Shown in pieces: positions 1 through 64,000 of a stretch of DNA of 64,000 nucleotides (positions are counted from its first letter, which is position 1; every line of letters begins with the position of its first letter). The DNA lies in the NCBI RefSeq assembly GCF_000427335.1, contig NZ_ATMR01000215.1, forward strand, positions 1 through 64,000, in the 5' to 3' direction. The stretch comes from Winogradskyella psychrotolerans RS-3 (GTDB lineage: Bacteria > Bacteroidota > Bacteroidia > Flavobacteriales > Flavobacteriaceae). A model generated the notes under the pieces. That model saw nothing but the letters and a program-made list of their open reading frames with translations. It searched no databases and was not told the origin of the DNA. Made by a program: the position numbers and the translations under genes.

Positions 1-1894
1 AGTAACCGTTACACTATCTATATCTGAATTCCCAAAACTATCCGTTACTGTTACCGTGTAAGTTGTAGTTTCTGTTGGATTTAAAGTTAGAGAATCACCT
101 GTTTCACCTGTACTCCATGTGTAATTTATTCCGCCAGAAGCATTTAATGTAACACTTTCGCCAAAACAAATAGCAACATCATTACCTGCATCTGCATTAA
201 CTTCTGCTATGACTGTTACAGTAACTTCCGCTACACTCTGACATCCATTAGCAGAAAAACCTGTAACACTATAAGTTGTTGTTTCTATAGGACTAACCTC
301 AATTGAATTGGAAGTGTCACCTGTATTCCATAAGTAAGAATCTCCTCCACTCACTAGAAGTGTCGTAGAACTACCAGTTGTAATCGTTATATCTTCACTT
401 ACAACAAACTCTGGCATGGTAGAAACAAATACGGTAACATCAGCACTATCTGAACAATTGTTAGAGAATGTCTCTACTGTATATATAGTGTCTTCATTGG
501 GATTTACTGTAATATTAGCTGTAGTCTCACCAGTATTCCATAAATAAGTATCCCCACCTTCAGCTGTTAAATTTACAAACTCACCTACACAAATAGTTTG
601 GTTTTCTCCTGCATTTGCTATTGGTAATGGATTGACGGTTACAATAACATCATCTGTATCCGAGTTTCCAAAGCCATCAGCAATTGTAACTGTGTAAGTT
701 GTGGTTTCTGTAGGTGTAACTGTTGGTGTTGCAACTGATCCACCTGTATTCCAAATGTAAGTTATGCCTCCTGAAGCATTTAACGTTACGCTTTCTCCTA
801 AACAGATTGAAACGTCTTCTCCAGCATTGGCATTTAATACTTCTACTACAGTTACAGTAACCTCAGCAGTATTTTGACAACCATTTTCTGAAAATCCTGT
901 AACTATATATGTTGTTGTTACATCTGGACTTACTGAAATTTCATTTGTAGTTTCTCCTGTACTCCAAACAAAATTATTCCCTCCATTAGCCGTAAGTGTT
1001 GTAGAATCACCTATCATAATGAACACGTCATCACCAACTGTAATATTTGGTGATTCATTTACAAATACAGTAACACTATCATCTTTAGTATAACCATACT
1101 CATCTTCCACAGTTACTGTATAGGTTGTTGTAATCGTAGGGTTAATAATAAGTTCAGAACCTGAATCTCCTGTATTCCATAGATAGGTTAATCCACCTGA
1201 GGCAGATAAAGTAACGAATTCTCCATCACAAATAGTAACATCTTCACCAGCATCAGCTATGATTTCGGCTATTACTGTTACAGTAACATTAGCACTACTT
1301 ACACATCCACTCCCACTAACAGAGTTAACTGTATATGTTGTTGTTTCTGCTGGATTTACCTCTATAGATTCTGTAGTTTCACTTGTGCTCCATTCGTAGT
1401 TTTCTCCACCAGTTGCTGTAAGCGTAGTTGTCTCACCTTCAACAATTACAATATCTTCAGAAATAGTAATATTTGGAATTTCGGCTACAAAAACAGTAAT
1501 TTCATCTATGATCGAACAGTTCTCATTACTTACTTCAACACTATAGCTTGTTTCTACTAATGGATTTACCTCAATTGAAGCTGTAGTTTCACCTGTATTC
1601 CATAAATAAGAGACTCCTCCGGTAGCAACCAGTGTTGCAGATTGACCTAAGCAAATAGTTTGATCTTCCCCTGCGTTTGCTAAAGGTATGCTGTTTACTG
1701 TTACAGTAACACTCGCTTCTTCGGATTGACCAAAATCATCTGAAACAGTTACAGTATATGTTATTGTTGCATTAGGAGTTACTTCAATACTTTCAGTAGT
1801 TTCACCTGTACCCCAAACATAACTTGTTCCTCCACTCGCTGTAAGTGTGACGCTTTCGCCTTCACAAATTTGTTGGTCAGTACCTGCGCTCGCT
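1..1894 (-). repeat. Nine tandem Ig-like modules of about 70 residues in an A-B-C / A-C / A-B-C / A order
   Basis: Module boundaries on the plus strand lie near 1894, 1690, 1480, 1258, 1051, 830, 618, 414 and 206, a spacing of about 204-222 bases. Three kinds can be told apart. A modules carry ICxGESVTLxASGG and end with FGxS..SVTVTV. B modules carry DQTICxG and an NCS motif followed by VTVFV. C modules lack the first Cys, have (S/G)(E/D)DI at the start, and end GCxxxAxVTVTV. Reading from the N-terminus the order is A B C A C A B C A, so the expansion seems to involve blocks of modules, with one B missing. All share the core YLWNTGET..I.VNP..TTTYTV, typical of repeats in gliding-bacterium surface proteins. 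Confidence 0.85.
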
Positions 1895-3612
1895 TGGAGC
1901 GCTTCAGGAAAAACCGTTATTTCGGAGGTGTCTGTAAATCCTCCATCATTAGTAGTAAATGTAATTGTAACATCACCTAATGAAACCGGAGTCACTAATC
2001 CGTTAGAATCTACTGTTGCTATAGATTCATCGCTTGAAGTCCACTCCCCACTCTGATTCGAAGCATTTGATGGTGTTATTGTGGCTATTAACTGTAGTGT
2101 TTCTGATATTTGCAATTCTGCAGTGGCAGGAGTTACTGCTATGCTTTCAATTCCTATTGCTGCAGTTTCAGAGTCGGCATCTACACCATTAAGGTATTCT
2201 TCTAACCACGTGTAACCGCTTGGTGCTATGTCGTTGTGATTTTGACCTGCTGGAACGTTTGCAGCAAACCAAACTTCTGGTATGTGTGGGTTTGAAGCGT
2301 AGAAATCTGAAGATCTCGTATTTTGCGGAATTGTAGGGTAAGGAATCTCACTTCTAGGAAAATATGTAAAATTAGATGAACTATAACTAACAAATGTATC
2401 ATCTTGTATCATTGATATATCATTTGCATCCTTAGTATCCAAATACTCATTTATAGTACCATTAGCATTTAATGTTTTATTAGCACCAACATCATTCAAT
2501 ACATCTAAATAAGCTTGGTTTGCTGTTTTTATGGTAAAAGCTTCTCCTGCTAACGGAAACTGAGTGCTTGTAAAAAAATTATTTGCCACTGGATTACCTT
2601 CAGGGAAGGCTGAGTTAGAACCAGCAAAATACTGCCACATATCAGAATCATCCTCTAGAGGGACTTCTCTTTGTCCTGTAATTACACTTCCTGATGTGTA
2701 AATAAGCGGATTATCTGTTAGTTGAACTTGTAACTTATGTAATCTTGAAGTGATTTCAGTATTACCAGGATACCATCCAGCTCGTCTTAAGCCTTCTTTT
2801 GATGACTTATAATAATTATTAATAATATTATAATTTCCATTTCCAGTAGCTCTAATAAGTCGGTTGTTCCAATTATAAACCACATTATTAACCACATCAA
2901 TCTGACCATTTGTATCTGCTGTTGTATTTGGAAACCTATGAGAAATACCACTGATCGCATTATTGGTAAAAGTAAAACTTCCAGTTGCTGACTTATCCCC
3001 CATCAATGATCCTGTTTTACTATCTTGTATAAAACAATTTTGAATAGTTATGTTATTTGACGATCTAGGACTAGCAGAAGAACTCACATCAAGTCCTTCA
3101 TCATTACCATGACTAAACGTACAATGATCATAAATAACAGTATCAGAACCTAATAACCAAACCGCATCTGAATTAGAATGTGAAGAATTGTTTCTGAACC
3201 TTAAAAATCTCAAAATCACATTATCAACCTCATTTAGCACAAAAAAACTGGTTTTTATTGTGATTCCTCCTTTAGGAGCTGTTTGACCGGCTATTGTTAA
3301 ATTACCATATTCAGAACCCGAAACTAATGTTTCATAATCACCCATTGCCGTTGCGTCTATTTCTCCACTTACGTCAAATACTATTGTCCTGGGTCCTGGC
3401 GTAGTGATAGCCTCTTTTAAACTTCCTGGTCCATCCCAGTTTAATGTTGTTACATGAATTACCTGTCCACCTCTACCGCCTGATGCATAAGCTCCTGCTC
3501 CTTTTGCAGAAGGGAAAGCTAGTTGCTGTGCTGATAAATTAGAAAAAGAAAGTAATATGAATAGTATTGGAAAATAACCAATTGAAGTTGGGAAGGTTTT
3601 AAAAATTTTCAT
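1..3612 (-). CDS. Secreted pectate lyase-like protein with Big_2 and Ig-like repeats (C-terminus outside window)
   Basis: An open frame of 1204 codons runs from the ATG at 3612 to the window edge without a stop, so the C-terminus is missing. Residues 1-28 are a signal peptide ending LSA/QQ. Residues ~30-480 look like a polysaccharide lyase family 1 beta-helix: GGRGGQVIHVTTL near the start, YDHCTFSHGNDEGLDVS (acidic calcium-site residues) in the middle, SHRFPN after it, and GYTWLEEYLNG at the end, a closing motif common in Bacteroidota PL1 proteins. Residues ~485-572 form a Big_2 bacterial Ig-like domain (ITPSNAS, SSDESIATV). Nine Ig-like modules follow to the edge. The layout suggests an exported, probably surface-held lyase acting on pectin or another uronate polymer. 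A type IX secretion domain may follow outside the window; that is inference. It is transcribed divergently from the polysaccharide locus. Confidence 0.85.
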   Translation of the reverse strand, partial: MKIFKTFPTSIGYFPILFILLSFSNLSAQQLAFPSAKGAGAYASGGRGGQVIHVTTLNWDGPGSLKEAITTPGPRTIVFDVSGEIDATAMGDYETLVSGSEYGNLTIAGQTAPKGGITIKTSFFVLNEVDNVILRFLRFRNNSSHSNSDAVWLLGSDTVIYDHCTFSHGNDEGLDVSSSASPRSSNNITIQNCFIQDSKTGSLMGDKSATGSFTFTNNAISGISHRFPNTTADTNGQIDVVNNVVYNWNNRLIRATGNGNYNIINNYYKSSKEGLRRAGWYPGNTEITSRLHKLQVQLTDNPLIYTSGSVITGQREVPLEDDSDMWQYFAGSNSAFPEGNPVANNFFTSTQFPLAGEAFTIKTANQAYLDVLNDVGANKTLNANGTINEYLDTKDANDISMIQDDTFVSYSSSNFTYFPRSEIPYPTIPQNTRSSDFYASNPHIPEVWFAANVPAGQNHNDIAPSGYTWLEEYLNGVDADSETAAIGIESIAVTPATAELQISETLQLIATITPSNASNQSGEWTSSDESIATVDSNGLVTPVSLGDVTITFTTNDGGFTDTSEITVFPEALQASAGTDQQICEGESVTLTASGGTSYVWGTGETTESIEVTPNATITYTVTVSDDFGQSEEASVTVTVNSIPLANAGEDQTICLGQSATLVATGGVSYLWNTGETTASIEVNPLVETSYSVEVSNENCSIIDEITVFVAEIPNITISEDIVIVEGETTTLTATGGENYEWSTSETTESIEVNPAETTTYTVNSVSGSGCVSSANVTVTVIAEIIADAGEDVTICDGEFVTLSASGGLTYLWNTGDSGSELIINPTITTTYTVTVEDEYGYTKDDSVTVFVNESPNITVGDDVFIMIGDSTTLTANGGNNFVWSTGETTNEISVSPDVTTTYIVTGFSENGCQNTAEVTVTVVEVLNANAGEDVSICLGESVTLNASGGITYIWNTGGSVATPTVTPTETTTYTVTIADGFGNSDTDDVIVTVNPLPIANAGENQTICVGEFVNLTAEGGDTYLWNTGETTANITVNPNEDTIYTVETFSNNCSDSADVTVFVSTMPEFVVSEDITITTGSSTTLLVSGGDSYLWNTGDTSNSIEVSPIETTTYSVTGFSANGCQSVAEVTVTVIAEVNADAGNDVAICFGESVTLNASGGINYTWSTGETGDSLTLNPTETTTYTVTVTDSFGNSDIDSVTVT

Positions 3613-4246
3613 AAATTCTTAAGGTATTTTAATTAAGTAGGTATGGCAATCTATAAAATTAAAATATCTTTTTTAGCTTAAAGGATTAATTATTCGATAA
3701 AATACATTGCAATGTTAATATATTCGTTTAAAAGGATTTTATTGTAAGTTTTTACATATGAAAAAATAGTTTTCAAACTTAGAGTTATATACGATTACAT
3801 TACAAGTTTAGATGTTTGTTGTCGGAATATTTAACACTTTAACGGATTTTATTACAAAATAACCAGTGATTAAGTTCATTAAAAATTGAGAATTTGAGGT
3901 CTAAAATTTAAAAATCTAACAACAATTTTCAAATAAATAAAGTTAATTGATAGATTATGCTAAGAATATGAACTTAATTAGAGTTATAGGTTTCCCATCT
4001 GATCATAACTTTAGATAATTTCTTATAAAATTTGTATTTAAACCGAAAACAATAGACTTCACGTAATAATAATCTGATTTTCAATTATTTTATTCATATT
4101 TGTGTCCTTAAAAAATATTATGCCTTAAATAAACTATACCTACAGTAATTCATACAATTAAGCCTTTGTAAAAAACATATTATCGCATTAGTTTTGATCT
4201 TATTAAGTTTATTTACAGATAATAAAAATGTATTTGATAATTAAAT
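3613..4246. other. 634-base divergent intergenic region
   Basis: Very AT-rich, with no open frame of coding character. It separates the minus-strand lyase gene from the plus-strand polysaccharide operon. It holds a convincing plus-strand promoter (4165-4196) and a perfect 12-base palindrome ACATTGCAATGT near 3702-3713. I could not place a minus-strand promoter for the lyase. Confidence 0.6.
4165..4196 (+). promoter_or_regulatory. Flavobacterial-type promoter of the polysaccharide operon
   Basis: TTTG at 4165-4168, a 20-base spacer, then TAGTTTTG at 4189-4196 match the TTTG/TTG - TAnnTTTG promoter of Bacteroidota. Transcription would start near 4203, about 44 bases before the ATG at 4247. Confidence 0.6.
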
Positions 4247-5578
4247 ATGTTAATTAAAAAATTATTAGAAAAAGCAAACATTGCTCTGCAGAATCCTATA
4301 TTTAAAAGTATGGCAATTGTTGCAGTTGTAACTTTTCTTCTTAAAGCAGTTGCATTTTATAAAGAAACAATTATTGCTGGTAGTTTTGGACTAGACGAAG
4401 TTATAGACACTTTTATAATTGCGTCATTAATCCCTACTTTCATTAATAGTGTATTCATAAGTTCACTTACAAATTTATTTATACCAAACTATATTGCTGA
4501 ATTAAAAAATGATGGTAATAAATCCAGTTTTCAAACTATAGTTTTTCTAATAACAATAGGTATTTCAATTGTTTCAATACTAATCTCATATTTCTCAATA
4601 GATTTTATACTAGATATTATCTACCCTAATCAACCAGAAGTAAATTACCAATTAGTTAAAAATCAGCTGTATATAATTTTGCCATGTTTATTATTTTGGG
4701 GAATTGAATCAGTCATGGTTGGACTTTTAGAAGTTGAAAATCGCTTTTTAATATCCACCATCTCTGGAATCTTTCCATTACTCACAATGATTCTATTTCT
4801 TTCTTGCTTTTTAGACACATTGGGACCTATGGTTCTAGCATATGGTACATTAGCAGGTACTATTATTGGTTTTATATTTTTATCTTTTGTCTCCATTAAA
4901 TATAAGATCTTATCAATTGGAAAGCCCGTTTTAAACGATAACTCAAGATTAATGATTAGGCAGTTGCCACCAAAAGTATCTTCAGGTTTTCTTTCGGCCA
5001 TGAATAACTTTATAGATCAATTTTTTGCAGGTCAATTAATCGTTGGTTCACTGGCGGCTTTAAGCTATGCCAATAGAATTCCTGCATTTGGTGTTGCTAT
5101 TGTTATTATGTCTTTAGGAAATGTATTATTACCTCATTTCTCCAGACTTGTTATTGAGGACTTAAAAAAAGCTTATCAATATTTATTTAAAATTCTAAAA
5201 TGGGTTTTTATTGTTGCTTTTGTAGCAACTGTTATGGGGATAATACTCTCTGATTGGATAGTTGAACTTTGGTTAGAACGAGATCAATTTACCCATGATG
5301 ATACTATAAAGGTCTCAGCTATTCAACAAATTTTATTTCTAAACGTTCCTTTCTATCTTTGTACATTAATAATTGTCAAATTTTTAACAACTATTAATAA
5401 AAACAGCTTTATGGCATGGATATCTTTGGCTAATTTGATAATTAATATAATATTAAATGTCATTTTAATTAAACATTATGGTGTTTTTGGATTAGCTATG
5501 AGCACCTCCTTAGTATTTATTATAAGCAGTTGCTTTTATTTTGGATACACTTACAAACAGTATAAAAAACTAATCTAA
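4247..5578 (+). CDS. MurJ/Wzx-type polysaccharide repeat-unit flippase
   Basis: 443 residues, hydrophobic along almost the whole length with about 12-14 predicted membrane helices; the usual length for MOP-superfamily flippases. The N-terminal part (LLKAVAFYKETIIAGSFG, then an IASLIPTFINSVF helix) resembles the MurJ/MviN branch more than classical Wzx. Role by family: moves the undecaprenyl-linked repeat unit from the inner to the outer face of the cytoplasmic membrane. It is the first gene of the locus, sits behind a good promoter, and its stop overlaps the next ATG by one base (TAATG), so translation is probably coupled to the following glycosyltransferase. The location in a polysaccharide locus makes repeat-unit export more likely than lipid II flipping. 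Confidence 0.85.
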   Translation: MLIKKLLEKANIALQNPIFKSMAIVAVVTFLLKAVAFYKETIIAGSFGLDEVIDTFIIASLIPTFINSVFISSLTNLFIPNYIAELKNDGNKSSFQTIVFLITIGISIVSILISYFSIDFILDIIYPNQPEVNYQLVKNQLYIILPCLLFWGIESVMVGLLEVENRFLISTISGIFPLLTMILFLSCFLDTLGPMVLAYGTLAGTIIGFIFLSFVSIKYKILSIGKPVLNDNSRLMIRQLPPKVSSGFLSAMNNFIDQFFAGQLIVGSLAALSYANRIPAFGVAIVIMSLGNVLLPHFSRLVIEDLKKAYQYLFKILKWVFIVAFVATVMGIILSDWIVELWLERDQFTHDDTIKVSAIQQILFLNVPFYLCTLIIVKFLTTINKNSFMAWISLANLIINIILNVILIKHYGVFGLAMSTSLVFIISSCFYFGYTYKQYKKLI

Positions 5579-6639
5579 TGAAAATAGATTTTGTTGTTAA
5601 TTCCCTAGCTTCAGGAGGTGCAGAACGCGTATTAGTCCTACTAGCCAATTACTTTAAAGAAAAAGGGAATGATGTTTCAATTATAACCTTTAATGAACCA
5701 GATATATGGGAACCTAAGGAAGATATTAAGCGTATAAGACTTCATCATGGTAATATTAAAAACCATATGATAAGAAGCTTTAAAAATTTAGTACAACATT
5801 ATTATTTCAAAAAGAATAGACCAGATGTGCTAATCTCTTTTATGATTCATACCAATTTTATTGGCACACTCATATGTAAGCTATATGGTATTAAACTTAT
5901 TGCATCAGAGCACAATAACCATCTCGAAAAGACGGATTTTATTGGAAAATTAACAAGAAAGTATATCTATCGATTTAGTAATGCATTAACTGTACTAACT
6001 AATTTTGATAAAGTCTACTATGAAAATAGAGATGTTAATGTATTTGTTATGCCCAATCCGTGTTCATTTACCGTTTTTAAAGAAAAAAATAGAGCTCGAA
6101 ACAAAACAATACTAGCTGTTGGAGCACTTAATCGTTATCATCATAAAGGCTTTGATAATTTACTTAAATTAATTGGGCCTGTATTGAAAGAGAATCCAGA
6201 TTGGAAACTAAGACTTGTAGGAGGTGGCGATGAAGGAAGTAAATTTTTAAAAAATATAGCGGCCAAGGAAAATTTAAATGATAATGTAATATTTGAAGGT
6301 TTTTCAAACGAGATTTCTGAAATTATGAAAGACTCTGAAATATATATCATGACCTCCCGATTTGAAGGTTTACCAATGGTATTGCTAGAAGCAATGTCTC
6401 AAGGCATGGCCTGTATTTCTTATGATTGTATTTCTGGACCTTCAGAAATTATAACGCATAATATAAATGGTATTTTAGTTGAAGATCAAAATTCTGAGTT
6501 AATGAGTAAGGAATTAGACAAACTCATTAAAAACCCTGAAAAAAGAATAGAATTAGCGGAGCATGGTATTAATTCGTTAGACCGATTTAAAATCGAAGCA
6601 ATTTACTCCAAGTATTTAGAGATTTTTAAAGTCCTTTAA
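5578..6639 (+). CDS. Glycosyltransferase family 4
   Basis: 353 residues. The N-terminal domain starts with a Rossmann strand followed by ASGGAERV, the glycine-rich loop shared by many GT4 enzymes. The C-terminal domain has SRFEGLPMVLLEAMSQG with the E-x7-E nucleotide-sugar signature and then SGPSEII. Cytoplasmic, membrane-associated; expected to add one sugar from a nucleotide donor to the growing lipid-linked repeat unit. The donor and acceptor cannot be told from sequence. It is translationally coupled to the flippase and followed two bases later by the polymerase gene. Confidence 0.9.
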   Translation: MKIDFVVNSLASGGAERVLVLLANYFKEKGNDVSIITFNEPDIWEPKEDIKRIRLHHGNIKNHMIRSFKNLVQHYYFKKNRPDVLISFMIHTNFIGTLICKLYGIKLIASEHNNHLEKTDFIGKLTRKYIYRFSNALTVLTNFDKVYYENRDVNVFVMPNPCSFTVFKEKNRARNKTILAVGALNRYHHKGFDNLLKLIGPVLKENPDWKLRLVGGGDEGSKFLKNIAAKENLNDNVIFEGFSNEISEIMKDSEIYIMTSRFEGLPMVLLEAMSQGMACISYDCISGPSEIITHNINGILVEDQNSELMSKELDKLIKNPEKRIELAEHGINSLDRFKIEAIYSKYLEIFKVL

Positions 6640-6641
6640 AG

Positions 6642-7832
6642 ATGAAAAATAAACTAATTATAAGTCTTTGTTTTCTAGTCCCTTTTGTAATAACTGTACT
6701 CAATTTACAAGTTTTAGTAACCATATTTATATCTGCGGCGATTGCTCAGGTTATGGCTTATCTAAGTCTTGGCTTAATTATATTAGGGATAATTCTTATT
6801 TTAAAAAACAGAGGAGAGTTTTCTAGAACAGCGAGACTTTGGATTTACTTTTATATCTTATATTTTGTCATTGCCATTTTTTCTGGAGCAATCCATAATA
6901 ATTATACCAATATCATAGCGAGTACAATTCCCTTTTTCTATGTGATAGGTTTTTACTATTACCTTAGCTTACCTGAAAATAGAAGCATTTTTGAAAAAAC
7001 AGCTATTATCTCATTTATAACATCATGTGTCATCTCTATTTATTTTAATAGTATTAATTTTGATCTCGACAGTCGAGGTATAGGAGAATATGTTGTAGAT
7101 AGAGCTCAGGGTGTCTATGGAGACGCTAATAACATGGCCTTGGTTACAATTCTAACATTCATTTTTATATATAAAATCTATAAACCCCAAAAGAAACTTT
7201 TTAAAATACTTAAAATAGGCATATTAGCAGTTGTGTTTTATAGTCTATTTATAACTTTCTCAACAACTGGACTTTCAGTATTCATCATCTCTTTAGTAAT
7301 GCTGAATAGTAAATTTTTTTCAGGGTTAAGACTCATATTTGGAATTTGCTTACTACCTGTAGTGTATATTTTACTTTTAAACTTAAACAGTCTTACAGCT
7401 AATATTAATTTAGTAGGACAACAAAGAGATAAAATTAATAATCTTGTAAACGTATTGTCATTAAATTTTGAAGAAATAGATGATTCTGGCAGAAGTGAAT
7501 TAGTTGCAGAAGTTTTAAATTATGTCTATGAAAACCCGCTATTAGGTAACGGAGTTGACTTTGGTGCAATTCATCAAACTCATAATACTTTTATTGCCGT
7601 TTGGGCAGATGCAGGAATTTTTGTTTTGTTATTCTTTTTAATTATGCTTGGTGTTTACTATCGTAGAGCCTTTTCATGTCCTGAAGAGATAAAATATTTT
7701 GTCTTACCAATGCTACTCACAATGTGTGTATTTATGCTCAGCCTGCACAGTGTAATAAACCAACCTTATCTTATGGCTGTTTTTGTTTATTTAGGCTATC
7801 TAATTGATGACGATAATAAGCAAATTATTTAA
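6642..7832 (+). CDS. Wzy-type O-antigen polymerase / O-antigen ligase family protein
   Basis: 396 residues with about ten to eleven membrane helices and one long periplasmic loop (roughly residues 245-310). The loop ends in IHQTHNTFIAVWADAGIF, the H-x-x-H-N-x-F arrangement characteristic of the O-antigen ligase/polymerase family (Wzy_C). GDANNMAL around residues 158-165 is also typical. Role by family: links repeat units on the periplasmic side. Together with the flippase, Wza and Wzc in this locus it makes a complete Wzx/Wzy pathway, so polymerase is favoured over WaaL-type ligase. It is followed by a 319-base gap, so the acyltransferase genes may be a separate transcription unit. Confidence 0.85.
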   Translation: MKNKLIISLCFLVPFVITVLNLQVLVTIFISAAIAQVMAYLSLGLIILGIILILKNRGEFSRTARLWIYFYILYFVIAIFSGAIHNNYTNIIASTIPFFYVIGFYYYLSLPENRSIFEKTAIISFITSCVISIYFNSINFDLDSRGIGEYVVDRAQGVYGDANNMALVTILTFIFIYKIYKPQKKLFKILKIGILAVVFYSLFITFSTTGLSVFIISLVMLNSKFFSGLRLIFGICLLPVVYILLLNLNSLTANINLVGQQRDKINNLVNVLSLNFEEIDDSGRSELVAEVLNYVYENPLLGNGVDFGAIHQTHNTFIAVWADAGIFVLLFFLIMLGVYYRRAFSCPEEIKYFVLPMLLTMCVFMLSLHSVINQPYLMAVFVYLGYLIDDDNKQII

Positions 7833-8151
7833 TATTGAGTTCTCTTATTAGTATCAGAATATAATTAAATATGGAATCATCTTTTGCTGTTAAAAATGTT
7901 TATTCTATAAAATTAAGTATATCCATTCTTTAAAAATTTTATTTGCTATTAACTAGAATAAAGTTAAAGAAGAGAATAATATTGCAAATAATTAAATTTT
8001 AAGTGTTTAGTTTGTTCTCACTATCTAATTATGTAGATAATAGTTAATAATTGTAAGTTCAAAGAATTATTTTGACATTACTATTATTAACTCTCATATT
8101 TACCAATCGCAATTATGACCTAGCATAAAAACGACTCAAATTTAACCAACT
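7833..8151. other. 319-base intergenic gap inside the locus
   Basis: AT-rich, no coding character, and no clear terminator hairpin. Two seven-base near-matches to the -7 box (TAGTTTG, TATTTTG) occur but neither has the right spacing, so I do not call a promoter. Confidence 0.4.
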
Positions 8152-9585
8152 ATGCTGTTTAACTCGTTTGAATTTTTCATATTTCTGCCAATAGTCTTTA
8201 TACTCTATTGGTTTGTCTTTGGCAAAAAATTGAAGTACCAAAATTTTCTTATAGTAATTGCTAGTTATGTGTTTTATGGTTGGTGGGATTGGAGATTTTT
8301 GTCACTCATTATTTTTAGTTCATTTATTGATTATGGTATTGGTGTACTATTGAGTAAAGAAAACAGACAGGTAAAACGTAAACTTTTACTCTGGACAAGT
8401 ATCTGCATTAACATTGGATTTTTAGGTTTCTTTAAATATTACAACTTCTTTATTGAGAGTTTTGTAGCTTCATTTTCATTTTTTGGGTCTGACATAAGCA
8501 CTAGCACACTTAATATTATACTTCCTGTAGGTATAAGCTTTTATACATTTCAAACATTAAGTTATACCATAGATGTTTACAACAAACGCTTAGAGCCTAC
8601 TAAAGATATAGTAGCCTTTTTTGCCTTTGTAAGCTTCTTTCCTCAATTAGTTGCAGGTCCTATTGAAAGAGCAACCAATTTATTACCTCAATTTTATAAA
8701 AAAAGAGAATTTCATTATGCCAATGCAGTTGATGGAATGCGCCAAGTAATTTGGGGATTATTTAAAAAAGTGGTTATTGCAGATAATTGCGCAAAATATG
8801 CCAATATTATATTTAATAATTCAGACGATTATTCGGGAAGCACTTTACTTTTAGGAGCCTTTCTATTTGCTTTTCAAATTTATGGCGATTTTTCTGGGTA
8901 TTCAGATATTGCAATTGGTATTTCTAGATTTTTTGGATTCAATCTAAAACAAAATTTTGCGTTCCCTTATTTTTCTAGAGATATTGCTGAGTTCTGGAGA
9001 CGTTGGCATATCTCTTTATCTACTTGGTTTCGAGACTACATCTATATTCCCTTAGGTGGCAGTAGAGGAAGCTTAAATAAAAAAATCAGAAATGTATTTA
9101 TTATATTTCTTGTTAGTGGCTTTTGGCATGGAGCAAATTGGACTTTTATAATTTGGGGTGGATTAAACGCTCTGTATTTTTTACCTTTATTATTAACAAA
9201 TAAAAATAGAGTAAATACAGATATCGTCGCAGGAGATAAGTTACTTCCAAATTTTAGAGAAATTTTACAAATGACAAGTACCTTTTTTATAACATTATTG
9301 GCTTGGGTGTTCTTTAGAGCAGATTCCGTAACACATGCAACAGATTATTTGCAAAGTATGTTTACAGTTTCATTATTCTCAAAACCAGCAATTATGCCTT
9401 TCACAGTTTTATTTTTGGTTACAGTATTTATCACCATAGAATGGCTTGGAAGACACGGACAATATGCTTTAGAAAGAATAGATAGAATAAACAAACCATT
9501 ACGATGGTCTATATATATTGTACTAATTATGCTAATGTTTCTTTTTACAGGAGAGGAACAAGCATTTATTTATTTTCAGTTTTAA
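8152..9585 (+). CDS. MBOAT-family O-acyltransferase (AlgI-like), copy 1
   Basis: 477 residues, multi-spanning. Shows the MBOAT/AlgI signature: FWRRWHISLSTWFRDYIYIP (His286), LGGSRG, and the invariant catalytic histidine in SGFWHGANWTF (His326). Also ASYVFYGWWDWRFL near the N-terminus and PVGISFYTFQTLSY in the middle. Role by family: takes an acyl group, usually acetyl, from a cytoplasmic donor through the membrane for transfer to a polysaccharide in the periplasm. It is followed eight bases later by an SGNH-type partner, the usual AlgI plus AlgJ/AlgX arrangement. A close paralogue lies at 10695-12145. The acyl donor and target sugar are unknown. Confidence 0.92.
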   Translation: MLFNSFEFFIFLPIVFILYWFVFGKKLKYQNFLIVIASYVFYGWWDWRFLSLIIFSSFIDYGIGVLLSKENRQVKRKLLLWTSICINIGFLGFFKYYNFFIESFVASFSFFGSDISTSTLNIILPVGISFYTFQTLSYTIDVYNKRLEPTKDIVAFFAFVSFFPQLVAGPIERATNLLPQFYKKREFHYANAVDGMRQVIWGLFKKVVIADNCAKYANIIFNNSDDYSGSTLLLGAFLFAFQIYGDFSGYSDIAIGISRFFGFNLKQNFAFPYFSRDIAEFWRRWHISLSTWFRDYIYIPLGGSRGSLNKKIRNVFIIFLVSGFWHGANWTFIIWGGLNALYFLPLLLTNKNRVNTDIVAGDKLLPNFREILQMTSTFFITLLAWVFFRADSVTHATDYLQSMFTVSLFSKPAIMPFTVLFLVTVFITIEWLGRHGQYALERIDRINKPLRWSIYIVLIMLMFLFTGEEQAFIYFQF

Positions 9586-9593
9586 ATTAAAAA

Positions 9594-10550
9594 ATGAAAA
9601 AATTCTTAAAACAGTTTGCATTAGGTTTATTCGTGTTTATAATTTTAAATACAATAATCGCAGTTACATATGAGTATCCTACATATAAATCTGTAAAGAA
9701 TAAAACCAATAGAAATTATCTTAAATGGGAAGCGCTACATCAAAATGAAAATACTTTTGACTTAATAATTATAGGAACTAGTAGAGCATATGCTTCTTTT
9801 AATCCAATGCTTATAGATTCTGTTTTAAATACAAATTCATATAACATGTCCACATCTGCACAAGATATTGCAGAAACCTATTACTCTTTAGAAGAAATTT
9901 TCGATTACCAAAAACCTAAGTATATTGTTTTAGATTTATTTCTTCAGGCTTCAGATGCGTCCTATGATTATTACCAAACCTTTTCTAATGCCTCATTTTT
10001 TAATTCTGATAAAAGAAAATTTAATTTAATATACAAAGGTTATGGGACAACCGGAATTTTAAATTATAGTATTCCCATAGTCAAATTTAAAAACTATATA
10101 AAACAAGATATGGTTGGATTGTTTTCTAATAACAAATCACTTAGAAAAGAAGACACGTGGTTTAAAGGTTATCTATATGATACGCTTACCGTAAGCAAAG
10201 CTCAAATATCTAATTTTGAACCTATATCTAATTTTGAAAATACTACTTTTAATAAAAATCGTTTCGATAGTTACATGAAAAAAATAATGAGTCTTGTAAA
10301 GGATAATAATTCACAATTAATATGTGTTAGAGCACCTTACCCTCCATCAAGATTTAAATTAAATGACAATGACGATGAAAACACTTATTTTCAATCCTAT
10401 ATGAAAAAGGTTAATATTCCATTTTACGATTTAAATAGTTTTAAAAATTATAAATATCAGGACCAAGATTTTGCAGATTATCATCACCCTAATTATAAAG
10501 GTGCTAAAAAAGCATCACAACAGCTTATAGAAATTCTAAAAAAATCTTAG
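9594..10550 (+). CDS. SGNH-like acyltransferase partner protein, copy 1
   Basis: 318 residues. One N-terminal membrane anchor (residues ~7-25) and then a periplasmic domain. IIIGTSRAYASF holds the candidate nucleophile Ser63 in a GxSR motif, and the C-terminal DYHHPNYKGAKKA supplies a D-x-H pair (Asp295, His297/298), the order expected of SGNH hydrolase-like proteins such as AlgJ and AlgX. Probable role: transfers the acyl group supplied by the preceding MBOAT protein onto the polysaccharide. Sequence similarity to named family members is weak by eye, so the function rests on motif order and on its place eight bases behind the MBOAT gene. Confidence 0.7.
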   Translation: MKKFLKQFALGLFVFIILNTIIAVTYEYPTYKSVKNKTNRNYLKWEALHQNENTFDLIIIGTSRAYASFNPMLIDSVLNTNSYNMSTSAQDIAETYYSLEEIFDYQKPKYIVLDLFLQASDASYDYYQTFSNASFFNSDKRKFNLIYKGYGTTGILNYSIPIVKFKNYIKQDMVGLFSNNKSLRKEDTWFKGYLYDTLTVSKAQISNFEPISNFENTTFNKNRFDSYMKKIMSLVKDNNSQLICVRAPYPPSRFKLNDNDDENTYFQSYMKKVNIPFYDLNSFKNYKYQDQDFADYHHPNYKGAKKASQQLIEILKKS

Positions 10551-10694
10551 CTAAGACCAATGAATACCACCATTTGAAATCAAATACATAGTAGAAGAAA
10601 ATATTTTTTGAATTTGTGCGCGAAATTCACCAAATTTGATTCAGAACTGTCTTTATAGATTTTAAAATTAACCTTATTAAATGAACCCAATCCG

Positions 10695-12145
10695 ATGATT
10701 TTTAATTCCATAGATTTTTTGTTTTTCTTGCCATTGTATTCATTCTATACTGGGTTGTTTTAAAGAAAAGTATTAGAGCTCAGAATATATTATTATTAAT
10801 TGCTAGTTATACTTTTTACGGTTGGTGGGATTGGAGGTTTCTGTCTCTTATTATTCTCAGTACCACTGTGGATTATTTTGTTGGAATAAAAATAGATTCA
10901 TCAGATGACAAAAAGCTAAGAAAATATTGGCTATGGGGTAGTGTTGGTTTCAATTTAGCTTTATTAGGTTTTTTTAAATATTATAATTTCTTCGTTGACT
11001 CTTGGGTAGACATGTTATCAGCGATTGGTTATAATACAACGAGCTCTTGGACATTACGAGTTATTCTTCCTGTTGGAATATCCTTTTATACGTTTCAAAC
11101 CATGTCTTATTCTTTTGATGTCTATTATAAAAAATTAAAACCCACAAAGGATTATTTAACATTTGCAGCGTTTGTAAGCTTTTTTCCGCAGTTAGTAGCA
11201 GGTCCTATTGAGCGTGCCTCTAACCTACTCTCGCAGATAGTAAAAAAACGAACATTTAATAAACAACAATCCGTAGATGGCTTAAAACTTATACTTTGGG
11301 GATTATTTAAGAAAATTGCAATTGCCGATTCTTTAAGTCCAATTGTTGATGATATTTTTACAAATTATGCCCATTACCCTGCTTCTACGCTTATTTTAGG
11401 TGTAACATTATTTAGTTTTCAAGTCTATTGCGATTTTAGTGGTTATTCAGATATAGCTATAGGTACAGCTAAACTATTTGGAATAGAATTGATGTCTAAT
11501 TTTAAATTTCCACAATTTGCTAGAAACGTAGCCGAGTATTGGCAACGCTGGCATATTTCGCTTTCTACATGGTTTAGGCATTACCTTTATATACCGTTAG
11601 GAGGATCTAGAGGAAGTAAACTAAAATCAATTCGCAATATCAGTATCATATTCCTAGTAAGTGGTTTGTGGCATGGAGCTAATTGGACTTTTGTTTTTTG
11701 GGGTGCATTTCATGCTGTGATGTTTATCCCTGTTTTCTTAATGGGAAGAAATGCAATTTATAAAGATTCCGTGGTTGCTCAAAATTCCATATTCCCATCA
11801 CTTACTGAAATAGGACAACTTATTCTAACGTTTGCTATTGTTACGTTCTCACGAATTTTCTTTAGATCTGAAACTATTACGGATTCATTCATATTTATAA
11901 AAAGGATTTTTACAGATTTTTCATTTGCAACATACCAACATCCTTTAGGATATAGAATGATAGACTATTATGTTCTAGTAATACTATTTGTAATTTACGA
12001 ATATATCATACGTAAAGATGAGCGATCACCTTTTAAGTTTAAATCGAAGTATGTAAGATATACTATCTATTCTTTAGTAATTATGGCTATGCTCTTATAT
12101 TACGATGCCTCAGCAGATCAATCATTTATTTATTTTCAATTTTAA
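10695..12145 (+). CDS. MBOAT-family O-acyltransferase (AlgI-like), copy 2, frameshifted near its start
   Basis: The clean frame runs 10868-12145, but the real start is the ATG at 10695, giving MIFNSIDFLFFLP. A base is then missing at about 10731-10735 (CCATTG where the paralogue pattern needs CCAATTG), after which the frame continues IVFILYWVVLKKS and ASYTFYGWWDWRFL. Restored length is about 483 residues, against 477 for copy 1. Catalytic motifs are intact: YWQRWHISLSTWF, LGGSRG and SGLWHGANWTF. The two copies align along their whole length and clearly arose by duplication. As read, translation from 10695 would stop after about 22 codons. A base-calling error is the simpler reading because similar breaks occur through the window. 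Its SGNH partner starts two bases downstream. Confidence 0.85.
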
Positions 12146-12147
12146 TT

Positions 12148-13084
12148 ATGATAAAGATTATAAAAAATATTTTAACATTTTTGGTAATATTCTTAGTTAT
12201 AGGAGAAATAACTGTACGTCTCAAAAATGGGGTGAGTGATATTCCACAAAGGCAAATAGATGAATTTGGAATTCAAAAATATTATCCTAATCAGCAAGGT
12301 TTTTGGAGAGGAGGAACACATGCTTGGAATATTAATGAACTAGGATGGCCGGGTTACCTTCCTAAAAATTATGATAATTTAATCTCTATTATTGGAGATT
12401 CTTTTATTGAAAATTTCATGAATCCTAATGATTGCCATCAATCCGTTTTTCTTAAAGAAAACGCTCCTAAATACAATTTCATCGAAGCAGGAAGATCTGG
12501 CGTATCTTTTATTGAAGGAATGGAAATCTCAAAACAGCTAAATAAATTTAAACCTATTACCAATTTAATATATGTAAATGATGCAGATTTTTATCAAAGT
12601 TTAGTAGAGGTTGCGCCTGCTGAAGACATTACACAATTTAGTTTAGAATCAGATTCTATAGTATTAGGAAAAATGAAATCTCCTCTATTAAAAAAAATAC
12701 TTTATAACTGGAAATTTGCATATTACATGTACAATAAAAAGATTTGATTAAAACCCTTTTAATAATGAACCTCAAGTTAGTTTTAGGGACAGAATGAAAG
12801 AAAACCTTCAAGAAAATAATATAAAGGTTTTTAATCTTATAGATTATATTAAACTAAATTACGATATAAGTAGAATAACTTTAGTATTTCATCCTAATTC
12901 TAATAAGGATATAATAGAAAAATGTAAAAGTGTAGGTTTTCAAATTATTATTTTAAATTCAGACAATGATAAAACTTGGATATTTGAAAATGATCACCAT
13001 TGGACATGTTATGGTCACAAAAGAGCTGCTGAACAAGTATCAGAGCAATTACTCTTAAATTTAAATAATTATAACTCTAATTAA
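12148..13084 (+). CDS. SGNH-type (GDS motif) acyltransferase partner, copy 2, frameshifted
   Basis: Two open pieces, 12148-12747 and 12794-13084 in another frame, together make a protein of about 312 residues. The first holds an N-terminal membrane anchor and SIIGDSFIENF, a GDS motif with nucleophile Ser85. The second holds ENDHHWTCYGHKRAAEQ, the C-terminal D-x-H-W block of SGNH enzymes. Neither half can work alone. Adding one A in the run at 12736-12740 and one in 12750-12753 gives an uninterrupted reading (YNKKDLIKNPFNN). This protein resembles copy 1 (9594-10550) in plan but not closely in sequence, so the two MBOAT pairs may use different acceptors or acyl groups. Confidence 0.7.
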
Positions 13085-13107
13085 ATTTACTTTTAATATA
13101 AATAATT

Positions 13108-14955
13108 ATGTGCGGAATATATGGTAGTACAAAAGTCTACAACGAATCTCAAGTTAAATCAAAATTAAAACGCACAGCATTTAGAGGTCCCGACCAAATG
13201 GGATGGGAATTTTATAAATCGGATAATTATTCTATAGTCTTTGGTCATAACAGATTATCAATTATTGATTTAGACGCAAGATCAAATCAACCTTTATCCT
13301 ATTTAGATAATATAGAAATTGTGTTTAATGGTGAAATATTTAATTTTCAAGACATTAAAGATAACCTTCATAAAAAGGGGTATACTTTTAAAACTACAAG
13401 TGACACAGAGGTTATATGTGCAGCTTATTTAGAATACGGTGAAGATTGTGTAAATCATTTCAATGGTTTTTTTGCTTTTGTGATTTATGATAAGTTAAAC
13501 CATTGCTTTTTTGGGGCTAGAGACCGTCTAGGTCAAAAACCGTTTTACTATTATCATAATGGTAAGGATTTTGAATTTGCAAGTCAAGTGTCTTCTATAC
13601 AACTTCATAATAATAACCTAAGCATCTCAGAGTATGCCATAAAATCTTATTTAACTTGGGAAACGATTCCTGACCCTTTATCTATTTTTAATGAGATACA
13701 TAAATTATTACCAGGTCATTCTTTTAAATTTGATTTAACATCAGGAACTTTTAAAACTAAACAATACTGGGATATTGATTATCACGGTAAAAATAAGTTT
13801 AAAGGAGATTACCAAGATGCTAAAAAAGAACTTAAAGACCTACTATCTAATGCTGTAAAAATCAGAATGTTTGCAGATGTACCTGTCGGTGTATTTCTTT
13901 CTGGAGGAGTTGATTCTTCTATTATAGCTGCTATGGCATCAGAAACTTACGATGGAAAAGTAAAAACGTTCTCTGTAAAATTTAATGATAAAGGTTTTGA
14001 CGAAAGTGTTTATGCTGCTAAAGTCGCTTCTCACCTGCAAACAGAACACAATATTATAGAATGCAACTACAATGAAGGGATTGAGTTAATTGAAAACTTT
14101 CACCATTATTACGACGAACCTTTTGCAGACTCTTCCGCCATACCATCAATGTTATTGGCTAAGCATACAAAAAAACAAGTAACCGTAGCCATTTCTGGTG
14201 ACGCTGGTGACGAAAGTTTTTCTGGTTATCATCGCTACAATTGGATAAACCAAGGGGCTCAATTTATGAAAATCCCGTATCCAATTAGGGTAATTCTTTC
14301 TAAATTAACGTCGTTGGCACCTACTCATAGGTTAAAAGTTATATCAAAATATATGGCCTTTAAATCCATAGAATCTATTTATTTAGATTCGTTAAGTGAC
14401 ATTTCTCTTTCAGGACATTCAGGTGGAAAGTATGTTAATGAAGTTGAAGAATTAAAATATCTAATTCATAATAATAAAAATTTACTTGAAAGAGTTTCTG
14501 ATTTCGACCTTAAAACCTACTTAAATTGGGATATAAACACCAAAGTAGATAGAGCAACAATGGCGTATTCATTAGAAGCCAGGTCGCCATTAATGGACTA
14601 TAGAGTTGTAGAATTTGCACGTTCACTTCCTACTGAATTCAAATTTAAAGGTGGAAATCAAAAACGTATTTTGAAAGATGTATTGTATCAATACGTACCA
14701 AAAGAATATTTCGATAGACCTAAAGCAGGATTCACAATGCCATTTGAAAATTGGTTTAGACAAGATTTAAAAGAGTATGTACTTACAGAACTTAGTAAAG
14801 ACGGTTTAAAAGTAATTCCAGGTATTAACATAGAAGACGTCTCTAATAGGATTAATAAACATATGGATGGTAGTGCTAATAATTATCCACTAATATGGAA
14901 ATTATTAGTATTAAAACAATGGTTAAACAATAACAAAGGTTATGAAATCAGATAA
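13108..14955 (+). CDS. asnB: Asparagine synthase-like glutamine amidotransferase, copy 1
   Basis: 615 residues, complete. MCGIYG places the N-terminal nucleophile Cys2 of the class II glutaminase domain (residues ~2-210, with NRLSIIDL, FNGEIFN and SDTEV). The synthetase domain carries the pyrophosphate loop SGGVDS at residues 265-270 and later SGDAGDESFSGYHRY and LEARSPLMDYRVVE. Chemistry by family: ATP-dependent transfer of glutamine-derived ammonia to a carboxylate. Inside a polysaccharide locus such enzymes are known to amidate uronic acid residues (WbpS in Pseudomonas O-antigen is the model), which is more likely here than asparagine synthesis. The stop overlaps the next glycosyltransferase by 14 bases. 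Confidence 0.9.
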   Translation: MCGIYGSTKVYNESQVKSKLKRTAFRGPDQMGWEFYKSDNYSIVFGHNRLSIIDLDARSNQPLSYLDNIEIVFNGEIFNFQDIKDNLHKKGYTFKTTSDTEVICAAYLEYGEDCVNHFNGFFAFVIYDKLNHCFFGARDRLGQKPFYYYHNGKDFEFASQVSSIQLHNNNLSISEYAIKSYLTWETIPDPLSIFNEIHKLLPGHSFKFDLTSGTFKTKQYWDIDYHGKNKFKGDYQDAKKELKDLLSNAVKIRMFADVPVGVFLSGGVDSSIIAAMASETYDGKVKTFSVKFNDKGFDESVYAAKVASHLQTEHNIIECNYNEGIELIENFHHYYDEPFADSSAIPSMLLAKHTKKQVTVAISGDAGDESFSGYHRYNWINQGAQFMKIPYPIRVILSKLTSLAPTHRLKVISKYMAFKSIESIYLDSLSDISLSGHSGGKYVNEVEELKYLIHNNKNLLERVSDFDLKTYLNWDINTKVDRATMAYSLEARSPLMDYRVVEFARSLPTEFKFKGGNQKRILKDVLYQYVPKEYFDRPKAGFTMPFENWFRQDLKEYVLTELSKDGLKVIPGINIEDVSNRINKHMDGSANNYPLIWKLLVLKQWLNNNKGYEIR

Positions 14956-16032
14956 GATTAACATCACATTTGCACTCCCCAATTTATTGCCTGGAGGTGC
15001 AGAACGGGTGATGTCATATATAGCACAAAATCTAGATTCTAATAGATTTAAATCTACACTCCTTATTATTGGTTATTCAAAAGATGCTTCTTACGATATC
15101 AAAAATATTGATGTTGTATATTTAGAAAAACCAAGAGTATCAAAAGGTGTGATTGCGTTATTCAATTATATTCGCAAAACAAAACCCGACATACTAGTAA
15201 GTGCTATTGGCCACTTAAATACAGTAACCGCCTATTTTTCTTTAATTTTCCCTAAGACCATATTTATTGCTAGAGAGGTAAACGTATTAAGTGTGTTAGC
15301 TAATTACGAAAATCAAGGTAAATCTTCTCCATTTGACTTTATCTCGCAGAGAAGATTCAATTTTTTTAATAAAGTTATTTGTCAATCTCAAGATATGCTA
15401 GATGATTTTCATAAAAACTTTAATATTAAAAAAATAAATTAGTTGTAATTAATAATCCCATTACCGATAATTTTAAAGTTAAAGAGCAAAAAAGTAAAAA
15501 TGAACTCATAAGATTTATCACCGTTGCAAGATTTGATTTAGAAAAGGGACATCAAAGAATTCTTGAAGCGTTATCACAAGTTACTTTTGATTTTCATTAC
15601 ACACTAATAGGCAAAGGAGTGCTTCACGATGAAATTTTTGCATTAATCGACCAGTATAATTTAAAAGATAAGATATCTCATATCATTTTTACTAAAGAGG
15701 TTGAAAAATACTTAGCCGAAAGTGATTTATATTTACAAGGGTCATATACCGAAGGGTTTCCTAATTCTATAATAGAAAGTTGTATGGTAGGTACACCTGT
15801 TCTAGCAATTGATGCCCCTGGTGGCATTAATGAAATTATTTACCCCAATATAAATGGTAAAATAGTTGCTAATGTAAATGAGTTTGTGTCAGAATTAGAG
15901 AATATTAATTCTAATTACAGGTATAATGCAGTAGAGGTTAGCGCAGCAGTTAGTGAAAGATATAGTAGCAAAACTATTTTATCTAAGTACGAAGATTTAT
16001 TTGTGAAAGTTTACAAACAAAAATTTAATTAA
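14942..16032 (+). CDS. Glycosyltransferase family 4, frameshifted
   Basis: Open pieces at 14942-15442 and 15619-16032 are parts of one GT4 enzyme of about 363 residues. The first holds LLPGGAERVMSYIAQ. The stretch between them continues in frame once one A is added to the seven-A run at 15428-15434, giving KLVVINNPITDNFK and then FITVARFDLEKGHQRILEAL. The second piece has GSYTEGFPNSIIESCMVGTP, the E-x7-E region. Both donor and acceptor halves of the GT-B fold are thus present. The start lies inside the end of the amidotransferase gene (14-base overlap) and the next gene begins two bases after its stop, so it is deep in one operon. Sugar specificity cannot be predicted. Confidence 0.85.
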
Positions 16033-16034
16033 AA

Positions 16035-17179
16035 GTGAAATTAGGGATTCTTATTTACTCATTATCAGGAGGTGGCGCAGAACGCGTGGTATCTCACTTA
16101 ACCTCATATTGTTTTAATAATAATATTGATGTAGAGTTGATACTTATGAATACAACTATTGAATTTGAACTTCCAAAAGGTATAAAAATTCATTTTATAG
16201 AAAAATCACAAGGGAATGAAAACGGTATAATGAAAGCGTTAAAAATCCCATTTTTAACATATAAATATTCAAGACTAGTAAAAAATTAAAAATAACCCAT
16301 AGTTTAAGTTTTTTAACAAGACCTTCATTCATTAATATTCTTGCTAGTAAATCAACATTCTATAATTTTAAAGTTATCACTAATGAAAGGGCCTTCCCTA
16401 GCCTTCAATATAATTATAAAGGCTTTCAATCCACGTTTAATAAATCACTGATTCGCTCACTATACAAGAAATCAGATTTAGTAATTTCAAATTCTTTTGA
16501 AAATGCAAAGGACTTATTAGATAATTTTGAAGTACCATCTAATAAGTTAAAAGTAATTCATAATCCAATCGATTTAGATAACATAAAAGCTATAAAGACT
16601 AATGCATCTTTGTTTGATCTAGAATTATTTAATATCATTACGGTTGGCAGATTAGATAAAGGGAAAAACCACGAACTATTAATTAGAGCTATTCATCAAT
16701 CACAAAACCCCTCAATACGATTGTATATTTTTGGCATTGGTGATATGCAACAAGAATTAGAAGAACTCATTGATGAATTAAACCTCATTAATCAAGTTAT
16801 CTTAATGGGTTTTGATTCCAATCCTTATCAATATTTAAAAGCTGCAAGTTTATTTATATTTGGTTCCAATCATGAAGGTTTTCCAAATGTATTATTAGAA
16901 GCAATGGCATGTGGATTACCAATTTTAACCTCAAACTGTCAATCTGGACCAAGTGAAATCATGAAACTAAAGGTTTTAAAAGATGATTTAATGATTACTG
17001 ATTATGGAATTTTAGTACCCATTAAAAATATAGAGCTAATGGCAAAAGGCATTAACTATTTTGTGGAGCATCCAAATTTTGGAATCAATTGTAGAAAAAA
17101 TAGTTTAATTCGAGTTAAAGATTTCGAAAAGAATAAAATTTTAAAAGAATATATAGATTTAATAAAAACCACAATCTAA
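16035..17179 (+). CDS. Glycosyltransferase family 4, frameshifted, GTG start
   Basis: Pieces at 16035-16289 and 16610-17179 join into one enzyme of about 381 residues when one A is added to the six-A run at 16280-16285; the joined frame then reads KLKITHSLSFLTRPSF and, later, KVIHNPIDLDNIKAI, a normal GT4 linker. The start codon is GTG, two bases after the previous stop; the protein begins MKLGILIYSLSGGGAERVV. The C-terminal domain has TVGRLDKGKNHELLIRAI and SNHEGFPNVLLEAMACG with SGPSEI. Specificity is unknown. Third of four GT4 enzymes in the locus; its N-terminal loop is close to those of the proteins at 5578 and 14942. Confidence 0.85.
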
Positions 17180-17205
17180 GAATATTAGTCAAACCTTATT
17201 AAAAT

Positions 17206-19110
17206 ATGTGTGGAATTAACGGCATAATAGCCAAAACTAATAGAAACAAAGACGACATAACAACTGTCCTTAATACAATGAATAATTTAATTATTCATAG
17301 AGGACCAGATGAAGACGGCTTATTTTCTGAAGAAAATGACCAATTTACTATTGGTATGGGCATGCGCAGGTTATCCATTATAGACTTGTCCTCAGGAAAA
17401 CAGCCTATTTTTTCGGATGATAAACAAATCGTCATTGTATTTAATGGTGAAATTTATAATTACAAAGTCTTAAAATCTAAATTAGAAGCAGAAGGTGTTA
17501 CTTTTAAAACCTCTAGTGATACAGAGGTTATTTTAAAAGCTTACGAAAAATACGGTATAGAATCTTTTCAATGGTTAGATGGCATGTATGGGTTTAGCAT
17601 TTATGATAAAAACATCAACAAGCTATTTATCGCTCGTGATTTCTTTGGTGAAAAACCATTGTACTATACCCATACTGATAACGAATTTATTTGGGCATCA
17701 GAATTAAAGTCTATTATAAATACGATTGATTTCACTCCTAATATTTCGAAAAAGGGATTGAACCTCTATTTCAGATTAACTTACATTCCTGCGCCACATA
17801 CTATTTACGACAACATTTTTAAGTTAGAAGCTAATCATTATATTGAATACGATTTATCATCAGATAATACCACAATTCATAAAATAAACGCTGAACCAAA
17901 ACCTAAAGCTATAAATATAACTTTTGATGATGCTAAGGCAAAAACGAAAGATTTAGTTTATAAAAGTGTAGATAGTAGATCTATTGCAGATGTTGGTTTA
18001 GGTACATTTTTATCTGGTGGAGTAGATTCGTCTATCATTTCATTGTGTTTAGCACAAACCACCGACAAAAAAATAGATACATTCTCTATTGGGTTCAAAA
18101 AAGCATCCTATGATGAAACAGATAAATCTAGAGTGGTTGCTAAACAATTAAATAGTAATCATCATGAATTTATAATTGATGAAAACGATCTTAAAAATAA
18201 CATCCACAAAATTTTAATTAATTTCGATGAGCCTTTCTCAGATACTGCGGCACTGCCCACTCACCTATTGTCCGAAAAAACAAGAGAACACGTCACAGTT
18301 GCTTTAACAGGAGATGGTGGAGATGAAGTATTTGGTGGATACAACAAGTATTACATTGGTAAAATGAATAAAAAATACACGAGTGTTGTACCTGAAGGAC
18401 TTCATAAAAGTATTTCAAAATTAAGTAACAAGTATCTTATTAATAAAGATGATACGCGAGGTAGAAAATTTCAGATTAATAAACTCTTAAATGCTATTGA
18501 TTATGATGGTGCTTTTTATTGGGATATCATTTCACTTGCCAATACGAGCAATCAATTAGCCGAAATAATGTCACCAGATTATTATGACCCCAATATTTTT
18601 CAAGAGTATAAGACCGTTTTAGGAAAACAAAAGATTGAAAGCTTAACCGATTTTAGACTTGTCGATAAAATTTTGAGTTTAGAAGGAGGTATGCTAGCAA
18701 AAGTAGACAGAACCAGTATGCTGACGTCTTTAGAATGCAGAGCCCCTTTCCTAAACAGAGAGTTATGGGAATTTGCAAATACTCTACCTGAAAGCTATTT
18801 AATGAAAGGATGGAATAAAAAGTACATCTTAAAAGAAGCTTTTAGAGATCAGTTTCCTCCTGAATTTTTAGAAAAAAGCAAAAGTGGATTTGGATCACCG
18901 ACTGGAGACTGGTTAAGACAAAGTCTTAGAAAAGAATTAGAATCTTATATTGAACCAAGCATGCTTAAATCGCAAGGTATATTTAATGTAGATGTTATAA
19001 CGAAATTAGTTAAAGATCATTTAGAAAGTAAAAAAGATAGTACTTTTAGGGTATGGTCTTATTACTGTTTTCAGAAATGGTATACGTTTAATTTTCTAAA
19101 ACAAAACTAA
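17206..19110 (+). CDS. asnB: Asparagine synthase-like glutamine amidotransferase, copy 2
   Basis: 634 residues, complete. Nucleophile Cys2 in MCGINGI, glutaminase motifs RRLSIIDL, FNGEIYNY and SDTEV, pyrophosphate loop SGGVDS at residues 270-275, and GDGGDEVFGGYNKYY plus LECRAPFLNRELWE in the synthetase domain. It shares the full domain plan with the copy at 13108 but differs at many positions, so it is an old paralogue rather than a fresh duplicate. Two distinct copies in one locus argue for two amidation events, or for one amidotransferase plus one enzyme with another carboxylate substrate. It lies between two GT4 genes and is followed six bases later by the next one. Confidence 0.9.
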   Translation: MCGINGIIAKTNRNKDDITTVLNTMNNLIIHRGPDEDGLFSEENDQFTIGMGMRRLSIIDLSSGKQPIFSDDKQIVIVFNGEIYNYKVLKSKLEAEGVTFKTSSDTEVILKAYEKYGIESFQWLDGMYGFSIYDKNINKLFIARDFFGEKPLYYTHTDNEFIWASELKSIINTIDFTPNISKKGLNLYFRLTYIPAPHTIYDNIFKLEANHYIEYDLSSDNTTIHKINAEPKPKAINITFDDAKAKTKDLVYKSVDSRSIADVGLGTFLSGGVDSSIISLCLAQTTDKKIDTFSIGFKKASYDETDKSRVVAKQLNSNHHEFIIDENDLKNNIHKILINFDEPFSDTAALPTHLLSEKTREHVTVALTGDGGDEVFGGYNKYYIGKMNKKYTSVVPEGLHKSISKLSNKYLINKDDTRGRKFQINKLLNAIDYDGAFYWDIISLANTSNQLAEIMSPDYYDPNIFQEYKTVLGKQKIESLTDFRLVDKILSLEGGMLAKVDRTSMLTSLECRAPFLNRELWEFANTLPESYLMKGWNKKYILKEAFRDQFPPEFLEKSKSGFGSPTGDWLRQSLRKELESYIEPSMLKSQGIFNVDVITKLVKDHLESKKDSTFRVWSYYCFQKWYTFNFLKQN

Positions 19111-19116
19111 TTAGAG

Positions 19117-20247
19117 ATGGATAAAAAAAGAATATTGCTTATTGCATCTCTATCGGGTTCTTTAATAAATTTTAGAGGAGACTTTATTAAGAGTTTAATA
19201 AAAAATGGATTTCAAGTTTTTGCTGCTGCACCAGAGCATCCTGAAGATATACGTGCTAAACTAGAAGCGTTAGGTGCGACTCCATTAGAATTTAGTCTAA
19301 ATAGAACTGGCCTCAACCCTATTAAAGATCTGCAATCTATAAATGAATTAAAAGGACTTATAAGAGATAATAATATAGATCTCGTATTCCCTTACACCGT
19401 TAAACCTGTTATTTATGGTTCAATTGCGGCTAACCAATGTAAAGTCCCTGTTATTTCATTAATTACAGGCTTAGGTTATGCTTTTACAGGCTTATCCGCT
19501 AAAGCGAGATTGTTACAACGATTTAATGAAATCTTATATAAATTATCTGTTCGAAAAAATAAAGTCATCATTTTTCAAAATAAAGATGATTACCAATTAT
19601 TCTTAGATAGGAAAATTATTTCTAAGAAGCAAAAAGTCGATTTTGTTAGTGGTTCGGGAGTTAATCTAAACCAATTTAGCTTTAAAGAAAAAAATCCATT
19701 AGAACATGTTAGTTTCCTTTTAGTTGCAAGATTGATTAAAGAAAAAGGTATCGATTTATACATGGAGGCTGCCAAGATATTGAAAGTAAAATACCCTAAA
19801 GCAGAATTTCATTTGATTGGTTCTCCTGAAACCTCTCCTTCTGCAATTAATATAGACGAATTAAACAACCTACACAAAGAAGGGATTATAGTATTCCATG
19901 GTGAACAAAGCAATATTGACAAACATCTTCATAAAAGAGATGTATTTGTTTTGCCAAGTTACTACAGAGAAGGTTTGCCAAGAACTACTCTCGAAGCTTG
20001 TGCATGTGGTAATCCCATTATTACAACAGATTCCGTAGGTTGCAGAGAGTCTGTAAAGGAAGGTGTCAATGGCTTTTTAATCGAGCCTCAAAACTTGAAT
20101 GCATTAATAAAACCAATGGAATATTTTATTACACACCCAGAAAAAATCAAAGAAATGGGAATTAATAGTAGAAAATACGCTGAGGAGCGTTTTGACGTTG
20201 ATATTATAAACAATGATTTGATCAACTTAATTAATAAAGAATTATAA
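19117..20247 (+). CDS. Glycosyltransferase family 4 (PglA/galactosaminyltransferase-like)
   Basis: 376 residues, complete. It begins RILLIASLSGSLINFRGDF, continues with FPYTVKPVIYGSIAA and SLITGLGYAFTG, and ends in YYREGLPRTTLEACACG with the GT4 E-x7-E signature. This form, with the T-G-L-G-Y-x-F motif, is that of the PglA-like branch, which in characterised cases adds GalNAc to undecaprenyl-linked diacetylbacillosamine as the second sugar. That role would fit the PglC/PglE/PglF-like genes of this locus, but it is inference from family resemblance. It is six bases behind the second amidotransferase. Confidence 0.88.
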   Translation: MDKKRILLIASLSGSLINFRGDFIKSLIKNGFQVFAAAPEHPEDIRAKLEALGATPLEFSLNRTGLNPIKDLQSINELKGLIRDNNIDLVFPYTVKPVIYGSIAANQCKVPVISLITGLGYAFTGLSAKARLLQRFNEILYKLSVRKNKVIIFQNKDDYQLFLDRKIISKKQKVDFVSGSGVNLNQFSFKEKNPLEHVSFLLVARLIKEKGIDLYMEAAKILKVKYPKAEFHLIGSPETSPSAINIDELNNLHKEGIIVFHGEQSNIDKHLHKRDVFVLPSYYREGLPRTTLEACACGNPIITTDSVGCRESVKEGVNGFLIEPQNLNALIKPMEYFITHPEKIKEMGINSRKYAEERFDVDIINNDLINLINKEL

Positions 20248-20267
20248 AACATTTATTAATTCTTTAA

Positions 20268-21266
20268 ATGAAACTAGTATTTAACAAAATAGATAAGTTC
20301 TCAATTACTGTAATATTTGCTCTAGGAATAGGCGTGGTTAGTTCCTTTGTAGATTTTGGTATTATATCTGTTTTATTTAGCGTCATTACGCCAATAATTT
20401 TTATAATTACTAGCGTTTTAGCTCTATACGGTCTATTTAAAAAAAAATATTATTATTTAATTGGACCATTACTATATTTACTTTTTTATAACTTTTTCCT
20501 TCAATTTAATAACATAACTCATATAGAATACACTGACTCTATAAGTATTTTATCCTATAATGTGAGAGCATTTAAACAACCAACAACAAACCATCCTAAT
20601 ACAGATGAATCCTCAAGCATTATAAAATTTATTGACTCCATTGATGCAGACATACTAACATTACAAGAATCTTCATATAAAGAAGGACAAAAAATAAACG
20701 GTTATCCCTATTCTTTCTTAGGGTACAGACCAAACAAAGACAAATCTCTACTTACTATACATTCTAAATACCCCATAATTAATCAGGGTTTTATAGACTT
20801 CCCTGACACAAAAAACAGTACTATTTATGCAGATATAAAAATTAATAAAGACACAATTACTGTATATAATTCACATCTACAATCCTATATTTTCAAACCT
20901 AGTGATATCACAAACAAACAGTTAGATTATCGCTATTTTAAAAAATTAAATAATACCATTGCAAAACAAATAGAGCAAGCAAAACTTATAAAACGCCACG
21001 CTAATAATAACAATAAAAAAATCATTATTTGCGGAGATTTTAATGCCACTCCATTTAGCCAAACATATAGAATTTTAAAAAAAGAACTCAATGATTCTTT
21101 TTTAAATAAAGGAGATGGGTTAGGTAGCACTTATTCCCTATTAAACTACCCCTTGCGGTTAGATTATTTTCTTAGTAATGAGCATATTGAAGTCATTAAT
21201 CATGAAAATTTTAACTTAAATCTATCAGATCATGAACCAATACATATTAAGTTTAAAATTTTATAA
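20268..21266 (+). CDS. Membrane-anchored endonuclease/exonuclease/phosphatase (EEP) family protein
   Basis: 332 residues. About three hydrophobic helices occupy residues 10-85; the EEP fold follows with all its motifs in order: ISILSYNVRAF, LTLQES, YNSHLQS, IICGDFNATPFS, RLDYFLS and SDHEPIHI. These supply the metal-binding Asn/Glu and the catalytic Asp and His. EEP enzymes cleave phosphodiesters or phosphomonoesters of nucleic acids, inositol lipids or sphingolipids. In this context, between a glycosyltransferase and the initiating sugar-phosphate transferase, a substrate such as an undecaprenyl-linked intermediate is conceivable, but nothing in the sequence proves it. The topology would put the catalytic domain on one side of the cytoplasmic membrane; which side is not clear. 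Confidence 0.8.
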   Translation: MKLVFNKIDKFSITVIFALGIGVVSSFVDFGIISVLFSVITPIIFIITSVLALYGLFKKKYYYLIGPLLYLLFYNFFLQFNNITHIEYTDSISILSYNVRAFKQPTTNHPNTDESSSIIKFIDSIDADILTLQESSYKEGQKINGYPYSFLGYRPNKDKSLLTIHSKYPIINQGFIDFPDTKNSTIYADIKINKDTITVYNSHLQSYIFKPSDITNKQLDYRYFKKLNNTIAKQIEQAKLIKRHANNNNKKIIICGDFNATPFSQTYRILKKELNDSFLNKGDGLGSTYSLLNYPLRLDYFLSNEHIEVINHENFNLNLSDHEPIHIKFKIL

Positions 21267-21341
21267 TAACTTTATCTCATAATTTTTCGATTAAAGCAAT
21301 GTATTTATAATGTTTTTTTTTAATTATAACTGACCAAAAAA

Positions 21342-21959
21342 ATGAAAAAACTATATAGTGTAATACTTAAACCCCTATTCGATTTTTTAATAGCACTTGT
21401 TGGACTCTTAATTATTTCTCCTTTATTTATATTTTTAATTATTAGTCTTTTTATACTTAATAAAGGCAAACCATTCTTTTATCAATTAAGAGCGGGAAAA
21501 AATGGAAAATTGTTTACTATCATTAAGTTTAAAACCATGACAGATAAGACGGACAACCAGGGTAACTTGTTGCCAGCCATGGAACGTGTGACTAAAATCG
21601 GAAAAATTTGCAGAAAATTATCATTAGATGAATTACCGCAATTAATTAACATTTTAAAAGGTGATATGAGCCTAATTGGTCCTCGACCATTATTACCTGA
21701 ATACCTTGAGCGCTATACTAATACACAGAACATGAGACATAATGTTTTACCAGGTATAACAGGTTGGGCTCAGGTTAATGGAAGAAATACTATTAGCTGG
21801 GAACAAAAATTTGAATATGACGTCTATTATGTAAAACATCAGTCTCTGCCTTTAGATTTTAAAATTATTCTCAAAACAATAGATAAAGTTATTAACAGAA
21901 AAGACATTAATAATTCTGAAACTTTAGATATGCCAGAGTTTAAAGGTACTAAGGCATAA
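21342..21959 (+). CDS. Polyprenyl-phosphate sugar phosphotransferase (PglC/WcaJ family), initiating enzyme
   Basis: 205 residues, the short monotopic form. One N-terminal re-entrant hydrophobic segment (~9-40), then FYQLRAGKNGKLFTIIKFKTM, the catalytic Asp-Glu dyad in LSLDELPQL, and ILKGDMSLIGPRPLLPEY and GITGWAQVNGRN, all diagnostic of bacterial sugar transferases (Pfam Bac_transf). Role: transfers a sugar-1-phosphate from a UDP-sugar to undecaprenyl phosphate, the first committed step of repeat-unit assembly. Short PglC-like members usually use a diacetylbacillosamine-type sugar, which fits the PglE and PglF-like genes downstream. In many relatives a PglD acetyltransferase sits next to it; here a reversed gene cassette follows instead. 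Confidence 0.9.
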   Translation: MKKLYSVILKPLFDFLIALVGLLIISPLFIFLIISLFILNKGKPFFYQLRAGKNGKLFTIIKFKTMTDKTDNQGNLLPAMERVTKIGKICRKLSLDELPQLINILKGDMSLIGPRPLLPEYLERYTNTQNMRHNVLPGITGWAQVNGRNTISWEQKFEYDVYYVKHQSLPLDFKIILKTIDKVINRKDINNSETLDMPEFKGTKA

Positions 21960-21972
21960 CCGTTGCATTAAA

Positions 21973-22926
21973 CTACCTCATGAACTTCCTAAATGGCCAA
22001 ATTATAATAAATAAGATTTTAATTAAAAAGGAGTCTATAGACTTTATGTATGCCTTTAAAGGATAATCGAGATACTTAGATGATCGAAGAGTTATGTACG
22101 CTGTTTTTAAAAAGTAAATAGGTGCTTTATAGAAGTACTTACCTAAAAACCAATTATTTATAGCTAAACCATTAAATACTATTCCGAAAGCACTTTTTGA
22201 AGTCATTGGAGTATTCATAATAGAATCTTCAACACCAACATGGTATATGCGTAGCGTTTTATTAACGCATTTAGTTAGAAACCCCATTCTGGCTACAGTA
22301 TTCCATATTATGCTTTCTGGAATAAAACCGAAAGTTAGCATGTAAGGATGAATATTTATATTCCTTAATACCTCTGTCTTTGTAAAACCCCATTTTTCTC
22401 CGGATATCTTATTTGTAATCGCTGCCTCAAATGTATTACAATAAAAAGGGTCTTCAGGAAATAGATTTCCAATAGGATTACCATATTGGTCTTCACAATT
22501 AACAGTTATCGCTGCAACTTTAGGCTTTAACTCATTAGGTATTTCCTTATACTCATTATTAAAAACTTCCAAAGTATTTGGATAACATTCATCATCACCA
22601 TCAAACGGAAGTAAGAATTCACCTTGAGCCAATGCTATGGATTGAATGAAACAACTCATCTTGTGTTTATTCTCTTTATTATTGACATAATGAATGTTGA
22701 GAGGAGAAGTCTCTATAATTTGTGTAATAACATCATGAGACTTATCCGTAGAAGCATCGTTTATAATAAGCCATTCAAAGTCTTTGTAAGTTTGATTCAA
22801 TAAGGAATCATGAACTTTTTTTATAGATTTTTCACAATTAAAAACGGGAGTAAATACAGTAAACCTATACTTAAAAAGCAATGGTGTCTTTTCTTTATAT
22901 GTAGGCATTAAATCCTTAAAATTCAT
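21973..22926 (-). CDS. Glycosyltransferase family 2
   Basis: 317 residues. The GT-A domain begins around residue 22: FTVFTPVFNCEKSIKKVHDSL, EWLIINDASTDKSHD, then the metal-binding DGDDE region (LLPFDGDDECYPNT) and the acceptor-side motif SGEKWGFTKTEVL. The C-terminal ~80 residues are rich in hydrophobic and basic residues (ILFIIIWPFRKFMR) and probably attach it to the membrane. It is encoded against the direction of the surrounding locus, as the last gene of a three-gene reversed cassette, and ends 14 bases from the stop of the initiating transferase (convergent). Sugar specificity is unknown. Confidence 0.85.
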   Translation of the reverse strand: MNFKDLMPTYKEKTPLLFKYRFTVFTPVFNCEKSIKKVHDSLLNQTYKDFEWLIINDASTDKSHDVITQIIETSPLNIHYVNNKENKHKMSCFIQSIALAQGEFLLPFDGDDECYPNTLEVFNNEYKEIPNELKPKVAAITVNCEDQYGNPIGNLFPEDPFYCNTFEAAITNKISGEKWGFTKTEVLRNINIHPYMLTFGFIPESIIWNTVARMGFLTKCVNKTLRIYHVGVEDSIMNTPMTSKSAFGIVFNGLAINNWFLGKYFYKAPIYFLKTAYITLRSSKYLDYPLKAYIKSIDSFLIKILFIIIWPFRKFMR

Positions 22927-23075
22927 AATAAGTACATATTAAATAGCATTAGTTATAAGTAACGGTTATTTATAACAACCTTAGATAAAAATCTAATTAT
23001 TTAAAAAATAATCTCGCTAATAAGACTATCGATCATTTTTATTGAACTAAGTAACAGTGTCAAATGAAATAAAAA

Positions 23076-23732
23076 CTATTCAATATTTATATCCTTTATA
23101 GACATGATCCATTCCATTGGTTGGTTTTCAGGAGTCATAAATTTATGTGATTCAAAATGAATATTTCTACCATTATCTATTAATGCAACGCTTTTCCATC
23201 CTAAAGTATTTGGTGCTAAAAAATCCTTTTTCAAATTGTCTGCTATATAATAATATTCTGCGCCTGTTAAAGCGTTTTCAATAGCTTCAAAATTGGCTGA
23301 ACTTGGCTTTTCAGAACCTATTTCTTCAGATATAATTATTTTATCAATATAGTTTAAAATACCAAGGCTTAGTAATTTTGCTCGTTGTGTTTTAGATCTG
23401 CCATCAGTGATGATTCCTATTTTACCATTTTTAGATTTGATTGCGTTAAATACGTCTAATACCCCTTCAAACAATTCAATATCCGGATGATGATCTCTAT
23501 ACATAGCAACTAAAAATCCAATTTCAGTTTTGTGGGTCGTAGAAAGAAATTCAAAAACATTATCCTTGCATCTATAAAGTGAAAACATTTTAGAATATAA
23601 GGCTTTCCAATCCCCGGGATCTAAAAATTCAGCAATCTCCTTATAAGCAGACCTCAAATAATCTAATTCATTGTACAGCGTATCGTCTAAATCAAAGACT
23701 ACCACGGTATTTTTATTAATCTTTATATCCAT
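23076..23732 (-). CDS. HAD-family hydrolase
   Basis: 218 residues. Haloacid dehalogenase motifs in order: VVVFDLDDTLYNE (Asp14 nucleophile, Asp16), IITDGRSKTQRA (motif II Thr), EEIGSEKPSS (motif III Lys) and YYIADNLKKDFLAP (motif IV Asp). Most such proteins are phosphatases of small metabolites, for example sugar phosphates. Its start overlaps the end of the ATP-grasp gene by 17 bases, so the two are almost surely co-translated and probably act in one pathway. The 149-base gap to the GT2 gene downstream holds no obvious hairpin. Confidence 0.85.
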   Translation of the reverse strand: MDIKINKNTVVVFDLDDTLYNELDYLRSAYKEIAEFLDPGDWKALYSKMFSLYRCKDNVFEFLSTTHKTEIGFLVAMYRDHHPDIELFEGVLDVFNAIKSKNGKIGIITDGRSKTQRAKLLSLGILNYIDKIIISEEIGSEKPSSANFEAIENALTGAEYYYIADNLKKDFLAPNTLGWKSVALIDNGRNIHFESHKFMTPENQPMEWIMSIKDINIE

Positions 23733-24687
23733 GTACTAAAACTTCATCATCATAACGAATCATTAATAAATCACTTTCCCAAGCATCAAATTTTTCTTCT
23801 ATTGATTTATCATATAAATATTCCTCAATAATCCATTTCGTAAAATTTGCACCTGAAAGATAAGATAAGGGATAACCTCCACCAAATCGAGGGTTGATTT
23901 CAATAGCATAAATCTTTTCATTATCATCTTTATGCAAAAAAAACTGAGCCGTAAGACATCCAACGGCACCATTTATTTTGTTCAAGTTTTTCTTTATATA
24001 AGGAACCAAAGAATTTCTGACTGTCAATGCCTTATAAACCTCTCCATCTCTAACCTCTATCCGTTTTCTTGGCACCACACATTTTAATATATGATCTTTG
24101 CTAAAATATAAATCACATGTAAATTCATCATATTCTTCATGATCTATATACTCTAAAAACATTAACTTTTCATTACTAAAATGATAGTCTGTTAGATCTT
24201 CTTTTGTTCGTATTAAATATGTATCCACGCTCCTACTTCCATCTATAGGTTTAATAAAAAGTGGCAAACTGTAATTGTCTTTTTCGTATTCTTTAGCCAC
24301 ACTAACATTATGGGATTCAAAAAACTGATGTATTACACGTTTGTTTCGACACTTAGAAACAAAATCAACCGACGAAATCACAACTTCAATACCTTCCTGC
24401 TTAAATTTTTCTTTATTTTTTGCCAACTCAAGTAGTTCAGTATCTATTGTTGGAACAATCAAAGAAATATTATGTGTTTTACAAAAATTGATTAAAACGG
24501 AAATATAATCAGGCGCATCTAATCTTGGCACTTTAAAAAAGCCATCAGCGATTTGGCAAGCAGCAGATAAAATAGGATCAGCATCTGTAGCAAAAACTTT
24601 ACTGTCTTTATTGATTTTATTGATTTCTTTTTGAAAGGATCTTATAAGCGAAACTCTACGTCCTGCTGAAGTGATTAAGATATTCAT
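23716..24687 (-). CDS. ATP-grasp family ligase (carbamoyl-phosphate-synthase-like)
   Basis: 323 residues. A pre-ATP-grasp Rossmann domain starts NILITSAGRRVSLIRSF and includes PTIDTELLELA; the ATP-grasp domain has LFIKPIDGSRSVDTY, LEYIDHEEYDEFTCDLY and YAIEINPRFGGGYPLSYLSG, where the E-x-N-P-R-x-G-G motif binds Mg-ATP. Family chemistry is ATP-dependent joining of a carboxylate to an amine, thiol or similar group. In polysaccharide loci such ligases may attach amino acids or make modified sugar precursors. It leads the reversed cassette and overlaps the HAD gene. The actual substrates are unknown. Confidence 0.82.
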   Translation of the reverse strand: MNILITSAGRRVSLIRSFQKEINKINKDSKVFATDADPILSAACQIADGFFKVPRLDAPDYISVLINFCKTHNISLIVPTIDTELLELAKNKEKFKQEGIEVVISSVDFVSKCRNKRVIHQFFESHNVSVAKEYEKDNYSLPLFIKPIDGSRSVDTYLIRTKEDLTDYHFSNEKLMFLEYIDHEEYDEFTCDLYFSKDHILKCVVPRKRIEVRDGEVYKALTVRNSLVPYIKKNLNKINGAVGCLTAQFFLHKDDNEKIYAIEINPRFGGGYPLSYLSGANFTKWIIEEYLYDKSIEEKFDAWESDLLMIRYDDEVLVHGYKD

Positions 24688-25087
24688 TTTATCGATTTAA
24701 ATTACGTTTTTTAAACACTTTTATAATGTTATAAATATAATATAGTTAGCATTATCATTGTTAAAAAAAAGAGATTAAGATATGAAAAATTAAAAGTCAA
24801 GTCAAGTTAAGTTACATATCTATTTTTTAAAACAGGCAACTCAAATGTAAGGTTTTTGACATAATTATACGATTAAGGCAATTCAAAAAATTATCATAGA
24901 TCAAATGGATTATAATATTCACTACTTTTGCCAAAATAAAAAACGTAATTATCTGCTTTTAATCGTTTTATTAGGGTTAACCCAATATAAAAACGCATAT
25001 TTACCTATTAAATTAGATCGTGTCCCAGATCCCTCTAATGACATGAAATTGAATAGTAATAGCATAATTACTTAACAATTTTTACGT
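24688..25087. other. 400-base divergent intergenic region
   Basis: Lies between the reversed ATP-grasp gene and the plus-strand aminotransferase. It holds a minus-strand -7-like box (CAAATGTA at 24842-24849, reading TACATTTG on the minus strand), a plus-strand TACTTTTG at 24923-24930, neither with a convincing -33 element, and a 56-codon open frame at 24905-25075. The short tandem GTCAAGTCAAG lies near 24800. Confidence 0.45.
24905..25075 (+). CDS. Possible 56-residue small protein upstream of the aminotransferase
   Basis: ATG at 24905, stop at 25073-25075. The product has a basic stretch (CQNKKRN) followed by a short hydrophobic helix (YLLLIVLLGL) and a polar tail. It ends 12 bases before the aminotransferase start and so could be its leader gene. 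I recognise no family. There is no clear Shine-Dalgarno-like sequence, which is normal in Bacteroidota. It occupies the place where a PglD-type acetyltransferase would be expected but does not resemble one. It may simply be chance. Confidence 0.2.
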   Translation: MDYNIHYFCQNKKRNYLLLIVLLGLTQYKNAYLPIKLDRVPDPSNDMKLNSNSIIT

Positions 25088-26215
25088 ATGAAACCTAAAA
25101 TATGGCTTTCATCACCACATATGAGTGGTAATGAACTATCTTATATCAATGAAGCTTTCGAAACCAACTGGGTTGCACCACTAGGACCAAACGTCAATGG
25201 TTTTGAAAGTGATTTACAATCTTACCTTAACGACAATCGACATGTTGCAGCATTAGCTTCTGGTACATCTGCTTTACATTTAAGCCTAATTATGTTGGGC
25301 GTTGGCATTGGAGATGAAGTGATTTGCCAAAGTAAAACATTTTCTGCTTCGGCAAACCCGATAGTCTATCAAGGAGCTTCGCCTGTTTTTGTGGATAGCG
25401 AAAGAGACACATGGAATATGTGCCCAGAACAACTAGAAATCGCTATTAAAGACAGAATATCAAAAGGAATAAAACCTAAAGCTATCATCGCTGTACACTT
25501 ATATGGTATGCCTTATAAGGTTGATCAGATTAATGAAGTTGCTTTAAAATATAGTATACCTGTTATAGAGGACAGTGCAGAATCCTTAGGAAGTTTATAT
25601 AAAGGTAAAAATTGTGGTACGTTGGGAGATTTCTCTATACTATCATTTAATGGAAATAAGATTATAACAACTTCTGGAGGAGGTGCTTTAGTTACTAAAA
25701 GCAAGGAACTTAAACAAAAAGCTGTTTTTTTAGCAACTCAAGCTAGAGATGATGCTCCACATTACTTGCACTCGCAAATTGGATATAATTACAGAATGTC
25801 TAATATTGTTGCTGGTATTGGCCGTGGACAAATGACAATATTAGATAGCCATGTTGCAAAACGTCGTTCAAATCATCAATTTTATTTTGATGCTTTTAAA
25901 CACAATAACAGAATCACTTTTCTTCAAGAACCAGAAGGTTATTTTTCTAACCGCTGGCTATCTTGTATTCTCTTAGATTCTAAAGAGACTCGTGAGAATT
26001 TAAGATTGGCATTAGAAAAAGAAAATATTGAATCTAGACCGTTATGGAAACCAATGCATCAACAACCGGTTTTTGAAAAGTATCCTAGTTACCTTAATGG
26101 TGTTTCTGATGAGTTATTTGAGAAAGGTTTATGTCTGCCTAGCGGGTCAAATCTTACTGATAATGAATTAGAAAGGATAGTTTTAGCGATAAATGCGTAT
26201 TTTGTAACATGTTAA
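25088..26215 (+). CDS. DegT/DnrJ/EryC1 aminotransferase (PglE-like)
   Basis: 375 residues, complete. SGTSALHLSL (phosphate-binding part), VIEDSAESLGSLY (Asp that contacts the PLP ring) and SFNGNKIITTSGGGA with the PLP lysine at Lys191 are all present; the N-terminal LSSPHMSGNELSYINEAFETNWVAP (residues 7-31) is the classical opening of PglE-type enzymes. Role by family: amino transfer to C4 of a UDP-4-keto-6-deoxy-GlcNAc, giving a 4-amino-4,6-dideoxy sugar. Its presumed substrate is made by the dehydratase encoded immediately after it; the two genes overlap by 7 bases. Confidence 0.9.
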   Translation: MKPKIWLSSPHMSGNELSYINEAFETNWVAPLGPNVNGFESDLQSYLNDNRHVAALASGTSALHLSLIMLGVGIGDEVICQSKTFSASANPIVYQGASPVFVDSERDTWNMCPEQLEIAIKDRISKGIKPKAIIAVHLYGMPYKVDQINEVALKYSIPVIEDSAESLGSLYKGKNCGTLGDFSILSFNGNKIITTSGGGALVTKSKELKQKAVFLATQARDDAPHYLHSQIGYNYRMSNIVAGIGRGQMTILDSHVAKRRSNHQFYFDAFKHNNRITFLQEPEGYFSNRWLSCILLDSKETRENLRLALEKENIESRPLWKPMHQQPVFEKYPSYLNGVSDELFEKGLCLPSGSNLTDNELERIVLAINAYFVTC

Positions 26216-28102
26216 TTAAACTTCTGAATAAAATATCGACAAAATATGCCTCCAAATGGCTTGTACTGTTATTCGATGTAATAATTGTAATAGCTTCATT
26301 TTTCTTGGCCTATTTAATACGATATAATTTTCAGATAGATTTTGACTTTACAAACCTATTAAACCAAGTACCATACGTCGCAATTATTGCAGCTATTAGC
26401 TTTGTTGCTGTTGGATCGTATAAGGGAGTCGTTAGATTCACAGGATTTAAAGACATTGTAAATATTATTATCGGAGCAAATATATTAGCTACTATTCTAA
26501 TATTTTTTACGTTTTTAAGTAGAAAAATGCTTGGTGATAACAGTATTTTTAATTTACCTGGATCTATTATTTATATTAACTTATTATTAAATATCTTATT
26601 GCTCATTGGAGCTAAGCTATTTATCAAATCTATTTATAACCATATAACTCAAGATTTTCAATCAGTCTCTAATGTTTTAATTTTTGGAGCCGGAAACTCT
26701 GGCATGTTAACTTACGATGCTATTCAAAATGACACTAAAAGCGGCTTAGAAGTTGTCGGTTTTATTGATGATGATGAACGTAAAATAGGAAAAAAATAAA
26801 CTTATTAAGAGTTTATAGTATTGAATCTATTACAGAAGATTTTATTAAAATTAATGATGTTGAAGACGTTATAATTTCAATTCAAAATATTGATCCTACG
26901 CGATTGCTTCAAATTACGGGGAGTCTTTTTTCTTTAGGTCTTAAAGTTAAAATTGTACCTCCTGTCCAAAGTTGGATAGATGGAGACCTAAGTGTTGGTC
27001 AAATAAAAGAAGTTAAAATTGAAGATTTACTAGGCAGAGATCCTATTAATATAAAAAATCCTGATTTAGAACACCAATACGACAATAAAGTTATTTTAAT
27101 AACTGGTGCTGCAGGCTCTATTGGAAGTGAGATTTGTAGAAAGGTAAGTTTATATAACTATAAGAAATTAATATTAGTAGATAATGCAGAGTCTGCACTC
27201 TACGATATACAACAAGAATTTAGACAACTAGGTTTAGAGAATATTGAAGCTATTGTTGCTGATGTTCGTAATCGAACGAGAATAGACCAACTATTCAATC
27301 TATATAAACCTAAAATAATTTTCCATGCAGCGGCTTACAAACACGTTCCGTTAATGGAGAACAACCCATTTGAAGCGGTTAGTGTTAATATTGGTGGCAC
27401 TAAAAATGTTGCAGATATAGCCGTAAAACATAGTGTTGATAAATTTGTTTTAATTTCAACGGATAAAGCAGTTAATCCAACAAATGTGATGGGAGCAACT
27501 AAGCGAATAGCTGAACTGTATGTAAGCTGCCTAAAAGGAAAAGGACACACAAAATTTATAACAACTAGATTTGGAAATGTTTTAGGTTCAAATGGATCTG
27601 TTATTCCTTTATTTAAAAACAAATAGACAAAGGAGGCCCTTTGACAGTAACTCATAAAGATATTACTCGTTATTTTATGACAATCCCAGAAGCTTGTCAA
27701 TTAGTATTAGAAGCTGCAGCTATGGGTAATGGTGGTGAGATTTTTGTCTTTGACATGGGAGAGCCAATTAAGATTTTTAGTCTAGCCACAAACATGATTA
27801 TTTTATCTGGCTTAAGATATCCTGAAGATATTGATATTAAAATCACAGGTTTAAGGCCTGGCGAAAAGATTTATGAAGAGCTTTTAGCTGATGGCGAGAA
27901 CACTAAAAAAACATATCATGATAAAATAATGATTGCAAAATCAAGACATGTAGATATTAGTAATGTAGAAAAACAAATTAATAAGCTCACCGCAATAAAC
28001 TCGTTAACCCAGCCCTTAGAAATTGTATCTTCAATTAAGCAGTTAATACCTGAATATATCTCTAATAATTCAACATATGAAGTGTTGGATATAAAAAAAT
28101 AA
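26209..28102 (+). CDS. Long-form nucleotide-sugar 4,6-dehydratase (PglF/CapD-like), two frameshifts
   Basis: Open pieces 26209-26799, 26904-27626 and 27641-28102 make one protein of about 631 residues once one A is added to the runs at 26790-26796 and 27615-27619. The N-terminal ~150 residues hold four membrane helices, followed by a first Rossmann domain (NVLIFGAGNSGMLTYDAI). The catalytic domain has ILITGAAGSIGSEICRK (NAD binding), FHAAAYKHVPLMENNP and STDKAVNPTNVMGATKR, the Met-containing active-site motif normal for this long subgroup, and ends with ITGLRPGEKIYEELL. Role: converts UDP-GlcNAc to UDP-4-keto-6-deoxy-GlcNAc at the membrane. Overlaps the aminotransferase gene by 7 bases. Confidence 0.88.
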
Positions 28103-28138
28103 ACTAAATTTTACAATAAAATTTAAACAGCGCTAAAC

Positions 28139-28915
28139 ATGAAAACCCGTTTTCTCATCATCTCAGTATTATCAATCTTTATTGCCACTTCATGTGGTTC
28201 TCGAAAAGATTTTATTTATTTCCAAGATGAACCTCTTTTAGAAGGACAGCTTTCGTCTGAACCAACTGAATTAACTTATAAGCCTGACGATATATTAACT
28301 ATTAATGTAACCGCATTAGACCCAGCCACCGTTAGTCCGTTTAATTTACCTGCAGTATCACATAATACTTCAGATTTATTAAGTGCTCAAGGAGGACTAA
28401 CTCAACAAACTTATTTAATTGATTATAATGGTAATATTGAGTTTCCAGTTTTTGGAACGCTAAAAGTTGAAGGGCTTACACGGTCAAAATTAACTACTAT
28501 GTTAGTTGAGCGTATTAGCACCATGGCAAAGGATCCTATTGTGAATGTTCGATTAGCAAATTTCACCATAACCATTATTGGAGAAGTTAGCAGCCCCGGA
28601 ACTTTTACCATGCAAGATGAAAGAGTAACCATTTTAGAAGCATTGGGTTATGCTGGCGATTTAACCATCTTTGGAAAACGAAAAACGATTAAATTAATAA
28701 GAGAAATTGATGGAAAAAAGAAGTTTGCCAATATTGATTTAACGTCAATTAATTCAGTTAACTCACCGCTATATTATTTACAGCAGAATGACGTCATATA
28801 TGTTGAACCTAATAATGCTAAAATACGCTCTTCAACATACAATCAAAACAATGGTGTCTTAATCTCTGCTATTGGTACGCTAACTACAGTAATCGCTGTA
28901 TTCTTAATAAAATAA
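28139..28915 (+). CDS. wza: Wza-like outer-membrane polysaccharide export lipoprotein
   Basis: 258 residues. A lipoprotein signal peptide ends in the lipobox IATSC (Cys20), so the mature protein is lipid-anchored. TYKPDDILTINVTALDP starts the Poly_export domain, followed by LIDYNGNIEFPVFGTLKVEG and VNVRLANFTITIIGEVSSPG, the last opening a SLBB domain. A C-terminal hydrophobic helix (LISAIGTLTTVIAVFLI) ends the protein, as in many Bacteroidota homologues. Role: forms the outer-membrane export channel together with the Wzc-type protein encoded 26 bases downstream. Confidence 0.9.
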   Translation: MKTRFLIISVLSIFIATSCGSRKDFIYFQDEPLLEGQLSSEPTELTYKPDDILTINVTALDPATVSPFNLPAVSHNTSDLLSAQGGLTQQTYLIDYNGNIEFPVFGTLKVEGLTRSKLTTMLVERISTMAKDPIVNVRLANFTITIIGEVSSPGTFTMQDERVTILEALGYAGDLTIFGKRKTIKLIREIDGKKKFANIDLTSINSVNSPLYYLQQNDVIYVEPNNAKIRSSTYNQNNGVLISAIGTLTTVIAVFLIK

Positions 28916-28941
28916 TCTAAGCTTTTACAATCTAGTATTAC

Positions 28942-31304
28942 ATGGAATCTAAAAATATTATATTTACGAAAGAAATAAAGAAAACATTGAGCTTGTACTT
29001 ATCTCGATGGAAGTTAATTTCTTTTTCGTTATTATAGCATTAGCATTTGCATACACCCACTTACGTTATTCAACTTATCAATATGAAGCTTCTGCTACAA
29101 TAAGAATTAAAGATGATAAGGAGTCTCAGAAATTACCTAGCTTAGCTGAACTTAGCGGCAGTAGTCTTTTATCTGGTAAATCGAATGAGATAAAAGATGA
29201 GATTGCGGTTATGATGTCAAGAACCTTAATATCTAACATTGTTAAGAATTTAAAACTAAATATTACATTTTATGAACAAGGCAAAATAAAGGAGCAAGAA
29301 ATCTATGAAAATCCTCCTATAAAATTAAACTTTTTTGCCAACGATTCTATTATACATAAAATAGACACTACTCTTTTTATTAAAATAAAATCTTCGTCAG
29401 AGTTTCTAATGTTTAAAGATGATGGAAAATCACTTATGGACCGTGATGAATCTTTAGGTAAACCCTTTTCTTTTGGTGATCGTATAAAAACAGGGTTTGG
29501 TGATATCGTAATTGTACCGAATAGTGGAATCTACAGTCCAAAAACAGGAAGCAACTTAAGAGTATCTATCAGACATATATCGAGCGTTGTAGGTCTGTAC
29601 CAATCAAACCTCGCAATATCTGCTGGTGATGAATCAAGTATCGTAAAATTAAGCCTTAAAGACAACATACCTAAAAGGGCTATAAATTTTTTAAATCAAT
29701 TAATAAAAGAATATAACAATGATGTTATTACGGATAAAGAAGAGGTTGTAAGGGTAACTTCCGACTTCATAAATAACCGTTTAGAATTAGTATTCAAAGA
29801 ATTAGAAGAAGTCGATTTTACTGCAGAACAACTTCAAAAACGAAATAATTTAACAGCCCTTGGTGCTCAAGCAGACATATACCTACAAAGTGAAAGACAA
29901 AATGAGTCTCAAATTAATAACACTGCAAACACGATTAATTTAATTGATTACTTACAGCAAGAAATACAAGAAAAAATAAAAATTCTGACATTCTACCTTC
30001 AATAGGGATTGCTGACGGAAACGTAGGTCAAGTCACTCAAACTCACAATGAATTAGTAGCAGAGCGCGATAAGCTTTTGAAAAATTCCACTGAAAGTAAT
30101 CCTGTAGTCATTAATTTAAACAATCAAATTAATTCCTTAAAGGAAACTTATCGAGTTCACTTGAAAGTATGAAAAGATCAAATGAGATTACACTCAATAA
30201 TCTCAATAGAGAAGATGCGCGAATTAGAGGACAATTGTATTCTGCTCCAACCAAACAAAAACAACTAAGAGGTATCGAACGCCAGCAAAGTATTAAAGAA
30301 TCACTTTACTTATATTTATTAGAAAAACGGGAAGAATCAGCTATTACCCTTGGAATGTTCACGTCAAATGCTAAAGTTATTGATCATGCCTATTCCTCAT
30401 TTAGGCCTGTCTCACCAAATAAAATGATTACGTATTTAGCATCTTTGCTATTAGGCTTAATGATTCCCATAAGCTTTATTTATATAAAAGACTTGTTAGA
30501 TACAAAAATCTATGATAAAGATGACCTATTAGAAGTACTTAATATTCCGTACATAGGTGATATACCATTAACAAGTAAAAAGACCGAGCTAATCTCTAAA
30601 GTAGATTACTCTCCAAAAGCTGAAGCGTTTAGAATAATAAGATCTAACATAGATTTTGTTTTGAAAAAGAATGATTCTAAAACAAAAATATTTTTATAAC
30701 TTCTACTAGAGCTCAAGAAGGCAAATCACACACCAGCGCTAATTTAGCCTCTTCCATTTCGTTTTCTGAAAAAACAGTCTTATTGATTGAAATGGACATT
30801 CGAGTACCTAAAATCATGAAATATCTAAATGAAAAACCAGATTCGAATGTGGGTTTATCAGACTACATTGCAAACAAATCAATAAAGCCCAATGAGATTG
30901 TAAATAAATTAAAAAATAACGAATATTTAGATGTTATTTCTTCTGGGACAATTCCACCTAACCCATCAGAATTACTGATGAGTGACAGAGTAAAGGATTT
31001 ATTTGAATATTTTGAAGATAAATACGATTATATTATTGTGGACACTTCAGCAGTAGGCTTAGTCAGTGACACATTACTTGTCTCAAAGTTTGCTGATATG
31101 TTTATTTATGTAGTTAGTGCAGATAATGTTGATAAAAGACAATTAGCTGCGGTGGCGAAACCGCTTTATGATGATAATAGATTACCAAATATGAATATGC
31201 TTTTAAATGGAACTAATTTTGGTAAGAAAGGCTATGGCTATGGTTACGGTTACGGCAACAATCCTCACAAAAAGAAAAAATGGTATCAATTTGGAAAGTC
31301 TTAA
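28942..31304 (+). CDS. wzc: Wzc-like chain-length regulator and BY-kinase, four frameshifts
   Basis: One gene of about 788 codons is split into pieces. The ATG at 28942 gives MESKNIIFTKEIKKTLSLYL; frame breaks follow at T-run 29022-29026, A-run 29971-29976, 30148-30149 and T-run 30691-30695, each repaired by one added base, after which the length is an exact multiple of three. Domains: Wzz-type N-terminus with a first membrane helix (ISFFVIIALAFAYTHL), a coiled-coil GNVR region, a second helix (MITYLASLLLGLMIPISFIY), then a kinase domain with Walker A TSTRAQEGKSHTSAN, Walker A' LLIEMDIRVPK and Walker B YDYIIVDTSAVG. A tyrosine cluster (KGYGYGYGYG) near the C-terminus is the likely autophosphorylation tail. 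The A' motif has Glu where Asp is usual. Followed by a strong terminator. Confidence 0.85.
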
Positions 31305-31340
31305 TTCAAATACTCATTACTTTTCAAGTTATCTAAAATA

Positions 31341-31375
31341 AAAAAAAGCCACTAATAAAATTTAGTGGCTTTTTA
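31341..31375. terminator. Bidirectional intrinsic terminator closing the polysaccharide locus
   Basis: AGCCACTAA at 31347-31355 pairs with TTAGTGGCT at 31362-31370, with an A run before and a T run after, so it works in both directions: for wzc on the plus strand and for proline dehydrogenase on the minus strand. Confidence 0.88.
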
Positions 31376-31401
31376 ATTTAATATTTTTAATAGTTGTATT
31401 T

Positions 31402-32574
31402 CTACAACTTTCGTCTCCGCTTCTCCGTTTTTAATAAAGTCAGTTCCCTACTAGTCTGACCAGAAACAGACGTGTTCTCCTCTGCCCTTCTAATTAAATA
31501 AGGCATCACATCCTTAACAGGGCCAAAAGGGATGTATTTTGCCACATTATAACCTTGCGCTGCCAGATTAAAGCTGATATGATCACTCATGCCGTATAAT
31601 TGCCCAAACCAAACGTTATTATCTTGCTTGGCGATATTATGAGCTTCCATAAGTTCCATTGCTAAAAAGCAACTTGCCTCATTATGGGTGCCAATAAATA
31701 CAGAAATATCTTTTAAATTATTGAGAATATAATTTAGTGCATCGTTAAAGTTATCGTCTGTTGCTTTTTTGTTTTCGCAAATTGGAGAGTCATATCCTTT
31801 TTCTAATGCACGATCACGTTCCTTTTCCATATAAGCACCACGAACAATTTTCATACCTATTTTAAACCCACTTTCTTTAGCACGCTGGTGTAAATCTTTT
31901 AAATAATCTAAACGATCCCAACGATACAATTGCAACGTATTATAAACTATAGTAACATCTTTGTTATAGCGACGCATCATTTCTTCCACCAAATCATCAG
32001 CTGCATCTTGCATCCAACTTTCTTCTCCATCGATTAAAACTTCGACGTCTTTCTCTTTAGCAAGTTTACAAACGGTATCAAACCGGTTTATTATTCTGCC
32101 CCATTCAGCGTCTTCCTCTGTTGTTAACGCTACTCCTTCGGTCTTCTTTTGATATAACAAAAAGCGTCCAAAACCTGAAGGCTTAAAGACAACAATTGGC
32201 ATCGCTTCTCTATCATCACAAAAACGAATGATTTTTAGTATTTTCTCTAAAGCATTATCGAATTGATTTTCTTCTGCTTTTCCTTCCACTGAATAATCCA
32301 AAACTGAACTAACACCTTCTGTATATAATTTATCTATAACAGGTAAACAATCTTCTTCATTAACACCTCCACAAAAATGATCAAACACTGTGGCTCGTAT
32401 TAATTTTTCTACTGGCAAATGTGCTTTCAACGCAAAATTTGTCACAGCTGTTCCAATCCTAACCAAAGGTTCAGAAGATATCATCTTAAATAAAAAATAA
32501 GCACGTTCTAATTCTGAATCAGATTTTAAAGTAAATGCTGTACCGGTGTTCTCAAAGAGTGAACGATTTATCAT
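31402..32574 (-). CDS. Proline dehydrogenase
   Basis: 390 residues, a single-domain PRODH of the length usual in Bacteroidota (not a PutA fusion). Barrel motifs: FDHFCGGVNEEDCL, GVSSVLDYSVEGK, VVFKPSGFGRF, VLIDGEESWMQDA, IVYNTLQLYRWDRL, IGMKIVRGAYMEKER and FIGTHNEAS; the C-terminal YIPFGPVKDVMPYLIRRAEEN is the substrate-binding helix with the R-R pair. Reaction: FAD-dependent oxidation of proline to pyrroline-5-carboxylate, passing electrons to the membrane quinone pool. A minus-strand -7 box (TATATTTG) lies at 32595-32602, about 20 bases before the ATG. Divergent from aroB. Confidence 0.95.
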   Translation of the reverse strand: MINRSLFENTGTAFTLKSDSELERAYFLFKMISSEPLVRIGTAVTNFALKAHLPVEKLIRATVFDHFCGGVNEEDCLPVIDKLYTEGVSSVLDYSVEGKAEENQFDNALEKILKIIRFCDDREAMPIVVFKPSGFGRFLLYQKKTEGVALTTEEDAEWGRIINRFDTVCKLAKEKDVEVLIDGEESWMQDAADDLVEEMMRRYNKDVTIVYNTLQLYRWDRLDYLKDLHQRAKESGFKIGMKIVRGAYMEKERDRALEKGYDSPICENKKATDDNFNDALNYILNNLKDISVFIGTHNEASCFLAMELMEAHNIAKQDNNVWFGQLYGMSDHISFNLAAQGYNVAKYIPFGPVKDVMPYLIRRAEENTSVSGQTSRELTLLKTEKRRRKL

Positions 32575-32594
32575 TAGCTAAAAGAATATAAATG

Positions 32595-32602
32595 CAAATA
32601 TA
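32595..32602 (-). promoter_or_regulatory. -7 box of the proline dehydrogenase gene
   Basis: Reads TATATTTG on the minus strand, an exact match to TAnnTTTG, 20 bases from the start codon. No clear -33 element. Confidence 0.45.
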
Positions 32603-32673
32603 TTTATTATAGTCTTACTTTTTTTTCTAAAAAGGAAGTATTTTCACATCTTATTTTGCAGACAATATTAATT

Positions 32674-33744
32674 ATGGAATCTATTTCAACAAAAAACGCC
32701 GTAGTACACTTTAATTCTGAAGTTTACACAGAACTTAATAACTACATTAAAACAGCAAAACCGTCTAAGATATTTATTTTGGTAGACACAAACACACACG
32801 ATTATTGTTTACCAAAGTTCCAAGAGCGCATAGAATCTCACGACATAGCTATAGAAGTTATGGAAATGCCAAATGGAGAAGAACACAAATCTATTGATAT
32901 TTGTACTGGTGTTTGGGAAGCTTTGTCAGAGTATAATGCCGATCGCAAAAGTTTATTAATCAATTTAGGTGGCGGTGTCGTAACAGATTTAGGTGGCTTT
33001 GTCGCAAGTACCTATATGCGAGGCATAACTTACATAAACATACCAACCTCTTTATTAGCAATGGTAGATGCTTCTGTTGGCGGAAAAACAGGAGTTGACT
33101 TAGGGACTTTAAAAAATCAAGTTGGGGTTATAAACGAAGGTGTAATGGTAGGCGTAGACACTTCTTTTTTAGATACACTTCCTCAAAATGAAATGGTTTC
33201 TGGTTTTGCAGAAATGCTAAAACATGGTTTAATCTATGATGAAGCGTATTGGAATACCTTAACCAATCTCGAAAATTTAGACCTTTCTGATTTAGACGGT
33301 TTAATTTATGATTCAATTGTTATTAAAAACACTGTAGTAACTTCTGATCCTACCGAACAAGGCTTAAGAAAAATCTTAAATTTCGGACACACTCTAGGTC
33401 ATGCTATAGAAAGTTATTTCATGGAAAATGCAGATAAAACTCCGCTACTTCATGGTGAAGCTATAGCCATAGGCATGATTTTAGAAACTTATTTATCAAC
33501 TAAAATTTGTGGACTAAGCCATGATCACTTAGAAATAATCACAAAAGGGATTTTAAAAACATTTTCTAAAGTTGAAATCACTAAAGTAGATCAACAACAA
33601 ATCATAGAATTTTTAAAATACGACAAGAAAAACAGTCATGGTGTTGTAAAATTTGTACTTCTTGAAGCTATTGGAAAACCTAAACTAGACTGCGTAGTTA
33701 GTAATGATTTAATTATAGAAGCGTTTGATTATTACGCGAATTAA
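32674..33744 (+). CDS. aroB: 3-dehydroquinate synthase
   Basis: The frame is open from a TTG at 32656, but the ATG at 32674 (MESISTKNAVVHF) is the better start; this gives 356 residues, normal for AroB. NAD and metal-site motifs are intact: EEHKSIDICTGVWEAL, NLGGGVVTDLGGFVASTYMRG, NIPTSLLAMVDASVGGKTGV, KNQVGVI, GFAEMLKHGLI and LNFGHTLGHAIES (zinc histidines). Reaction: cyclises DAHP to 3-dehydroquinate, second step of the shikimate pathway, in the cytoplasm. Its end overlaps the convergent DinB-like gene by 4 bases. Confidence 0.95.
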   Translation: MESISTKNAVVHFNSEVYTELNNYIKTAKPSKIFILVDTNTHDYCLPKFQERIESHDIAIEVMEMPNGEEHKSIDICTGVWEALSEYNADRKSLLINLGGGVVTDLGGFVASTYMRGITYINIPTSLLAMVDASVGGKTGVDLGTLKNQVGVINEGVMVGVDTSFLDTLPQNEMVSGFAEMLKHGLIYDEAYWNTLTNLENLDLSDLDGLIYDSIVIKNTVVTSDPTEQGLRKILNFGHTLGHAIESYFMENADKTPLLHGEAIAIGMILETYLSTKICGLSHDHLEIITKGILKTFSKVEITKVDQQQIIEFLKYDKKNSHGVVKFVLLEAIGKPKLDCVVSNDLIIEAFDYYAN

Positions 33745-34253
33745 AGGTAGCGTTCGTTTATAATTTTGAGGTGATGATTTTCATGGCCCATTATAATATA
33801 ACCAATTGCTCTAACGGATACAGGAAAATTAGATGCTTCCCCAATAAGAAGTAATGTATCTGTATCGAGTGAACTAAATAATATAATCGTTGCTTGCCGT
33901 ACAGCTCTATATTCCTCTAACAAATTATCCATAGTACGCTTTTCTGCATTTGCTTGCACAACATAATCATCTTGCTCAAAACCTGCTAACGGTGTTTTAT
34001 CTTGTCTAGCTATTCGTAATGCTCTATACGCAAAAATACGCTCAGTGTCTATAGTATGAAGTAATACGTCTTTTATAGTCCACTTCCCTTCTGCATAGGC
34101 ATAACTATGTTTTTCTTGTGGAATATTTGAATAAAAAGAAACCAAATCGTCTAAATTTTGTTTCAATCCTTCAACAATACCCAAATCCATATTGGTTGCT
34201 TCAATATATGGTTTATAATAAGGATTGTATTCTGATACTTTAATAGAGTTCAT
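33741..34253 (-). CDS. DinB-like four-helix metalloprotein
   Basis: 170 residues. DinB/YfiT fold with the expected metal-binding histidines: LLHTIDTERIFAYRALRIAR in the second helix and GHENHHLKIINE near the C-terminus. Also WTIKDVLLH, a motif common in the DinB_2 family. Members are thiol-transferase-like or of unknown function; the name DinB does not imply DNA damage induction here. Convergent with aroB (4-base overlap). Upstream lies the terminator of the Lrp gene, so it needs its own promoter, which I could not place. Confidence 0.85.
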   Translation of the reverse strand: MNSIKVSEYNPYYKPYIEATNMDLGIVEGLKQNLDDLVSFYSNIPQEKHSYAYAEGKWTIKDVLLHTIDTERIFAYRALRIARQDKTPLAGFEQDDYVVQANAEKRTMDNLLEEYRAVRQATIILFSSLDTDTLLLIGEASNFPVSVRAIGYIIMGHENHHLKIINERYL

Positions 34254-34264
34254 GTACTTTTAAA

Positions 34265-34297
34265 TAAAAAAGCCCTAAGTCATAGTAACTAAGGGCT
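34265..34297 (-). terminator. Intrinsic terminator after the Lrp-family gene
   Basis: AGCCCTAAGT at 34271-34280 pairs with ACTAAGGGCT at 34288-34297 with one mismatch; on the minus strand the hairpin is followed by a T run (the A run at 34265-34271). Confidence 0.75.
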
Positions 34298-34320
34298 GTT
34301 GTTAAAATATTTTACTTTGA

Positions 34321-34800
34321 TTACAATTCATTAAAAATGGTATGCATCAAACGTTTCTTATCATTAAGACTCTCTTCTAACGAAATCATAGTCTCTGTTC
34401 TATAAACTCCTTCAATATCATCTAACATAAAGATAATGTCCTTTGCGTGCATTGTGTCTTTCGCTCTTATTTTACAGAAAATATTGAACTTCCCTGTTGT
34501 AATATGCGCTACCGTCACATAAGGTATATCTGTAATACGCTCTAAAACAAATTTAGTCTGTGATGTGTTTTGCAGAAAAACACCTACATAAGCTATAAAT
34601 GAATAATCGAGCTTTTGGTAATCTAGTGTTAAAGATGAACCCATAATAATACCAGCTTCCTCCATTTTCTTTACACGCACATGTACAGTACCCGCAGAAA
34701 TCAATAATTTTTTTGCTATATCTGTGAAAGGAATACGCGTATTATCGATAAGCATATCGAGAATTTGGTGATCAACTTCATCTAATTTAAACTTTGCCAT
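34321..34800 (-). CDS. Lrp/AsnC-family transcriptional regulator
   Basis: 159 residues, full length. N-terminal winged HTH: LDEVDHQILDMLIDNTR and FTDIAKKLLISAGTVHVRVKKMEEAG; C-terminal RAM domain with ITTGKFNIFCKIRAKD and TETMISLEES, which normally binds an amino acid and drives oligomerisation. The family controls amino acid metabolism genes; the nearby proline dehydrogenase and M14 peptidase would be plausible targets, but no evidence in the sequence ties it to them. A minus-strand promoter is visible upstream (34826-34851). Confidence 0.92.
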   Translation of the reverse strand: MAKFKLDEVDHQILDMLIDNTRIPFTDIAKKLLISAGTVHVRVKKMEEAGIIMGSSLTLDYQKLDYSFIAYVGVFLQNTSQTKFVLERITDIPYVTVAHITTGKFNIFCKIRAKDTMHAKDIIFMLDDIEGVYRTETMISLEESLNDKKRLMHTIFNEL

Positions 34801-34825
34801 AATTATATAATCTTTAAACTAAACG

Positions 34826-34851
34826 CAAAAATAGAACATTTACATTAACAA
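34826..34851 (-). promoter_or_regulatory. Promoter of the Lrp-family gene
   Basis: Minus strand: TTG (34849-34851), 15-base spacer, TATTTTTG (34826-34833). The box matches TAnnTTTG; the spacer is a little short. It lies 25 bases before the ATG. Confidence 0.45.
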
Positions 34852-34874
34852 TTATGCATTATAACTGAATATTT

Positions 34875-36017
34875 TTACGGTTTTAATGAGATTCTTTCAT
34901 TATTCATCATTACGAAATCGATTTCGGAACCTATGGTTAGTTCAGAATTCCCTATTGTTTCTACTAAAAACCCATTGGCTTCTATTTCTTTATGTCCGTA
35001 CTTCTTATTTAACTTAGAGACTTCTTCTACTATTGGCACAAATTGTAATTTACCCTCTATTAAAACCTCTTTATACTGAATTGCAATATCAACCAAATCG
35101 TCTAAGTCGTTACATTTTGCATTCCTTATAATAACATCGTAGAAACATTTTGCATTTTCTGGTATATCAAAATAAGCTTCATACTTATCAATATCAACTC
35201 CATTCACAATAACATCGAGTCCTTTCAAAATAGCAATAAACATAAAACGCCTCACCTCTTCTCTATCGTAATCATTTTTATAGTGTCCGGCTTCATATAG
35301 TAATGTAGGCACACCAAAATCCTGAAAAGTATCACCAACACAGTTAATATTAAAACCATCATCATAACGCCCTATTCCATTCGGAATTTCACTCTGAAGT
35401 AATTGATTGATTTCAGCTATAATAGACATAGCAGCTTTTCTATTTGCTGTTAGCGTACGCTCTTGGTTTTGCGCAGGAGATAGAAACGAAAGCGTCGCTA
35501 CATTATCTGTTTCACCAGCACTAAAAATAGTCCGTTGCCCATGAAGATTAAAGCAATATTCCGGTCTAAAATCATTATATAATTGACGTAGTACATTGCT
35601 TTCTGGCTGAGATAAATTTTGTGCATCTCTATTCAAATCAATTTCATTGGCATTTACACGTGTATAACATTCAGCTCCATCAGGATTTAAAATAGGAACC
35701 ACCATTAAGGTGCAGCGTTCTAATATGCGATTTGAAAGATCTTGTTCTGTTTCAAACATATTGAAGCAATCGAAAAGTGCTTTAGTAGATGTTGATTCAT
35801 TACCATGCATTTGTGACCATAGTAAAATTTTGATAGGCCCATTACCATATTTCAAACTATATATTGGTCGATTTTCAACGGAATATCCAAGTGTAGAAAT
35901 AATAGGATTTGATAATTTATCTAAACAATTTTCAATCTGAGAATTGGTAATATAGCGACCATATAGTTCAGGTGTTTTTACCTGTAAAAATATCTGACTT
36001 AAAGACTTTAAATTCAT
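34875..36017 (-). CDS. M14-family zinc carboxypeptidase
   Basis: 380 residues. Zinc ligands His71 and Glu74 in SQMHGNEST and His159 in CFNLHGQR; substrate-binding NPDGAECYTRVNANEIDLNRD around residues 111-131; candidate general base Glu in TLLYEAGHY. No signal peptide, so it is probably cytoplasmic. The C-terminal ~110 residues are a separate small domain. Family members remove C-terminal residues from peptides or peptidoglycan-derived peptides; the substrate here is unknown. Divergent from the HTH regulator at 36321, and its promoter region carries three copies of the operator-like TTACANNTGTAA, so control by that regulator is likely (inference). Confidence 0.88.
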   Translation of the reverse strand: MNLKSLSQIFLQVKTPELYGRYITNSQIENCLDKLSNPIISTLGYSVENRPIYSLKYGNGPIKILLWSQMHGNESTSTKALFDCFNMFETEQDLSNRILERCTLMVVPILNPDGAECYTRVNANEIDLNRDAQNLSQPESNVLRQLYNDFRPEYCFNLHGQRTIFSAGETDNVATLSFLSPAQNQERTLTANRKAAMSIIAEINQLLQSEIPNGIGRYDDGFNINCVGDTFQDFGVPTLLYEAGHYKNDYDREEVRRFMFIAILKGLDVIVNGVDIDKYEAYFDIPENAKCFYDVIIRNAKCNDLDDLVDIAIQYKEVLIEGKLQFVPIVEEVSKLNKKYGHKEIEANGFLVETIGNSELTIGSEIDFVMMNNERISLKP

Positions 36018-36320
36018 AGGAGTAATTTAATGGTTACAAATGTAATCATTTGATAATTTACAATTGTAAACAGTGTAATTGAGTGAAGTTGTTACATTCG
36101 TAAACAATCTTTCGTATAAAACCGAATCCTAAAACTAAAACACGAACACAAAATCTAAACAAAAACATTAAACCACAATAATTAACATGTTTTCAGTATC
36201 TTAACACACAAAATCAAACTAATAATTTAATGTAAATAAAATAATTACCCCATATTTCGCTCACACCCAAATACTATTGTTTACATTTGTATCGTTATAA
36301 TTACAAATCTCAAGTTTACA
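36018..36320. other. 303-base divergent regulatory region
   Basis: Lies between the M14 peptidase (minus) and the HTH regulator (plus). It contains a -7 box for each direction and five copies of an operator-like inverted repeat at its two ends, with a plain AT-rich middle. Confidence 0.6.
36034..36103 (-). promoter_or_regulatory. M14 peptidase promoter with three operator-like inverted repeats
   Basis: TTACAAATGTAA (36034-36045), TTACAATTGTAA (36058-36069, inside the perfect 14-base palindrome 36057-36070) and TTACATTCGTAA (36092-36103). The first contains the minus-strand -7 box TACATTTG (36037-36044), with TTG at 36061-36063 as a possible -33 element, 17 bases away. Confidence 0.5.
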
Positions 36321-36327
36321 ATGATAA
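36281..36327 (+). promoter_or_regulatory. HTH regulator promoter with operator-like repeats
   Basis: TTACATTTGTAT at 36281-36292 includes the -7 box TACATTTG (36282-36289). A weaker copy, TTACAATGATAA (36316-36327), spans the start codon at 36321. The layout suggests autoregulation. Confidence 0.45.
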
Positions 36328-36725
36328 ACTCAATAGAATTTACCGGACGCCTACAAAAAGTCATTGATTATTATAGCGAATCTGCCTCTAGTTTTGCTGA
36401 GAAAATCGGAGTACAACGCTCTAGTATTTCTCATATTTTAAGTGGCAGAAACAAACCCAGCTTAGACTTTGTAATGAAAGTTCTTCACTCATATCCCGAA
36501 GTAGAATTGTACTGGTTAATGAATGGAAAAGGCGACTTCCCAAGTCAGCCTAAAACATCAGAACCAACGCATCCTACCATAACCGAAACAAAACCAAAAC
36601 CACAAATTCCAAAACCAAACTCTACTCCCGTCCTTGGTTCTCGTTCTAGTTCTGATTCTGATTCTGAAATTGACAAAATCGTAATATTTTACAAAGACGG
36701 CACTTTTAAAAGTTACAAGCCCTAA
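36321..36725 (+). CDS. XRE-type helix-turn-helix regulator
   Basis: 134 residues. HTH_3 domain in residues ~8-68: LQKVIDYYSESASSFAEKIG, VQRSSISHILSGRNKPSLDFV and YWLMNGKGDF. Then a Pro/Thr/Ser-rich linker (residues 75-112) and a short conserved-looking tail IDKIVIFYKDGTFKSYKP. This plan is common in Flavobacteriaceae, where the proteins are not characterised. Divergent from the M14 peptidase; the shared intergenic region has repeated TTACANNTGTAA elements that are good candidates for its binding sites. Confidence 0.85.
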   Translation: MINSIEFTGRLQKVIDYYSESASSFAEKIGVQRSSISHILSGRNKPSLDFVMKVLHSYPEVELYWLMNGKGDFPSQPKTSEPTHPTITETKPKPQIPKPNSTPVLGSRSSSDSDSEIDKIVIFYKDGTFKSYKP

Positions 36726-36744
36726 TATTGGTTGTACTATTTAT

Positions 36745-36752
36745 TATCTTTG
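36745..36752 (+). promoter_or_regulatory. -7 box upstream of the small lipoprotein gene
   Basis: TATCTTTG, a frequent form of TAnnTTTG, 14 bases before the ATG at 36767. TTG at 36728-36730 is closer than the usual -33 spacing. Confidence 0.4.
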
Positions 36753-36766
36753 TTTAAAAGATTTAT

Positions 36767-37156
36767 ATGAGATTTTTTCTTTCAATATTAGCGTTGGTAT
36801 TATTAAGCAGCTGTTATTCTATAGAGCGAGATTGTACAGATTTCAAAACAGGCACTTTTGAGTTCACGTATTCTATAGATGGCATTGAGCAAACCTCGCG
36901 ATTTATGCGCACGGAGGATTTAAACATTGATTACCACGAAGAGGAAAAGGCGGATTCATCATCTATTAGATGGATTAATGATTGTGAATTTATATTGAAG
37001 AAATTACACCCAACCACTAATTCTGAAAAAGAGGCTATTCACATGAAGATCCTCTCCACCACAGATGATTCTTATACGTTTGAATACAAACTCGCGGTAA
37101 AAAGACCTAACAGGCCTTCACGAGTCGAAAAAGGTGTTGCAAAAAAAATAAAATAA
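36767..37156 (+). CDS. Small lipoprotein of unknown function
   Basis: 129 residues. Signal peptide with lipobox LLSSC (Cys16), so it is lipid-anchored, then a compact domain with RDCTDFKTGTFEFTY near the start, a charged middle (YHEEEKADSS) and IRWINDCEFILKKL. The two further cysteines could form a disulfide. Similar small lipoproteins are common in Flavobacteriaceae, but I know no function. The terC gene starts four bases after its stop, so the two probably share a transcript. Confidence 0.7.
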   Translation: MRFFLSILALVLLSSCYSIERDCTDFKTGTFEFTYSIDGIEQTSRFMRTEDLNIDYHEEEKADSSSIRWINDCEFILKKLHPTTNSEKEAIHMKILSTTDDSYTFEYKLAVKRPNRPSRVEKGVAKKIK

Positions 37157-37160
37157 CATT

Positions 37161-37946
37161 ATGCTCGATTTCTTGCTAACTACCGATGCTATAATGGCAT
37201 TGTTGACTTTAACGTTTTTAGAAATTATACTCGGTATAGATAATATTGTATTTATATCTATTGCAGCAAACAAATTACCAGAACACCAACGAAGTAAAGC
37301 CACCAAAATAGGACTATTATTTGCTTTGGTACAGCGTATTATCCTGTTGTTTTTTGTGTCTTTTTTAGTAGGACTCAGCAAGCCATTTTACAACATTGAA
37401 ACTAATTGGCTATCGATTGGAATTAGCTGGCAAGCCATTATTCTATTTGCTGGTGGTTTATTTTTAATCTACAAAAGCACGTCTGAAATACGAGAAAAAG
37501 TAGAAAATCCATCTCACGATGAAGACGTCGTAAAATCCAAAGCCACCAAATCAATAAGCAATGTGATTGTTCAAATAATTATTCTTGATTTTATATTTTC
37601 GATTGACTCTATCTTAACCGCGGTAGGAATGACAAATGGACTACACCCAAATCACAACTACACGCTAGTGTTAATGATTATTGCGGTCATGATCTCAATT
37701 GGCATTATGATTGGTTTTGCTAACCCGATTCGGAAATTCATAGACAAACACCCAAGTATTCAGATTTTAGGACTTGCCTTTTTAATTTTAATAGGCTTTA
37801 TGCTAATAACTGAAGCTGCGCATCTATCTCATACCGAATTCTTCGGAAAAACGGTTGGCGCAATACCTAAAGGCTATTTGTATTTTGCTATAGCATTTTC
37901 TTTGTTTGTAGAATTCTTAAATTTTAAAGCGTTTAAAAAGAAATAG
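37161..37946 (+). CDS. TerC family integral membrane protein
   Basis: 261 residues, about seven helices, the usual TerC size. Two signature repeats with acidic residues inside membrane helices: FLEIILGIDNIVFISIA near the N-terminus and ILDFIFSIDSILTAVGM in the middle; LLFALVQRIILL is also typical. TerC proteins are linked to tellurite resistance and, in better-studied cases, to manganese export during metalation of exported proteins. It follows the lipoprotein gene by four bases and is convergent with parC; no terminator is visible in the 36 bases between them. Confidence 0.9.
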   Translation: MLDFLLTTDAIMALLTLTFLEIILGIDNIVFISIAANKLPEHQRSKATKIGLLFALVQRIILLFFVSFLVGLSKPFYNIETNWLSIGISWQAIILFAGGLFLIYKSTSEIREKVENPSHDEDVVKSKATKSISNVIVQIIILDFIFSIDSILTAVGMTNGLHPNHNYTLVLMIIAVMISIGIMIGFANPIRKFIDKHPSIQILGLAFLILIGFMLITEAAHLSHTEFFGKTVGAIPKGYLYFAIAFSLFVEFLNFKAFKKK

Positions 37947-37982
37947 CTCGAGGCTTCCGCCCAAAATACTGATGTTAGATAT

Positions 37983-40653
37983 TTAAAACAACGTCACCTG
38001 CCCCTTATCATCCATCTCTAAATCGTCATCATCATCGGTAGACGAACTATCAGATTGAGGCTTGTTTTCAGCTTCAGTATCACCATCAACTTCCTTATCG
38101 ATAGTTTCCTCATCAACAACTTCTATGTCATCTGCAGGCACCTCCTCTGGAGCTTCATAAGGCAATGGATCTAGTAAATTTATTTGGTTTATTTTATCTT
38201 TAGTTAGCTGATTTCCTAAGGCAGTAATCCCTTTTACCGAAATGAATTCTTCAAGATCAACCTCCATGTTTGGTCTACGCTCTTTACCGCGCTCTTTAGT
38301 GAATTCCACATCTGCTATTGGCCTCCAATCGGTTGAAACAATCTCTAATTGAGAGTCTGGATGGTCCGAAATAAAATCTTCCTCTTTGCCTTCATGTTCT
38401 ATTATAAAACGCTTTACATAATAACGTTCTTTTTCCCCATCATAATAAATTGCAGAAATTGGTTTTTTAGGAATCCATTTTTCCATAATAATCATGTCAC
38501 TGTCAAAATGGGTAGTTAATTCTGGGATAATGGTTTTTACAATTCCGGATTGGTTAATAATAAGAAGCCTATCTTCACCTCTAAATTCACCTATCAACTC
38601 ACCTCTATCATCAACATTTAAACGTTGAACCGTATCGTCAAACCAAATTTTTCGTGGTTTTAAGGTAGACACACCTCTTTCTTTTAACTCTACGCGTTTA
38701 ATCGCATATTTAGTAACACGATTACCTTTAGACGCTCTACCTTTTATTAGAACTTCAGCAAAATCTAAATCCCACTTCAGTTTCTTAATACCACCAACTT
38801 GACGCAACATAATAGTCACAACTTCAGCTTCGCCATTAGGATTCGCAGAAAAGTACCACAACGCAGACCCTTTGTTTCCATTGGTTAAATCGTATTCACG
38901 ATCACGCGTCATACTAGTCACGGCAAATCGTTTCACATAAGAAGGACCACCTTTACCATCGCGATAAATCATGTTATAAATAGTACGCTTATCTTTTTTC
39001 TTAAAAACAGCGACATGAATAATATTCTTACCAATAAAGGTTTTAGTATCCACCTTAGTCACCATCATAATTCCATCGTTTGTAAACACAATGATATCAT
39101 CAATATCACTACAATCACAAACATATTCATCGCGTTTTAATGATGTACCAATAAAACCTTCTTCTCTGTTGACATAGAGTTTAGTATTTCTAATAATTAC
39201 CTTGGTAGCATCTACATCATCAAAGATTCTAATTTCGGTTTTACGCTCTTTCCCTTCACCATATTCTTTTTTTAATCGCTCGAAAAAAGCTATTGCATAG
39301 TCAATTAAGTTCGCTAAGTGATGTTTTACTTCAGCTATTTGATCTTCTAATGCATCAATTTTTTGCTGTGCTTTATCAATATCAAATTTCGAAATACGCT
39401 TAATTCTAATCTCAGTTAACCGCGTAATATCTTCAACAGTAATCGCACGTTTTAAATGTTTAATATGTGGTTGCAACCCTCTATCAATTGCACTAATTAC
39501 TCCATCCCAAGTTTCTTCCTCTTCAATATCGCGATAAATTCTTTTTTCAATAAAGATACGTTCAAGGGATGCAAAATGCCATTGTTCTTGAAACTCATCA
39601 AGTCGTATTTCTAATTCGCTTTTTAAAAGCTGCACTGTATTATCAGTAGAACGTCGCAACATTTCTGTAACACCAACAAAATAAGGTTTGTTATCTTCAA
39701 TAACACATCCTAACGGTGATATTGACGTTTCACAACTCGTAAATGCATAAAGCGCATCAATCGTTTTATCTGGCGACAAACCTGCAGGTAAATGAATTAA
39801 AATCTCTACTTCCGCAGCCGTGTTATCTTCAATCTTTTTAATTTTATTTCCCTTTTTCATTCGCCTTAAGAATAGAATCAATAAGCGATGATGTGGTTGT
39901 TCCGAAAGGGATTTCGGTAATCATCAATGTATTCTTATCACGTTGAGAAATTAGCGCACGCACGCGCACCTTCCCCCCTCGTAAACCATCATTATAATTG
40001 GTGAAATCTGCAATACCAGCCGTTGGGAAATCTGGTAAAATTGTAAAACGCTTGCCTTTTAAGTGTTTTACAGAAGCATCGATAAGCTCAATAAAATTGT
40101 GAGGTAAAATTTTTGTAGACAAACCAACCGCAATTCCTTCACCTCCTTGTGCCAACAACAATGGAAACATTACCGGCAAATTAACTGGCTCTTTACGCCT
40201 ACCATCATATGATGCTTGCCATTGCGTAATTTTCGGATTATAAACAACATCCATCGCAAACTTAGAAAGCCTTGCCTCAATATAACGCGATGCTGCCGCA
40301 CGATCACCTGTTAATATATTCCCCCAGTTTCCCTGCGTATCAATCAATAAGTCTTTCTGACCAATCTGAACCATTGCATCTGCAATACTTGCATCACCAT
40401 GCGGATGGTATTGCATTGTATGACCAACAATGTTCGCTACTTTATTATAACGACCATCATCTAAGTCTTTCATAGAGTGCATTATACGACGTTGTACTGG
40501 CTTAAAACCATCTTCGATTGCAGGTACAGCACGCTCTAAAATCACATAAGACGCATAGTCCAAGAACCACTCCTTATACATTCCGGTAACCTTAGTAATA
40601 GTTTCTTGGCTACCATTGTCTTCATTTAACAACTCCTCATGTTCTTCTATCAT
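37983..40653 (-). CDS. parC: DNA topoisomerase IV subunit A, frameshifted
   Basis: Pieces 39844-40653 (N-terminal 269 codons) and 37983-39881 form one protein of about 890 residues. The first has RAVPAIEDGFKPVQRRIMHSM, QYHPHGDASIADAM and the catalytic Tyr124 in AAASRYIEARL. The second continues the tower and coiled-coil region (IDALYAFTSCETSISPLGC) and the C-terminal beta-pinwheel-like part, ending in an acidic tail. The break lies in A-rich sequence at about 39835-39857 and is fixed by removing one base or adding two. Because the protein is essential, a sequence error is the likely cause. Partner of parE, with a small membrane gene between; neighbouring genes overlap by 4 bases. Confidence 0.92.
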
Positions 40654-41126
40654 CTATCCAACTTTATGCTTTTATTTTCTTTTATTATCTTACGCAGAGA
40701 TTGCCTAACATACTTTACCTTTTTATATTTCAAAAGCGTAATATTAAAGTGCTCCTTCTCTATTTTCCCATTACTATGTGATACATAAATAACCAAACTT
40801 TTATAAAAGTAATAGTTGCGAATTTTATAACCCGATAATTTTTCTCTAGGAATTTCAATCTTATTTTCTCTATAATTTAAATAATCTGTAAGTATTAATC
40901 CACTGTTTGTGATTATAACTTGCGCACCATCACTATCATACTCAAAGAATCGTGCAACAAAATGTACTACAACTACAGCAATTAATAAACCTATTAATAC
41001 GTAGAGTGAGCTTCCTTCAATTAAATTATAAGACTTAAATACCGTAGCCAGTAAAATTGCTGCGATTATTAATATAAAATAAATAGAAATTATGGTGTTT
41101 TTTATTTCTCTGTTATCTGTTCTCAT
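40650..41126 (-). CDS. Small membrane protein encoded between parE and parC
   Basis: 158 residues. Two membrane helices (residues ~12-30 and ~40-60) and then a soluble domain with regular beta-strand pattern ([35 protein letters not shown]), which looks like a PH-like membrane-associated fold of the YdbS/bPH type; that is only a pattern judgement. Its start overlaps the end of parE by 4 bases and its stop overlaps the start of parC by 4 bases, so all three are translationally coupled. No topoisomerase-related function is known to me. Confidence 0.75.
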
Positions 41127-42982
41127 AGTGCATCTTCAACAACATCAAGTTCAACCTTAAGATTATCAATAATAAATTCTTGACGCGTAGGTGTGTTTTT
41201 CCCCATGTAGAAAGACAGCAACTCCTCAATAGACATGTCTTTATCTAACATTACAGGATCTAAACGAATATCTTCACCAATAAAATGCACAAATTCATCT
41301 GGTGAAATCTCACCCAAACCTTTAAATCGCGTAATTTCTGGTTTTGGTTTTAATTTCTCCATAGCATGGCGTCGTTCTTCTTCAGAATAACAATAGATGG
41401 TTTCCTTTTTATTTCGAACTCTAAACAATGGGGTTTGCAAAATATACAAATGACCGTCTTTTATAACTTCTGGAAAGAATTGTAAGAAAAACGTAATTAA
41501 CAATAAGCGAATATGCATACCATCGACATCGGCATCAGTTGCAATAACCACATTGTTATAACGCAAATCTTCAAGAGATTCTTCAATATTTAACGCGGCT
41601 TGCAAAAGATTAAACTCTTCATTCTCATAAACGATCTTCTTACTTAAACCATAACAGTTTAGTGGCTTCCCTTTTAAACTAAAAACAGCTTGTGTATTTA
41701 CATCACGGGACTTGGTAATACTACCAGATGCTGAATCTCCCTCGGTTATAAATAAAGTCGATTCTAAATTCCGATCGTGTTTAATATCTCCAAAATGCAC
41801 ACGGCAATCACGTAATTTTTTATTATGAAGACTTGCTTTCTTCGCTCTGTCTTTTGCTAATTTTCTAATACCAGACAATTCCTTACGCTCGCGCTCAGCC
41901 TGAAGGATTTTGCGTTGAAGTTTCTCGGCAGAATCTGGATTTTTATGTAAAAAGTTATCTAAATATGTTTTTACAAAATCATTGATATAAGTTCTTACTG
42001 TCGGCAATTCGCCTCCCATATCTGTAGACCCTAATTTTGTTTTGGTCTGACTCTCAAAAACAGGCTCCATAACTTTAATTGCAATAGCAGTAACTACGGA
42101 CTTTCTAATATCTGAAGCCTCATAACTTTTACCGTAAAACTCTCTAATGGTTTTTACAATAGCCTCTCTATAAGCTGCTAAATGCGTTCCTCCTTGAGTC
42201 GTGTTTTGTCCGTTAACAAAAGAATGATACTCTTCGCTATATTGTGTTTTACTGTGTGTTATAGCAACTTCGATATCTTCACCCTTTATGTGAATGATTG
42301 GATATAACATATCTGATTCATTAATATTCTCAGATAATAAATCTTTTAATCCATTTTCACTATAAAACTTTTCACCATTAAAAACAATAGTTAATCCAGG
42401 GTTAAGGTACACGTAATTTTTAAGCATCTTCACGACATATTCGCTACGATACTTATAATTTTTAAATATAATTTCATCTGGAATAAAGGTTACTTTTGTT
42501 CCTTTTCTCCTAGAGGTATCATCTAAAAGGTCTTGATTAGTAAGGTTTCCTTGGTTAAATTCTGCAGATGCCGATTTATTATCTCTTGTAGATTCTACCC
42601 TAAAATAAGATGACAGCGCATTAACCGCTTTAGTACCTACACCATTTAAACCTACGGATTTTTTGAAGGCTTTAGAATCATACTTCCCACCAGTATTCAT
42701 CTTAGACACAACATCTACCACTTTCCCCAATGGAATACCACGACCATAATCACGGACTATAACGCGTTCACCTTGAATAGAAATTTCAATCGTCTTACCT
42801 GCTCCCATCACATATTCATCAATGGAATTATCTAATACTTCTTTTAAAAGTATATAAATACCATCATCTGGAGAGGAACCATCACCCAATTTACCGATAT
42901 ACATACCTGGTCGCATTCGGATGTGTTCTTTCCAATCGAGTGAGCGTATGTTATCTTCAGTATAACTAGTCTGTTCTGACAT
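41123..42982 (-). CDS. parE: DNA topoisomerase IV subunit B
   Basis: 619 residues, complete. GHKL ATPase motifs: [27 protein letters not shown] and [21 protein letters not shown] motifs [12 protein letters not shown] and [22 protein letters not shown] and the C-terminal [13 protein letters not shown] and RQEFI. Role: ATP-driven half of topoisomerase IV, which decatenates daughter chromosomes. Followed by the small membrane gene and parC in an overlapping operon. The N-terminus [20 protein letters not shown] is normal for Flavobacteriaceae. Confidence 0.96.
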
Positions 42983-43180
42983 AAATTTAGGTGAATATTT
43001 AGATGAAAGGCTAATATAAGATTATACCTTAAAACATGAAATAAGGAGGCGGTAAAGTAATTAACAAAACTGTATTAATATGTTGAGAACATTGGAGTTT
43101 TTCAAAATCGACACCCAAAATAGCTGCATTTAGTATTTTAACCGTTTTTCTCTCTTCCTTTTTTATACAAAAACGCTCGA

Positions 43181-44592
43181 TTATTCTTTTTTATACAAAG
43201 ACATAAAAACACCTAACTGAGAATAACTTTTAACCAATTTCCAGTTATTCATAATTTCATTTAGCTCTTCGTCTTTAGTCTGATTATCAATATTAGAAAG
43301 CAATATGAATTGATTTGTTTCTATATTAAAATCAGCATAACGATCTGCTTCTTCCAAATTTTTAAATTCTGAAAAATCGCGTTCGTTAAACCGAATTCTT
43401 GTACCAATTTCTGTAGGCTTAACCCCTGAAGAATCTAAATAACTCTCCATTTGCGATTCAACCGTGTAACTATTTAAATACGCTAAAGAACTATCCCAAG
43501 ATTGCGATATTGTTGGAGGATAAATCCAGAAATGACCTGAAATAAACATTAAAACAATAGCAGAATATATTATCGGTTTCTTAGCTAACTTATAATGTGT
43601 TATTAAGTTGATGAGCAATAGGATTGCCAGTAAATAACAAATCATAAAATACCGATCACCAATCGGATTAGAAAATGGTACCATACCTATAAAAAAGACA
43701 AATGCAAACACAAAAAAGGCGATGGCTATTCTATCTATTTTAATATTTCTATTCGTTTTGTCTTTTATATATTTCACTAATAACGGCAACAAAAATAGCG
43801 CAATTATAAAGCGCCCGTATTCCAGAAAGCTTTTAACATACACAATACTATTTATTAGTATTTGTTTTACCCCAACCGATTGCCTTTGCACATTATAGTT
43901 TTCTTTCTGAGTGATTAAAAACCAACCTAATTTTTCATATTGAAAATAACAAAACACAGCAAAACTTAAAAGAGCAGCTACATAAGCTAAATAGATAGGC
44001 TTCTTGTTTTCTATCAATTTTAAGCGCGAATAAATAATATGAATTAACACTATAGATATCACAATATAAATTCCTCTAAGATTGGTAAATAGCAATCCTG
44101 TTAACGCTAAATAAAAGAGCACTGATTTAGATTTGATAAGCGCATTTAAACTAAGTAACGTAAAAAACAACAATAGCATATCATTATTTAAATTAGTAGT
44201 TTGAGCTATAAACGTAGGCTCTAAACACACCAACAAAACTGCAAATACAGATACTGTTTTCAAAAAATGAGTTTTGCAAAACAACACTAGTTGCCAAACC
44301 ACGCCAATATTAACAATCAGCAATAATAATCTTGAAGACCAAAGCGCTTTCTGAAAAATCGTCCAGAAAACAGCCAATAAAGCAATCCACAAAGGCGGAT
44401 GGCCAGAGTTACGATCTGTTGGCACAATAAACTCTGTAAGACCATTAGCATAAATCCAACTCGCACGAGACGATTTACTGATACCATCCCAAAAAAAAGG
44501 TGTCTGTTTTAGTAGCAGAAATTCCGCGACTAACACACACACCAAAAAAATAAAATCTGTTTAAAGCTTATCTTTTTTATATAATTTATCAT
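43181..44592 (-). CDS. Multi-spanning GT39/ArnT-like membrane glycosyltransferase, frameshifted at the N-terminus
   Basis: The clean frame is 43181-44545, starting on an unlikely TTG. If one base is added to the seven-A run at 44544-44550, the frame extends to an ATG at 44592, giving MINYIKKISFKQILFFLVCV, a proper first membrane helix, and about 470 residues. The protein has about ten helices. TPFFWDGISKSSRASWIYANG (residues ~33-53) and NSGHPPLWIALLAVFW resemble the first periplasmic loop of GT-C enzymes, and FSNPIGDRYFMICYLL lies near the last helices. Such proteins move a sugar from a polyprenyl-phosphate donor to a lipid or protein acceptor. Acceptor unknown; the family call is by motif pattern only. 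Confidence 0.7.
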
Positions 44593-44601
44593 TTATGCAA
44601 G

Positions 44602-45696
44602 TTACACATTAAACAAGAAATGCATCACATCGCCATCCTTAACGATATAGTTCTTTCCTTCTACTCGCATTTTACCAGCTTCTTTTACTTTAGCTTCACT
44701 ACCAAATTCTACAAAATCGTTGTAAGCAATAACTTCTGCTCTAATAAATCCTTTTTCGAAATCGGTATGAATAACTCCTGCCGCTTGTGGTCCTGTTGCA
44801 CCAATATTTACAGTCCAAGCTCTTACTTCTTTTACACCTGCAGTAAAATACGTTTGCTGCTTTAATAATTTATAAGCTGAACGAATTAATTTAGCAGAAC
44901 CTGGCTCTTCTAATCCAATATCAGCCAAGAACATTTGGCGTTCTTCGTAATCATCTAATTCGTTAATATCCGCTTCTGTACCAACAGCCAACACTAAAAC
45001 TTCTGCGTTTTCGTCTTTAACAGCTTCTTTTACTTTATCTACATAAGCATTTCCTGTATTTGCAGCAGTTTCATCAACGTTACAAACATACATCACAGGT
45101 TTATCTGTAATAAATTGAGAAGGCACTACGTAATCTTCGTAATCTTCTTCAGAAAACTCTAAAGCTCTAATTGAAATACCAGCTTCTAAGTTTTCCTTTA
45201 TTTTTAAAAGTACCGCTTCTTCTTTCTGCGCCTCTTTATTACCCGTTTTGGCAGCACGCTTTACTTTTTCTAACTTCTTATCGGCAGTTTCCAAATCTTT
45301 AAGCTGCAATTCCATATCAATAGTTTCCTTATCTCTAATAGGATCTACAGAACCATCAACATGAATAATATTTGGATCATCAAAACAACGTAATACATGT
45401 AAAATGGCATCCGTTTCTCTAATATTAGCTAAGAACTGATTCCCTAAGCCTTCACCTTTAGATGCTCCTTTTACTAAACCTGCAATATCAACAATCTCTA
45501 CAGTTGCTGGTAATACGCGTTCTGGATTAACGAGTTCTTCTAATTTTTGCAATCTTGGATCTGGCACATTTACCACACCAATATTTGGTTCTATTGTGCA
45601 AAACGGAAAGTTAGCACTTTGCGCTTTAGCATTAGATAAACAGTTAAATAAGGTTGACTTTCCTACGTTTGGTAATCCTACTATTCCAGCTTTCAT
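44602..45696 (-). CDS. ychF: Redox-regulated ATPase/GTPase YchF (OLA1 family)
   Basis: 364 residues, complete. P-loop [12 protein letters not shown] at the N-terminus, then [33 protein letters not shown], a coiled-coil insertion (residues ~130-200) with many Lys/Glu, and the TGS domain ending [21 protein letters not shown]. Binds the 70S ribosome and prefers ATP to GTP in characterised members; takes part in the stress response. The ATG at 45696 is preceded by a 7-base-pair hairpin (45716-45735) and by a minus-strand -7 box at 45752-45759. Confidence 0.96.
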
Positions 45697-45751
45697 CGAA
45701 TAAATTTAATTAGTCATTTCCGCTACAACGGAAATCTCTTTTTTGCGACTG

Positions 45752-45759
45752 CAAATGTA
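45752..45759 (-). promoter_or_regulatory. -7 box of ychF
   Basis: TACATTTG on the minus strand, giving a leader of about 49 bases. Within the leader, ATTTCCG (45716-45722) and CGGAAAT (45729-45735) form a small hairpin. No clear -33 element. Confidence 0.4.
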
Positions 45760-45841
45760 AGTTATTTGTGTAATACTTGGATTATAATTTTTTGAAATGA
45801 TTGCTCTTAGAATTTAGAGCTTAGCGATTCAGGTATGACGA

Positions 45842-45902
45842 GAATCCTTTTCAATGATTTGTATCCACTCAAACACGAAGTCAACTATTAAAAAAAGGAT
45901 TC
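45842..45902. repeat. 10-base inverted repeat in the gap upstream of ychF
   Basis: GAATCCTTTT (45842-45851) and AAAAGGATTC (45893-45902) are perfect inverted copies 41 bases apart. The surrounding gap (45697-45992) holds no coding frame. Possible terminator region or remnant of a dispersed repeat. Confidence 0.35.
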
Positions 45903-45992
45903 AGAACACATTGAACCCTGTGTTTTGAAAATAAAAAATTGACATTATAATTTTGTATCTAGTAGTAAATAAACTCCTAGTTTTTACATAAT

Positions 45993-46289
45993 CTAAGCCT
46001 GTGTTACATTTTTAAAAGTCGGGGAACTTTCAGAAATACTCCCAATACCTTTTTTATTCACCTTAAAAACAACATCCTTTTCAGTAGTAAACAATAGAAC
46101 AGATAAAAAAGAGCTTTTTAAATGTGATTTCACAACATCTAATGACTCAACTAGAGTAAGCTCCTCCTCAATATCTTCTGTTTCCCTGAGCCTATACCGA
46201 TATTTAAGCAAAACCATAAATTCATCATCCGAATAAATTGGCCTTATAAAAATATTTTTTAACTCAGGCTTACCAATGGTTTTTGCCAT
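45993..46289 (-). CDS. 98-residue protein of unknown function
   Basis: The frame is open from a TTG at 46340, but the ATG at 46289 (MAKTIGKPELKNIFIRP) is preferred because a minus-strand -7 box TACTTTTG sits at 46301-46308, inside the longer form. The product is soluble, with a patterned middle (MVLLKYRYRLRETEDIEEEL) and FLSVLLFTTEKDVVFKVN. No motif that I recognise. It follows, in the same direction, another small unknown gene at 46419. Confidence 0.5.
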   Translation of the reverse strand: MAKTIGKPELKNIFIRPIYSDDEFMVLLKYRYRLRETEDIEEELTLVESLDVVKSHLKSSFLSVLLFTTEKDVVFKVNKKGIGSISESSPTFKNVTQA

Positions 46290-46300
46290 CGTTAATTTAG

Positions 46301-46308
46301 CAAAAGTA
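46301..46308 (-). promoter_or_regulatory. -7 box of the 98-residue unknown gene
   Basis: TACTTTTG on the minus strand, an exact TAnnTTTG, 11 bases from the ATG at 46289. Confidence 0.35.
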
Positions 46309-46418
46309 CCTTTGCTAATACTTTTTTTACTTGTTCCCAAAAAACAATAAAATCTTCTTGGTATGTCATAAACTCAAAATATAAAATAAAATCAATTGTG
46401 CATTTACTTCTTAGACTG

Positions 46419-46745
46419 TTACTCGCGCTCTAATAATTTTTTAGAAACTTTATAAGTCGCAGAATAAACTAATCCCTCTTGACGCTTTTTAAGATCTGAA
46501 AACGCTTTGGTATACCATTTTGGGTCCGTTGCTTTCTTTTTATAATCGTCATGACTAGAAACATCAAACACCTCACCTTCTAACAAAGGCTCAATCTTGT
46601 AGATACTAAGACCAAAATGTTCTGCCTTCTTAAGAACCGTTGCAAAATCAGATTCAGAAAAATAATGAATAGACTCATCAGAGCTATCGTTTATATTTTT
46701 CAAATCAATAAATATATTTTTTTCTAAAAATTCAGTTTGTTTCAT
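46419..46745 (-). CDS. 108-residue protein of unknown function
   Basis: Starts at an ATG and ends KKLLERE. Soluble, charged, mixed alpha/beta pattern: FIDLKNINDSSDESIHYF, FATVLKKAEHFGLSIYKIEP, and a basic C-terminal part with DPKWYTKAFSDLKKRQ. No signal peptide, no membrane helix and no known domain visible. Base composition and codon use match the neighbours, so it is probably a real gene. It lies between the histidine kinase and the smaller unknown gene, all on the minus strand. Confidence 0.6.
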   Translation of the reverse strand: MKQTEFLEKNIFIDLKNINDSSDESIHYFSESDFATVLKKAEHFGLSIYKIEPLLEGEVFDVSSHDDYKKKATDPKWYTKAFSDLKKRQEGLVYSATYKVSKKLLERE

Positions 46746-46827
46746 AGTAATTGGTCATTATATTAAATAACTCGGTTTAATTAGTGACACCAAGTAAAGT
46801 GCGAAGTTAATTTTTCCTTTCTACAAT

Positions 46828-49800
46828 TTATGCTTCAGGAAGATAAATATCAAAAATAGCTCCATTATTAAACTCACTTCTCGCTGTAATAAACCCATCA
46901 TGGTTTTCTATGATTCGTTTTACAATAGCCAAACCAATACCTGTACCAGAATAATCTTCTTTACTGTGCAGACGCTGAAATACTTCAAATATTTTTTCGT
47001 GGTATTGTTGCTCAAAACCAATACCATTATCAGAAAAACGAATATGGCAGTATGTACGATCATTTTTTAAAGAAGGAACACCTGTTTTATTCCCTTTTAA
47101 TATTTCGCAACTAATTTTAATGATAATTGCTGTCCCTTCTTTTGAAAATTTAATGGAATTGCTAACTAAATTTAAGATTACTTGCTGAAATTGTACAGGA
47201 ATAATGCGAACATCACAAATATCTTCAAGTTCGAAAGCCACTTTTTTCTCTTCTAATTCTTCACTTAAGGTTTCTTTAGTATCATCAATAATGTCTTGAA
47301 GGTTATAAATTTCGAATGTACTTTCTTGAGCATTGGTTCTAGAATACGCAATTAAATCTTGAATTAAATTTTGCATTCGATATGCAGAGGTCTGCATTCT
47401 TGAAAAATAATTCTTAGCACTATCTGATAATCTATCTAACTCCTTTTCTTTTATTCGCGAAGCAAAGGTTTGTATTTTCCGCAAAGGCTCTTGCAAATCG
47501 TGACTAGAGATATACACAAATGATTGTAACTCTTTATTCATTTTTTCGAGATCTAAATTCTTCTTTTCTAACTCGTTGGTTCTTCGTTGCACCATACTTT
47601 CGAGTTTAGCTGTAAATACTTTTTGCTCTTGAATATCCGTACTACTACCTACCCACATCTTAATAACACCATTTGCATCTTTTTGCGGTATGGCACGGCT
47701 CAACTGCCAACGGTAGTCTCCATTATGTTTACGGAATCGATGTTCTAACAAGAAATCTTTACCAGAATTAATAGCTTCTGTCCAAACTTTAATGTTTTCT
47801 TCCCTATCGTCTGGATGTACAATTTGTAGCCATCCTTCTTTCATAATTTCGTCTAATGTTAACCCAGAAAAATCATAAACCGATTGGTTAAAATAATTAA
47901 GATTACCCTCCGGATCTGACGTCCAAATGAATTGCGGCATAGAATCAGCTAGTAGTCTAAATTTTTCTTCTCGATCCAATAATTGCTGATGAAAATTCCG
48001 CTCTTCTGTAATATCTCTTACGGTGCCCAGCATACGTTCTGGCTGATTATGCTCGTCGTAAAACACTTTCCCTTTTACATCTTTCCAATGCAAGGTTTGA
48101 TCTTCCCATATAATTCTTATCTGATAATGTAAGACACCCGTTTTATATGCTTTTTCAAAGGCATCAACTCTAAGATGAACATCTTCAGGATGTACCTGAG
48201 AAATCAATTTTTCTTGTGTTAAATCATTATTGCTAGAAAAGCCTAAAATATTATAGCAACGGTCTGAGGCCAACATGTATTCGGTTTTTAGGTCTAAATC
48301 CCATATACCAAGTTCGCTTGCTTCTATAATAAGCTTTAACTTCTCTTCATTTTCCTCTATAATATGTTTTGCCTCTACTGTTGCTGTAACTTCCGAAGCG
48401 ACAACCATAATACCTGTAATAGTATTGTTTTCCTTTAATGGATGATAAACAAAATTGAAGTAGCGAACCTCCGTTTTACCATTACGGTTTAAATAGACAG
48501 GGAATTCGTAACCATAAAAGGCATTTCCTGTTTTATAAATATCTTCAATTACTGGAGCTATAATTTCTTTAACTTCGGGTAGGCTTTCAAAAAGTGGCTT
48601 TCCAACAAATTGCTTCTCTGTTCTATCGACAATGTTCAAATAATTTTTATTTGCCATTTCAATAATGTTCTCAGCACCTCTAAAAATAACAATACCAAGT
48701 GGTGCTTGCATTACAGAATCTCTAAATCGCTTTTCACTTTCTTCTACTTTCTGTTTAGCTTCATGCAACTCGGTAACTTCGGCTGCGGTATTCATTACTG
48801 CATAGACATTACCCTCAACATCTAGCAATGGAGTAAAGCTATAATTATAGTAAAAGGGTTTTAATTCTTCATTTTGTATAATTTCAACTTTTTGGTTTTT
48901 CGCGTGAAAAGCAATTCCCGTACGTAACACCTTGCGTATTTGACTAAATATTTGTTGGTTGTCAAATTCTGGTAATATCTCTGTGTATAATTTACCGATA
49001 ACATCGTGTCCTTTTCCCCAAGCATCCATAATGGATTGATTAGCAAGTGAAATCCGCATCTCTTCACCAACAAAAACTCCAATTGGAAAAGGTGCACTTT
49101 CTACTAAAGCGCGTATACTCTGTTCACTTTTTTCCACCTTTTTTCTTGCTTCTACTTGGGGTGTAATATCATTTCCGATGGTCATAATACCATTGATTTT
49201 CCCTTGAGTATCATATAGCGCTTCATAAGAAAAATCAACATACATCGTTTCTAAAGTTCCATTTCTTAAAAGCTCAATAGCACGTTCTGGTGTAGAAAAA
49301 CTAATACCTGTATTTAAAACACCGTCCATTAATTCTTTAATCCCTTGTGTTTTGAGTTCTGGCATGGCTTCAAAAATGGGATAATTAAGCATCTCATCTT
49401 CTGTTCTTCCCCATAATTCCAAAGCATACTTATTGGCAATTTCCACTTTGTAATCGGCTCCCTTTAAAATTGCAATAGCTATAGGAGCCTGAAGAATCAT
49501 TAATCTTAGACTGCGTTCACTTTCTTCTATTTTCTTCCTTGCCAACACACGGTTGGTGACATCCTCTACAGTTCCTGTTAATCGATACGCAATTTTTTCT
49601 TCATTAAACCAAGCTTTACCTTTGGCATGTACTATGGTTTCTTTTTTGGTGAGTTCGTTTATAATGGTGTATTCTGCATCGTAGTGTCCACCTGATGCGT
49701 AATTCAAAACATCCAAAATGGCATTAGACACACGATCTTTATCCTTTTTTGAAATAACATTTAAAGCCTCCGAAAGTTCAATTTGTTCTTTTTGAGCCAA

Positions 49801-50418
49801 ACCAAACCACTCTTTTAATCTCGTATTACAAGAAAATTTATTTGTGAGAGGATTATAATCGTACGTGGCTAGTTGTGCTGCTTCAATTACAAATTTGAGT
49901 TCATCTTTACTATTCTCTAAATCATGTTCAACTTTCTTTTTATTAATGGTTTCTATAGCGGTCACCAACACTCCGCCTACTTCACCAGATTCCAATCGTA
50001 TAGGACTGTAAGCAAAATCGAAATAATAGTTTTCAACACTACCATTTCGATGTAATGGCAGCATAAAATTAGGTAAACCAACCGCTTCACCATCCATTGT
50101 ACCATCGAAGGCAGAACCAATACGATCCCAAACTTCAGAAAAAGTTTCTCTTGAGCCGCCTCCCAAAGCCTTTGGATGCTTGGTGGCTCCCAAAACAGGA
50201 ATATAAGCATCATTGTAAATTTGAGTCAACTCTTTTCCCCAAGCAATGCACATAGCTAAGGGATTGTTTAACATTACACTCACCATTGTTTTTAAAGATT
50301 GCGGCCAAACTTCTGGGTCACCAAGTGGTGTGTTACTCCAATCTCTAGCTCTAATGAGTTCCCCCATTTCTCCCCTTCCTCTTAAAAAAATATGCTCTTC
50401 TTCTTCTTTAATACTCAT
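46828..50418 (-). CDS. Cytoplasmic seven-PAS sensor histidine kinase
   Basis: 1196 residues from the ATG at 50418 (MSIKEEEEHIFLRG); the longer frame to 50505 would overlap the response regulator. No membrane helix. The first module (GEMGELIRARDWSNTPLG...ELTQIYNDAYIPVLG) is a PAS-like domain known from soluble sensor kinases; six more PAS modules follow at about 125-130 residue spacing, each closing with a short helix such as ARKKIEESE. Then a coiled coil, HisKA with FVYISSHDLQEPLRKIQTFA (phosphorylated His) and HATPase_c with NLVSNSIKF, DNGIGF and GTGIGLAIVKRIIE. PAC-type motifs occur in modules 2, 6 and 7. Signals sensed are unknown. Seven bases downstream of a response regulator that is its probable partner. 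Confidence 0.92.
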   Translation of the reverse strand: MSIKEEEEHIFLRGRGEMGELIRARDWSNTPLGDPEVWPQSLKTMVSVMLNNPLAMCIAWGKELTQIYNDAYIPVLGATKHPKALGGGSRETFSEVWDRIGSAFDGTMDGEAVGLPNFMLPLHRNGSVENYYFDFAYSPIRLESGEVGGVLVTAIETINKKKVEHDLENSKDELKFVIEAAQLATYDYNPLTNKFSCNTRLKEWFGLAQKEQIELSEALNVISKKDKDRVSNAILDVLNYASGGHYDAEYTIINELTKKETIVHAKGKAWFNEEKIAYRLTGTVEDVTNRVLARKKIEESERSLRLMILQAPIAIAILKGADYKVEIANKYALELWGRTEDEMLNYPIFEAMPELKTQGIKELMDGVLNTGISFSTPERAIELLRNGTLETMYVDFSYEALYDTQGKINGIMTIGNDITPQVEARKKVEKSEQSIRALVESAPFPIGVFVGEEMRISLANQSIMDAWGKGHDVIGKLYTEILPEFDNQQIFSQIRKVLRTGIAFHAKNQKVEIIQNEELKPFYYNYSFTPLLDVEGNVYAVMNTAAEVTELHEAKQKVEESEKRFRDSVMQAPLGIVIFRGAENIIEMANKNYLNIVDRTEKQFVGKPLFESLPEVKEIIAPVIEDIYKTGNAFYGYEFPVYLNRNGKTEVRYFNFVYHPLKENNTITGIMVVASEVTATVEAKHIIEENEEKLKLIIEASELGIWDLDLKTEYMLASDRCYNILGFSSNNDLTQEKLISQVHPEDVHLRVDAFEKAYKTGVLHYQIRIIWEDQTLHWKDVKGKVFYDEHNQPERMLGTVRDITEERNFHQQLLDREEKFRLLADSMPQFIWTSDPEGNLNYFNQSVYDFSGLTLDEIMKEGWLQIVHPDDREENIKVWTEAINSGKDFLLEHRFRKHNGDYRWQLSRAIPQKDANGVIKMWVGSSTDIQEQKVFTAKLESMVQRRTNELEKKNLDLEKMNKELQSFVYISSHDLQEPLRKIQTFASRIKEKELDRLSDSAKNYFSRMQTSAYRMQNLIQDLIAYSRTNAQESTFEIYNLQDIIDDTKETLSEELEEKKVAFELEDICDVRIIPVQFQQVILNLVSNSIKFSKEGTAIIIKISCEILKGNKTGVPSLKNDRTYCHIRFSDNGIGFEQQYHEKIFEVFQRLHSKEDYSGTGIGLAIVKRIIENHDGFITARSEFNNGAIFDIYLPEA

Positions 50419-50425
50419 GCAATAG

Positions 50426-50869
50426 TTATGGTTGAATAATGAATTTATCCCTAGAACGTAGTTCCAAATTAGTGTTAGTGAATAATGAAATTGCCTTTTC
50501 AACAACTTTTTTTATGTTTGCGAATTCTCCAGGCTTTTGAATATAATGATGCGCTCCCATATCATAAAGCTGGCTAACAACAGTTCTATCTAAAGATGTA
50601 GAGTAAATAATAATAGGAATATTCTTTAATTTATTAATCGCCTTTATTTCAACCATACATTCCATACCTGATTTTCTAGGCATATTAAGATCTAGAAAAA
50701 TTAAGTTAGGATGATTAATGGGGTCCGTTAGTAAAAAATTCATTAGTTCAACGCCATCATTTAGTACAGATAGTGTTAATTCTCCAATTTCATCAATAGC
50801 TTCTTTAAAAAAGTCGCAATCGTCAATATCATCATCCGCAAGTAAAAGGTGAAAGTTCATATTTTTCAT
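50426..50869 (-). CDS. Single-domain response regulator (Rcp1-like)
   Basis: 147 residues, receiver domain only. Asp12/Asp13 in LLLADDDIDDCDFF, phospho-acceptor Asp60 in LIFLDLNMPRKSG, Ser90/Thr91 in IIIYSTSLD and Lys112 in YIQKPGEF. No output domain. Such Rcp1-like receivers pair with multi-PAS or phytochrome-type kinases, and the kinase gene follows seven bases later. The FYRxP-like KPGEF end of the receiver is usual for the group. Target of the phosphoryl signal is unknown. Confidence 0.92.
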   Translation of the reverse strand: MKNMNFHLLLADDDIDDCDFFKEAIDEIGELTLSVLNDGVELMNFLLTDPINHPNLIFLDLNMPRKSGMECMVEIKAINKLKNIPIIIYSTSLDRTVVSQLYDMGAHHYIQKPGEFANIKKVVEKAISLFTNTNLELRSRDKFIIQP

Positions 50870-51687
50870 TTTATAAAATTAGAGACATATACAGTGGACT
50901 AAATTATGTAATTAAAACATTATTGTAATTGCAATAGGATTATTTTATTTTTTCAACGAAAAAATCTCCTAAACTAAATATTCGATAAAATAATTGTGAT
51001 GTTAAAAACCCTCTATGATTTGTGGATATTGATCTAAATTTTAGAATACCTAAAACAAAAACACCTCCCTTTTAAGGACTAAAATAATAATAAAAACTTA
51101 AATAATAAAACTAAATTATGTGATACATAAAACTTTATTCTGTCCATAACATTTAACTTGTAAGGGAAAATTTACGTGTAAGTGTACACTTCAATTTTTA
51201 CCTTTCTTTTCATTAAAATTGAGTTCAGTCAAAGTATTTATACAGCGATTTTAAGTTGATAATTGTTAATACCCACTAAACCAACTGACTCATTAACTTA
51301 TTTTTAAATACTAATGACTTCAAATTATTATATTTAGGATAGTCCAAGCTAGATTTACTGTAAAAATAATAGCAATAAATAAAAACCTTAGACTCAGACA
51401 CCTCTAATCTCAATGTTGAATCTCCTTATCAACAAAACACAGAATAGTTGACGTTTGCAACAATCGTTGACCCCGAAAACTCGAAAGAACACATAAAAGC
51501 AATTTTAGTTAATACTATAAAACGGCTCTATAATTACATCATTTTAAAACCACCTTACATTTTATAGTTCGTACAAATAACCTAACGTATTAAAATAATA
51601 TTCAATAGAGCAACTCCGATTAAGTTGTGTTAGTTATCTTGGATAAATCTTAGAAACCAACTGTTGGCTATAAATAAAAATTATAAA
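50870..51687. other. About 800 bases without a gene, between divergent genes
   Basis: No convincing open frame on either strand. It holds a perfect 12-base palindrome, AAGTGTACACTT, at 51180-51191. I see no complete TAnnTTTG promoter for the response regulator or the acyl-CoA dehydrogenase, and no RNA gene that I can identify. Confidence 0.45.
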
Positions 51688-53049
51688 ATGAAATTCTTCA
51701 GAAAAATAAAGCAAATCACTCATTTAATGAAGCAAGTAGACTTCAAAGAATTGGGAGAGATTTCAGAAAAGATAGATTTACCTAAAATTATGAAATCGGT
51801 TGGTGAGTTAGACGATAATCAACTCAAAGGATTAATGAAAATGTTGACTGAAAAAGCAAAAAAAGGTCAGCACCAATTACCACCTATTGATGGTGATTTT
51901 TATGACTATGATTTAAAACTGAATCAAGAACAACGTGCCATACAGATGAAAGTCCGCAGTTTCATGGAAACTGAGATCGAACCAATCGCAAATCACTATT
52001 GGAATAAAGCCGAATTCCCAATGGATATCATTCCAAAAATGGCAGAATTGAATATTTGTGGCGTGGCTTACGAGGGCTATGGATGTCCTAACCTACCTTT
52101 TATAATGGAAGGAATTATAGCTGAGGAATTAGCACGTGTTGATGTATCAATTTCTACATTTTTTGGTGTTCATAGTGGGTTGGCCATGGGCTCAATCTAC
52201 CTCTGCGGAAGCGAGGAACAAAAACAAGAATGGCTACCAAAAATGCAAAAAATGGAACTAATTGGCGCTTTTGGGTTAACAGAACCTAATGTAGGAAGCG
52301 GTGTTGCTGGTGGGATGGAAACTACCTGTAAAAAAGTTGGTAACGAATGGATTTTAAATGGTCAGAAAAAATGGATCGGAAATGCCACTTTTGCAGATGT
52401 TATTATTATTTGGGCAAGAGACGTGGATGATAATCAAGCTAAAGGGTTTTTAATGCGCAAAGGAAACCCAGGTTATAAAGCAGAGAAAATTGAAAACAAA
52501 ATGGCTTTACGTACCGTCCAAAATGCATTGATTACTATTACCGATTGCAAAATTCCAGAAAGTGACCGCTTACAAAAAGCAAATTCGTTTAAAGACACCG
52601 CCAAAGTATTACGAATGACACGTGCTGGTGTCGCTTGGCAAGCTCTAGGTTGTGCGAGAGGAGCTTACGAAAGTGCCTTAAAATACACAAAGAAACGCGA
52701 GCAATTTGGAAAGCCCATTGCAAAGTTTCAGCTCATTCAAAACCATTTAGTAGAAATGCTAGCTAATCTCACAGCAATGAAGGCCATGGTTTATAGACTT
52801 TCAGAATTACAAGATCAAGGCTTACTTACAGACGAACACGCGTCACTTGCCAAAGTATTCTGTTCTATGCGAACAAGAGATGTTGTAAGTAGAGCACGCG
52901 AAGTTATGGGAGGTAATGGTATACTTTTAGAGTACGATGTTGCGCGTTTTGTTGCTGATGCAGAAGCCATATATTCTTATGAAGGCACTAAGGAAATCAA
53001 TACTTTAATTGTTGGCAGAGCTATTACGGGTTATAGTGCTTTTGTATAG
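51688..53049 (+). CDS. Acyl-CoA dehydrogenase (glutaryl-CoA-dehydrogenase-like subgroup)
   Basis: 453 residues from the ATG at 51688 (MKFFRKIKQITHLMKQ); a TTG eight codons earlier is less likely. A helical N-terminal extension of about 75 residues precedes the core fold. Flavin motifs: LIGAFGLTEPNVGSGVAGG and WILNGQKKWIGNATFADV; CARGAYESALKYTKKREQFG; VMGGNGILLEYDVARFVADA; and SYEGTKEINTLIVGRAITG with the catalytic-position Glu, the arrangement found in glutaryl-CoA dehydrogenases. Reaction: FAD-dependent alpha,beta-dehydrogenation of an acyl-CoA. Substrate is unproven. The N-terminal extension is usual in Bacteroidota relatives. Confidence 0.88.
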   Translation: MKFFRKIKQITHLMKQVDFKELGEISEKIDLPKIMKSVGELDDNQLKGLMKMLTEKAKKGQHQLPPIDGDFYDYDLKLNQEQRAIQMKVRSFMETEIEPIANHYWNKAEFPMDIIPKMAELNICGVAYEGYGCPNLPFIMEGIIAEELARVDVSISTFFGVHSGLAMGSIYLCGSEEQKQEWLPKMQKMELIGAFGLTEPNVGSGVAGGMETTCKKVGNEWILNGQKKWIGNATFADVIIIWARDVDDNQAKGFLMRKGNPGYKAEKIENKMALRTVQNALITITDCKIPESDRLQKANSFKDTAKVLRMTRAGVAWQALGCARGAYESALKYTKKREQFGKPIAKFQLIQNHLVEMLANLTAMKAMVYRLSELQDQGLLTDEHASLAKVFCSMRTRDVVSRAREVMGGNGILLEYDVARFVADAEAIYSYEGTKEINTLIVGRAITGYSAFV

Positions 53050-53080
53050 CTTAGTAGGTTACACTAAAAATTGAACATAA

Positions 53081-53108
53081 AAAAATCCCAAGTCAAGGAC
53101 TCGGGATT
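53081..53108 (-). terminator. Intrinsic terminator after the ferredoxin gene
   Basis: AATCCCAAGTC (53084-53094) pairs with GACTCGGGATT (53098-53108) with one mismatch and a three-base loop. The run of A at its left end gives a T tail on the minus strand, so it serves the ferredoxin gene; it may also help end the acyl-CoA dehydrogenase transcript. Confidence 0.75.
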
Positions 53109-53159
53109 CAATTAAATCTCTATTTCAATTATTTATATTGAATTAATTTCAGCCTCGAC

Positions 53160-53513
53160 TTAACCATCAGGATGCATAAATTTCTGTTTTCCTAATAAAA
53201 CCTCTTCAGTTTCCACATGATCCTCATCTGGCACACAACAATCCACAGGGCACACTGCTGCACATTGTGGCTCTTCATGAAAACCAACACATTCTGTACA
53301 CTTATCTGGTGATATGTAATACACTTCATCACTTATTGGTTCTTGTGTTTCCTCTGCATCTACTTCTTTACCATTTGGTAGTACTACTTTTCCTTCTAAA
53401 CTTGTACCATCAGCATAACGCCAATCATCAGCACCTTCGTAAATAGCAGTATTAGGACATTCTGGCTCACAAGCTCCACAATTAATACATTCGTCTGTGA
53501 TTATTATTGCCAT
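53160..53513 (-). CDS. 2[4Fe-4S] ferredoxin, Allochromatium-type
   Basis: 117 residues, complete. First cluster ligands C-x2-C-x2-C-x3-C-P at Cys9, 12, 15 and 19 ([12 protein letters not shown]). The second set is C-x2-C-x8-C-x3-C-P ([18 protein letters not shown]), the eight-residue insertion typical of the Allochromatium vinosum type of low-potential ferredoxin. Between the sets lies an unusual ~45-residue acidic insertion containing [15 protein letters not shown], and the C-terminus is acidic. A cytoplasmic electron carrier; its partner is unknown. Divergent from the acyl-CoA reductase gene, a frequent pair in Flavobacteriaceae. Confidence 0.93.
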
Positions 53514-53616
53514 AGTAATTTGTGTTTTTTATTTGTTTTTAAAACGAGTCACATTTAAATCTGATAAATTTAACTTATTATCAAAATCAAAACTTTTCTT
53601 GCTCATTTGCTTTGCT

Positions 53617-53624
53617 TAAATTTG
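53617..53624 (+). promoter_or_regulatory. -7 box of the acyl-CoA reductase gene
   Basis: TAAATTTG, an exact TAnnTTTG, 44 bases before the ATG at 53669; TTG at 53599-53601 is the nearest candidate -33 element (15-base spacer). It lies inside the longest open frame and so supports the downstream start. Confidence 0.5.
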
Positions 53625-53668
53625 CAATTGCAAAAATAAAGCCAAAACATCGCATAACCAAACCCATT

Positions 53669-54727
53669 ATGGATTTAGAACAAAGAATTAACGCATTTGT
53701 AAAATTAGGCGCCTTTTTAAATCAATTTCAACAAAATGAAAGCATAAAAAACAACAATGTAGAAGCCAATGAATTGTTTTTTGACGGCTTTAAACACCAA
53801 TTAAAATTAGCAGAAGAACATAATGGTTGGTTTACAAAACAAAATATCGCTTTCACGTTAAGTAATTGGTCTAACGCACTGACTAATAAAAACATTAACC
53901 TATGGATAAGCAAGTACAACTTTAACACTTCCACCTCACAGACTGTTGCCATAATTATGGCAGGAAACATTCCTTTGGTTGGTTTTCATGATTTCTTAAG
54001 TGTGCTAATATCTGGGCATAATGTATTAGTAAAACAATCGTTTAACGACAAACATATACTTCCATATTTAGCCAAATATTTAGAGGTTGTAGAGCCTGAT
54101 TTTAAAGGTAAAATTAAATTCACAGAAGAAAAACTAGAAAACTTCGACGCCGTTATTGCAACGGGAAGCGATAACACAGCGCGTTATTTTGAATATTATT
54201 TTAAAAACAAACCCTCTATAATTAGAAAAAACAGGAATTCGGTTGCGATTTTAACAGGAAACGAAACTAAAGAAGAACTGGAAGCTTTATCTGATGATAT
54301 TTTTAGGTATTACGGTTTGGGCTGTAGAAATGTATCTAAATTCTTTATACCAAAAGAGTATAATTTTGATGCATTTTTTAATGCAATTTACAAATGGCAC
54401 CCTATTATAGATGGATCTAAGTACGCTAATAACTACGACTATAATAAAGCAGTTTATTTAATGAGTGAGTTTGATATGCTAGAAAATGGCTTCCTAATGA
54501 TAAAGGAAGATGCTAGCTACTCCTCTCCTATAGCAACGTTGTTTTACGAAAAATATAACGACATCGCAGAATTACAACATAAATTAGAAACAGATTCAGA
54601 CAAAATACAGTGTATCGTTGCTAATGGGTTTACAGATAATGAAATTACATTTGGAGAAACTCAAAATCCTCAACTTTGGGATTATGCAGATAATGTAGAT
54701 ACTGTTGATTTCTTGCTAAAAATATAG
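53669..54727 (+). CDS. Acyl-CoA reductase (LuxC-like)
   Basis: 352 residues from the ATG at 53669 (MDLEQRINAFVKLGAFLNQ); the upstream extension in the same frame overlaps the promoter box. An aldehyde-dehydrogenase-like fold: VAIIMAGNIPLVGFHDFLSV, LVKQSFNDK, AVIATGSDNTARYFEYYF, IIRKNRNSVAILTG and FRYYGLGCRNVSKFFIP with the candidate catalytic Cys. Related to the LuxC fatty acyl-CoA reductases. Expected reaction: NADPH-dependent reduction of an acyl-CoA to the aldehyde. Physiological role in non-luminous Flavobacteriaceae is not established. It is followed by serC after 118 bases. Confidence 0.85.
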   Translation: MDLEQRINAFVKLGAFLNQFQQNESIKNNNVEANELFFDGFKHQLKLAEEHNGWFTKQNIAFTLSNWSNALTNKNINLWISKYNFNTSTSQTVAIIMAGNIPLVGFHDFLSVLISGHNVLVKQSFNDKHILPYLAKYLEVVEPDFKGKIKFTEEKLENFDAVIATGSDNTARYFEYYFKNKPSIIRKNRNSVAILTGNETKEELEALSDDIFRYYGLGCRNVSKFFIPKEYNFDAFFNAIYKWHPIIDGSKYANNYDYNKAVYLMSEFDMLENGFLMIKEDASYSSPIATLFYEKYNDIAELQHKLETDSDKIQCIVANGFTDNEITFGETQNPQLWDYADNVDTVDFLLKI

Positions 54728-54845
54728 CCTAAAAATTATCAATTTCATAACATAATTTAGGCAATTAATTAGCACCTTTGTATCTGTTTAAAAATAATAG
54801 ATTCAAGATTAATTTGTTAAAATCTTGAATTAAATTCAGAATAAA

Positions 54846-55907
54846 ATGAAAAAACACAATTTTAGTGCAGGTCCATGTGTACTACCAAAATCGGTAATGG
54901 AACAAGCAGCAGCAGCAGTTTTAAACTTTGACGATGGGCTTTCGCTTTTAGAGATTTCTCACCGTAGCAAACCTTTTGTTGATGTTATGGAAAATGCACG
55001 ATCCTTAGCTTTAGAGTTATTAGGACTTGAGGGTAAGGGTTATAAGGCGTTATTTCTTCAAGGTGGTGCTAGCACACAATTCTTAATGGTTGCTTTAAAC
55101 TTATTAGAAAAAAGAGCAGGCTATTTAAATACAGGTACATGGGCAGATAAAGCGATTAAAGAAGCTAAAATCTACGATGATATTTACGAAATAGGATCTT
55201 CTAAAAGTGCCAACTACAACTACATTCCTAAAGGTTACGATATCCCTGAAGATTACGATTATTTTCACTGTACATCTAACAATACCATTTTTGGAACTCA
55301 GATGAAGAGTTTTCCAAACTCGCCGATTCCTATGGTATGTGATATGAGTAGTGATATTTTTTCGCGTCAGTTAGATTTTTCAAAATTTGATTTAATCTAT
55401 GCTGGTGCTCAAAAAAATATGGGCCCTGCAGGAACAACCTTAGTGGTAATAAAAGAAGATATTTTAGGTAAAGTATCGCGTAAGATTCCTTCAATGATGA
55501 ATTACAAAGAACACATTAGCAAAGGAAGTATGTTTAATACACCTCCTGTATTTGCTGTTTATGTTTCTATGTTGACTTTAGAATGGTTGAAAAACTTAGG
55601 AGGTATCAAAGCTATTGAAAAAGAAAATGAAAAGAAAGCGAGATTAATCTATTCTGAAATAGATTTAAATCCTCTATTTAAAGGTTATTCAGTTAAAGAA
55701 GATCGTTCTATAATGAATGCGACGTTCACTTTAGAAAATGAAAACCTAAAGGAAACGTTTGAATCTATGGTAAAAGAAGCTGGTATCAACGGCATCAATG
55801 GACATAGAAGTGTTGGTGGTTACAGAGCATCGATGTATAACGCATTGTCTTTAGATAGTGTAAAAGCACTAGTTGAAGTGATGAGCGAATTAGAAAGTAA
55901 GGCTTAA
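54846..55907 (+). CDS. serC: Phosphoserine aminotransferase
   Basis: 353 residues, complete. HNFSAGPCVLPKSVMEQAA opening, LFLQGGASTQFLMVALNLL (cofactor phosphate region), TGTWADKAIKEAK, FHCTSNNTIFGTQM, VCDMSSDIFSR and LIYAGAQKNMGPAG with the PLP lysine, and GHRSVGGYRASMYNA at the C-terminus. Reaction: PLP-dependent transfer of the amino group from glutamate to 3-phosphohydroxypyruvate, second step of serine synthesis; it also serves pyridoxal phosphate synthesis in some bacteria. The next gene encodes the preceding enzyme of the pathway. Confidence 0.96.
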   Translation: MKKHNFSAGPCVLPKSVMEQAAAAVLNFDDGLSLLEISHRSKPFVDVMENARSLALELLGLEGKGYKALFLQGGASTQFLMVALNLLEKRAGYLNTGTWADKAIKEAKIYDDIYEIGSSKSANYNYIPKGYDIPEDYDYFHCTSNNTIFGTQMKSFPNSPIPMVCDMSSDIFSRQLDFSKFDLIYAGAQKNMGPAGTTLVVIKEDILGKVSRKIPSMMNYKEHISKGSMFNTPPVFAVYVSMLTLEWLKNLGGIKAIEKENEKKARLIYSEIDLNPLFKGYSVKEDRSIMNATFTLENENLKETFESMVKEAGINGINGHRSVGGYRASMYNALSLDSVKALVEVMSELESKA

Positions 55908-55915
55908 ATTTTAGT

Positions 55916-55948
55916 GTTCAGTTAGCAGTATTCAGTGCTCACTCAGAC
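55916..55948. repeat. Degenerate TTCAGT/CAGT short repeat
   Basis: GTTCAGTTAGCAGTATTCAGTG and its continuation repeat the word CAGT at about seven-base steps. Similar low-complexity spacers are seen between genes in many Bacteroidota. Confidence 0.4.
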
Positions 55949-56019
55949 GCAATAAAAAGAAAGTTTTTCAGCAAGAAAAATAAAATTTAATATTAACTAT
56001 AAAATTACCCGAATCAGTT

Positions 56020-56038
56020 CTCTTTCCTTAGGAAAGAG
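56020..56038 (+). repeat. Perfect 8-bp hairpin just upstream of serA
   Basis: CTCTTTCC (56020-56027), loop TTA, GGAAAGAG (56031-56038), ending 14 bases before the serA ATG and followed by TTAGGGATAGGAAA. It could be a leader structure limiting serA translation or a copy of a dispersed hairpin repeat. Confidence 0.6.
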
Positions 56039-56052
56039 TTAGGGATAGGAAA

Positions 56053-57003
56053 ATGAAAGTATTAGCAAACGACGGAGTTTCTCAAAGTGGAATTAATGCA
56101 TTAGAAGCAGCTGGTTACGAAGTCATCACAACAACAGTTGCACAAGAACAATTAGAAAACTACATCAACAAAAACGAAATTTCGGTTTTATTAGTTAGAA
56201 GCGCAACAACAGTACGTAAAGATTTAATAGACAACTGCCCTAGCCTAAAAATTATAGGTCGTGGTGGTGTTGGTATGGATAATATCGATGTAGACTATGC
56301 ACGTAGTAAAGGATTAAATGTTATTAATACTCCTGCAGCGTCTTCTCATTCTGTAGCAGAGTTGGTGTTTGGCCATTTTTATGGTTTAGCACGTTATTTA
56401 CATAACTCTAACCGTGATATGCCGTTAGAAGGAGATTCTAAATTTAAAAATTTAAAAAAGGCTTACGCTAAAGGAACTGAACTTAAAGGTAAAACTTTAG
56501 GTGTTTTAGGATTTGGACGTATTGGACAAGCTACAGCGAAAGTGGCTATTGGAGCAGGAATGAAAGTTGTTGCCTTTGATCCATTTTTAGAAAAAGCGAA
56601 TTTAGAATTGGATTTCTTCGATGGTCAAAAATTGAATTTTGAAATCACTACCATTTCAAAAGAAGATGTTTTAAAACAAGCGGACTTTCTAACACTTCAC
56701 GTACCAGCACAAAAAGACTATGTGATTGATGAAGCTGAATTCAACCAAATGAAGGATGGTGTCATTATCGCCAACGCTGCACGTGGTGGAGTTGTTAACG
56801 AAATTGCTCTTGTTAAAGCGATAGAAAGTGGTAAAGTCTCTAGAGCTGCATTAGATGTTTTTGAAAAAGAACCACAACCAGAAATTCAGTTATTAATGAA
56901 TCCGGCATTATCATTAACTCCTCATACAGGAGCTGCAACTAATGAAGCGCAAGATCGAATTGGTACAGAATTAGCAGAACAGATTATTACAATTCTTGGT
57001 TAA
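56053..57003 (+). CDS. serA: D-3-phosphoglycerate dehydrogenase (short form)
   Basis: 316 residues without the C-terminal ACT domain, the short form common in Bacteroidota. LLVRSATTVRKDLID, GRGGVGMDNIDVDYA, the NAD motif GVLGFGRIGQATAKVA, LTLHVPAQ, NAARGGVVNE (catalytic Arg), EKEPQP (Glu) and TPHTGAAT (His) are all present. Reaction: NAD-dependent oxidation of 3-phosphoglycerate to 3-phosphohydroxypyruvate, first step of serine synthesis. The absence of the ACT domain implies no direct feedback by serine. Follows serC, with a hairpin in the spacer. Confidence 0.93.
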   Translation: MKVLANDGVSQSGINALEAAGYEVITTTVAQEQLENYINKNEISVLLVRSATTVRKDLIDNCPSLKIIGRGGVGMDNIDVDYARSKGLNVINTPAASSHSVAELVFGHFYGLARYLHNSNRDMPLEGDSKFKNLKKAYAKGTELKGKTLGVLGFGRIGQATAKVAIGAGMKVVAFDPFLEKANLELDFFDGQKLNFEITTISKEDVLKQADFLTLHVPAQKDYVIDEAEFNQMKDGVIIANAARGGVVNEIALVKAIESGKVSRAALDVFEKEPQPEIQLLMNPALSLTPHTGAATNEAQDRIGTELAEQIITILG

Positions 57004-57032
57004 TAAAAAATGTGACCAAATCAAATAAAATG

Positions 57033-57059
57033 AGTCCTACTATCGTGGGACTTTTTTTT
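57033..57059 (+). terminator. Intrinsic terminator after serA
   Basis: AGTCCTAC (57033-57040), loop TATC, GTGGGACT (57045-57052) with one G-T pair, followed by a run of eight T. Confidence 0.88.
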
Positions 57060-57104
57060 GTACCTTGAAATGATATTTTTTAACCCTTAATTATATATAA
57101 CAAA

Positions 57105-57740
57105 ATGGCAGGAATTTTAGATTTATTGAACAGTGATATTGGAAAAACCATCATTAGTGGTGTTTCTGGTTCTACAGGAACAGATCAAGATAAAACAAGT
57201 AGCGTATTAACAATGGCATTACCTGTACTTATGAAAGCTATGGAGCGTAACGCTTCTACTCCAGAAGGTGCAGCAGGACTTATGGGCGCATTAAGTAGCA
57301 AACATGACGGAAGCATTTTAGATAACCTTGGTGGTTTATTTGGCGGTGGTGTTGATGATAATGTAAAAAATGATGGAGCTAAAATTCTTAGTCATGTATT
57401 AGGCAGCAAACAACAAGGTGTAGAACAAGTCATTGGTCAGAAAGCAGGCTTAGACGCTGGTTCTGTGGCTAATATTCTAAAAGTAGCAGCTCCGATTTTA
57501 ATGGGTGTTCTAGGTAAACAAGCGAGTCAGAATAATGCCAGTTCTCAATCAGATATCAGTGGCCTTTTAGGTGGTTTACTTGGTGGAAGTAGCTCACAAA
57601 ACGAACAAAGTTTCTTAGAAAAAATATTAGATGCAGATGGTGACGGAAGCGTTATTGATGATGTCGCAGGTATGGTTTTAGGAGGAAATAAAAATTCCGG
57701 TGGAATTGGTGGTCTTTTAGGCGGCATGTTCGGTAAATAA
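57105..57740 (+). CDS. DUF937 family protein
   Basis: 211 residues. N-terminal helical DUF937 region with LLNSDIGKTIISGVSG and VLTMALPVLMKAMERNAS, a glycine-rich middle (LGGLFGGGVDDN), a second repeat of the fold (ILKVAAPILMGVLGKQAS), then Gly/Ser-rich GLLGGLLGGSS and a DADGDGSVIDDVAGM stretch resembling a calcium-binding EF-hand/dockerin loop. No signal peptide. Function unknown. Flanked by terminators on both sides, so it is probably a single-gene transcript; highly expressed small proteins often look like this. Confidence 0.85.
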   Translation: MAGILDLLNSDIGKTIISGVSGSTGTDQDKTSSVLTMALPVLMKAMERNASTPEGAAGLMGALSSKHDGSILDNLGGLFGGGVDDNVKNDGAKILSHVLGSKQQGVEQVIGQKAGLDAGSVANILKVAAPILMGVLGKQASQNNASSQSDISGLLGGLLGGSSSQNEQSFLEKILDADGDGSVIDDVAGMVLGGNKNSGGIGGLLGGMFGK

Positions 57741-57760
57741 AATTCTTCACATATAATTAT

Positions 57761-57792
57761 AAAGCAGTTCGTTATAACGGACTGCTTTTTTT
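57761..57792 (+). terminator. Intrinsic terminator after the DUF937 gene
   Basis: A near-perfect inverted repeat, 57761-57788, with arms AAAGCAGTTCGTTA and TAACGGACTGCTTT (one G-T pair), then a T run. Confidence 0.85.
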
Positions 57793-57953
57793 GTTTCTAT
57801 AATCCACACTTTCAAAAATGATAGGATGACGCATTCAAAAGGTTAGTTAACTTAGTTTAGATTGTAACAATTATAAACCTGCTGTTTCTTTACGGTGTTA
57901 AATCGAAGTAAAACTTTATAAACACTAACATTTTTTTAATACCTTTAATTCTT

Positions 57954-58391
57954 ATGAGAAAGATTATCCCATTCATTATTATCCTAATTTTAATTGCGAG
58001 CTGTAAATCTTACAATTACAGCCCAACAATTGATAACGAAAACGAAAGTAGCTTTGTAAAAAGTGACACCGTTTCCATAAGCAGTGACGAAAACGATTAT
58101 GAAATCCTTATTATAGAGCCAGGCTTTAACTCATGGTTATTAAGTACAGCAAGACCTGAGGGGCATTATTCACAACAATTTTTAGAATCGAGAAATGCTC
58201 TCTTAGTACAAGGCTGGAATCAAAGAAATCTTCAACCTCATGTTTATGACCCTAATCTTTATGAGGTTCGTATAGATTACGATACACGTACAGATTATGG
58301 TTATGAAGTGAATTATAAACTCTATAATTACTTTATATACTTTCAAATAAAATACAAACAACAACTTTCATCGTTTACACCTAGAATTTAG
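57954..58391 (+). CDS. DUF6146-like lipoprotein
   Basis: 145 residues. Lipoprotein signal with lipobox LIASC (Cys17), a polar linker, then a small domain: DYEILIIEPGFNSWLLSTARP, YSQQFLESRNALLVQGWNQR and NLYEVRIDYDTRTDYGYEVNYKLYNYFIYFQ (residues ~98-128). The pattern of Pro-Gly-Phe, Trp-Asn and the Tyr-rich end matches the DUF6146 family of Bacteroidota as I remember it. Function unknown. A DUF6787-like gene follows 49 bases later, a pairing often seen in Flavobacteriaceae. Confidence 0.7.
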   Translation: MRKIIPFIIILILIASCKSYNYSPTIDNENESSFVKSDTVSISSDENDYEILIIEPGFNSWLLSTARPEGHYSQQFLESRNALLVQGWNQRNLQPHVYDPNLYEVRIDYDTRTDYGYEVNYKLYNYFIYFQIKYKQQLSSFTPRI

Positions 58392-58414
58392 GATATAAAA
58401 TCCTCATAATTTAC

Positions 58415-58422
58415 TAGTTTTG
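58415..58422 (+). promoter_or_regulatory. -7 box upstream of the DUF6787-like gene
   Basis: TAGTTTTG, an exact TAnnTTTG, 18 bases before the ATG at 58441. No clear -33 element. Confidence 0.4.
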
Positions 58423-58440
58423 CATCACGACATTGGTGCT

Positions 58441-58936
58441 ATGGAAAAATTTAAAAAACATTGGGAAATTCAACACAATTGGCAGTTGTTATTTCCCTTT
58501 TTTGGTTTAGTTATTTTGGGATATTCTGCGTTTAAGATTTCAAACGGATTTTTTAGATAATTACGGATTAACGTTAACCATCGTTGGAGCTCTTTTTATT
58601 TTCTTTTTGTTATTAAAACTAACCTTATTCATATTTAAGAAACTTGAAAAGAAATGGATTCTCGATTATAAATGGGAAATGATCCGCGTATTTATGGTAT
58701 TCGCCTTTACAGGAACATCATCTTTAGTTATTGGAAGGCCAGTTATAAAATTAATAGGAATTACTAAAGAAAACTTAAATCCTATACTCTACTGGTTTTT
58801 ATTCCTTATCATTGGGCTTATTTTCTATCAGATTCTGTTAGTAACCTTTGGATGGTTTTTTGGGCAATTCAAGTTTTTCTGGGAATTTGAAAAGAAAATG
58901 TTAAGGAGATTTGGATTAAAACGCTTTTTAGATTGA
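58441..58936 (+). CDS. DUF6787-like membrane protein, frameshifted
   Basis: The ATG at 58441 gives MEKFKKHWEIQHNWQLLFP and a first membrane helix, but the frame stops near 58558. The rest continues from about 58556 to 58936 in the next frame (LDNYGLTLTIVGALFIFFL, KKLEKKWILDYKWEMIRVF, FGWFFGQFKFFWEFEKKM). Removing one T, or adding two, in the six-T run at 58549-58554 restores a protein of about 164 residues with four membrane helices. The conserved Trp-rich ends fit the DUF6787 family. Function unknown. Its stop overlaps the TTG start of the next gene. Confidence 0.7.
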
Positions 58937-59274
58937 AAATAAATACAGTAATAACATCACTATTTAAAACATTAGCAATTATGCTAGTGCTTTTTGTGTT
59001 GTTGCCTTCTGCTGTAAAATTAACACACGCTTTTAATCACCATACACATGAAGTTTGCGATTCTGATAATGAGCTTAAAACTCACTTTCATGAGTCTGAT
59101 TTAGATTGTGACTTTTATAAATTTAAGCTTACCAACAATTTATTTCTCGTATTTAATAACTATGAGATAATACCTCAAATAACTGCAACTAAGCAGTTAT
59201 CTTCATATTATATTTCTTTAAATAATTATCAGCAATTAACAAGGTTTGTTAGAGGTCCGCCTCAGTTGGGTTAG
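58933..59274 (+). CDS. His/Cys-rich small membrane or exported protein
   Basis: 113 residues from a TTG at 58933 that overlaps the previous stop; an internal ATG at 58981 is the alternative start. A hydrophobic N-terminal helix (LAIMLVLFVLLPSAVKLTHA) may be a signal peptide or an anchor. The next part is rich in metal-binding residues: HAFNHHTHEVCDSD and THFHESDLDCDFYKF, with seven His and two Cys within about 30 residues. The tail is Tyr/Gln-rich. It directly precedes the ZnuD-like TonB receptor, so a role in metal handling is a reasonable inference. No named family recognised. Confidence 0.6.
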   Translation: MKINTVITSLFKTLAIMLVLFVLLPSAVKLTHAFNHHTHEVCDSDNELKTHFHESDLDCDFYKFKLTNNLFLVFNNYEIIPQITATKQLSSYYISLNNYQQLTRFVRGPPQLG

Positions 59275-59312
59275 AATTTTAAATTTTCTAATACATTAAT
59301 AAATCTATTTAA

Positions 59313-61709
59313 ATGAAACCAATAATTATTGGCTTAGTTATGGCTATATCTTGCTTTAGCTACAGTCAAAACTGCAATTATACATTTTTAGGCGAACTCA
59401 AAGATTTTCATGACGGAACACCAATAGAATCTGCTACTATTTACATTAAAGAAAGTGATACGTATTTAATTTCAGATTTCGATGGTAAATTCAAAATTGA
59501 AAATCTATGTGCAGGCACCTTAACATTAACTATTTCTCATGCCAACTGTGAAACTAAAACTGTAAGTTTTGAAATCAACAGTGATACTTTTAAAACCATT
59601 TTAATTGAACATCACATTGAGGAACTCATGGAAGTTTCAGTAATAGCACATGTTGATAAAAAGGAAACCAAAACAGCCCAAGAAACCGTACTTAAAGAGC
59701 ATACTCTAAAAAAGTATTCTGCTCTAAGTATTGGAGACGCGCTTAAGGAAGTTGCTGGAGTTTCTTCTATTAATACTGGGAGTTCTATCGTTAAACCTAT
59801 GATTAACGGTATGCACAGTAGTAGATTAATTATGTTAAATAATAATGTAAGATTACAAGACCAAGATTGGGGAATTGAGCATGCTCCTAATATTGATGTT
59901 AATGCAGCATCTCAAATCTCCGTTATAAAAGGTGCTGGAGCACTCGCTTATGGAGGTGATGCTATAGGAGGTGTTGTTGTTGTAAATCCCGATCGTGTGT
60001 TTTTAAAAGATACACTGTTTGGAAAAACTACACTAAGTGGTCAGTCTAATGGAAGAGGTTATTCAGCAAATACAAAGTTAAATAAGTACACTAAAAAAGG
60101 TTGGTTTGCATCTGTGCAAGGATCGCTAAAACAAAATGGTGATTTTGAAACGCCAGATTATGTATTAACCAATACGGGATCTAATTCTAAAGGTTTTACT
60201 TTTCGTGGTGGAAAGCAAAATTTTGAGTCTGGATTTGAAGTCTTTTACAGTTACTTAAATAATGAAATAGGTATTCTTAAAGCTTCTCACATTGGTAATA
60301 TTGAAGATTTAGTAAGCGCTATCAATAGTTTAGAGCCTTTAGTGATAGAAGATTTTAGTTATGATATAAACGCACCTAAACAAGATGTAACACATCAGCT
60401 TGCAAAAGCCATGTATTACAAACGTTTTAATAATTTTGGAAAAGTAAATTTACAATACGATTACCAAAATAATCAACGTCTTGAATATGATATTCGTGTA
60501 GGAGATGATAGAGATAAAGCCGCTTTAGACCTCAAACTTCAAACCCATACTTTATCTTCAGACATTGTGCTAGATGCACTTTCTGACTATAAATTGAAGT
60601 TTGGAATTATGGGTAGATATCAAAATAATTTTGCAAATCCAGATACGGGTGTTAGACGCTTAATTCCAGATTATGATAAGTTTGATTTTGGTATTTATGC
60701 TACAACAGAACATAGTTTAAATTCTAAAATGACTTTAGATTTTGGTTTGCGCTATGATTTCAATCGTATTGATGCAAAGAAATTTTATTTCACATCACGT
60801 TGGGAAGAACGTGGTTATGACGAAGATTTTTCGGATCTCATTATTGATGATTTAGGTACACAATTACTAGTAAACCCTGTGTTTGATTATCATAATTTTT
60901 CTACTTCAGCTGGGTTTAATTACCAGCTTAACGAGCATCATAGTTTTATAGGAAACTATAGCTTATCAAGCAGACCTCCTAATCCTTCAGAATTATTTAG
61001 TGATGGCTTGCACCACTCTGCTGCTAGAATTGAATTGGGAGATTTAAGGTTAACTAAAGAAACTTCTAATAGAGTTTCTGCGAGTTACATCTATAATTCA
61101 AAACAGTTTAACCTAACAACTGAAGCTTTTTATAATCACATTAATGATTATATGTATATAGAACCAACAGGTATCGAGCAAACCATTAGAGGCGCTTTTC
61201 CTGTTTGGCAATATTTACAAACTAATGCCGAGTTATACGGTATCGATTTAAGTGTAAACTATACTATTAATGAACATTTTAATTTTTCAAATAAAACATC
61301 TTACACCGTAGGAAATGATATTGAAAATGATAGATCGCTTATAAATATACCTGCATTTAATACTCGAAACAGTATAACTTACACTAACGATTGGAAACAA
61401 TTTTCTGCGTCATTGACGAGTGATTGGACTTTTGAACAAACCAAATATCCAGATAATAACTTTGAAACGTACATCGCCTCAACAAACGAAACAGTTTTAG
61501 TCGATATAAGTACACCTCCAAGTGCTTATCAGTTGTTAAACTTTTATTCTGAAGTTACTTTAGAAACGTCAGATAAAACCAATCTAAATATTGCTCTTAG
61601 CGTAAATAATTTATTAGACACTAACTATAGAGCTTACTTAAATCGCCTTCGTTATTTTGCTGATGACATGGGAAGAAATATAATGTTACAATTACAATAT
61701 AACTATTAA
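59313..61709 (+). CDS. TonB-dependent receptor, ZnuD-like
   Basis: 798 residues, complete. Signal peptide ending near Ser19-Gln20; a CarboxypepD_reg-like domain (residues ~25-105, DFHDGTPIESATIYIKESD and ISDFDGKFKIENL); then the plug domain with IGDALKEVAGVSSINTGSS and KPMINGMHSSRLIMLNNNVR and the 22-strand barrel, ending LNIALSVNNLLDTNYRAYL and a C-terminal YNY. The motifs DWGIEHAPNIDVNAA and RPPNPSELFSDGLHHSAARIE resemble those of zinc receptors of the ZnuD type. Together with the His-rich gene upstream this suggests uptake of zinc or another metal; the ligand is inferred. Followed by a lipoprotein gene 14 bases later. Confidence 0.88.
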   Translation: MKPIIIGLVMAISCFSYSQNCNYTFLGELKDFHDGTPIESATIYIKESDTYLISDFDGKFKIENLCAGTLTLTISHANCETKTVSFEINSDTFKTILIEHHIEELMEVSVIAHVDKKETKTAQETVLKEHTLKKYSALSIGDALKEVAGVSSINTGSSIVKPMINGMHSSRLIMLNNNVRLQDQDWGIEHAPNIDVNAASQISVIKGAGALAYGGDAIGGVVVVNPDRVFLKDTLFGKTTLSGQSNGRGYSANTKLNKYTKKGWFASVQGSLKQNGDFETPDYVLTNTGSNSKGFTFRGGKQNFESGFEVFYSYLNNEIGILKASHIGNIEDLVSAINSLEPLVIEDFSYDINAPKQDVTHQLAKAMYYKRFNNFGKVNLQYDYQNNQRLEYDIRVGDDRDKAALDLKLQTHTLSSDIVLDALSDYKLKFGIMGRYQNNFANPDTGVRRLIPDYDKFDFGIYATTEHSLNSKMTLDFGLRYDFNRIDAKKFYFTSRWEERGYDEDFSDLIIDDLGTQLLVNPVFDYHNFSTSAGFNYQLNEHHSFIGNYSLSSRPPNPSELFSDGLHHSAARIELGDLRLTKETSNRVSASYIYNSKQFNLTTEAFYNHINDYMYIEPTGIEQTIRGAFPVWQYLQTNAELYGIDLSVNYTINEHFNFSNKTSYTVGNDIENDRSLINIPAFNTRNSITYTNDWKQFSASLTSDWTFEQTKYPDNNFETYIASTNETVLVDISTPPSAYQLLNFYSEVTLETSDKTNLNIALSVNNLLDTNYRAYLNRLRYFADDMGRNIMLQLQYNY

Positions 61710-61723
61710 AAAAAATCAAAAAC

Positions 61724-62296
61724 ATGAAAACAATTAAACACCTATTTTTATCTATATTAAGTTTATCTGCATTAGTATCTTGTTCATCTGATGATGACGC
61801 GCCTAAAATTGTTAATGAAGAAGAAGTAATTACAACCGTTCGTTTAGAGTTAACAAATGCTTTTGGTGATATTGTAGTACTTCAAAGTCAGGATTTAGAT
61901 GGTGAAGGACCAGATGCTCCTGTTTATACTATGGAAGGAAGTATTTTAGCTGACACAGAATATGTTGGTGAAATTCAATTTTTAAACGAACTTGAAAATC
62001 CTGCTGAAGATATTACCTTAGAAGTTTTAGAAGAAGCTTTAGATCACCAAGTGTTTTACATATATACCACAAATAATGCTGGTAGTACTGTAACGTATAC
62101 TGATTTGGATAGTGATGGCAATCCAATAGGTGTAGCTACAACATTTAATTCTGGTGCTGTTTCAACAGGCAATACATTAGTAGTTCAATTAATACATGAG
62201 CCAAACAAAACTGGAAGCGGTGTAAGTGATGGAGACGTAACTAATGCAAATGGAGCTATAGATGCCAATGTGACGTTTACATATGATGTCAACTAA
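61724..62296 (+). CDS. Surface lipoprotein encoded behind the TonB receptor
   Basis: 190 residues. Lipoprotein signal with lipobox ALVSC, followed by SSDDDAP, an acidic stretch that acts as a surface-export signal in many Bacteroidota lipoproteins. The rest is an acidic beta-rich domain: VITTVRLELTNAFGDIVVLQ, EVLEEALDHQVFYIYTTNN, TYTDLDSDGNPIG and ANVTFTYDVN. No enzyme motif. Co-transcription with the receptor is likely (14-base gap, terminator after it). It may capture the ligand for the receptor, by analogy with SusCD-type pairs; that is inference. Confidence 0.75.
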   Translation: MKTIKHLFLSILSLSALVSCSSDDDAPKIVNEEEVITTVRLELTNAFGDIVVLQSQDLDGEGPDAPVYTMEGSILADTEYVGEIQFLNELENPAEDITLEVLEEALDHQVFYIYTTNNAGSTVTYTDLDSDGNPIGVATTFNSGAVSTGNTLVVQLIHEPNKTGSGVSDGDVTNANGAIDANVTFTYDVN

Positions 62297-62312
62297 AATA
62301 TCTTTTTAAATT

Positions 62313-62345
62313 AAAAAAAAGCACTCAATTTGAGTGCTTTTTTTT
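62313..62345. terminator. Bidirectional intrinsic terminator
   Basis: A run, GCACTCA (62321-62327), loop ATT, TGAGTGC (62331-62337), T run. Serves the receptor operon (plus) and the small membrane gene (minus). Confidence 0.88.
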
Positions 62346-62622
62346 ATGCTTTTATTTCCTGTGTATCTTTTTTTATAAGGTAAGTATAAAACCACATTAG
62401 TGTAAATGTTGGTATCACGTCAAAGCCAGGCAATGCTTCCTCTACAAAAGTGATAACTCCTGCGACTTTACCAGCTTTTCCTGCATATAACTTGGTCATT
62501 AACCATCCCGAAATTGGTGCCCAAACGATATCCGAAAATTCACCGATTCCAGGAATTATAAACGAGACCATACCTAAAGCGTCTAAAAGAAGACCTATTC
62601 CTAATTTTTTGTATTTATTCAT
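62344..62622 (-). CDS. Small membrane protein of unknown function
   Basis: 92 residues, two to three hydrophobic segments: LGIGLLLDALGMVSFIIPG, IVWAPISGWLMTKLYAG and PTFTLMWFYTYLIKKD. The pattern LLDALGMVSFIIPGIGEFSD resembles small uncharacterised proteins found widely in Flavobacteriaceae. No catalytic or metal motif. Encoded on the minus strand between two plus-strand transcription units; its stop lies inside the terminator of the receptor operon. Confidence 0.7.
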   Translation of the reverse strand: MNKYKKLGIGLLLDALGMVSFIIPGIGEFSDIVWAPISGWLMTKLYAGKAGKVAGVITFVEEALPGFDVIPTFTLMWFYTYLIKKDTQEIKA

Positions 62623-62735
62623 ATAATGTATTAATTACTAATGTGTATAGAGCAATAATTATTCCAAATAAAATAGACTGCCATCTTCAAATTTAAATCT
62701 ACAAATGGTAAGTGATGTCTTTTATTTTAACGTTT

Positions 62736-62772
62736 AATTAAGAACGTTGCTCAACGTGAGAACTTAATTTTG
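62736..62772 (+). promoter_or_regulatory. Promoter of the DUF5916 gene with nested inverted repeats
   Basis: TAATTTTG at 62765-62772 is an exact -7 box, with TTG at 62747-62749. Overlapping it are outer arms AATTAAG (62736-62742) and CTTAATT (62763-62769) and inner arms ACGTTG (62744-62749) and CAACGT (62752-62757). The arrangement looks like an operator. Confidence 0.4.
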
Positions 62773-62839
62773 TAAATATCGATGTAACAACCGCTAAATA
62801 ATTACATCTATATCCTATTCTAAACGACCAAAACCATTT

Positions 62840-64000
62840 ATGAACGCTCGTTCTTTAATTCTTTTGCTTACCGTATTAGGCATTGCTACTTCTAGTATTG
62901 CTCAAAATAAAAAAACATTAAATATTCAGCGTTCTGCATTAGAACCTAAAATAGATGGCATTTTAGATGATGCAATTTGGCAAAATGCAGAAATGGCCAC
63001 AGGTTTTCTTTCAAATAGACCCGAAATTGGAAAAGAAGCTCCGCACAACGAACGTACAGAAGTAAAAATGACGTACGATGATAAAGCTATTTATGTTGCA
63101 GCTTATCTTTATGACGACCCTTCTAAAATAATGAAACAACTCACCAATAGAGATAATTTTGGTCAGACAGATTACTTTATATTAGTACTAAATCCCAATA
63201 ACGACGCCCAAAACGACACCGCTTTTTATGTTTTTAGTTCTGGACAGCAAGCTGATGCTATTCAAAGTCCAACTATTGGCGAGGATTTTGGTTGGAATGC
63301 CGTTTGGGACAGCGCTGTAAAAATTGTGGACGACGGTTGGATTGTAGAAATGAAAATTCCGTATCGTACCTTGCGATTCGCAGACCAAGACGAACCTACT
63401 TGGGGAATGCAATTTCATAGAGAATTTAGACGCTCTAGATCGCGATATACTTGGAATCCAATTGATCCAACTCAAGGTTATTCCGGATTATACCATGCCG
63501 AAGTTAAAGGTCTTAAAGACGTAAAACCTCCCGTTAGGCTCAACCTCTACCCTTTTACAACAGGAATTGTAAATAACTATGATGGAGACACAAATACAGA
63601 TTTAAAATTTGGAATGGATGTGAAATACGGACTCACAGATAATTTCACCTTAGATGCGACATTGGTTCCTGATTTTAGCCAAGCAGGATTTGATAATGTT
63701 GTTTTAAATCTTGGCCCTTTTGAACAAACCTTCTCTGAACAACGTCAATTTTTTACCGAAGGTGTCGATTTATTTTCTAAAGGAGGTTTGTTTTTTCTAG
63801 ACGAATTGGAAATAGACCAAGTGGACAGCTTAGTCTTGATGAAAATGAAGACGTCACTTCACCTAATGAAGTTAAGGTATTAAACGCCGTAAAAGTTTCT
63901 GGTAGAACTAAAAATGGCTTAGGTATCGGTTTCTTTAATGCAATTACAGAAAAAACAACGGCTACCATTAAAAACTCAGTCACAGATGAAAAACGGAATG
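62840..64000 (+). CDS. DUF5916 / CBM9-like exported protein (C-terminus outside window), frameshifted
   Basis: Starts at the ATG at 62840, signal peptide ending SSIAQ (residue ~22). A CBM9-like domain follows: LEPKIDGILDDAIWQNAE, RTEVKMTYDDKAIYVAAYLYD and EMKIPYRTLRFADQDEPTWG; then LNLYPFTTGIVN and TLVPDFSQAGFDNVVLNLGP open the beta-barrel-like DUF5916 region. One T is missing in the six-T run at 63791-63796: the read frame stops at 63883, but with an added T it continues SRRIGNRPSGQLSLDENED to the window edge. Large outer-membrane or periplasmic protein, function not established. The first ~318 codons are unaffected. Confidence 0.85.

Follow-up and report, generated by a model that had tools for sequence, protein, structure and literature searches.

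A putative ATP-grasp/HAD cassette akin to that of Neisseria pglB2 loci occupies the place of PglD in a PglC-PglE-PglF locus of Winogradskyella psychrotolerans RS-3

A 64,000 bp stretch of the W. psychrotolerans RS-3 genome (RefSeq contig NZ_ATMR01000215.1, positions 1 to 64,000; here called the window) was found to carry overlapping genes for an ATP-grasp ligase and a HAD phosphatase-like protein in a PglC-PglE-PglF locus where a gene for the acetyltransferase PglD might be expected. On balance, this pair appears to be an N4-acylation cassette that takes over from PglD, like the one in Neisseria pglB2 loci. The first sugar in this organism probably bears an unusual acid cap, other than acetyl, on its 4-amino group, and glyceric acid is slightly favoured as the acid. 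The pair thus joins a kind already known from Neisseria, a precedent that was not named in the original prediction for this DNA.

The locus begins with the gene for a PglC-type initiating phosphoglycosyltransferase of 205 aa (coordinates 21342–21959, + strand; PF02397 (Bac_transf), E 4.2e-62), followed on the – strand by genes for a GT2 glycosyltransferase (21973–22926; PF00535, E 4.6e-23), the HAD phosphatase-like protein (23076–23732; PF13419, and TIGR02253-like below the cut-off) and the ATP-grasp ligase (23716–24687; PRK12767.1-4-like, with a PylC-like N-terminal domain). Further genes on the + strand encode a PglE-type sugar 4-aminotransferase (25088–26215; DegT, PF01041), the best solved relatives of which are 1o61 and 4ztc, which we take to be Campylobacter PglE, a PglF-type UDP-GlcNAc 4,6-dehydratase (26209–28102; PF02719) and a Wza-type export lipoprotein (28139–28915), an ORF named from its sequence without a family search. 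The reversed GT2, HAD and ATP-grasp genes of the original prediction were all confirmed, as was the 17-base overlap of the ATP-grasp and HAD genes. A Wza-like gene lies downstream of PglE-PglF in most of the related loci read, and this neighbour suggests an exopolysaccharide or capsule cluster.

The dehydratase ORF is in three pieces (26209–26799, 26904–27626 and 27641–28102), the frame changing near 26,800 and again near 27,620, and PF02719 matches the two C-terminal pieces (E 5.2e-70 and 1.2e-38). As the frames of Wzc and a glycosyltransferase at 14.9–16.0 kb of the window are similarly broken, the breaks are likely to be assembly indels, and in L048, the nearest relative, the gene is intact and encodes 633 aa. 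The 400-base gap between the divergent ATP-grasp and PglE genes (24688–25087) may provide room for two promoters. The motif TANNTTTG, presumably a promoter consensus, occurs there at 24842–24849 (–) and 24923–24930 (+), but was not taken as evidence, as its 100 occurrences across the window are not above the 106 expected by chance.

The window ATP-grasp scored 373.7 bits with model NF009405, just under the cut-off of 390, as did two Neisseria proteins (380.1 and 386.8 bits). Used as a query, it matched one protein per genome, 43–48% identical, in 25 of the 46 genomes from the genus of N. weixii. In a tree, 26 relatives from the window's family (taken to be Flavobacteriaceae; window included), a Segatella protein and the 25 Neisseria proteins formed one group (support 100/97), with 15 divergent ATP-grasps of the same family falling outside it; five of six plasmid loci are included, the ATP-grasp of the Palleronia record (L140) having been lost in ORF picking. 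Residues K146, E216, E263, N265, R267 and D313 are invariant in 14 sequences. This protein is regarded as a putative, and quite probable, N4-acyl ligase acting on a UDP-4-amino sugar.

In the available text of two papers, PglB2, through its ATP-grasp part, is credited with placing a 4-glyceramide instead of a 4-acetamide, giving GATDH (PMC11130364, PMC6959607), though the second puts forward what the PglB2 C-terminal domain does as a proposal. The eight Neisseria loci read have the order transferase, ATP-grasp, HAD (7/8), formyltransferase-type gene (4/8), aminotransferase, dehydratase, and the transferase adjoins the ATP-grasp in all 25 genomes, being fused to it in a single 527-aa protein in G156. 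Counting NeuD proteins over the cut-off at any genomic position, 5 of the 25 ATP-grasp-positive Neisseria had one, versus 19 of the 21 negative ones (p 1.5e-6), which suits a ligase that is an alternative to PglD. N. polysaccharea ATCC 43768, which according to a figure legend makes diNAcBac (PMC6959607), carries no such ATP-grasp, and its NeuD domain is in a 418-aa frame joined to a transferase. As in these pglB2-type loci, the window has, at one locus, an ATP-grasp of this clade, a HAD partner, and genes for a 4-aminotransferase and a 4,6-dehydratase (the dehydratase frame being broken). Its PglC gene is on the other strand and three genes off, whereas the distance is two genes in L048 and the transferase is the next gene in L058. 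The window PglC itself is 49–58% identical to the Neisseria transferase that adjoins the ATP-grasp or is joined with it in one protein, and 53–54% identical to the transferase of two PglB-type fusions; as both kinds are matched about equally, PglC does not tell pglB2 from PglB type and was discarded as a marker.

In 25 of 26 family loci (window included), the HAD gene directly follows the ATP-grasp gene in the same orientation and overlaps it each time (14 times by 17 bases), so that the arrangement in the window is more than chance; gene starts were set by longest ORF, and the longer overlaps could stem from this choice of start codon. Of the 149 family genomes, 27 contain the HAD: every one of the 26 that carry the ATP-grasp and, as one weak match, 1 of the 123 others (Fisher 3.5e-28). 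In Neisseria it was found in 25/25 ATP-grasp-positive versus 0/21 other genomes (Fisher 1.4e-13). Both values ignore kinship among genomes and so overstate independence. A Neisseria HAD searched against the window's genome found the window HAD best (1.7e-31; next 0.003); identity to the HADs of Neisseria is only 31–38%, and D14, D16, K142, D165 and D170 are invariant in 12 homologues. The gene is linked to the ATP-grasp in 23 of the 25 Neisseria genomes. It is present but unlinked in the genomes G121, G153 and G163, where an oxidoreductase gene, a weak DUF3617 match and a pyruvate kinase gene, respectively, are neighbours, and these three contexts gave no clear clue to the substrate. The coupling of HAD to ATP-grasp is the useful part of this result. 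There is about an even chance that the HAD supplies or dephosphorylates the acid, acting on the acid or on its ligated form, and as a likely acid source it would account for a step not addressed in the available text of the PglB2 papers (PMC11130364, PMC6959607). From its position in other Neisseria, and not from its own sequence, we infer that ORF8 of N. meningitidis is a HAD of this kind.

In the proposed pathway, PglF and PglE would convert UDP-GlcNAc to UDP-2-acetamido-4-amino-2,4,6-trideoxyglucose, as established for their families. Given the chemistry of ATP-grasp enzymes and the precedent in Neisseria, the ATP-grasp would activate a small carboxylic acid as an acyl phosphate and join it to the 4-amino group, the most likely product being a 4-glyceramido sugar or a similar hydroxy-acid amide. 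The HAD might release free glycerate from phosphoglycerate, or remove the phosphate after ligation, and PglC would load the capped sugar-1-phosphate onto undecaprenyl phosphate, where it would begin a polysaccharide destined for export. Such a cap may decide whether the sugar is accepted by later glycosyltransferases.

The cap could be a different acid, though this is unlikely; candidates would be an amino acid or, among hydroxy acids, malate or 2-hydroxyglutarate for example. ATP-grasps with the same N-terminal domain (PF21360) include the amino-acid ligase PylC, but the curated PylC model scored only 28.7 bits on the window protein against a cut-off of 248.3. Amides of 2-hydroxyglutaryl or dihydroxyhexanoyl groups occur on such sugars in polysaccharides of Flexibacter maritimus and Flavobacterium psychrophilum (PMC3210612, PMC6519341), but the available text of the latter credits a PglD homologue plus an acyl carrier protein, rather than an ATP-grasp, with the dihydroxyhexanoyl case, and also shows that R groups influence antigenicity. 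The closest group with a reported product in the papers available is that of Neisseria, with glyceric acid. The prediction that the ATP-grasp adds a non-acetyl group to the 4-amino position is supported by a ligase in PglD's place and by Neisseria loci with the same clade and HAD between transferase and aminotransferase/dehydratase, but the amino acid it suggested is not favoured. Nor would the modification be unprecedented, given PglB2 and the non-acetyl N4-acyl groups of Flavobacterium and Flexibacter. A literature search for ATP-grasp with PglC, and with flavobacteria and LPS, found no paper; one for ATP-grasp and glyceric acid returned, among others, an ATP-grasp described, in the text available, in a Clostridium polysaccharide cluster.

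Alternatively, the cassette may serve another sugar or substituent of the polysaccharide, leaving the first sugar with a free 4-amino group or acetylated in trans, though this is a rather improbable reading. No NeuD/PglD acetyltransferase gene lies between PglC and PglE in the window, as it would in a PglD-type diNAcBac module, so the absence that had been predicted holds for the locus but not for the genome, where a single NeuD/PglD-family protein exceeded the curated cut-off (contig C12; 180.9 versus 160.8 bits). Among solved structures it is closest to VioB (5.1e-21) and, nearly tied with that, to a pilin-glycosylation acetyltransferase (6.8e-21), and its sequence does not decide whether it is the missing PglD. 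However, its gene overlaps by 4 bases an aminotransferase gene whose best model is DesI-type (under cut-off) and whose best solved relative is 2po3. Because of this overlap it more likely serves that aminotransferase than the window locus, and a PglD homologue elsewhere, which the original prediction had set against itself, exists but was rejected as the missing enzyme.

A missing PglD is not unusual in itself, as 89 of 117 PglE places in the 149 family genomes lack a NeuD gene at a distance of 3 kb or less, though NeuD can lie directly upstream of PglE (e.g. L137). These counts use 34 NeuD places near PglE, others on the same contig being at least 16 kb away by eye. NeuD and ATP-grasp were found together at 1 of the 117 places against 3.6 expected (p 0.11), and in that one (G094) the ATP-grasp is of the divergent type; as exclusion within the family is not significant, it was not used as evidence. 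As for relatives carrying both the cassette and a PglD, also raised in the original prediction, NeuD is present somewhere in 15 of 26 ATP-grasp-positive genomes and 52 of 123 others (p 0.19), but at none of the four places with a window-type ATP-grasp near PglE does one lie within 6 kb.

The reading in which another sugar is served draws further on the ATP-grasp/HAD pair being a separate, reversed unit, and on PglE lying within 3 kb of the ATP-grasp in only 4 of 26 family loci and more than 3 kb away in 22, which weakens any argument from local linkage. PglC is within two genes of the ATP-grasp in 13 of the 26. Nine loci show neither PglE nor PglC over as much as 19 kb, so their ligases may act on other amino sugars. 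Against this reading, the pair is in a single gene run with transferase and aminotransferase in Neisseria and in Priestia (DegT-PglC-ATP-grasp-HAD, genes overlapping). Segatella has PglC, ATP-grasp, two glycosyltransferase ORFs, HAD, then an aminotransferase.

Four genomes have the cassette no more than 1 kb from PglE; it is reversed in three of them and co-directional with PglE in the fourth (G014, locus L058), and the GT2 gene, absent from L048, is an extra gene outside the conserved pair. A function for the reversal was accordingly rejected. Although this orientation, the lack of GT2 in L048 and the location of most family copies elsewhere would suit a chance insertion unrelated to the PglC-PglE-PglF pathway, this is very improbable, as G013 and G014 also have the pair between PglC and PglE, G069 has it next to PglE, the same set of functions occurs in Neisseria, and PglE is present in 26/26 ATP-grasp genomes of the family versus 90/123 others (p 7e-4; in L116 its frame was lost to a reverse-strand ORF in ORF picking but found by tblastn).

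N4-acylation of the first sugar is the preferred reading. More tentatively, the pair may be a mobile, phylum-crossing module that amide-caps surface sugars in Bacteroidota, Neisseria, Bacillota and Alphaproteobacteria, and its HAD may be a phosphatase dedicated to phosphoglycerate or another phospho-acid and indispensable to the ligase. If so, this would fill in how the acid is provided in the Neisseria glyceramide pathway, a step so far missing, and glyceramide sugars would be predicted across many uncharacterised polysaccharides. The link between the window and Neisseria cassettes would give a sequence rule predicting glyceramide versus acetamide at the start of a polysaccharide.

Among known systems, the Campylobacter and Neisseria diNAcBac module of the PglD or PglB type shares the PglC, PglE and PglF enzyme types with the window locus, which lacks the acetyltransferase. 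The R-group modules of F. psychrophilum O-polysaccharide (Qui2NAc4NR) likewise include pglE and pglF, with exchangeable genes setting the N4-acyl group, but in the available account use a PglD homologue and acyl carrier protein (PMC6519341) where the window has ATP-grasp and HAD. In related genomes, a divergent ATP-grasp (NF009404, PRK12767.1-3) also takes PglD's place in the PglC-PglE slot, as in L086 (PglC-ATP-grasp-PglE-PglF), but is only 27–28% identical to that of the window, belongs to a separate clade, and had no HAD of the window kind within two genes in any of the 15 loci read. The Neisseria pglB2-ORF8 system (GATDH, 4-glyceramido-2-acetamido-trideoxyhexose) shares the ATP-grasp clade, transferase family, HAD partner, aminotransferase and dehydratase with the window, where, however, transferase and ATP-grasp are separate proteins, the pair runs in reverse alongside an additional GT2 gene, and the setting is a Wza/Wzc-type polysaccharide cluster in another phylum.

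In the window, where the cluster looks like one of the exopolysaccharide or capsule type, the originally predicted arrangement was borne out in gene set, strands and overlap. Forward-strand genes for a PglC-type initiating transferase and a PglE-type aminotransferase, both within 21.3–28.1 kb, enclose reverse-strand GT2, HAD (23076–23732) and ATP-grasp (23716–24687) genes, the last two overlapping by 17 bases, and a forward-strand PglF-type dehydratase gene (26209–28102) is followed by genes assigned by reading to the Wza and Wzc types. The best solved relatives of the aminotransferase, 1o61 and 4ztc, are presumably Campylobacter PglE. The dehydratase reads as three pieces with two frame changes, and the Wzc-type kinase (28.9–31.3 kb) and one glycosyltransferase (14.9–16.0 kb) are broken in a similar manner. 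The nearest relative (L048) has an intact 633-aa dehydratase and an intact 793-aa Wzc, and the three broken frames in the window are likely assembly indels.

The accessible text of a review (PMC11130364) describes PglB, an acetyltransferase joined to a transferase, as leading to diNAcBac, and PglB2, an ATP-grasp joined to a transferase, as leading to a glyceramido acetamido trideoxyhexose (GATDH); the two are given as mutually exclusive, with a pglB2-ORF8 fragment inserted. In the accessible parts of a second paper, the PglB2 C-terminal domain is proposed to transfer glyceryl instead of acetyl, giving a 4-glyceramido sugar, a figure legend (Fig. 4) lists a GATDH glycan from N. oralis, and for pglB2-type loci a supplementary legend mentions further genes that include a HAD hydrolase and a formyltransferase, with N. 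oralis accessions (PMC6959607).

This precedent was tested by searching with the window ATP-grasp in five Neisseria genomes, two of which were positive, and then in 46 genomes of the genus, 25 of which gave one match each (43–48% identity). A PglC-family transferase directly adjoins the ATP-grasp in all 25 (23 by ORF labels and two by tblastn, residues 40–202), and in one genome (G156) the two are fused in a 527-aa protein. The order in eight loci read at length was transferase, ATP-grasp, HAD (7/8), formyltransferase-type gene (4/8; supported by Pfam in two loci and by clustering in the other two), aminotransferase and dehydratase. In a tree of 71 ATP-grasps (26 from the window's family, presumably Flavobacteriaceae, 25 from Neisseria, 15 divergent family members and five from plasmids), the family, Segatella and Neisseria sequences formed one group (100/97) apart from the divergent group (100/100); treekit flagged long branches in the divergent group and at the Priestia row. 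Counted genome-wide, an acetyltransferase of the NeuD/PglD family (NeuD) scored above cut-off in 19 of the 21 Neisseria genomes that lack the ATP-grasp versus 5 of the 25 that have it, in agreement with the reported PglB/PglB2 split. The only named strain here tied to reported chemistry, N. polysaccharea ATCC 43768, is without the ATP-grasp; its NeuD domain shares a 418-aa frame with a transferase, and the strain is reported to have diNAcBac (PMC6959607). The window pair is a new, predicted member of the PglB2-type glyceramide cassette. The suggestion that the pair makes or attaches something other than acetyl at the 4-amino group was right in kind, but an amino acid is probably the wrong acid, as the Neisseria precedent is glyceryl.

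Co-occurrence gives a strong new hint of a role for the HAD in the chemistry. Orthologues of the window ATP-grasp (identity at least 49%) were found in 26 of 149 genomes of the window's family, its own included, and the HAD was the next same-strand gene in 25 of these loci, overlapping in all 25 and by 17 bases in 14, based on longest-ORF starts. A HAD-only search found the same 26 genomes and one weak match (G119, 9e-14). In Neisseria, the HAD was found in the same 25 genomes as the ATP-grasp and in none of the 21 others. The Fisher values (3.5e-28 in the family, 1.4e-13 in Neisseria) are overstated, as the genomes are related and not independent. However, the HAD is present though unlinked to the ATP-grasp in three genomes (G121, where it lies elsewhere in the genome, and Neisseria G153 and G163), which argues against mere hitch-hiking. 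In G163, the gene is directly before a pyruvate kinase gene (L305, 7825–10478). With a Neisseria HAD as query, the best match in the window's genome was the window HAD (1.7e-31; next match 0.003).

HAD residues D14, D16, K142, D165 and D170 were kept in 12 of 12 aligned homologues and ATP-grasp residues K146, E216, E263, N265, R267 and D313 in 14 of 14; we take these to be catalytic from general superfamily knowledge. A ligase requires the free acid, and as glycerate is scarce in free form while phosphoglycerates are abundant, the HAD may act on phosphoglycerate, or on the phosphate after ligation.

Several results in the family tell against this reading. PglE was within 3 kb of the ATP-grasp in only 4 of the 26 family loci and PglC within two genes in 13, and nine stretches had neither. 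PglE was present in 26/26 ATP-grasp genomes versus 90/123 others (p 7e-4), an enrichment that could partly be due to genome size or polysaccharide richness. Near the pair in L050, L057 and L058 is a protein of ~690 aa, the three copies falling into a single cluster; both copies scanned (L050 and L058) have a HAD domain at the N-terminus, TIGR02253-like in L058.

Among plasmids, tblastn with the ATP-grasp found 113 records and the HAD search 36, so most of the former, largely more distant, are without such a HAD. A HAD was the next gene in five of six annotated records examined and came after two glycosyltransferase ORFs in the sixth, Segatella; in a seventh, unannotated record (H3), the HAD search placed a match next to the ATP-grasp. 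In Segatella copri (L138, 5655–6002), a 115-aa ORF between PglC and the ATP-grasp, 35 residues of which match the NeuD C-terminal part (49%, 3e-6), could be what is left of a PglD that was replaced. In Palleronia and Ensifer the pair comes after a formyltransferase gene, and in some Neisseria before one; across these distant phyla, the loci with a formyltransferase-family gene after or before the pair are L292, L293 and L298 (Neisseria) and L140 and L143 (Alphaproteobacteria), and in L294 (Neisseria) it accompanies the ATP-grasp alone.

The predicted lack of PglD holds at the window locus, where no NeuD/PglD-family gene was found; the genome has one member above cut-off, on contig C12. There, in a second glycan locus, its gene overlaps another aminotransferase gene by 4 bases (L009, 1480–3194), and the two may be VioA/VioB-like. 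The best model for that aminotransferase is DesI-type, below its cut-off, and it also matches the 2po3 chain; the best solved relatives of the NeuD are VioB, with a pilin-glycosylation acetyltransferase nearly tied. Chiefly because of its aminotransferase neighbour, this NeuD more likely serves a different 4-amino sugar.

PglE orthologues (E ≤ 1e-80) were present in 116/149 family genomes, at 117 places after one partial place (G041:C43) was excluded. The textbook order PglC-NeuD-PglE-PglF exists (L137), yet is absent from most PglE places; NeuD was within 3 kb upstream in 28. The PglC-PglE slot is modular, elsewhere holding a divergent ATP-grasp, FemAB- or GNAT-type transferases, or a deacetylase-like or dioxygenase gene (family searches, single representatives). 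FemAB-like, GNAT (Acetyltransf_6), TauD-like dioxygenase and deacetylase-like proteins were seen there in L079, L080, L082, L097, L106 and L126, suggesting further undescribed N4 caps. The divergent ATP-grasp (NF009404) was within 6 kb upstream of PglE at 10 places (L078, L079, L081, L083, L085, L086, L090, L091, L102 and L116), mostly directly after PglC, and no window-type HAD was found beside it in the loci read. NeuD was within 6 kb of PglE in 30 places and an ATP-grasp of either clade in 14; both occurred in one (G094, NeuD below cut-off) versus 3.6 expected, so exclusion at the slot was not significant (p 0.11). Nor was it seen at genome level in the family (NeuD in 15/26 with the ATP-grasp versus 52/123 without, p 0.19).

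The original view of the cap as unprecedented was mistaken, given PglB2 in Neisseria (PMC11130364, PMC6959607, as accessible). Non-acetyl caps are also already a known trait in flavobacteria: in the accessible text of the sources, the R groups that Qui2NAc4N carries in Flavobacterium psychrophilum are specific to the strain and are attributed to homologues of PglD together with an acyl carrier protein (PMC6519341), and a sugar of this kind bears a 2-hydroxyglutaryl amide in Flexibacter maritimus (PMC3210612). A literature search, for which many journals were out of reach, found no publication on the ATP-grasp/HAD pair in flavobacteria or assigning the HAD a role. The window locus adds a probable ATP-grasp/HAD route to such a cap.
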